Positions 1-20,415 of a stretch of DNA of 20,415 nt are shown piece by piece. Positions within the stretch are counted from its first letter, which is position 1. The number at the start of each line of letters is the position of its first letter. The notes below the pieces were generated by a model. That model saw nothing but the letters and a program-made list of their open reading frames with translations, did not search any database and was not told the origin of the DNA. The DNA comes from a virus. The stretch lies in IMG/VR virus record IMGVR_UViG_3300025009_000406, positions 1 to 20,415 of that record. One strand, given 5' to 3'. Made by a program: the position numbers and the translations under genes.

Positions 1-1
1 G

Positions 2-49
2 GACTGGGTGGAGAAGATTAAGGGCGTGATTAAAATTTTGCTAGCTTAA
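2..49 (+). CDS. C-terminal end of an unidentified protein (partial)
   Basis: An open frame enters from the left edge and ends DWVEKIKGVIKILLA before TAA at 47-49. The last A of that stop is the first base of the next ATG (TAATG), the same one-base overlap used by the following genes, so this is probably the tail of a real upstream gene in the same rightward operon. Only 15 residues are visible, so no function can be given. Confidence 0.5.
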   Translation, partial: DWVEKIKGVIKILLA

Positions 50-303
50 TGAAAAACAAAACCAACAATACATTTGATCTTTTTCTTTATCACAATATTG
101 TTCCTCTTGTGACTTCCGCTGTTATAATTGCAATATCTTGGGCTAATCTTGGTGGTCAAATCGCTCTTCTTAATCAGAAGGTTGATTATCTTGTCCAATC
201 TCAAAAAGAGCTTCTTGAAAGCAAACGAGGTCTTGAGACCAGATTTGGAGAACTTTCATTAGACGTGAAAGAATTACAGACAGTATTAAATATTAAAAAA
301 TAA
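49..303 (+). CDS. Small membrane protein with cytoplasmic or periplasmic coiled coil
   Basis: This 84-residue protein has one hydrophobic segment at about residues 16-34 (IVPLVTSAVIIAISW core), followed by a heptad-rich helix from about residue 40 to the end. A single transmembrane anchor plus coiled coil is seen in phage spanin-like, XhlA-like and other lysis accessory proteins, but the order here (membrane segment first) differs from XhlA. It begins on a TAATG overlap with the upstream frame and ends on another TAATG with the next gene, so translation is probably coupled. Its position beside a second hydrophobic protein suggests a lysis or envelope role; that is inference only. Confidence 0.75.
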   Translation: MKNKTNNTFDLFLYHNIVPLVTSAVIIAISWANLGGQIALLNQKVDYLVQSQKELLESKRGLETRFGELSLDVKELQTVLNIKK

Positions 304-545
304 TGAGAGTTATTCCTTGTAGTCAATGCTCAATGACAGGATGGTATAAGGTCTTAATTGATAAAAATGTATGGCAAAAATGTGAAAAATGCTGTCAGCA
401 CAAAAGAGGCTTTAAAAGAAACTCTGTTTCTAAAAATAAATGGTTTTGTATGGATGATTGCGGATATTACAAAGTTAATGATAATAAGTTTTATTTAGGA
501 GACATAGTAATTCCAAATTCCTTGGAAGAAGGTGATCTGATATGA
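303..545 (+). CDS. Small zinc-ribbon-like protein
   Basis: This 80-residue protein carries two cysteine pairs, CSQC near residues 6-9 and CEKCC near 27-31, and further cysteines near 48 and 53, consistent with a zinc-binding ribbon. The rest is basic and hydrophilic, with no recognised catalytic motif. It starts on a TAATG overlap with the membrane protein before it, and its stop TGA overlaps the next ATG (ATGA at 542-545). Zinc-ribbon microproteins of this type are common in phages and usually have no assigned role. Nucleic-acid or protein binding is plausible. Confidence 0.7.
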   Translation: MRVIPCSQCSMTGWYKVLIDKNVWQKCEKCCQHKRGFKRNSVSKNKWFCMDDCGYYKVNDNKFYLGDIVIPNSLEEGDLI

Positions 546-823
546 AATGGTTTAATAATTTTCTCAAAGATAATCCAGCTTTAACTGAGGCGTTAAAAGA
601 GGGATTGCGAAACCTTTTATTTGCTTTTCCTTATCAAATGACTTTACTAGTTTCACCTATTTCTTGGGAGGCAAAGATTTTAACTCTAGTTAATAACTTA
701 TGGATGATCTTTTGGAGCACAATAGATAAATACCTTCATAAACAGGCAAAAGATGAAAAAGGCTGGACTGGCGAAGCTGACGGATTATTGTCAACAATAA
801 CTTTAGGAAAAGTGAAGATATAA
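542..823 (+). CDS. Holin-like small membrane protein (putative)
   Basis: This 93-residue protein has a charged N-terminus followed by hydrophobic stretches at about residues 24-39 (LLFAFPYQMTLLVSPI) and 45-62 (ILTLVNNLWMIFWSTI), then a charged tail. The size and the two possible membrane spans fit a holin or another phage membrane protein, but there is no diagnostic motif. ATG at 542 overlaps the preceding TGA, and its TAA shares a base with the next ATG at 823. The neighbouring membrane-plus-coiled-coil gene supports a lysis-cluster reading without proving it; no endolysin is visible next to it in the window. Confidence 0.6.
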   Translation: MKWFNNFLKDNPALTEALKEGLRNLLFAFPYQMTLLVSPISWEAKILTLVNNLWMIFWSTIDKYLHKQAKDEKGWTGEADGLLSTITLGKVKI

Positions 824-1029
824 TGGAAAGATTTACACCTGATCCTCCAGACGCTGACCGTTGGACATCGAGCAAGGAAGTTATCAAGGAAGCCGACAAG
901 TTTGGCGGATCCGACACTAATTGGAGAGAATATACAAGACCAGACACAGAGCATTATTCAGATAAGCCCGACCACTTAGAAAGATCTACCCATCATCAGC
1001 CTAACCATTCCCAACACCAACAGGAGTAA
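823..1029 (+). CDS. Hydrophilic small protein of unknown function
   Basis: A 68-residue, very hydrophilic protein rich in Asp, His, Pro and Ser, with a His/Gln-rich C-terminus (HHQPNHSQHQQ). It has no hydrophobic core to speak of and is probably disordered. It starts on a TAATG overlap with the preceding membrane protein and is the last rightward gene before the converging leftward operon. Two leftward frames over the same bases are shadows. Function unknown; a His-rich disordered tail could bind metal, but this is speculation. Confidence 0.6.
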   Translation: MERFTPDPPDADRWTSSKEVIKEADKFGGSDTNWREYTRPDTEHYSDKPDHLERSTHHQPNHSQHQQE

Positions 1030-1068
1030 CAAAAGGTTAAATTTATAAATAAATCCGCAGTATATGCT
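1030..1068. other. Convergent junction between rightward and leftward operons
   Basis: The 39 bases between the two convergent stop codons are AT-rich. A weak inverted pair AAATCC (1051-1056) / GGATTT (1072-1077) spans the leftward stop codon, but neither direction has a convincing U-tract. No strong terminator is seen here. Confidence 0.35.
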
Positions 1069-1230
1069 TTAGGATTTTCCATTTCTTTCTATTTCCTCAA
1101 TAAAATGTTTAAGCTCAGCAAGTATGTTATAAATATAAGTACCGTGTTTGGTTTTTAAGATTTTCTTTACCCATTTAACCGTGTCTTTGTCCATCTGGTC
1201 GCCTTCTTCTTTTGATATGGCTCTTAACAT
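1069..1230 (-). CDS. Small hypothetical protein (53 aa)
   Basis: A complete leftward frame of 53 codons: MLRAISKEEGDQ, then DKDTVKWVKKILKTKHG, then an amphipathic helix LAELKHFIEEIERNGKS. It looks like a compact helical, charged protein. Its ATG lies in a TAATATG junction with the stop of the 40-residue frame upstream, the same junction found at three other places in this operon and once in the rightward heptose cassette. It is the last gene of the leftward operon. Function unknown. Confidence 0.5.
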   Translation of the reverse strand: MLRAISKEEGDQMDKDTVKWVKKILKTKHGTYIYNILAELKHFIEEIERNGKS

Positions 1231-1231
1231 A

Positions 1232-1354
1232 TTATTTTTTTAATCTGGTGCTTGGACTTAAACTTACGCTTGTTGATTGGGAAGTAGAAATTTTGTCACT
1301 AAAAAATATTTTCCAAAACAATTTCCAATCTTTCTTTTTTTTAGTTTTTCTCAT
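1232..1354 (-). CDS. Small basic hypothetical protein (40 aa)
   Basis: A 40-codon leftward frame beginning MRKTKKKKDWKLFWKIFF and ending in a Ser/Thr-rich tail. It fills the gap between two other leftward genes and ends in TAATATG, which also supplies the ATG of the next gene. The N-terminus is strongly basic with an aromatic hydrophobic patch, so it may associate with membrane or nucleic acid. It is short and without homologue-level evidence, so confidence is low. Confidence 0.35.
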   Translation of the reverse strand: MRKTKKKKDWKLFWKIFFSDKISTSQSTSVSLSPSTRLKK

Positions 1355-1377
1355 TATTGAATAGTTTTAATTTTAAC

Positions 1378-1728
1378 TTATGGTGCAATTCCATCTTCCC
1401 AATCCCAATAATCTCCTTTTTTATTTGGCGTGTTTAATTCTTTTCGTAACTTTATTAAATCAACACCAATAACCTTTAATATCTTCTCTAAATACCATTG
1501 TTTGTGGTGGCCTCCATCAGTTAATAAACCATCAACCGCTAATTCTTCCACTTCTTTCTCTATCTCCCGTCTGTAAGAGGAAAGCTCTTGGCGGAGGAAA
1601 GCTAATATTTCTTTCCTTGCTAATTTAACCTGTAAATCCTGACCTGTTCCATCTCCAAATCTCATTTCCAATATGGAACTTAAAAATAATTCCGTTTTAG
1701 CCAATATTCTCTCCTCTAGTTTTCCCAT
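1378..1728 (-). CDS. Phage hypothetical protein with GHHKQWYLEKIL motif
   Basis: A 116-residue, mainly helical protein with a Glu/Lys-rich middle (EIEKEVEELA). Its C-terminal segment GGHHKQWYLEKILKVIG is a pattern I recognise from many small phage proteins of unknown function that follow the form hHKQWhLEphh. It ends DYWDWEDGIAP. Start ATG at 1728 follows the upstream TAA by three bases, so translation is probably coupled. No function is assigned to this group to my knowledge; the conserved His-His-Lys-Gln-Trp segment suggests a specific binding role. Confidence 0.7.
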   Translation of the reverse strand: MGKLEERILAKTELFLSSILEMRFGDGTGQDLQVKLARKEILAFLRQELSSYRREIEKEVEELAVDGLLTDGGHHKQWYLEKILKVIGVDLIKLRKELNTPNKKGDYWDWEDGIAP

Positions 1729-1731
1729 AGG

Positions 1732-2058
1732 TTATTTAACTTTTAAATATTTTTCAATATCACCTTTATAAAATGGGTCATCTGCACCATTTGTACTTTT
1801 ATTAGGATAATCAGTAAAGTCTAGTTTGCCTGACAATTTATTTTCTCTTGCCATGTATCCCTTAAAATTATCATGCTTTACAAGAATATCTACTTCTTTT
1901 TCACTAATCGGTGTTTGAACCAATGTGTAACTTTCAGAGTTTCTTATTAGAACGGCAAGTTTTTTAATCGCCTCTTCATTTCCTTTAAATGGGATATAAA
2001 AATTCCAGGTTTCTCCTTCCCAATCGTTTTCTTCTATAAATTTAACAAAGTTTTTCAT
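1732..2058 (-). CDS. Hypothetical protein
   Basis: A 108-residue soluble protein beginning MKNFVKFIEENDWEGETW. Its predicted mixture of helix and strand includes a central EEAIKKLAVLIRNSESYTL segment. It is one of few genes in the leftward operon with a fair ribosome-binding site: GAGG lies about 12 bases before the ATG at 2058. It sits between a 40-residue membrane microprotein and the GHHKQWYLE protein. I do not recognise the family. Confidence 0.65.
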   Translation of the reverse strand: MKNFVKFIEENDWEGETWNFYIPFKGNEEAIKKLAVLIRNSESYTLVQTPISEKEVDILVKHDNFKGYMARENKLSGKLDFTDYPNKSTNGADDPFYKGDIEKYLKVK

Positions 2059-2083
2059 ATTTTTTTATCCTCTAAAGACTGTT

Positions 2084-2206
2084 TCATAAATCGTATTTTT
2101 TCTTAAAATTTTCAAGCTCATTCTCTTCTCTTTGCGAAACTCCAGTAACAATCCCAATCCCCAGTCCTAAGAAAAATCCAAAAGAAAAAATTATAAATAT
2201 ATCCAT
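2084..2206 (-). CDS. Single-span membrane microprotein with glycine-rich helix (40 aa)
   Basis: A complete 40-codon frame. Residues 2-23 form one hydrophobic helix with regularly spaced glycines (FGFFLGLGIGIVTGV), followed by a charged tail REENELENFKKKYDL. A purine-rich AGAG lies shortly before the ATG. The glycine spacing resembles a glycine zipper, which favours oligomerisation in the membrane. It is one of five or more single-span microproteins in this window. Function unknown; toxin, lysis regulator or superinfection-exclusion roles are all possible. Confidence 0.5.
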   Translation of the reverse strand: MDIFIIFSFGFFLGLGIGIVTGVSQREENELENFKKKYDL

Positions 2207-2233
2207 CTCTATCACTCTTTATGAGCTAAACTT

Positions 2234-2365
2234 TTAAATCGACCCCGACCTCGACCTCGACCACGACCTCGACCCCGACCTCGACCCCGACCTCGACCCC
2301 GACCTCGACCCCGACCACGACCCCGACCTGTAAAGCGTATTAACGCTGTATAGCTGAATGTTCAT
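2234..2365 (-). CDS. Ser/Arg/Gly dipeptide-repeat microprotein encoded by the hexamer array
   Basis: This 43-codon leftward frame begins MNIQLYSVNTLYR and then consists almost wholly of SG, SR and SW dipeptides (pattern SGSRSGSR) before ending SI. Its ATG overlaps the TGA of the upstream gene (ATGA at 2362-2365), the standard coupling in this operon, which argues that it is translated. Because the DNA unit is six bases, gain or loss of units never shifts the frame. Arg/Ser-rich repeats can bind nucleic acid, but the frame could also be a by-product of the DNA repeat. Confidence 0.4.
   Translation of the reverse strand: MNIQLYSVNTLYRSGSWSGSRSGSRSGSRSGSRSWSRSRSGSI
2240..2329. repeat. 15-copy hexanucleotide tandem array (CGACCN)
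   Basis: Fifteen consecutive copies of CGACCN cover exactly 90 bases. The sixth base reads C,T,T,A,T,C,T,C,T,C,T,C,A,C,T, so a 12-base CGACCCCGACCT unit dominates the right half. The array is GC-rich inside a very AT-rich genome and has no stop in the leftward frames. It is not a CRISPR array, as it lacks spacers. Slippage-prone arrays of this kind are expected to vary in copy number between related genomes. Confidence 0.9.
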
Positions 2366-2715
2366 TTAACATCGTCAGGCAACTGATAAGGATAAACACA
2401 AGCGTCTGTTATTGAGTCTGTGTTTACTATGACATCTTCACTAAATGGTTCTATCTCGGCATTAGCTTGTTTGTCTATTCCTTTTTTCATGGCCTCGGAA
2501 AACCTACCTGAATCTGCAATCCAACTGGCGTTTGACAGAATTAGGAATTTACCTACAATCTTTTTAACCTTGCCAGTCAGATGATAGGTTACAGTTCGCA
2601 GAAAATATTGTTTTCCGATTTCAAAGGGCAATTCTGAACTTGTAACTTCTACATCATTGCTTGATTTTTCTTTAAGAACCTCAAGCAAGAGTTCTACAAT
2701 CCTGTCGGTTTTCAT
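2362..2715 (-). CDS. Conserved phage protein of unknown function (FLRTVTYHLTGKV family)
   Basis: A 117-residue protein. The segment QYFLRTVTYHLTGKVKKIVG, then FLILSNASWIADSGRF and finally EPFSEDVIVNTDSITDACV, is a pattern I recognise from a widespread family of small phage proteins ((F)hRTVTxxhTGkh...AaWIADTGRF...E), usually unannotated. The middle is predicted beta-rich. It starts on ATG at 2715 with no clear Shine-Dalgarno, and its TGA overlaps the ATG of the repeat microprotein. The biochemical role is not known; in other phages such genes are often near structural or accessory genes. Confidence 0.75.
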   Translation of the reverse strand: MKTDRIVELLLEVLKEKSSNDVEVTSSELPFEIGKQYFLRTVTYHLTGKVKKIVGKFLILSNASWIADSGRFSEAMKKGIDKQANAEIEPFSEDVIVNTDSITDACVYPYQLPDDVK

Positions 2716-2736
2716 AAAAATATATGAAATTTATAA

Positions 2737-2946
2737 TTATTTAACCCTACTTAAACCTTTAACTTTATCCAACTTCCTAAACTCTCTCTCAATATCTCTT
2801 GCCAGTTTGTGCAGCCTAGCTTCCTTTGTTGCCCCTCTTATTTCTCCATTGTGCCACTCTATAAAATCCTTTTGATAAAAGTAGAGAGCCAAAAGTAAAA
2901 GACCGATTAAGAGTAAAATGAAAAGTATGCTATATAGGATGATCAT
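2737..2946 (-). CDS. Small membrane-anchored protein with basic helical tail
   Basis: A 69-residue protein with one strong N-terminal membrane helix (residues 2-24, rich in Ile and Leu) and then a charged amphipathic region (HNGEIRGATKEARLHKLARD). The topology is N-out or signal-anchor-like with a helical domain of about 45 residues. It lies six bases after the end of the AP2-HNH gene. There is no clear Shine-Dalgarno. Function unknown. Confidence 0.65.
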   Translation of the reverse strand: MIILYSILFILLLIGLLLLALYFYQKDFIEWHNGEIRGATKEARLHKLARDIEREFRKLDKVKGLSRVK

Positions 2947-2952
2947 TGATAT

Positions 2953-3420
2953 TTACTTAATATTTATTCTTGCAAACTCACCAAATAGTTCTTTTGCTTT
3001 TTTATCATAGGCTTTTGCTGCATTAATTAATTTTTTAAAATATCCTAAAGATATCCTTTTATGATTAAAACCAATTCTTACGTGCCATAATTTCCAACGC
3101 TTATGCCAAGAAACGCCTTTATACCCACTTGTACTATTTTTCCTTATTTTGTTATTCCATGCATTCTGTTGTGCATTTACTATTCTTAAATTACTTTTCG
3201 TATTATTTAATCCATTTCTATCAATATGATCAGTAAATATTTTGGGATTATCCAATTTTAAAATTATTCTGTGCATTAGAAAATATTTATTATTCCATTT
3301 TCCTTTAGGATAACCTGTAGCATAGCCTTGATTATAAAACCACTTATATTGATTTAGTCTTTCAAAGTCTTCTTTATCTATTAAGGCGTATTTATTTTGA
3401 GTTAATTTAATTTGTTTCAT
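2953..3420 (-). CDS. HNH endonuclease with AP2-type DNA-binding domain
   Basis: A 155-residue free-standing homing-type endonuclease. Residues 1-45 hold the N-terminal segment common in this group (LTQNKYALIDKEDFERLNQY). Residues about 50-92 carry the HNH core: MHRIIL, then DHIDRNGLNNTKSNLRIVN, where D-H supplies the metal and general base residues and N-x-x-x-N-L-R the second part of the beta-beta-alpha metal fold. Residues about 97-150 form an AP2/ERF-like DNA-binding domain (GYKGVSWHKRWKLWHVRI, then SLGYFKKLINAAKAYDKKAKELFGE). Homing enzymes of this kind cut an allele lacking them and spread by repair. The gene sits between two membrane-protein genes and is not obviously inside an intron. 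Confidence 0.92.
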   Translation of the reverse strand: MKQIKLTQNKYALIDKEDFERLNQYKWFYNQGYATGYPKGKWNNKYFLMHRIILKLDNPKIFTDHIDRNGLNNTKSNLRIVNAQQNAWNNKIRKNSTSGYKGVSWHKRWKLWHVRIGFNHKRISLGYFKKLINAAKAYDKKAKELFGEFARINIK

Positions 3421-3444
3421 TTAAATATTTTTAAATGAGGATTA

Positions 3445-3573
3445 TCATTTTAATAGCTTTGCTAAAATAACTGTCAATACAAATACCGTTATTGATCCCA
3501 CCAATATTGAGATTTTAGTGTCTGCGACATAGTGGGTTATAAGGCGGTTAAAGTCGAGTTTTGTATAATTCAT
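3445..3573 (-). CDS. Single-span membrane microprotein (42 aa)
   Basis: A 42-codon frame whose ATG overlaps the TGA of the upstream gene (ATGA at 3570-3573). The first 19 residues are polar (MNYTKLDFNRLITHYVADT), followed by one membrane helix (ISILVGSITVFVLTVILAK) running almost to the C-terminus. It could be a tail-anchored protein. The precise overlap and uniform hydrophobic block support a real gene. Function unknown. Confidence 0.55.
   Translation of the reverse strand: MNYTKLDFNRLITHYVADTKISILVGSITVFVLTVILAKLLK
3450..3477 (-). promoter_or_regulatory. Possible promoter for the AP2-HNH gene
   Basis: Leftward TTGACA (plus 3477-3472), 16 bases, then TATTAA (3455-3450) lie inside the 3' end of the 42-residue frame. 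They would start RNA near 3443, about 20 bases before the HNH ATG at 3420. The -35 is perfect and the -10 is poor. An own promoter would suit a mobile endonuclease gene, but chance is possible in AT-rich DNA. Confidence 0.3.
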
Positions 3574-3809
3574 ATTCTTAATTTAACTTTTATCTTATTT
3601 AAAGTATTTTCAATCTCGTAATATTTCCTAACACAAGTGTCGTTGTTTTTCTCTTTCATGTCTTGGATTGATGAGTTTAATTTAAAAATCTCGTTGGCCT
3701 CATATCTATAAAAGTTTCTCAGGTCTTTATATATTATTGTCATGGATATTGCGACAGCTAGGGCTATGGTTTCTATGATTATTACCACGATCCAAAAGTT
3801 GATTTTCAT
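3570..3809 (-). CDS. Small membrane protein with coiled-coil tail
   Basis: A 79-residue protein with a hydrophobic N-terminal helix at residues 5-26 (FWIVVIIIETIALAVAISM) and a polar helical tail that may form a coiled coil (YRYEANEIFKLNSSIQDMK). It is joined by ATGA overlaps both to the NinG-like gene upstream and the 42-residue membrane microprotein downstream. This anchor-plus-coil layout echoes the 84-residue protein at the left edge. Function unknown. Confidence 0.65.
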   Translation of the reverse strand: MKINFWIVVIIIETIALAVAISMTIIYKDLRNFYRYEANEIFKLNSSIQDMKEKNNDTCVRKYYEIENTLNKIKVKLRI

Positions 3810-4318
3810 ATAAATCTGTCAAAATTATCTAGCATAACTTTTAAATCAGATTTTGAGAATTTGGTAATTGAGTGTGCCACAACTTCAAGGTCTCTGAAGC
3901 TATCCTCTCCTAATTTTTTAATCATATAGTTGTAATACCACTCCCCCGGTTGTTTAAAATGTTCCAAATGATAATAATGGCAACCCCAACAAGCAAGATC
4001 GCAATTAGCAAAATTCCAGCGAGTCGAAATGTAACGGCGGGAAAAATAATGAGTAACTCCGGCATTCTTTTTGACTAAACCACACTTAATACACTCTCCT
4101 TTAGCCTTCTCCTTAACCAAGTCAGAACATAACTTATCAAGTTTTTTTATTAAGTTCGGTCTTGTCATTCCTCTTTCCTGTTTTAAATACTTTTTTACTA
4201 TTTTTAAGTTAGATTTTTTACTAAGTAAGATAGTATGTTTTTTGGGACAAATAAATTCGGTTGCGAATCTATAAACCATATAGTATTTTTTGCATCTCTT
4301 ACAAAATCTTTTTCTCAT
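3806..4318 (-). CDS. ninG: NinG/Rap-like recombination nuclease
   Basis: A 170-residue protein related to the phage lambda NinG (Rap) family, which helps phage recombination by acting on branched DNA. An N-terminal cysteine cluster (CKRCKKYY ... CPKKH) precedes the diagnostic core: CIKCG, then THYFSRRYISTRWNFAN, then CWGCHYYHLEHF and a C-terminal YNYMIKKLGE. The Cys pairs and His/Asn residues form an HNH-like zinc fold. I chose ATG 4318, which overlaps the upstream TGA as ATGA; a longer frame from TTG 4345 is open but would overlap the upstream gene by 31 bases. It is joined by ATGA to the next membrane-protein gene. Being beside an SSB-like gene fits a replication/recombination module. Confidence 0.82.
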   Translation of the reverse strand: MRKRFCKRCKKYYMVYRFATEFICPKKHTILLSKKSNLKIVKKYLKQERGMTRPNLIKKLDKLCSDLVKEKAKGECIKCGLVKKNAGVTHYFSRRYISTRWNFANCDLACWGCHYYHLEHFKQPGEWYYNYMIKKLGEDSFRDLEVVAHSITKFSKSDLKVMLDNFDRFI

Positions 4319-5004
4319 AGTCCTATATCCATTGATCTCCGACAATTAAATATTTTATAATATGCAGTTTGTTTTAAACTTATAGGGAAAGAGTCTGTTT
4401 TTTTATGACAAGTAAAACATAATGTTCTTCCATTATTAACATCTAATCTTAATTCTGGATATAAAGAAAATGGTTTTATATGATCTGCTTGCAGAAGTCC
4501 TCCTTTTTTAAAACAGATTACACAAGTGTAAGTGTCTCTTTCAAAAACTTTTCTTCGCCATATTTTATATTCTAAAGTTTGCCTCAAGGCTCTAGATAAT
4601 TTTGTTGCTCCATTATTCCAATTCCAATGATTTTTTCCTCTTGTTTTTAAGTTCGGTTTTCCAATTCTAACTTTAGTAAGTTTGTCGATCCATTCTTTAG
4701 TCATTTTTTTACCTTTATTCCAACCTCGTCCTAGCTTTAAACCTTTAGTATTTTTAGGTATCTTTCCGACATTCCACTTAGCTTGACATTTTCTACTACA
4801 AAACCTTTTTTTATTTATTCTTGATTTAGAAATATAAAATTTCTTTCTACAATTTAAACATTTAATTTCTACCCCATTCTTATTTTTCTTATTAAATATA
4901 ACAGACGCACAGCTTCTAGAACAACAGAATGTTTTATATTTTTTTAGTCTCCAACTATTCTTTATTTCAATCTTCTTCTTACAATTCACACATTTAGTAA
5001 TCAT
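4315..5004 (-). CDS. Free-standing HNH homing endonuclease with zinc fingers and NUMOD-like region
   Basis: A 229-residue protein. Two N-terminal zinc-finger-like units (CVNCKKK...CCSRSCAS and CLNCRKKF...FCSRKCQAKW) are followed by a NUMOD3-like basic linker (KGKKMTKEWIDKLTKVRIGK) and an HNH domain: WRRKVFERDTYTCVIC, then LQADHIKPF, then NNGRTLCFTCHKK. The CxxC pairs bind structural zinc and the DH supplies catalysis. It is inserted between a lysozyme-like gene and ninG with an ATGA overlap at both ends. Its last residues, CRRSMDIGL, mirror the last residues of the upstream gene, CRRSIDLNL, with largely different codons. This looks like a scar of insertion at the 3' end of a homologous gene. 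Confidence 0.92.
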   Translation of the reverse strand: MITKCVNCKKKIEIKNSWRLKKYKTFCCSRSCASVIFNKKNKNGVEIKCLNCRKKFYISKSRINKKRFCSRKCQAKWNVGKIPKNTKGLKLGRGWNKGKKMTKEWIDKLTKVRIGKPNLKTRGKNHWNWNNGATKLSRALRQTLEYKIWRRKVFERDTYTCVICFKKGGLLQADHIKPFSLYPELRLDVNNGRTLCFTCHKKTDSFPISLKQTAYYKIFNCRRSMDIGL

Positions 5005-5633
5005 AAGTTTAAATCAATAGAACGTCTACACATTGGTTCTCTTCTACCATTATTGTACAGACAGACAGCTTCTGCATAACTCATTCCCGCATCCAGTCTT
5101 TTATTGAACCACTTGGTAAATGTATCTCTTTGATCCTTCTCATCCTTAAAACAGAATTTTTTATTGCCTTCGACTAAATACCCGATTTGATTTACCTTCC
5201 CTATTGATTCACAATAGACATGAGTTGAACTCAAATCTTGATTAAATCCAATCTCACTCTCCAGATATCTTGTAACCTGATAAATTCTTTCAACTAATGC
5301 CATCCTTTGCTGGGATATTAAAATTTGCTCATCTACCGCCTGTTTTCGGGGCTTTTCCCCTTTTATCGGTGTTCGATACCTTATTTCTATCTTTACTGGA
5401 AATTTAAGCGTAATTTCAATAGGTTTAGGAAATGTTACCTTATGTTCATCATACCATTCGCTCATTTGTCTAAATAGATACCAAGAAAAAGCAAAGGCTA
5501 ATCCCATTCCGAGAAGTATTGACAGCAACTTCAATTTCCACATATTTCTTTTAATGCTTTGTTTAGCTTTCTTTGCTTCTTTCTGAATTGGATGTGTGTT
5601 ACTCTCTAGTTGTTTTATGAGTTTATAATTCAT
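5001..5633 (-). CDS. Membrane-anchored lysozyme/transglycosylase-like protein (putative)
   Basis: A 210-residue protein. The N-terminal 35 residues are basic, followed by one membrane helix at about 35-54 (LLSILLGMGLAFAFSWYLF) and a C-terminal domain of about 150 residues with paired cysteines. Within it, VYCESIGKVNQIGYLV could place a catalytic Glu, and EAVCLYNNG resembles the AxYNxG segment of SLT-type lysozyme folds. I infer a membrane-anchored muralytic enzyme for peptidoglycan passage or lysis, at moderate to low confidence. It ends CRRSIDLNL with TGA overlapping the ATG of the HNH gene. The start ATG 5633 lies 11 bases inside the preceding 46-residue frame. Confidence 0.65.
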   Translation of the reverse strand: MNYKLIKQLESNTHPIQKEAKKAKQSIKRNMWKLKLLSILLGMGLAFAFSWYLFRQMSEWYDEHKVTFPKPIEITLKFPVKIEIRYRTPIKGEKPRKQAVDEQILISQQRMALVERIYQVTRYLESEIGFNQDLSSTHVYCESIGKVNQIGYLVEGNKKFCFKDEKDQRDTFTKWFNKRLDAGMSYAEAVCLYNNGRREPMCRRSIDLNL

Positions 5634-5763
5634 GGTTTAATAAAATTTCTAACAGTTCCAAAAAATGCAGTCTGCAGACAGTAAATCCTATATTTCTCCA
5701 TCCTCTTTTGGCTTGGTATTTTGATATTGGCGTTAGGCAATTCTCGCAAAAATGTTGTTTCAT
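5623..5763 (-). CDS. Zinc-binding microprotein (46 aa)
   Basis: A 46-codon frame that starts on an ATGA overlap with the upstream zinc-ribbon gene and ends 11 bases inside the lysozyme-like gene. MKQHFCENCLTPIS holds a CxxC pair at residues 6 and 9. VCRLHF holds a Cys at 30 and a His at 33, giving a CxxC...CxxH zinc site. It is followed by a short Leu-rich helix. The precise overlaps at both ends and the zinc pattern support a real gene. Function unknown; probably nucleic-acid or protein binding. Confidence 0.6.
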   Translation of the reverse strand: MKQHFCENCLTPISKYQAKRGWRNIGFTVCRLHFLELLEILLNHEL

Positions 5764-5975
5764 AGATTTTTAAAGTAATCAAGTTTTAACTTTTCGGTGA
5801 CTATACTTTCATCTAGTCCATAAATTTTTAAACCAAGGTTAAAGCTTTTAGCCATTTGTTTGGAATATCTTTTGATGTTCCATGCGCCTTGGCAGTTTAT
5901 ACATTTATTGCCGCCATTTAACATTATCCGGAAACTTATGGATATATTACAAATTTCACATTTAAAGTTTTTCAA
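5760..5975 (-). CDS. Zinc-ribbon protein (71 aa)
   Basis: A 71-residue protein with CEIC at residues 6-9 and CINC near 26-29, spaced as in a treble-clef or ribbon fold, followed by a helical basic tail. ATG 5975 overlaps the TGA of the SSB-like gene (ATGA), and its own TGA overlaps the next ATG. The chain SSB-like, zinc ribbon, zinc microprotein suggests a replication-associated set. No family name can be assigned from the sequence. Confidence 0.7.
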   Translation of the reverse strand: MKNFKCEICNISISFRIMLNGGNKCINCQGAWNIKRYSKQMAKSFNLGLKIYGLDESIVTEKLKLDYFKNL

Positions 5976-6517
5976 AAGGGAATATCTTTAGGATCTACAT
6001 TTTCCGTTCCTTCTTTGCTGAAAGGATCATCACCGGAAAATAGAGCCTCTAAATTTATAAATGTTTCTTTGAACTTTTTTGCTATATCTGGATCAAGTTT
6101 TTTGGGCGGTCTTGGATTAACTTGATATTCAGTATCCATTCCCTCTCCTTCTCTAGTTACGACTACATCGTATTCTAGTGGTGACCCCCAATTTTCCTCA
6201 TCGTCTATCAAAGCTTTCAAGCTTTTAATAATTCCTTTCTGCTTAACTTCCAATATCTGAACCCGTTTCTCCTGATAATTCCAGACCGGAAAAGCCCAGA
6301 AATGTTTAACACCTTCAGCCGAAGTATCATTTAGAGATACTTCTTCTATGGTATGTTTTCTGACAGGCTTTCTGTCTTTAGTTCCTTCCTGCCCCGTCCA
6401 ATATTCCCATCCGGTAATGGCTGATCCTAAAATTCTAAAAGCGTTCGCACCTATTCCCCATCTCATGTAGTTTCCTACATCTTTTGGTACGTTATAGTTC
6501 TTTGGTAAAAAGTCCAT
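5972..6517 (-). CDS. Phage single-stranded DNA-binding-like protein
   Basis: A 181-residue protein. The pattern NYNVPKDVGNYMRWGIGANAF near the start, GWEYWTGQ, then HFWAFPVWNYQEKRVQILEV and YDVVVTREGEGMDTEYQV matches a phage family usually annotated as a putative ssDNA-binding protein. It is beta-rich, OB-fold-like, and its acidic C-terminal tail (ENVDPKDIPF) resembles the terminal DDDIPF of bacterial SSB that docks partner proteins. I chose ATG 6517, which lies in a TAATATG junction; upstream in-frame starts (TTG 6586, ATG 6571) would add a hydrophobic stretch not expected in this family. Expected role: coating ssDNA in replication and recombination, with the NinG-like nuclease nearby. Confidence 0.78.
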   Translation of the reverse strand: MDFLPKNYNVPKDVGNYMRWGIGANAFRILGSAITGWEYWTGQEGTKDRKPVRKHTIEEVSLNDTSAEGVKHFWAFPVWNYQEKRVQILEVKQKGIIKSLKALIDDEENWGSPLEYDVVVTREGEGMDTEYQVNPRPPKKLDPDIAKKFKETFINLEALFSGDDPFSKEGTENVDPKDIPF

Positions 6518-6518
6518 A

Positions 6519-6623
6519 TTATCTTGTTTGATAAAAACTTGTAAAATCATCGAAATAGCTGTAAATATCATTGTAATAAGGATCAAATGTTACCATGATC
6601 ATCCAGTATAGTTTTTTTAACAT
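6519..6623 (-). CDS. Aromatic, acidic microprotein (34 aa)
   Basis: A 34-codon frame (MLKKLYWMIM then TFDPYYNDIYSYFDDF) fits exactly between two TAATATG junctions: its ATG follows the TAA of the 57-residue gene, and its TAA precedes the ATG of the SSB-like gene. It is unusually rich in Tyr, Phe and Asp. The frame may be a leader that couples translation of the SSB-like protein and not a functional peptide. Low to moderate confidence. Confidence 0.4.
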   Translation of the reverse strand: MLKKLYWMIMVTFDPYYNDIYSYFDDFTSFYQTR

Positions 6624-6624
6624 A

Positions 6625-6798
6625 TTAAAATGATAAAACTTTTAATTCCTGAAGTGTTTTTTCCATTTCATCTGCTAGAGCTAATAACTCCGTTTGTAGG
6701 TCTTGCTTGCCTGTCATTTTGGCTAAACCTATTAGCTTACCTAAAAGAAAATATAGGTATCCGGGATCTCTCTTTACAATCTCTTTTTTATTTTTCAT
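6625..6798 (-). CDS. Small helical protein (57 aa)
   Basis: A 57-codon frame, beginning MKNKKEIVKRDPGYLYFLLGKL, with predicted amphipathic helices throughout (QDLQTELLALADEMEKTLQE). It starts in a TAATATG junction after the HTH gene and ends in another. A frame on the opposite strand over the same bases (6630-6818) is a hydrophobic shadow with no operon context. Function unknown; being downstream of an excisionase-like HTH gene suggests a regulatory or recombination accessory role. Confidence 0.55.
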   Translation of the reverse strand: MKNKKEIVKRDPGYLYFLLGKLIGLAKMTGKQDLQTELLALADEMEKTLQELKVLSF

Positions 6799-6799
6799 A

Positions 6800-7003
6800 T
6801 TATTTATTTAATTTATAACGATTTCTAATAAATGTTGGAACTTCTAACCAGTCGCTTTCTGAGACATACCACTCATTGACCATAAACCTATTTACGTCTT
6901 GTTTGCCTTTTAGTTTGCCTGCCCTTACCCATCTATAAAGTGTCATATATGGAACGCCAAACTTTTTGCCTAGTTCTTTTAGTGAATACATTTTGTCAAT
7001 CAT
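6800..7003 (-). CDS. MerR/excisionase-type HTH protein
   Basis: A 67-residue DNA-binding protein. YSLKELGKKFGVPYMTLYRWVRAGKLKG is a MerR-like winged helix-turn-helix start (helix, tight turn, recognition helix with YRW, wing), and VNEWYVSESDWLEV is the usual second part in excisionase-like proteins. It is short enough to be only the DNA-binding domain. A good leftward promoter ends about ten bases before ATG 7003, so the message may have almost no leader. It likely regulates phage development or bends DNA for recombination; no integrase is visible in the window. Confidence 0.8.
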   Translation of the reverse strand: MIDKMYSLKELGKKFGVPYMTLYRWVRAGKLKGKQDVNRFMVNEWYVSESDWLEVPTFIRNRYKLNK

Positions 7004-7012
7004 ATGTTACTA

Positions 7013-7041
7013 AGTGTAAACGATCATTAAAGTCTTGTCAA
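7013..7041 (-). promoter_or_regulatory. Sigma70-type promoter for the HTH gene (near-leaderless)
   Basis: Leftward TTGACA (7041-7036), 17 bases, then TACACT (7018-7013). The predicted start near 7005 is only about two to four bases before ATG 7003. A GATCATT direct repeat on the plus strand at 7022-7028 and 7045-7051 brackets the -35, so it could be an operator. The -35 is perfect; the -10 matches four of six. Confidence 0.55.
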
Positions 7042-7065
7042 TAGGATCATTTATATCAAACTACA

Positions 7066-7419
7066 TCATATCTTACTCTGAACTTCCTTCCAAGCCCTTA
7101 AAAGTTGTTCCTTGCCTTTAAGATTAAATCCCTCATCTTTAACCTCAAAATCTTTCTTATTATCATACTTAGGAGTCAGTAAGTAAAGCATCATGGGTTT
7201 AGGTTTAAGATAATATCTATATATAATGCGTCCTTCTTTCTTAATCTTTCTAGGGTTGGCGTACGTTATACCGTAGGGAGTTGTTATTTCAAGTATCGCA
7301 AGGTCTTTGATAGCAGATTTAATATGTTTGACATATATCCCACAATCGCCCTTCTTTACTTTCTCGGTGGGGATGTCTATATTAAATGGTTTTCTTATCT
7401 CAAGGCGATAAGTTTTCAT
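7066..7419 (-). CDS. Hypothetical beta-rich protein
   Basis: A 117-residue protein with alternating strands (MKTYRLEIRKPFNIDIP, then LAILEITTPYGITYANP, then IIYRYYLKPKPMMLYLLTP) and a C-terminal helix KGKEQLLRAWKEVQ. ATG 7419 overlaps the TGA of the small ribbon-helix-helix gene, so the two are probably produced together. Genes following an RHH protein in this way are sometimes toxins of antitoxin pairs, but no toxin-family motif is evident here. Unknown function. Confidence 0.65.
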   Translation of the reverse strand: MKTYRLEIRKPFNIDIPTEKVKKGDCGIYVKHIKSAIKDLAILEITTPYGITYANPRKIKKEGRIIYRYYLKPKPMMLYLLTPKYDNKKDFEVKDEGFNLKGKEQLLRAWKEVQSKI

Positions 7420-7547
7420 TTTGTCTGATTGATATTGTCTACTATCAACCTTCTTAAATACTCAGAAAAAGACATACCGTAGCGTTTACGTTCTTTATTT
7501 ATATAGTTTATCTGCTCTTTAGGGAGGGTTATTGTTTTTTTAATCAT
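7416..7547 (-). CDS. Ribbon-helix-helix DNA-binding protein (43 aa)
   Basis: A 43-codon frame: IKKTITLPKEQINYINKE, then GMSFSEYLRRLIVDNINQ. This is the Arc/CopG ribbon-helix-helix pattern: a basic beta strand (KKTITLP), helix A, a turn with Ser-Glu, and helix B. ATG 7547 overlaps the TGA of the 618-residue gene and its TGA overlaps the ATG of the next gene. An alternative ATG at 7553 adds two residues. RHH proteins bind short repeats as dimers and often repress their own promoter; the AGTATAC repeats in the operon promoter are a candidate site (inference). Confidence 0.75.
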   Translation of the reverse strand: MIKKTITLPKEQINYINKERKRYGMSFSEYLRRLIVDNINQTK

Positions 7548-9400
7548 TGCCATAATAATTTTATTATGCTGTCTTTTTCCAAAATCTCAGGAGAAAGATC
7601 AATTTCACAATTATTTTTGTCAGTTAATTTGGCTCCTGCTTCTACTAACATTTCATTTAAATTGAAAGCGTTTTTATAAAATCCTAGAAGATATTTTCGG
7701 CTATGTTCTACAAAGTCTGAGCTAGATGAGGTGATTGACCTTCCAAGATAAATTTCTGAGAAATAGAATCGGCATTCGTTAGTTGTTACAGACAGGAGTC
7801 CTAGTATTTTTTGCTTTTGATTTATCTTTGATTCAGCTTGAGCAATAATGTTATTAGAATTAACCATATAGTTTTTTCTCATATTTACAGCTTGTTCTTT
7901 GGCTACAAATATTTTTATCGGTACTTCTACATCTTTATCATGGTTGTAATAATTAACAGCTACTATGAAAGAATTTTTAGTTTGTCTTTTAATATAAAAT
8001 AACTCGCTTGCTCCGTTTTGAGCGTCTGTCATGTCGCCTGAAAATAATATGTTACCTTCTTCACTTCTATAGTTTGCATCCCAACCAAATTTACCGTCTA
8101 CATTGATTAAAGAAAAATCTAAGTCTATTCTATTGTTACCAACATTATCCCAGTGGACTCCAACTATCATATCTTTTGGAATAGAAATATAAGTCCCTGA
8201 TGGAAAATATCCTGTAAATTGTTTTTCTGTTGCGGATAGAGCGTAAACTATATTTTCTGGAATATAAATATTCTTACCTTTTACTTGTTTCCCTATATCC
8301 TCAATAATGGATTTTTTAACAATCTCTAAAACTCTTCCGGCTTCTGACCTATTGCTGAAATTAAATTCAGTTGCGTATCCTTTACCATTTCTTATCTTAT
8401 AGAGAATTGATCCTATATCTTTAGTTCTGTAGGTTAGAGCGTAAGCTAAACGTATTTTTCTAAATATATTAGCCCTAGATAATGAGTCTTTAAGTAATTT
8501 CTCGTCTACCAATTCAATGTTTGCAGTTATTGTATTTAAGTAATCCTCCTCCATAGGTTTATGATTTTTAACTGCTAGTTTTCTAATTTTATTGATCATC
8601 TTTTTTAATTGGCTATTAGTTCTGAAGGCTAAGAATAAGGGTTTAAATCTGTAGAATATAGAAGACAGTTTTTCAAGTCCATGTTTTTCTTTATACTTTA
8701 ACACTAGCTTGGTAACTCCTAGATTTTGTTTTTCCTTAATCTTTTCTATTAGCTCCTCATTTTTAATAATTAAAGTAGTTTCTGTTGATTTGTAAATAAT
8801 ATATCTCAAGAACTCTACCGGATTTTCTGGAACTAATCCTAAATATTCATATAGAGCGGTTTTAACCTCCTTGTTCTTAATTTCCTGTATCTCTTTCTCG
8901 TTCAACTCAACAAATAGGGCAACATTTGTTACATCTTTTAGCGTTTCTTCTTTTAGTGCAATCCCCGTTTGAAGTAGATTTAATAATTTAACTTTCAACT
9001 CTTCTTTGGTGTAACCCTTAATTACTATTAATTTTATTTTATCTAAATCAATATCAGGAACATTTAATGCCTCGCTTGGTATGTAAACGTAATCTTTATC
9101 GTATATTCCTAAGTTTTCCAATCCGTAAGTTGTGAAGTAATGAATGAGCTGTTCTATTACCAGTTGTTCAATACTTGCTGTTATTATCTTCTGCCATGAC
9201 TTATGAAAGGAACTATTTAATTCTTCACCGGATAATCCTATTTTCAGTTTAAGTAGTTCTTGATCGCTATAATTGGAAAATACTTCAGGAGAAAAGATAA
9301 AACCACGTTTAATTGTATCAGCGGTTACTTGTTCATTAAGTTTACTCTTACTTTTAGTCTTAATAGGAAGTGCTTTAAATAATCTTATGGTGCTTTCCAT
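7544..9400 (-). CDS. Large TerD-domain-like protein (MXAN_6230/SCO0854-like)
   Basis: A 618-residue cytoplasmic protein, first gene of the leftward operon. Residues about 1-390 are mainly helical with no recognised catalytic site. Residues about 400-540 resemble the TerD-like domain seen in MXAN_6230/SCO0854 proteins: YFPSGTYISIPKDMIVGVHW, then RIDLDFSLINVDGKFGWDA with the Asp-Leu-Asp calcium-site pattern, then LFSGDMTDAQNGASELFYI. TerD domains belong to tellurite-resistance and stress systems linked to phage inhibition and to Ca2+-dependent assemblies; their biochemical role is unsettled. ATG 9400 lies about 55 bases after a predicted start site and is preceded by a 5' hairpin, with no Shine-Dalgarno. 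As the promoter-proximal gene, it may be an early takeover or exclusion protein (inference). Confidence 0.72.
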   Translation of the reverse strand: MESTIRLFKALPIKTKSKSKLNEQVTADTIKRGFIFSPEVFSNYSDQELLKLKIGLSGEELNSSFHKSWQKIITASIEQLVIEQLIHYFTTYGLENLGIYDKDYVYIPSEALNVPDIDLDKIKLIVIKGYTKEELKVKLLNLLQTGIALKEETLKDVTNVALFVELNEKEIQEIKNKEVKTALYEYLGLVPENPVEFLRYIIYKSTETTLIIKNEELIEKIKEKQNLGVTKLVLKYKEKHGLEKLSSIFYRFKPLFLAFRTNSQLKKMINKIRKLAVKNHKPMEEDYLNTITANIELVDEKLLKDSLSRANIFRKIRLAYALTYRTKDIGSILYKIRNGKGYATEFNFSNRSEAGRVLEIVKKSIIEDIGKQVKGKNIYIPENIVYALSATEKQFTGYFPSGTYISIPKDMIVGVHWDNVGNNRIDLDFSLINVDGKFGWDANYRSEEGNILFSGDMTDAQNGASELFYIKRQTKNSFIVAVNYYNHDKDVEVPIKIFVAKEQAVNMRKNYMVNSNNIIAQAESKINQKQKILGLLSVTTNECRFYFSEIYLGRSITSSSSDFVEHSRKYLLGFYKNAFNLNEMLVEAGAKLTDKNNCEIDLSPEILEKDSIIKLLWQ

Positions 9401-9408
9401 AATTTAGT

Positions 9409-9455
9409 AAGGCGGGAAGTAAAAAAAGCATTTTATTAGGAACTTCCTATGCCTT
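9409..9455 (-). promoter_or_regulatory. 5'-terminal stem-loop in the leader of the leftward operon
   Basis: In the leftward RNA, AAGGC pairs with GCCUU and GGAAGU with ACUUCC across a small internal loop (arms 9455-9442 and 9420-9409), enclosing a U-rich loop of about 21 bases. The predicted transcription start falls on the first base of the stem, and the stem ends eight bases before ATG 9400. A short 18-codon frame starting at ATG 9431 overlaps the gene start and could be a leader peptide. A terminal hairpin can protect mRNA or gate initiation. Confidence 0.5.
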
Positions 9456-9461
9456 GCTTAC

Positions 9462-9480
9462 AGTATACAGATAGTATACT
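9462..9480. promoter_or_regulatory. Candidate operator: AGTATAC repeats spaced 11 bases
   Basis: AGTATAC occurs at 9462-9468 and again at 9473-9479, where it extends to the palindrome AGTATACT. The 11-base step puts both on the same helix face, and one copy covers the -10 box. A dimeric repressor such as the ribbon-helix-helix protein of this operon could bind here. This is inference; no binding data can be derived from sequence. Confidence 0.45.
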
Positions 9481-9490
9481 ACATTGTCAA
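9462..9490 (-). promoter_or_regulatory. Strong sigma70-type promoter of the leftward operon
   Basis: Leftward TTGACA (9490-9485), exactly 17 bases, then TATACT (9467-9462): perfect -35 and five of six at -10. The predicted start is near 9455, giving a 5' leader of about 55 bases before the 618-residue gene. No other promoter this good is seen for the operon. Confidence 0.8.
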
Positions 9491-9499
9491 CTGTATTTA

Positions 9500-10230
9500 T
9501 CTTAAGCTAAGTATTGATTTCCAAGCATAGATCTTAGATCCTTATTTGGGTTAAGGTTTCGTAAGGTCTGTTTATCCGTTGTATCTCGGCAAACCTCTAG
9601 ATCTATCTCTCCTGCCTAGTTGTGATTTAACAATCGTGCAAGGTCGGGGTACGTTAAGATCTAATTAAACTACACCGTACATACTCGATTTCCTTAGCTG
9701 AGTCTTGAGTCCCTATTCCCCAATACTTTTTTTATACTGGTTCGTTTCCAGTGCCGTTGGGGGCTGTCGCTTTGGTCGGCTTAATTTATATGATTTATAG
9801 TAGTTATAGAAATCCGGTGAGGAAGTTTTTAGAAGTTGTCTGACGAAGATTATTTTATTTTTAACCGAGTCGTTCATAAAAAAACGAGCTTTGTGAAATT
9901 GGCAGGCGTAACACCAGTTTGGCAAGGTATTCCCTTACCAACTTCACAAAACTCGTTCTATAGTGTTACTTCCTTCAGCCCCTTGCCTAGGCTGGCCCAC
10001 TGCATCGGTGGGAGGTTTGTCGTCCCCTTTTTATCTTCTTTAACTCTATCCAAGCGTACTCGCCTTCGCAATTAAACTTGAATAGGATTAAAAAAGATAA
10101 CCCCCTAATATGAGCGACCTAGAATAAATGCGTTAGGTAAAGAATAGATCCTAAGACAGTTCTTTACGATCCGACTTAAAATCCTAGACTCGTCTGATTG
10201 AGTAATTGAAACGAACAAAAAAACTCAATC
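9500..10230 (-). ncRNA. Candidate large structured non-coding RNA
   Basis: This tract of about 730 bases holds no convincing gene, yet a near-consensus leftward promoter fires into it. The predicted RNA would open with an 8-base-pair hairpin (10230-10223 with 10203-10196) and then form several stems. These are UAGGAUU/AAUCCUA (10186-10180 with 10089-10083) enclosing GUAAAGAA/UUCUUUAC (10167-10160 with 10144-10137), CCCAC/GUGGG (10012-9996 region), CAGCC/GGCUG (9994-9976), a 20-pair stem at 9957-9883, and CCCCAA/UUGGGG enclosing ACUGG/CCAGU (9762-9718 region). In the 20-pair stem the two non-Watson-Crick positions are G.U in the leftward RNA but C.A in the rightward one, which favours this strand. 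The 3' end is uncertain; a U-tract near 9880 could end it early. Large phage RNAs such as GOLLD and ROOL are possible relatives, but I cannot test this. Confidence 0.5.
9878..9957 (-). terminator. Long 20-bp stem followed by U-tract (possible terminator or RNA core)
   Basis: In the leftward RNA the arm AACGAGUUUUGUGAAGUUGG (9957-9938) pairs over all 20 bases with 9902-9883, including two G.U pairs. The loop can form a GGUAAGG/CCUUGCC hairpin that shares two bases with the outer stem. The right arm runs into seven U (9884-9878). This could end the RNA that starts near 10230, or be an internal domain of a longer structured RNA. A leftward frame (9925-9713) and a rightward frame (9836-10075) crossing it are judged spurious. 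Confidence 0.5.
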
Positions 10231-10236
10231 AATATA

Positions 10237-10265
10237 AATATAAACCTTTATTTTATTTTTGTCAA
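10237..10265 (-). promoter_or_regulatory. Strong sigma70-type promoter firing into the gene-free tract
   Basis: Leftward TTGACA (10265-10260), 17 bases, then TATATT (10242-10237), five of six at -10. The predicted start is near 10230, at the first base of the GAUUGAGU hairpin. No coding frame follows for about 800 bases, which is why a non-coding RNA is proposed. It lies between the tract and a rightward gene, whose own weak promoter (TAAAAT at 10270-10275) overlaps on the other side. Confidence 0.7.
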
Positions 10266-10281
10266 GGGTTAAAATAACTGT

Positions 10282-10506
10282 GTGAGAAAAAAACGAATAA
10301 GAGTCTACCATAAATGCTACATCTGTCGCAAGCGTGAGAAAAAATACAGGAAACTATACATAATCGTGATTGATGGTTTTTTTCATGTAGAGAGGCACAA
10401 GTTTATCTCTCCCATAGACTTTTGGCTTTGTCCAAAGCACTTTAATATTAATCTCAAAAACATTTACAGAGAAGACAGATATACAAAATTTAAATGGTTG
10501 GCTTGA
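10282..10506 (+). CDS. Small basic zinc-binding protein
   Basis: A 74-residue, Arg/Lys-rich protein with CYIC at residues 12-15 and CPKH near 50-53, a CxxC...CxxH zinc pattern, and hydrophobic strands between. It starts on GTG 10282 with no Shine-Dalgarno; a -10-like TAAAAT at 10270-10275 would place the RNA start on or next to the GTG, so the message may be leaderless. It is the first rightward gene and lies directly before the gmhA promoter, whose -35 overlaps its stop codon. Possible nucleic-acid-binding regulator; not recognised. Confidence 0.65.
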   Translation: MRKKRIRVYHKCYICRKREKKYRKLYIIVIDGFFHVERHKFISPIDFWLCPKHFNINLKNIYREDRYTKFKWLA

Positions 10507-10532
10507 CAAAGGATTTTTTTATATGTTAATAT
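10503..10532 (+). promoter_or_regulatory. Promoter of the heptose cassette (leaderless gmhA message)
   Basis: TTGACA (10503-10508), 18 bases, then TAATAT (10527-10532). The predicted start falls at about 10539-10540, that is at the GTG codon of gmhA, leaving no leader. The perfect -35 overlaps the stop codon of the preceding gene. The stretch before the start has no Shine-Dalgarno. Confidence 0.6.
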
Positions 10533-10539
10533 ATTATTG

Positions 10540-11001
10540 GTGAACTATCTTAATAAAGTTTCAAACTCTATCATAAACTCAATCAAAAAAGGGGGCAAAC
10601 TTCTTATCTGCGGAAATGGAGGATCAGCCGCCCAAGCAATGCACTTCGCTGCCGAACTGATAGGCAAATATCAGTATGGGATGTTGGAGCGAAGAGGACT
10701 ACCTGCTATCGCCCTAACCGCAAACGTTTCCTCCTTAACCGCCATAAGTAATGACTGGGGTTTTGATTACGTCTTTTCCCGACAGGTCGAGGCTCTGGGA
10801 AATAAAGGGGATATCCTTTTTGTTATCTCAACCTCCGGCAAATCAAGAAACTGTCTTGAGGCCGTTAAGATTGCTAGAGAAAAAGGCTTAGAGGTTATTG
10901 ATTTGGCAAGAAATCACGGTAAGACTGCGGCCGAGATTCAAGAATACCAATTGAAATTAATTCATCAGTTAACGGGAAAAATTGAGAAAGCCTTTTTATG
11001 A
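10540..11001 (+). CDS. gmhA: Sedoheptulose 7-phosphate isomerase (phosphoheptose isomerase)
   Basis: A 153-residue SIS-domain enzyme that converts sedoheptulose 7-phosphate to D-glycero-D-manno-heptose 7-phosphate, the first step of heptose synthesis. The phosphate-binding segment KLLICGNGGSAAQAMHFAAE and the second SIS segment GDILFVISTSGKSRNCLEA are intact. The Glu of FAAEL and the His of KLIHQL align with the two catalytic residues known in bacterial GmhA. It is shorter than the usual 190 or so residues: the N-terminal helix is trimmed and a segment between DLARNHG and AEIQEYQ is missing. I chose GTG 10540; TTG 10537 is directly before it. Its TGA overlaps the ATG of a 24-residue microprotein. 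Its base composition looks richer in G and C than the early genes, hinting at separate acquisition. Confidence 0.9.
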   Translation: MNYLNKVSNSIINSIKKGGKLLICGNGGSAAQAMHFAAELIGKYQYGMLERRGLPAIALTANVSSLTAISNDWGFDYVFSRQVEALGNKGDILFVISTSGKSRNCLEAVKIAREKGLEVIDLARNHGKTAAEIQEYQLKLIHQLTGKIEKAFL

Positions 11002-11072
11002 ATAACTTTATTATTATTGCAAGCACTATGGCAATTGCAGTATTTTATTTATTAATTAGATTAGGAAAATGA
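10998..11072 (+). CDS. Hidden 24-residue membrane microprotein between gmhA and hddA
   Basis: A 24-codon frame, MNNFIIIASTMAIAVFYLLI then RLGK, fills the gap between gmhA and hddA exactly. Its ATG overlaps the gmhA TGA (ATGA, 10998-11001) and its TGA overlaps the hddA ATG (ATGA, 11069-11072). Almost the whole peptide is one transmembrane helix. The double overlap is hard to explain by chance. It may act as a real membrane microprotein or merely carry ribosomes from gmhA to hddA; AGGA just before the hddA ATG is too close to be a good ribosome-binding site on its own. Confidence 0.6.
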   Translation: MNNFIIIASTMAIAVFYLLIRLGK

Positions 11073-12013
11073 GAGTTTCAGCTATTGCTCCAACTAGAAT
11101 TTCTCTTTTCGGTGGCGGAACTGATGTAGACCCTTACGCCTCGGAATTTGGAGGCGCAGTAATTAATTTGGCTATAAATATAAGGCAGCACCTAATTTTA
11201 TATACTAAAGACGACATCTGGAATCCGGAAAGTTCATTTAATAGTTTTCCCAACGGAGCAGACCCCAATTTCTACTTTAATATTTTGAAATCCTACAAAC
11301 TTAATGGAGGACACCAGACAAAAATCGTTTCCCGCTATGACGGATTCATAAAATCAGGTCTTGGTTCGTCTGGGGCAGCGGGAGTTAGTTTGGTTGGGGC
11401 TATCAATAAAGCATTTTCTTTAGGCATGACAAGGCACGAAATAGCAGAAAACGCCTGGCAAAACGAGATAGACTTTGGTATTTATACAGGCAAACAGGAT
11501 CAGTTCGCTTCAGTTTACGGGGGATTAAACTACTTCAGTTTCAGCGATAAAGTTGAGGTAGTTAAAATCACTCCGCCCCCCGAACTTACAAATTGGATGG
11601 TTCTTTTCTATACGGGAGGCGAAAAGAAAGACCACAATGTCCAAAAGGGATTCATCAATCCCGACAGGAAAAAGTTAAGAGCTTTAGATACCTTGAAATA
11701 CATAACCGGACTCGCCCTTCCTTTGTTTTTAACTGGAAAATGCAAAGAAATAGGCGAGCTTCTGGATTTAAGCTGGCAATATAAAAAGAAGTCCAATAAA
11801 GTCACAAACGACAGAATTGACGATATCTATTCTTTGGCAAAAGATGAAGGGGCGATAGGGGGAAAGATCTGTGGGTCGGGTGGAGGAGGCTATATGTTTT
11901 TTATGTGTCCGCCTGAGAAAAGGGAAAATTTGGTAAGAAAAATGAGGAATTTCAAGATTGGACAAGTTGATTTTAATATAGATTTTGGGGGATTAGATGT
12001 AAGAGTCTTATGA
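11069..12013 (+). CDS. hddA: D-glycero-D-manno-heptose 7-phosphate kinase (GHMP family)
   Basis: A 314-residue GHMP kinase. It has all three family motifs: APTRISLFGGGTDVDPY near the N-terminus (substrate side), KSGLGSSGAAGVSLVGAIN near residue 92-110 (the ATP phosphate loop) and GGKICGSGGGGYMFF near residue 263-277. GKQDQFASVYGG is typical of heptose/fucose-type members. HddA phosphorylates D-glycero-D-manno-heptose 7-phosphate at C1 with ATP, giving the alpha-1,7-bisphosphate. It starts on an ATGA overlap with the membrane microprotein and ends on an ATGA overlap with an HNH gene. Length is close to normal. The direct product of GmhA is its substrate, so the cassette makes biochemical sense. 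Confidence 0.93.
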   Translation: MRVSAIAPTRISLFGGGTDVDPYASEFGGAVINLAINIRQHLILYTKDDIWNPESSFNSFPNGADPNFYFNILKSYKLNGGHQTKIVSRYDGFIKSGLGSSGAAGVSLVGAINKAFSLGMTRHEIAENAWQNEIDFGIYTGKQDQFASVYGGLNYFSFSDKVEVVKITPPPELTNWMVLFYTGGEKKDHNVQKGFINPDRKKLRALDTLKYITGLALPLFLTGKCKEIGELLDLSWQYKKKSNKVTNDRIDDIYSLAKDEGAIGGKICGSGGGGYMFFMCPPEKRENLVRKMRNFKIGQVDFNIDFGGLDVRVL

Positions 12014-12387
12014 GAGATTTAAAAGGTAGATTTATAAAAGGGAATAAAGGTTTTTGGTTAAATAAGAAACGACCTAATCTAATACAAACTGGGGCTGTAA
12101 AAACAATGTTTAAGAAAGGCCAAAACATAGGAGAAGAAAATATTGAATGGCGAGGAGATAAGGTAGGGTACTATGCTTTACATAGTTGGTTAAAAAGAAA
12201 TTACGGAAAGCCAGATATTTGTAGAGAATGTGGATCTATAAAGAATGTTCAATGGGCTAATTTAAGTTATAAATATAAGAGGGATATTGATGATTGGATT
12301 AAATTATGTTATCGCTGTCATAGAGTATATGACAGAATGAATGGATGGGGATTAGCTAGTCTCAAGTTTAAAGAATTACAAAGATAA
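12010..12387 (+). CDS. HNH endonuclease-like protein inside the heptose cassette
   Basis: A 125-residue protein. A NUMOD-like basic N-terminus (LKGRFIKGNKGFWLNKKRPN) is followed by a compact HNH-like core: YYALHSWLKRNYGKP, then CRECG, then VQWANLSYKYKRDIDDWI, then LCYRCHRVYDR. The CxxC...CxxC zinc site is present; the usual DH is replaced by WAN-type residues, as in a common group of small phage HNH-like proteins, so activity is uncertain. It splits hddA from hddC while keeping tight coupling: ATGA with hddA and TAATATG with hddC. Probably a selfish insertion tolerated because the operon remains readable. Confidence 0.85.
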   Translation: MRDLKGRFIKGNKGFWLNKKRPNLIQTGAVKTMFKKGQNIGEENIEWRGDKVGYYALHSWLKRNYGKPDICRECGSIKNVQWANLSYKYKRDIDDWIKLCYRCHRVYDRMNGWGLASLKFKELQR

Positions 12388-12388
12388 T

Positions 12389-12922
12389 ATGCGTGCTCTA
12401 TGTCTCTGTGCTGGTTATGGTTCACGTTTGGGGGACCTTACCAAAAATAGGCCTAAACCAACTATTGAAATAAATGGGAGGTCAATAATAGATCATATTG
12501 TATCAAAGTTACACATTCATGGGATAACCGAGATCATTGTAAATTTGCATTATTTAGAAAATATGATGACTAATCATTTACAAGATAATGTTCTATATTT
12601 TTATGAGCCTAGACTTCTAGGCCATAAAGGAACGATATTGGCTTTAAGAAAATGGTTGGAAGATGAGGATTTTTTAGTCATAAATGGTGATACTCTTTCA
12701 ACCTTAAATTACACTTCAATGATAATGGCACATAAAAGCGGAATGATTACTTCTTTTATGGATGAAAATAGGGCGGCTGGCACTTGGATATATCCACCGC
12801 TTTATTTTAAAGATCAAAATTTACCTATTAATCCCTATCGTGATCCAATAATTAAATGGTTTGATTTAGGAACGAAAGAGCGGCTTGAGGAGGCTAAAAA
12901 ATATTTTAATCAAAATGAATAA
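12389..12922 (+). CDS. hddC: Minimal sugar-1-phosphate nucleotidyltransferase (HddC-like)
   Basis: A 177-residue nucleotidyltransferase. The signature CAGYGSRLGDLTKNRPKPTI (usually AGxGTRLxPLTxxxPKP) binds the nucleotide, FLVINGDTL supplies the metal-binding Asp, and FDLGTKERLEEAKKYF is the usual C-terminal DhGTxErhxxA motif. In the HddA pathway the expected reaction is heptose 1-phosphate plus GTP to GDP-D-glycero-alpha-D-manno-heptose; specificity cannot be proven from sequence. It is shorter than the usual 220-240 residues, with the segment between the metal site and the C-terminal motif condensed. It is separated from hddA by an HNH gene. The phosphatase GmhB, needed before this step, is not in the window. 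Confidence 0.82.
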   Translation: MRALCLCAGYGSRLGDLTKNRPKPTIEINGRSIIDHIVSKLHIHGITEIIVNLHYLENMMTNHLQDNVLYFYEPRLLGHKGTILALRKWLEDEDFLVINGDTLSTLNYTSMIMAHKSGMITSFMDENRAAGTWIYPPLYFKDQNLPINPYRDPIIKWFDLGTKERLEEAKKYFNQNE

Positions 12923-13178
12923 ATACATAGTCTGTAAAACCTGTCTTGCAAACGGTAAATACCCGCAAACTCTTGGAATTATAGACGATTATGGGATATT
13001 GAATATTAAACGGGTCAACAAGCTTTCAACTATAATAGGAGGAGCAGAGTTAACTTTAACTTGTGACCAATGCCAAAGTTCAGTTGTTATAAAGATACTA
13101 AGAAAGCAGCCCGCACCTAAAAACATTGTAGGGACAATATCTGTTGAGGAGACGGAGTTTAAATATCAATGGTCATGA
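12915..13178 (+). CDS. Zinc-ribbon protein downstream of hddC
   Basis: An 87-residue protein with CKTC near residues 7-10 and CDQC near 49-52, a classic two-knuckle ribbon, with beta strands between and a basic C-terminal half. I chose ATG 12915, which overlaps the hddC stop by eight bases; an in-frame ATG at 12885 would overlap hddC by 38 bases. Its TGA overlaps the next ATG (ATGA 13175-13178). Function unknown, perhaps transcriptional or replication accessory. Confidence 0.7.
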   Translation: MNKYIVCKTCLANGKYPQTLGIIDDYGILNIKRVNKLSTIIGGAELTLTCDQCQSSVVIKILRKQPAPKNIVGTISVEETEFKYQWS

Positions 13179-13309
13179 AATATATAAAATTAGTGCTCCA
13201 ATTCTTGTTTTTGATTATCGGTTTAACAATTTGGGGAGTTTTTTCCATTTTATATACCGCTTGGAAAAAAGCGCATGGAATACAGGTTGATAATGCCGAT
13301 TTGACATGA
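13175..13309 (+). CDS. Single-span membrane microprotein (44 aa)
   Basis: A 44-codon frame with one membrane helix (VLQFLFLIIGLTIWGVFSIL) at residues 7-26, a short basic loop and an acidic end. ATG 13175 overlaps the preceding TGA and its own TGA overlaps the next ATG (ATGA at both ends). It resembles other microproteins in the window in topology only. Function unknown. Confidence 0.6.
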   Translation: MKYIKLVLQFLFLIIGLTIWGVFSILYTAWKKAHGIQVDNADLT

Positions 13310-13470
13310 GATCAATAAGGGTGAGTGAATTAATGTTCCAATACGAGAAACTTCAAAAGAAGAGAATCCAAGCATTTGAAAATGATAATAAAATAGTTAT
13401 TTATTTTAGAAACAGAGAAGATAAGGTTGAAGATATTAAAGTAATTGACAAACAAAAAAATAAGGTATAA
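13306..13470 (+). CDS. Small charged protein (54 aa)
   Basis: A 54-codon frame beginning MRSIRVSELMFQYEKLQKKR and continuing with strands (NKIVIYFRNRED, then IKVIDKQKN). It starts on ATGA with the membrane microprotein and is the last gene before the late promoter-terminator element; the -35 of that promoter is inside its last codons. Function unknown. Confidence 0.55.
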   Translation: MRSIRVSELMFQYEKLQKKRIQAFENDNKIVIYFRNREDKVEDIKVIDKQKNKV

Positions 13471-13473
13471 GAT
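13445..13473 (+). promoter_or_regulatory. Promoter upstream of the packaging genes
   Basis: TTGACA (13445-13450), 17 bases, then TAAGAT (13468-13473); TATAAG at 13466 with 15-base spacing is an alternative -10. The predicted start near 13480 is about 25 bases before a terminator-like hairpin. The perfect -35 is the best part of the evidence. Confidence 0.5.
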
Positions 13474-13504
13474 ATATTTGTTCAAACAACGTGTAATTTA
13501 TAGG

Positions 13505-13527
13505 ACACCGGATAGGTGTTTTTTTTT
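13505..13527 (+). terminator. Intrinsic terminator-like hairpin abutting the terminase small-subunit ATG
   Basis: ACACC (13505-13509) pairs with GGTGT (13515-13519) around a five-base loop; weaker pairs can extend it. Eight further T (13520-13527) run straight into ATG 13528. The stem is short, so termination may be partial. There is no Shine-Dalgarno before the ATG: the U-tract occupies that place. The layout (promoter, short leader, terminator, late genes) resembles antitermination-controlled late switches such as lambda pR'-tR'. Confidence 0.6.
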
Positions 13528-13974
13528 ATGTCAGGCAAACTTTACGATCCAAGCAAAAACTACGAAAACTTAGCAAATGAGTATCTTGCAACTTGTGGAA
13601 GGGAGCAAACCAAGCTTCCAAAGATAAGTCAATTCTGTCGAGAATATATTGGGGCAAATGAAGATACTGTTAATTTATGGTTAAAAAAAGATTGGGAAGA
13701 AAAGACAGATAACTTCGGAGCAATAAAAAAAGCAATCAGTAAAATCAAAGAAGTGCAGAAAGAACAACTAATGGATGACGGGCTTTACGGAGGCAAAGAA
13801 GTCAACAATGCAATGGCAATATTTATCTTGAAAGCAAACCATAATATGGTTGAAACCGAAAGAAAAATGTTTGTCGGTGGGGAAAATAATGAACCGATAG
13901 AAATTAGAATAATATCAGAAAATGGCAATAGATTTAACGATAAAGAACTTCCCGAAGCAACAGAGCATATTTGA
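13528..13974 (+). CDS. terS: Terminase small subunit
   Basis: A 148-residue protein. The N-terminal part (QTKLPKISQFCREYIGANED, then TVNLWLKKDW) is a homeodomain-like HTH that recognises the packaging site. The middle IKEVQKEQLMDDGLYGGKEV and NAMAIFILKANHNMVETE are the usual oligomerisation helices of phage small terminases. The C-terminal tail is expected to contact the large subunit. I chose ATG 13528, not GTG 13516, because the latter lies inside the terminator stem. Its last 53 bases overlap the large-subunit gene. It sits directly before terL, as is normal. Confidence 0.85.
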   Translation: MSGKLYDPSKNYENLANEYLATCGREQTKLPKISQFCREYIGANEDTVNLWLKKDWEEKTDNFGAIKKAISKIKEVQKEQLMDDGLYGGKEVNNAMAIFILKANHNMVETERKMFVGGENNEPIEIRIISENGNRFNDKELPEATEHI

Positions 13975-15268
13975 CAGTCAGTCTAAATATGCAATAGCTG
14001 TTAAAGGAAGACGATTTGGATTAACCAAAGGCGCAGCCAACGATTTCATCAAATGCGCCATAGAGAAGAAATTCAGCAAAGGATTATGGGTAGATACAGT
14101 CAACTCAAACATAGACAAATATATAGAGCGTTATTTTATTCCGCACCTTAACAAACTGCCAAAAAGAGTCTGGAATTGGCGAAAGCAGGCCAAGATGATT
14201 GTGATAAATGGCGCATATATTGATTTCAGGTCAGCCGATACACCAGAGACAATGGAGGGATTTGGTTATGATAAGGCTTTCCTAAACGAAGCTGGAATAA
14301 TTTTGAAAAACGAATACCTGTGGGATAATGCGATAAGGCCGATGTTCTGGGACTATCCGAATGTCAAGGTTGTGATAGGAGGCACACCAAAAGGCAAGGG
14401 TAAGTTCTACCAGCTTTACCAAAGGGGGCTAGATCAAACGCAAAAGAGCTATCAAGCGTTTCACTTCACTTCGTTCGATAGCCCGTTTGAACACATACAT
14501 CAGGCGATAAGAGAGGATATGGCCTCAATGCCTGAACAGGTAATTGAACAGGAGATATACGCAAAGTTCTTAGAGGATACAGGCGTAGTTTTTAGGGATT
14601 TTCTCTCAATAATGGATGCCATACCTAATAAGCCAATTATAGGGCATAGATACATCATAGGAGTTGATTTGGCTAAAGTTGAGGATTTTACAGTCTTAGC
14701 GGTTTACGATACGTTTAACAATAAACAGGTATATCAGGCAAGGTTTAACAAAATAGATTGGGGCATGCAAAAGGCAAGGATTGCCGAGACAGCGAGGCAT
14801 TTTAACGATGGATCATCTCCTAGGTCTAATCCTGCATCGGTTGTCATTGATGCTACAGGTTTAGGCGATCCGATTGTTGACGATCTGGCAAGGATGGGAA
14901 TACCAGTTGATCCCATAAAGTTCACAAATGATCAGAAGAGGCAGTTAATCGAGAAGTTGGTAAATTGGATAGAGCTTAAACGAGTTCATTTATTACCTAT
15001 CCAAGAGACTAAAGTTGAATTGAGCAATTTCACCTATGATATTTCAGAGACGACAGACAGAGTGCGTTACGAGGCACCAGTTGGTTTTTACGATGATATT
15101 GTGATTGCACACGCTCTGGCAGTTTGGCGACTTAATGTTAAAGAGAAAGTATTACAAGTTATTCCTAAAACTAGGATTAGATTAAGTTATGAAAGGCAAC
15201 TTAAAGAGAGGGAGATTGATCAAGGTATTGAAATCCCCACAGGTGAATGGGTTGAGTGGGGAGCGTGA
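13922..15268 (+). CDS. terL: Terminase large subunit (ATPase and nuclease)
   Basis: A 448-residue packaging motor that pumps DNA into the prohead and cuts it. The ATPase domain has a degenerate Walker A, KGRRFGLTKGAAND near residues 29-42 (Leu where many relatives have Lys), and a Walker B-like YDKAFLNEAG near 116-125. The coupling motif VVIGGTPKGKGK follows. The C-terminal RNase H-like nuclease has three acidic sites: IGVDLAKVEDFT, VVIDATGLGD and GFYDDIVIAHALAVW. Gene length is typical. It overlaps terS by 53 bases and the next frame by about 26, showing dense late-operon packing. Confidence 0.95.
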   Translation: MAIDLTIKNFPKQQSIFDSQSKYAIAVKGRRFGLTKGAANDFIKCAIEKKFSKGLWVDTVNSNIDKYIERYFIPHLNKLPKRVWNWRKQAKMIVINGAYIDFRSADTPETMEGFGYDKAFLNEAGIILKNEYLWDNAIRPMFWDYPNVKVVIGGTPKGKGKFYQLYQRGLDQTQKSYQAFHFTSFDSPFEHIHQAIREDMASMPEQVIEQEIYAKFLEDTGVVFRDFLSIMDAIPNKPIIGHRYIIGVDLAKVEDFTVLAVYDTFNNKQVYQARFNKIDWGMQKARIAETARHFNDGSSPRSNPASVVIDATGLGDPIVDDLARMGIPVDPIKFTNDQKRQLIEKLVNWIELKRVHLLPIQETKVELSNFTYDISETTDRVRYEAPVGFYDDIVIAHALAVWRLNVKEKVLQVIPKTRIRLSYERQLKEREIDQGIEIPTGEWVEWGA

Positions 15269-15671
15269 AATTTCAAAAGGCGCTTGGCAAGAAAAGTTAG
15301 ACAAGGCACTTCTTGACGCATTTGACTTGATGCAGAGGTGTTTATTGGATATGAACTTTATTGTATTAGGTGATGCTGCCAGATGTATCAAGGAGAGAAG
15401 AGGGCTTGATTGCAATAAATTGGAGTTTGGTATTGAGAAACGCTATCTAACGCCAGAGGTCATGTCAACTTTAAAAGAGTGGGTAAAAGGGGGACAGTTT
15501 GTGGATAACGGATTTAGCTATGTGTTTGAAGGAGTGCTAGTAAAGTTTAAATTCATTAAGAGGAAATATAAGTTCTTCGAGAATCTTGATAGTCAGGTAT
15601 ATATGCCGGAGTGGTATAAAATCGCAAATCCATTCGATAAGTATTGGAAATCCAGATTCTTTGTTCAATAA
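15243..15671 (+). CDS. Possible nucleotidyltransferase-fold protein
   Basis: About 142 residues. The sequence ALLDAFDLMQRC, then FIVLGDAARCIKERRGL, then KLEFGIEKRYLT and a C-terminal YKIANPFDKYWKSRFF looks like a compact nucleotidyltransferase-superfamily fold (MNT/LicD-like arrangement in which the LGDxA loop replaces GS). This is low confidence, and the usual GSxxxxxDxD motif is not seen. The start is uncertain: GTG 15243 limits the overlap with terL to 26 bases, while ATG 15189 would give 80. It lies between terL and the portal, where accessory or moron genes are common. Confidence 0.6.
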   Translation: MNGLSGEREISKGAWQEKLDKALLDAFDLMQRCLLDMNFIVLGDAARCIKERRGLDCNKLEFGIEKRYLTPEVMSTLKEWVKGGQFVDNGFSYVFEGVLVKFKFIKRKYKFFENLDSQVYMPEWYKIANPFDKYWKSRFFVQ

Positions 15672-15673
15672 AT

Positions 15674-16066
15674 ATGAATCTACAATTACAACAGGCATTA
15701 CAAATACTTAAACAGAAGAGAGATCAATTAATGGGAAACATAGATCAAATGGGACAACAAATGATGACGCCACAAGGACGACAAGAGGGAATGGATTTAG
15801 CGATGAAGATGGTTACGGGAGGTATGACAATGCCAAAAACAAGTCTTGCTAATGAAGCGCTTTATGGACAAAGAGATAAAATAGCAAGACTTCTTAACCC
15901 AAAAAATCTTGGATATATCAGGGAAGGAGTAATAAGAGGAGGAAATACAATACAAGATTGGTCTTCCCTTTCAAATATAGCGAAACTTATCGAAAAAGGA
16001 AAAGATACTCCAGAGAATCTTAGATCGGCTATGGAGTTGTTAAAAATGATAGGGTTAATTAAATGA
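15674..16066 (+). CDS. Small Gln/Met-rich virion-module protein
   Basis: A 130-residue protein. The N-terminal third is rich in Gln, Met and Leu (LQQALQILKQKRDQLMGNID) and looks helical or coiled. The middle is Gly/Met-rich (MVTGGMTMPKTS), and the end is helical. I chose ATG 15674, two bases after the preceding TAA, over an in-frame ATG at 15644 that overlaps it. The TGA overlaps the next ATG. Its position before the portal suggests a head-assembly or scaffold role, but no family is recognised. Confidence 0.7.
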   Translation: MNLQLQQALQILKQKRDQLMGNIDQMGQQMMTPQGRQEGMDLAMKMVTGGMTMPKTSLANEALYGQRDKIARLLNPKNLGYIREGVIRGGNTIQDWSSLSNIAKLIEKGKDTPENLRSAMELLKMIGLIK

Positions 16067-16320
16067 CAGAAATAATATTCGGATCAATAATATTTGCTTT
16101 AATTAGTGTTATTCTTTACGAGAAGTATGAGAACAAGAAGGAACGATCAAAGCTTATAAATGCTCTATTAGCTAAAACTCCAGAACAATTTAGGGATTTG
16201 GAGTTAGCAGATAAAGTTAAGCCAATCGAAACTCCTAAAAAGGCAGAACCAGAGTTTATACCAGAGTCGGAGCTGGATGATAAGAAGTTTGCAGAGATGA
16301 TTAAAAAGGAAGTAGCATGA
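16063..16320 (+). CDS. Small membrane protein with acidic/basic cytoplasmic tail
   Basis: An 85-residue protein with one N-terminal membrane helix (IIFGSIIFALISVILYEKY) followed by a long charged tail with a Pro/Glu-rich linker (KPIETPKKAEPEFIPESE) and a terminal helix. It begins on an ATGA overlap and ends just before the portal gene (TGATATG). Similar one-span proteins with charged tails occur near portal genes in other phages; function unknown. Confidence 0.68.
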   Translation: MTEIIFGSIIFALISVILYEKYENKKERSKLINALLAKTPEQFRDLELADKVKPIETPKKAEPEFIPESELDDKKFAEMIKKEVA

Positions 16321-16321
16321 T

Positions 16322-18517
16322 ATGGATTACTCAACAGACACTTTAACAACTAGACAGATGGGACAGGCGGTTGACGATATGATGTCAATGGTTAAAAACC
16401 AACGTTTTCCTTTTGAGAGACGCTGGTATGACAATAACTTCTTTGATGACGGGTATCACTTCCGTTATATGTCAAGAACGGAGAATAAGATTGTTGATCT
16501 GTCAAGAGCCTCGACCATCTGGGCGCCAATGCGCTCAATTCCCAAAGCCAGCAGGCAGATCAGGGGGGTTGCAAATCTTGCCGCAGCCCAAAAGTTTGTG
16601 CCTATCGTATATCCAGAACGCATATCTCCCTCACAGTATCCCCCAGTTCAAGTTCAAGATCCAGAAACAGGACAACCTATAATGCAACAGAATCCAGAGT
16701 TTTTAGAAGCACAGAAAGAGTCCAAAAGAATAGCTCAAGGATCAGGACACTGGATAGAGGAAGAGTTTAAAAAGCTTGAGTTTTCGGAGAAGCTGGCTTT
16801 TATGATTATTCTAACTGCCAAGCATGGTATATCTTACCTTCAAATCTGGCCGGATAATATTGATGAGAGCTTAAAAATGATGGTGTTGGATGCTTTTGAT
16901 ATATATACAATAGGTTCGATTAATGAACTTGAAGACGCCCCATTTCTTATTAAAACCAGACCAAGAACAATCGCAGACATCAAAGCTGACGAAAGGTATC
17001 CACTGGAACAGGTCTTGCAAATCCACCCAGACAACAGGCATGCCTCCTCTGATATCAAGGAGGCTTATGAAAGAGCTAGGCACGGAGATAGGGCGGGAAT
17101 GGATCAGGCCGCAACGGTTCTTGAGAAGGAAGCGTTTATTAAAGAATACTTAAATGATAGCAATATGCCACGTATTAGATTGCAGAAAGATGGCGGAGAA
17201 ATATTAAAGCGAAAGAAAAAGGGCGATCCAGTCATTCGTCAGACATTTGTTGCAGGCAATATCACCTTAAGCGATAAATATTTAAACCTCCCTGGTTATC
17301 CGATTGTTGATCTTCGATTTGAACCGGGTTCGCTTTATCAAGTTCCTCTTATTGAACGCTTCATTCCACAAAATAAGTCGCTAGATTTAGTTGTATCAAG
17401 AGTTGAAAGGTACTTACATACAATGGTTACTGGTTCTTGGAGCGTTAAGTCAGGAGAACCAACCGAACCAGACAATACGGCAGGCGGCCAGATATTCAAA
17501 TACAATACAGTTCCTCCTACTCAAAATCCGATAGCTTCAATTCCTCCTTTTGTCTTCAATTTTATGAATTTGCTTGAGAGTTTAGTCGAAGAACAGGGAG
17601 TAACCACAACTGCATTAGGCAAGCTGCCATCAGGAGTCAAGGCTAATGCGGCCATTGAAACCTTGAAAGAGAGTGAATTTGCTAATCTTACGATACTTCT
17701 AGATAGAGTAAAAGGAGTTGCTAAAAGAACAGCCGAGAAGATGCTTGATTATGCCGATGATTACTTCGTAACCCCTAAAACCGTCTACTACATGGAGAAG
17801 GGCGAGCCACAATACTTTGACATTATAGGAGCTTCTGCTATGGAAAAGCGACAGGATCTAAAAATTGACACAGAACCCTTAAATGCAATACCAATCAAGC
17901 GTGATTATAGAGTAGATATTGAGGTTGAGAGGGGATTGGCCTATACATATCAGGGTAAGAAGGAGGCGGCAAAAGAGCTTGGTGATTATATGATTCAACT
18001 CTCACAATTGGGCTTGGTTGATCCAGAAGTAGTTAAGGTCTATTTGAGAAAACTATTGGAAGTTTACGGATTTGGAGCTTCAAACGAGATCATGGAGGCT
18101 ATGGAGCAGTACACGGCAGCAGGACAGTTGACCGAAGAACAGGTGCAGACTATAAAAATTGCGGTTATAGAAGTGATGAAGGATATGCAAAAAGCTGGAA
18201 TCTTGCCAACGATGGAGCAGAGGATAGAGGAGGGCAAGGTTGCAACAGCGGAGGCTATTCGAGACACAGGTTTAGCCAGCAAAAAGCCTCAAGAGATGAT
18301 TGATCCGCAGGAGCAGGCTAAAAAAGATCAAGAAATGGCTCATTCTGACGAAAAACATCAAATATCTGTGCAAGGAGCGAAACAAAAACAGACAATAGAG
18401 GCAATGAAAGCGGTACAAGACATAAAATTGAAGGATAAAATGGCTAAATCACAGGCCAAAATGATGAAAGGAGGTCAAAATGCCGATAACAAAGACAGGA
18501 AAAGAAGTAATGAGTAA
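16322..18517 (+). CDS. Portal protein
   Basis: A 731-residue portal protein, expected to form the dodecameric ring at one vertex of the head through which DNA is packed and ejected. The N-terminal region (RSIPKASRQIRGVANLAAAQ, then FVPIVYPERISP) is characteristic of the large-portal family I know from podovirus-like genomes. A central region with YLNDSNMPRIRLQKDGG and the segment SIPPFVFNFMNLLESLVEEQ follow, then a long helical C-terminus (residues about 560-731) with Gln/Lys-rich coiled stretches resembling the barrel helices of P22-type portals. An AAGGAAG ribosome-binding site precedes ATG 16322. It follows terL after three small genes. The class, siphovirus or podovirus, cannot be settled here. 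Confidence 0.88.
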   Translation: MDYSTDTLTTRQMGQAVDDMMSMVKNQRFPFERRWYDNNFFDDGYHFRYMSRTENKIVDLSRASTIWAPMRSIPKASRQIRGVANLAAAQKFVPIVYPERISPSQYPPVQVQDPETGQPIMQQNPEFLEAQKESKRIAQGSGHWIEEEFKKLEFSEKLAFMIILTAKHGISYLQIWPDNIDESLKMMVLDAFDIYTIGSINELEDAPFLIKTRPRTIADIKADERYPLEQVLQIHPDNRHASSDIKEAYERARHGDRAGMDQAATVLEKEAFIKEYLNDSNMPRIRLQKDGGEILKRKKKGDPVIRQTFVAGNITLSDKYLNLPGYPIVDLRFEPGSLYQVPLIERFIPQNKSLDLVVSRVERYLHTMVTGSWSVKSGEPTEPDNTAGGQIFKYNTVPPTQNPIASIPPFVFNFMNLLESLVEEQGVTTTALGKLPSGVKANAAIETLKESEFANLTILLDRVKGVAKRTAEKMLDYADDYFVTPKTVYYMEKGEPQYFDIIGASAMEKRQDLKIDTEPLNAIPIKRDYRVDIEVERGLAYTYQGKKEAAKELGDYMIQLSQLGLVDPEVVKVYLRKLLEVYGFGASNEIMEAMEQYTAAGQLTEEQVQTIKIAVIEVMKDMQKAGILPTMEQRIEEGKVATAEAIRDTGLASKKPQEMIDPQEQAKKDQEMAHSDEKHQISVQGAKQKQTIEAMKAVQDIKLKDKMAKSQAKMMKGGQNADNKDRKRSNE

Positions 18518-18683
18518 TATGATGAAAGAATACGGAGCAGAAAAAGGAAAACAAGTATTTTATGCCTCAATTAACGCAGGCAAGGCTGGTAGCTCGAAAT
18601 GGCACGGCAAAAAGAAAAAGAAATCGTCTGGTAAAAGTTATGACCGTGAACATATTAAATTGGCAAGGAGGATGATGAAATGA
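18480..18683 (+). CDS. Small basic phage protein (EYGAEKGKQVFYASINAGK family)
   Basis: A 67-residue, Lys-rich protein. MMKEYGAEKGKQVFYASINA is a signature I recognise from a very common small phage protein of unknown function found next to portal or head genes. The C-terminal half is Lys/Ser-rich, then LARRMMK. It has a very strong Shine-Dalgarno (AAAGGAGGT at 18467-18475) that lies inside the end of the portal gene, and the first 38 bases overlap that gene. Its TGA overlaps the next ATG. Confidence 0.8.
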   Translation: MPITKTGKEVMSNMMKEYGAEKGKQVFYASINAGKAGSSKWHGKKKKKSSGKSYDREHIKLARRMMK

Positions 18684-18922
18684 AAAAATTAGTTTTTTTA
18701 GAATACGCTTTTATCTTTGGGGACGATACCTTTGATAATCTCTATGACTTTGAAAAGTTGTTATCTCAAGTATTCAAAGTTAAGGGTTACGAGGCACGGA
18801 TTATTGACGCCTTGCGAGGATCGGTTGGCAGGCGTGTAATCTATGTCCAAAAGAATACCGATTTGTTAACCAAAACCACAGAAGCCGATAAGGCTAGAAT
18901 TACAGGAGGCAAAAAAATATGA
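18680..18922 (+). CDS. Hypothetical protein (80 aa)
   Basis: An 80-residue soluble protein with predicted alternating strand and helix (MKKLVFLEYAFIFGDDTFDN, then YDFEKLLSQVFKVKGY). It has an excellent ribosome-binding site (AAGGAGG at 18665-18671, eight bases before ATG) and an ATGA overlap with the preceding gene. Its own TGA overlaps the next ATG. It may be a head-tail connector or other virion protein by position; no family recognised. Confidence 0.68.
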   Translation: MKKLVFLEYAFIFGDDTFDNLYDFEKLLSQVFKVKGYEARIIDALRGSVGRRVIYVQKNTDLLTKTTEADKARITGGKKI

Positions 18923-20415
18923 TAGATAGACCTATTTCATCTGGAGCCCATGAAGATGGCGTAAATCAGCAGTTTTCAATTATAGGAGTACAGGGAACTT
19001 TGGGTACTGCGGACACTGGAGGTACAGCTAATACAATTCCTATTGGTGCAAATCCGGCAACTGGAGCAATGTATGTTCAGGATTTATCAGGAGCCTCTGG
19101 AACGACTAATGTTTTAGTTGTCGGAGGAACTTTAAACGCAGGTACAGTTACCGTTGGATCAATCTCAAATATTGGTCAAATTCACAATGCGGGGACATTG
19201 GCGGCAGGCGATAATAATGTCGGAAATGTAGACATCGTAACTATTCCTCAAGTGTCAATTGGAACATTGCCTACTTTAAATCTCACAACGGGTACAATAA
19301 CAACAGGTTCTTTGAGTAATTTAGCTATGCTCCATGCTGGTACTTTGACCACACTTCCTCAAATATCAGTGGGCACTTTACCAACGCTTAATTTGACCAC
19401 GGGAACAATTACGACAGGATCATTGACTAATATTGCACAAGTCCACAATGCTGGAACTCTCGCCGCTGGAGCAAATAATATCGGTGACATTGATGTTGCA
19501 ACAGGCACAGTAACTTTAGTTTCTACCGTAACCACTCTTTCAAATCTAACTAATGGTTCTGTTCGTATGACTGTAGGCACTTTAACTACAGGATCACTCT
19601 CAAATGTTGCGATGCTCAATGCCGGGACAATTACTTCTGTAGGTTCAGTTTTAGGAATAGGGGGAACGGTTACAGTTACGGGTGGAGGTGGCGGTGTTGA
19701 ATATGAAGAAGGAACGTCAGTGGGGACATTTACTTTAAAAGCCATAGGTTATGAGGATGCCGGTGGCACTTTACGACTTCCTTCACCAACTAATCAATTG
19801 CCAGTTGTAGCTACTGGTACAGTTCTTAATACGGGAACAAATGTAAATTTAGTAACTGGAACAGTTACGACAGGTTCACTCTCGAACGTGGCGATGTTAA
19901 ATGCCGGTACGGTTGTTCAAGCGTCAGGTACAACTACATTAGTTTCTACGGTTACAACTCTTTCTAATTTAACCAATGGAAGCGTAAATGTCCTTACTGG
20001 AACTATTCAAAATAGCGGTACTACAACGGGCGTAGGAGTGGTATCAGCCTTAACTGTTGGAACAGTTGGCGGTAAGGCGGCAAGCGGTGCTGCAGCTGTT
20101 GCCAATCCAGTATTAATAGGTGGGACTGATTCAGGTGGAACAGTCTATGTGCCATTGGTTAATTCAGCAGGAGCCATGTCAGTTACAGGAGCTTCAGCAG
20201 GAACTTATGTAAATATATCAACTGGGACACAGCAAACATTGGGGACTGTAGCAGTTGTAAATAATATTGTTACAGGTACTCTTGCCGCATCGGGAACAAC
20301 AACGGGAGTAGGGGTTGTTTCTGCATTAACTGTCGGCACAATTGGAGGTAAGGCAGCTTCAGGAGTCGCAGCAGTAGCTAATCCTGTATTAATTGCTGGT
20401 ACTGACAGTGGCGGG
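18919..20415 (+). CDS. Thr/Gly/Val-rich repetitive virion structural protein (partial)
   Basis: A frame starts at ATG 18919 (strong AGGAGG at 18904-18909, ATGA overlap with the preceding gene) and stays open for 499 codons to the window edge. It starts MIDRPISSGAHEDGVNQQFS. After about 60 residues it becomes a repetitive Thr/Gly/Ser/Val sequence with units such as LTTGTITTGSLSN and a Gly loop TGGGGG near residue 255. Such sequences form beta-helices or extended fibres in tail or capsid decoration proteins. The segment GGKAASGAAAVANPVLIGG is a pattern seen in phage tail/capsid-decoration proteins. Expected role: adhesion or decoration on the virion surface. The C-terminus is cut off. Confidence 0.85.
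   Translation, partial: MIDRPISSGAHEDGVNQQFSIIGVQGTLGTADTGGTANTIPIGANPATGAMYVQDLSGASGTTNVLVVGGTLNAGTVTVGSISNIGQIHNAGTLAAGDNNVGNVDIVTIPQVSIGTLPTLNLTTGTITTGSLSNLAMLHAGTLTTLPQISVGTLPTLNLTTGTITTGSLTNIAQVHNAGTLAAGANNIGDIDVATGTVTLVSTVTTLSNLTNGSVRMTVGTLTTGSLSNVAMLNAGTITSVGSVLGIGGTVTVTGGGGGVEYEEGTSVGTFTLKAIGYEDAGGTLRLPSPTNQLPVVATGTVLNTGTNVNLVTGTVTTGSLSNVAMLNAGTVVQASGTTTLVSTVTTLSNLTNGSVNVLTGTIQNSGTTTGVGVVSALTVGTVGGKAASGAAAVANPVLIGGTDSGGTVYVPLVNSAGAMSVTGASAGTYVNISTGTQQTLGTVAVVNNIVTGTLAASGTTTGVGVVSALTVGTIGGKAASGVAAVANPVLIAGTDSGG
19240..19461 (+). repeat. Protein repeat pair A/B in the structural protein
   Basis: A 36-codon unit at 19240-19347 (TIPQVSIGTLPTLNLTTGTI...) is followed by a 37-codon near copy at 19351-19461 (...LPQISVGTLPTLNLTTGTI...). 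The LPTLNLTTGTITTGSL core is identical in protein but uses different codons for many residues. A shorter related core recurs near 19585 and 19861. Confidence 0.75.
20023..20415 (+). repeat. Protein repeat pair C/D in the structural protein
   Basis: Units of exactly 39 codons lie at 20023-20139 and 20299-20415, both beginning TTGVGVVSALTVGT. I count 36 of 39 residues identical (V/I, A/V and G/A differ) but only 13 of 39 codons identical, so 23 conserved residues use a different synonymous codon. Two serines even switch between AGN and TCN codons. Confidence 0.85.

Follow-up and report, generated by a model that had tools for sequence, protein, structure and literature searches.

Why does an HNH endonuclease gene of an uncultured phage end in nearly the same nine residues as the gene upstream of it? 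The question was raised by a locus in IMG/VR record IMGVR_UViG_3300025009_000406, of which the whole stretch analysed here (20,415 nucleotides) is called the window. On the minus strand, an open reading frame for 210 amino acids (5633-5001, hereafter the host gene) is followed by the HNH endonuclease gene (5004-4315, 229 aa) and then by a ninG-like gene (4318-3806, 170 aa). An earlier note on this DNA had reported an ATGA overlap at both junctions, and direct reading of the sequence located these 4-bp overlaps at 5001-5004 and 4315-4318.

The two gene ends and the genes that carry them

The host gene ends with CRRSIDLNL-TGA (5001-5030, minus strand), and the HNH gene ends with CRRSMDIGL-TGA (4315-4344, minus strand). 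Both ends were located in the sequence by pattern match. The first is in frame with the host gene and the second forms an in-frame fusion with the HNH gene, which lies between these two homologous copies of a C-terminus; the ninG-like gene starts in the overlap after the second copy. The last codons are TGT AGA CGT TCT ATT GAT TTA AAC TTA TGA (CRRSIDLNL*) in the host gene and TGT CGG AGA TCA ATG GAT ATA GGA CTA TGA (CRRSMDIGL*) in the HNH gene. Six of the nine residues are identical and seven of the nine codons differ, in agreement with the likeness in mostly different codons that had first drawn attention to the locus. At the DNA level, 19 of 30 nucleotides are identical with the stop codon included (63%), against 67% in protein. 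The similarity begins at the cysteine, and no alignment was found before it.

Synonymous sites between the two ends were close to saturation (pS 0.86, against pN 0.27; Fisher p = 0.027 in a small sample of nine codons). The copies are diverged in DNA and conserved in protein, the pattern by which C-terminal duplications of fungal mitochondrial mORFs are recognised, here over few codons. Retention of residues together with near-saturation of synonymous sites is expected if, in different phages, both tails evolved as the end of one and the same gene, and the contrast between pS and pN weakly favours such divergence over decay in place. The whole case is built on nine codons.

The HNH protein has a cysteine-rich N-terminal region and an HNH domain at residues 161-202. 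It matched PF01844 (E 2.1e-7, 31.4 bits against a gathering score of 21.4) and phrog_1271 (E 7.8e-22), while its single-sequence structure model was poor (pLDDT 36). The ninG-like protein matched PF05766 NinG (E 2.8e-6, 27.7 bits against a cut-off of 25.4) and phrog_5034 (E 1.8e-17).

The host gene had been described as lysozyme-like, a label that found no support in Pfam or PHROGs: no lysozyme or SLT family was matched, nor any other convincing family of either database. The protein, which has an N-terminal helix at residues 3-63 in a low-confidence single-sequence model (pLDDT 57), is probably membrane-anchored and has no convincing family. Positional analogues near SSB in two other loci, L006 and L012, do match an SLT domain, and have a CES motif and a cysteine near the end in common with the host protein. 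The description as lysozyme-like comes from position and motif only and is not established by sequence. A pairing of the tail cysteine with the CES cysteine, as in the analogues, is a possibility that the weak alignment does not allow us to assert. As a separate observation, L006 contains several ORFs of a repeated unit like DKYTKEEHKASKPSADEMRSWNWDN, scattered between unrelated genes at 11790-14636, and in L012 the ORFs at 6072-7118 and 9327-10061 include extended stretches of low complexity (SAESAWSAGSA and AAWAARAAEAA repeats).

Likeness of the two ends compared with chance

The likeness was compared with chance in a mechanically defined set of 313 non-overlapping ORFs, drawn from the window and from related loci, whose nine C-terminal residues were scored by end-anchored BLOSUM62 in all 48,516 pairs. 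The two tails, a pair picked for its likeness, scored 36, and all other pairs that scored at least 30 were orthologous or identical genes. No random pair among 20 million reached 36, and the same result was obtained in 20 million random draws against the host-gene tail. Even when the final leucine was left out, the pair still scored 32, whereas pairs not evidently homologous reached at most 26. The two tails are therefore very probably homologous, as judged from sequence, and not a coincidence.

We also searched for the tails with a degenerate pattern back-translated from these two sequences, which can show rarity elsewhere and has no independent significance. It matched twice in the window and never in shuffled sequences. 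Elsewhere in IMG/VR, the only match was one sequence present in six contigs, in a frame of 10 amino acids. In 257 Gb of genomes there were 11 matches, against roughly 15 estimated by chance; CRRS[IM]D was absent from all of them, and a single one lay in a frame of more than 25 codons. Since the pattern is rare in both collections, the CRRS-D tail is not a widespread C-terminal motif, and we rejected the candidate explanation of a motif frequent in proteins or of a frequent DNA element, for which the matches were too few.

The earlier note had counted HNH homologues with the same end at unrelated sites as evidence against its own reading. Five homologues and ten more all end in residues other than CRRSMDIGL. 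In several of them, a short stretch near the C-terminus aligns with YYKIFN, which directly precedes CRRSMDIGL in the window protein, and the homologue stops shortly afterwards. C-terminal length varies in this family, with a comparable extension in L046, so the nine extra residues are not striking in themselves; a fusion of CRRSMDIGL onto the HNH protein is plausible from the alignment. The comparison of HNH and upstream gene ends covered 13 further phage loci, those of three among the five homologues and of the ten more; no HNH gene there shared its end with the upstream gene, the best end-anchored score being 14 against 36 here. Copied ends as a usual property of phage HNH genes were rejected on this count (0/13). 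Separately, the HNH gene at 1006-1761 in L053 (Pseudomonas phage KIL1) overlaps both neighbours, by 4 bp upstream, and it and its upstream gene both end in ELT, three residues only.

Origin of the second copy

We propose that the HNH gene is a free-standing homing endonuclease gene that entered the host gene nine codons short of its stop codon, at what would have been the original ATGA junction of that gene with ninG. The incoming DNA would have brought, before the endonuclease start codon, the diverged last nine codons from a related phage, which would have restored a functional end, CRRSIDLNL, to the host gene. What had been the native end, CRRSMDIGL-TGA-ninG, would now lie further downstream as the final nine codons of the endonuclease gene, and this gene would keep a stop codon and the ATGA coupling to ninG. 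In this hypothesis, the predicted enzyme would cut the end of the host gene, and the changed codons would make the element resistant to the enzyme it encodes. We consider it reasonably likely that the HNH gene was inserted with a diverged replacement end and that the native end was displaced to its 3' end. The insertion event, the assignment of the foreign end, cutting at the host-gene end and self-protection are all what we infer from the arrangement.

The closest known arrangement is in fungal mitochondria, where mORFs with C-terminal duplication have been described in Allomyces atp6 and in Glomus atp6, atp9, cox2 and nad3 (PMC3630166; mORFs are also discussed in PMC4019555). In those cases too, an endonuclease gene stands between a replacement C-terminus on the host gene and a displaced second C-terminus (PMC3630166). 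The copies likewise differ more in DNA than in protein: for the two C-termini of Glomus atp6, identity is 63.5% at the DNA level and 91% at the protein level (PMC3630166), compared with 63% and 67% in this phage. The fungal enzymes, however, are of the LAGLIDADG or GIY-YIG type, whereas the phage enzyme is HNH. The duplicated ends are about 51 to 240 bp long in fungi and 27 bp plus the stop codon in the phage, where the second copy is read as part of the endonuclease. Relatives show the downstream copy to be the native one in fungi (PMC3630166), whereas no empty-site relative was found for the phage case. By this precedent, CRRSIDLNL would have arrived with the endonuclease and CRRSMDIGL would be the displaced native end.

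Phage endonuclease genes offer partial parallels. In the passages of PMC2988022 consulted, the T4-like mob and seg genes are free-standing homing endonuclease genes, lying between phage genes with a start that overlaps the upstream stop, as in the UAAUGA overlap of nrdA/mobE, and flanking coconversion is established for phage homing; those passages do not describe a duplicated host-gene end. Cluster O mycobacteriophages differ in whether they carry an HNH gene, which lies beside a stop codon or where a start and a stop overlap, as in the window, but these are simple insertions 1-3 bp after the terminase stop or cases with a disrupted tape-measure start, and a copied end is not described (PMC4351075). 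In the open-licence literature we found no phage case of a copied host-gene end; a copied end around an endonuclease is known from fungal mitochondria, and we found no report of it from phages.

The second copy could instead have arisen within one genome, by target duplication or slippage that doubled the host-gene end when the HNH gene entered, with the copies diverging in place. Duplications at insertion sites are common, and a second phage is not required by this explanation. However, one would not expect a copy that had become part of an endonuclease to keep the residues of the host gene for as long as pS 0.86 with pN 0.27 implies. This objection is weakened by the small sample and by selection of the case by a reader who had seen the protein similarity, and we regard local duplication as unlikely rather than negligible.

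The sequence fits equally well with an HNH gene that had gained its tail in another phage, through fusion with the 3' end of a gene homologous to the host gene, and then landed behind an intact host gene, in which case CRRSIDLNL would be native and CRRSMDIGL foreign. This is the nearest to what the earlier note had worded, but it demands that the insertion fell exactly at an intact stop codon and kept two ATGA overlaps, and it runs against the fungal precedent, in which the downstream copy is the native one; we judge it quite improbable. An accidental match or convergence of two unrelated C-termini is very improbable, since no random pair in 2e7 and no unrelated pair among the 48,516 reached 36 and the scores remain apart without the final leucine, even though only nine residues are involved, the ATGA overlap fixes A as the third base of the last codon and thereby partly dictates the leucine, and the earlier reader had been searching for patterns.

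The broader proposal of homing from a homologous gene in another phage is thus upheld in part: homologous tails, diverged codons, a probable exchange tract of 93 bp and the empty site of another HNH gene (both described below) speak for it, while the direction may be the reverse of that first worded. More generally, and tentatively, phage homing endonucleases may be able to bring a recoded replacement 3' end: the invaded gene would remain whole, synonymous changes would remove the enzyme's target, and the native end would be joined to the endonuclease. If this is true, the locus would be a phage counterpart of the fungal mitochondrial mORFs, and it would illustrate how a free-standing endonuclease invades the coding part of a useful gene and leaves it unharmed without an intron or intein. 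It would also provide a small searchable signature, an endonuclease gene that ends in a diverged copy of the end of its upstream gene, with which phage genomes could be screened for earlier homing and for recent gene exchange.

Relatives, a probable exchange tract and other endonuclease genes

Relatives of the host gene were sought in IMG/VR, genomes, phages and plasmids, and the only one found was in L003, a phage of the same genus with 80% DNA identity over structural genes, whose contig stops at residue 114 of the host gene. Searches of IMG/VR with ninG and the HNH gene confirmed nothing. An SSB-based search gave nine loci, none with a detectable orthologue of the host gene, and a terminase-based search yielded pieces of this same phage, together with relatives in which the junction was not covered or a different gene stood there. 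Across the host-gene, SSB- and terminase-based searches, no relative lacking the HNH gene and covering the junction of the host gene with ninG was found.

When the host gene was compared with L003, DNA identity was 47-57% over residues 11-50 and 100% over the last 93 bp covered (5290-5382 on the minus strand, corresponding to L003 15413-15505). No other exact match between the two phages is as long as this tract, the next being 60 bp, and in the other genes compared, codon identity at conserved residues is just 0.48-0.69. It is visible up to about 260 bp from the insertion, on the side nearest to it. The simplest reading of the sequence is a recent exchange with an edge near 5382, running towards the insertion, which fits what flanking co-conversion or gene exchange would leave. 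A sequence common to two phages of one sample may be the reason why the L003 contig stops at this place. The tract could also come from ordinary phage recombination or, because it ends at the contig end, from an assembly joint.

A second, small HNH-like gene (12010-12387) is located at the ATGA junction between hddA and hddC. In L003 this site is empty: hddA and hddC overlap by 4 bp with nothing between. Presence and absence at the same site in relatives was thus observed for this gene, and its insertion left no copied end. In the locus G002, too, no HNH gene separates the hddA-like gene from the hddC-like gene.

The window has a third endonuclease-like gene at 2953-3420, which codes for a protein with HNH and AP2 domains, and a 618-aa protein without a convincing Pfam or PHROG match is encoded at 7544-9400. 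The region 10537-12922 contains a heptose-type sugar gene set, with phosphoheptose isomerase-like, kinase-like and nucleotidyltransferase-like genes by sequence appearance, and the set is also present in L003 and G002.

What the first reader, a model, noticed from the sequence alone, without database searches (positions are those of the whole stretch)
9500..10230. Candidate large structured RNA under its own promoter
A near-perfect leftward promoter (TTGACA, 17 bases, TATATT) fires into about 740 bases with no gene. The predicted RNA begins with a hairpin and contains several nested stems, including one of 20 pairs. In that stem both non-canonical positions are G.U on the leftward strand and C.A on the other, and the inner GGUAAGG/CCUUGCC hairpin shows the same bias. 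This is strand-specific evidence for RNA folding. Size and phage setting recall GOLLD and ROOL RNAs, or it may be a new class.
Basis: partly seen in the sequence, partly recalled or inferred. Interest (0 to 1): 0.88.

Follow-up and report, generated by a model that had tools for sequence, protein, structure and literature searches.

The report
Phage leader RNA beside conserved hairpin
The 740-base stretch is not one giant RNA: it holds a roughly 355-base structured leader that probably ends at a built-in stop signal, then a plain spacer, and just past it lies a small RNA hairpin, absent from Rfam, that travels with one protein gene across phages, bacteria and archaea, often fused to tRNAs and near an RNA-repair ligase.

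Summary
Partly confirmed. The promoter (10265-10237, - strand, 11/12) and strand-biased stems are real, but the 740 bases are not one structured RNA. Structure is confined to a leader (10230-10020, z -4.7) and a 20-bp hairpin with a U7 tract (9958-9878, z -7.3) that reads as an intrinsic terminator; the next 380 bases fold like shuffles (z -0.4). No Rfam match, GOLLD and ROOL included. In a related phage (two contigs, one leader sequence) the same promoter, +1 hairpin and long stem sit directly before replication genes, so the tract is best read as a cis-acting early-operon leader (processing/attenuation inferred). Just downstream, promoter P2 starts a second unit: a 43-nt hairpin (9453-9411) 10 nt before a 618-aa TerD-like gene. 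This hairpin is a covarying RNA family without Rfam entry: 172 copies upstream of 83 of 96 relatives' genes (0.15 in shuffles); in 148 Weeksellaceae genomes protein and RNA occur in exactly the same 15; copies fused to intact or permuted tRNAs in 36 of 95 loci; RtcB ligase nearby in 40. It resembles Ro60/Y RNA/RtcB, but the protein is not Ro60 by any test here. Function is inferred; no expression data exist.

The parts
10237..10265 (-). Promoter P1, TTGACA-17-TATATT; the same hexamers and spacing in L015/L016
10196..10230 (-). H1, hairpin GATTGAGT/ACTCAATC starting at the predicted +1; conserved in L015/L016
10104..10189 (-). H2 region, predicted stems; not conserved in sequence with L015/L016
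10031..10100 (-). H3, long imperfect stem TTATCTTTTTTAATCCTATTCAAG...CTTGGATAGAGTTAAAGAAGATAA; conserved in L015/L016, its 3' arm unchanged
9878..9958 (-). H4, 20-bp stem with inner hairpin followed by U7: terminator-like end of the P1 RNA; absent from L015/L016
9908..9969 (-). Possible competing fold GTAACACT (9969-9962) with GGTGTTAC (9915-9908), only weakly supported
   Evidence: window z -1.5
9491..9870 (-). Spacer without unusual structure on either strand and without recognisable gene or homologue
9462..9490 (-). Promoter P2, TTGACA-17-TATACT, predicted +1 about 9455
9411..9453 (-). Conserved 43-nt hairpin of a family without Rfam entry (model R1, 48.1 bits, E 1.6e-13)
7544..9400 (-). 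Gene of the 618-aa protein: helical N-terminal part and TerD-like beta-sandwich; obligate companion of the hairpin family in the genomes tested

Best explanation
Two adjacent leftward transcription units were read as one RNA. Unit 1: promoter P1 makes a roughly 355-nt structured leader of the early (replication-side) operon. It starts with a hairpin at +1, carries long double-stranded stems, and reaches a terminator-like hairpin with a U tract. It most likely acts in cis: the +1 hairpin protects the 5' end, the long stem is a processing site of the RNase III kind, and the last hairpin attenuates P1 transcription before the next gene. Shown: promoter sequence, stems, strand bias, U tract, conservation ahead of replication genes in a related phage. 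Inferred: transcription itself, protection, processing, attenuation. Unit 2: promoter P2 starts about 2 nt before a 43-nt hairpin of a covarying RNA family that is encoded with one protein family. Most likely the protein binds this helix (internal loop AYA/C plus the UCCUAU strand) and forms an RNP that works like Ro60-Y RNA in tRNA damage or repair; in the 5' UTR of its own gene the hairpin may also regulate that gene. Shown: family, covariation, linkage, tRNA fusions, RtcB neighbourhood. Inferred: binding, repair role, autoregulation.
For: P1 and its geometry. Strand-specific folding limited to two blocks. Same promoter, H1 and H3 in L015/L016 directly upstream of a 76-aa ORF, a DnaD-like loader and a DnaB-like helicase. 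No Rfam family. Unit 2: 172 copies upstream of 83/96 genes, 0 antisense, 0.15 in shuffles; 8 of 9 pairs with changes on both sides; arms pair better than arms swapped between copies, 3.73 vs 2.70 of 4; one copy in the window, none in 9500-10230; exactly the same 15 of 148 Weeksellaceae genomes carry RNA and protein, RNA hits beside the gene; tRNA-hairpin fusions in 36/95 loci; RtcB within the flanks in 40/95 loci.
Against: No RNA reads. Only two distinct leader sequences exist; H3 shows one compensatory and one disrupting change, and H2 is not conserved in sequence. H4 has a long loop for an intrinsic terminator and is not conserved. RNase III and attenuation are analogies. For unit 2 there is no binding data, RtcB was seen in the flanks almost only of bacterial loci (mainly Flavobacteriia), and the window's copy has no tRNA module.
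Confidence: 0.6

Rival explanations
1. The P1 product is a discrete trans-acting noncoding RNA of about 355 nt that ends at H4 and acts on other RNAs or proteins, not a leader.
For: Own promoter, 5' hairpin at +1, terminator-like end before the next promoter; no gene inside.
Against: In L015/L016 the same leader has no such terminator and continues directly into genes.
Confidence: 0.2
2. A single large ornate RNA of about 740 nt (GOLLD- or ROOL-like, or a new class).
For: Whole-tract z -5.9.
Against: The signal comes from two blocks; 9490-9870 at z -0.4; no Rfam match; U tract in the middle; homologue is a short leader.
Confidence: 0.06
3. The stems are DNA-level features (operator inverted repeats at P1, ends of a mobile element or deletion scars) rather than RNA structures.
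For: H1 overlaps the start of P1; H4, the spacer and the 618-aa gene are absent from L015/L016 as if inserted.
Against: G.U pairs favour the leftward strand, so folding energies differ strongly between strands, which DNA symmetry does not predict.
Confidence: 0.12
4. For the neighbouring hairpin: it is only a cis-acting autoregulatory site in the mRNA of the TerD-like gene, with no RNP or repair role.
For: In the window it sits 10 nt upstream of the ATG, at the start of the P2 transcript; most copies lie just upstream of the gene.
Against: One to four copies per locus, copies downstream of the gene in L005, tRNA fusions in 36/95 loci and RtcB neighbours go beyond an operator.
Confidence: 0.3

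Closest known systems
Structured 5' leaders of phage early operons (lambda pL leader with its RNase III site; HK022 put leaders), from general knowledge
   Same: Strong early promoter followed at once by hairpins, ahead of replication genes in the related phage; terminator-like hairpin downstream
   Different: No sequence or Rfam relation; no nut or put motif shown; mechanism not tested
GOLLD and ROOL RNAs (described in PMC12286853)
   Same: Phage setting, noncoding tract with its own promoter
   Different: No covariance-model match; shorter; half of the tract unstructured; the homologue is an mRNA leader
YrlA / bacterial Y RNAs with Ro60 (Rsr) and RtcB (PMC7790460)
   Same: For the neighbouring hairpin family: a protein-linked RNA stem joined, in 36 of 95 loci, to an intact or permuted tRNA; RtcB often nearby; one such copy (L107) scores 39 bits with YrlA
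   Different: Stem sequence and internal loop differ; score below Rfam's threshold of 69; no TROVE domain and no Ro60 match for the protein; the window's copy has no tRNA module
TerD-domain proteins and NCBIfam NF041916 (MXAN_6230/SCO0854 family)
   Same: 26 of 46 members of the protein family match NF041916 (best E 3.6e-9); annotated TerD-like phage proteins are among the best structural matches
   Different: The window protein itself has no NF041916 match at E up to 1 and no Pfam TerD match; no RNA partner is named in what I could read

Membership tests
GOLLD / ROOL | Match to the Rfam covariance model | tested here: not met
   nothing at gathering threshold, nothing relevant at E up to 10
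GOLLD / ROOL | One continuous ornate fold over the whole length | tested here: not met
   9490-9870 at z -0.4
GOLLD / ROOL | Homo-oligomeric RNA-only complex (PMC12286853) | not testable with these tools
   needs purified RNA
Structured 5' leader of a phage operon | Promoter followed by conserved stems directly upstream of genes on the same strand | tested here: met
   L015/L016:
Structured 5' leader of a phage operon | Compensatory base changes in the stems | tested here: inconclusive
   two distinct sequences only; one compensatory and one disrupting change in H3 (read)
Intrinsic terminator (H4) | Stable stem followed by a U tract on the transcribed strand | tested here: met
   but the loop is far longer than the 3-8 of the scan, and termination is untested
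Y RNA / YrlA (neighbouring hairpin family) | Match to RF02553 above threshold | tested here: not met
   best 39 bits against 69, in L107; none in the window
Y RNA / YrlA (neighbouring hairpin family) | RNA stem joined to a tRNA-like module | tested here: met
   36 of 95 relatives, not the window's copy
Y RNA / YrlA (neighbouring hairpin family) | Ro60 (TROVE) protein partner | tested here: not met
   no TROVE hit in Pfam for 46 members, no PDB profile hit, no Ro60 among the 50 PDB fold matches listed
TerD-like proteins (618-aa protein) | TerD-like beta-sandwich in the C-terminal part | tested here: inconclusive
   structural matches to annotated TerD-like phage proteins; no Pfam TerD hit

The most novel reading that the evidence does not exclude
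The 43-nt hairpin next to the tract, with its tRNA-fused and permuted versions in relatives, is an undescribed class of protein-linked RNA: a second, Ro60-independent Y-RNA-like system in phages, bacteria and Asgard archaea, in which a TerD-like protein and its hairpin/tRNA RNAs act, in some hosts with RtcB, in tRNA repair or as decoys of anticodon nucleases, and which this phage carries behind a structured early leader.
Probability: 0.45. Interest if true: 0.88.

Novelty: new variant of a known kind. Interest (0 to 1): 0.62.

Why it matters
The tract itself would be a phage early leader with unusual stems. Its neighbour matters more: an RNA hairpin with heavy covariation, encoded beside one protein family and found nowhere else in the genomes tested, absent from Rfam 15, repeatedly grafted into the anticodon arm of tRNAs and, in Flavobacteriia, close to the RNA ligase RtcB. 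If the protein binds it, this would be a second route to a tRNA-mimicking RNP of the Ro60/Y RNA kind, shared by phages and cells, and it would make the question of what such RNPs do in tRNA damage directly testable in Chryseobacterium.

Tried and rejected
GOLLD, ROOL, introns and all other Rfam families: no matches. DNA homologues of the tract among phage records: only chance pieces. The L014 match is a promoter-like 18-mer, not a second RNA copy. Coding relic: the small ORFs have no PHROG match. Relatives of the adjacent 74-aa ORF: L015/L016 again. Further copies of the hairpin inside 9500-10230: none. Ro60/TROVE for the 618-aa protein, my first idea from the tRNA-fused hairpins: not supported. 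Similarity of the tract to regions upstream of other family members: none beyond the hairpin. Literature searches for the hairpin or protein found no earlier description, but the library lacks most subscription papers and all preprints. A first structure model from 6 sequences was poor (pLDDT 69) and was replaced.

Full report
Setting. The window is a 20,415-base IMG/VR virus record with terminase and portal genes rightward and small genes, including an SSB-like protein, leftward. No Rfam family, tRNA or tmRNA is present.

Observation. On the - strand TTGACA-17-TATATT lies at 10265-10237. The expected start, about 10230, is the first base of hairpin H1. The whole tract folds better than shuffles (z -5.9, 20 shuffles), but the signal is local: leader 10232-10020 z -4.7 (antisense -2.2), 9975-9870 z -7.3 (antisense -3.2), 9490-9870 z -0.4. 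The 20-bp stem is followed by U7 on the leftward strand, so I read it as an intrinsic terminator. Before its 3' arm is made, the nascent RNA can form a competing fold (-25 kcal/mol); this would suit attenuation but is not significant on its own (nearest 120-base window z -1.5).

Homologues. Two contigs whose terminase is 93% identical to the window's, L015 and L016, carry an identical leader. It shares with the window the promoter hexamers and spacing, the promoter-H1 stretch (83% identity) and H3 (77%), and a run of 23 bases at the 3' arm of H3 is unchanged. There the leader is followed, about 210 nt from the start, by a 76-aa ORF, a DnaD-like helicase loader and a DnaB-like helicase. The terminator-like hairpin, the spacer, P2 and the 618-aa gene are absent. 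With two distinct sequences covariation cannot be tested; reading the two stems side by side I see one compensatory and one disrupting change in H3.

What the tract is. The simplest reading is a cis-acting structured leader of the early operon: a 5' hairpin, long stems that could be RNase III sites, and in this phage a terminator that separates it from the next unit. The functional steps are inference from known phage leaders (general knowledge). GOLLD and ROOL are not supported.

The neighbour. At 9490-9462 a second promoter would start RNA about 2 nt before a 43-nt hairpin (9453-9411), which ends 10 nt upstream of the 618-aa gene. BLAST of the tract against relatives of that gene showed that this stretch is conserved. 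Relatives come from IMG/VR and GTDB genomes: phages, Asgard and other archaea, Desulfobacterota, Gammaproteobacteria, Flavobacteriia, Fibrobacter. In the 700 bases upstream of the gene there are 172 copies of the element in 83 of 96 loci, none antisense, 0.15 on average in shuffles. The 96 loci include some near-duplicates, so 172 is not a count of independent copies; 146 are distinct. The form is GRC-AYA-NNNNGU-UCCUAU ... UU-ACNNNN-C-GYC. In 25 aligned copies 8 of 9 pairs change on both sides and every cell is paired; these copies were chosen by a pairing rule, so that figure is partly built in and the shuffle and linkage tests carry the weight. Without a pairing rule for them, the four variable positions pair at 3.73 of 4 on average, against 2.70 when arms are swapped between copies. 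The covariance model finds one copy in the window (48 bits) and none in 9500-10230. In a 4.5-Mb Chryseobacterium genome it finds only three copies, in one cluster beside the gene. In 148 Weeksellaceae genomes the protein occurs in 15 and the RNA in the same 15.

tRNA fusions and RtcB. By motif search, in 35 loci a tRNA with D and T arms carries the hairpin, opened at its loop end, in place of the anticodon loop; in 4 loci the loop of a hairpin holds a circularly permuted tRNA; 36 of 95 loci have one or the other. Rfam scores several as tRNA; ARAGORN misses nearly all of them. The permuted form in L107 scores 39 bits with YrlA, below the threshold of 69, through the tRNA module. RtcB lies within the flanks of 40 of 95 loci, nearly all Flavobacteriia. 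[quoted passage not shown] So, in anatomy, the system looks like Ro60/Y RNA.

The protein. An alignment of 46 relatives gave a confident model (pLDDT 90.6). There is no PDB fold match at E 1e-3 and no Ro60 among the 50 listed; phage proteins annotated as TerD- or tellurium-resistance-like are among the best viral matches. Pfam finds nothing consistent; NF041916 matches 26 of 46 members but not the window protein. Membership in the Ro60 family is therefore not claimed.

Verdict. The finding is a partly correct observation at the wrong scale. I would score the tract alone at about 0.35 and raise the overall score for the adjacent RNA family, which the tract led to and of which I found no description in the library searched.

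Noticed in passing
window 9411-9453 (-), and upstream of the gene in L002-L011 and L098-L192: Conserved hairpin family linked to the TerD-like gene, with tRNA fusions and nearby RtcB; outside the coordinates of the finding.
   Followed up: yes
L007:4269-7077: The gene of the 618-aa protein family appears split in this phage by an insert whose ORF (5093-5998) may be a homing endonuclease.
   Followed up: no
window 10537-12922: SIS-domain isomerase, GHMP kinase and nucleotidyltransferase genes in a row, resembling an activated-heptose pathway carried by the phage; similar genes in L015.
   Followed up: partly
L132:5972-7624 and L136:5925-7514: A HEAT-repeat protein lies directly downstream of the TerD-like gene in these bacterial loci.
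   Followed up: partly
L010:11558-12763 and L107:4548-4844: Arrays of ordinary tRNA genes lie close to the hairpin locus in these phages.
   Followed up: no
L008:5590-5800: Upstream of its hairpins this phage has about 200 bases that look as if they could form another multi-branched RNA.
   Followed up: no
L005:7840-8110: Four hairpin copies lie downstream, not upstream, of the gene.
   Followed up: no
window 18500-20415; L014:4974-7313: Repetitive coding region (repeats rich in GTL/TGS-like motifs) of a 779-aa protein read in full in L014.
   Followed up: no
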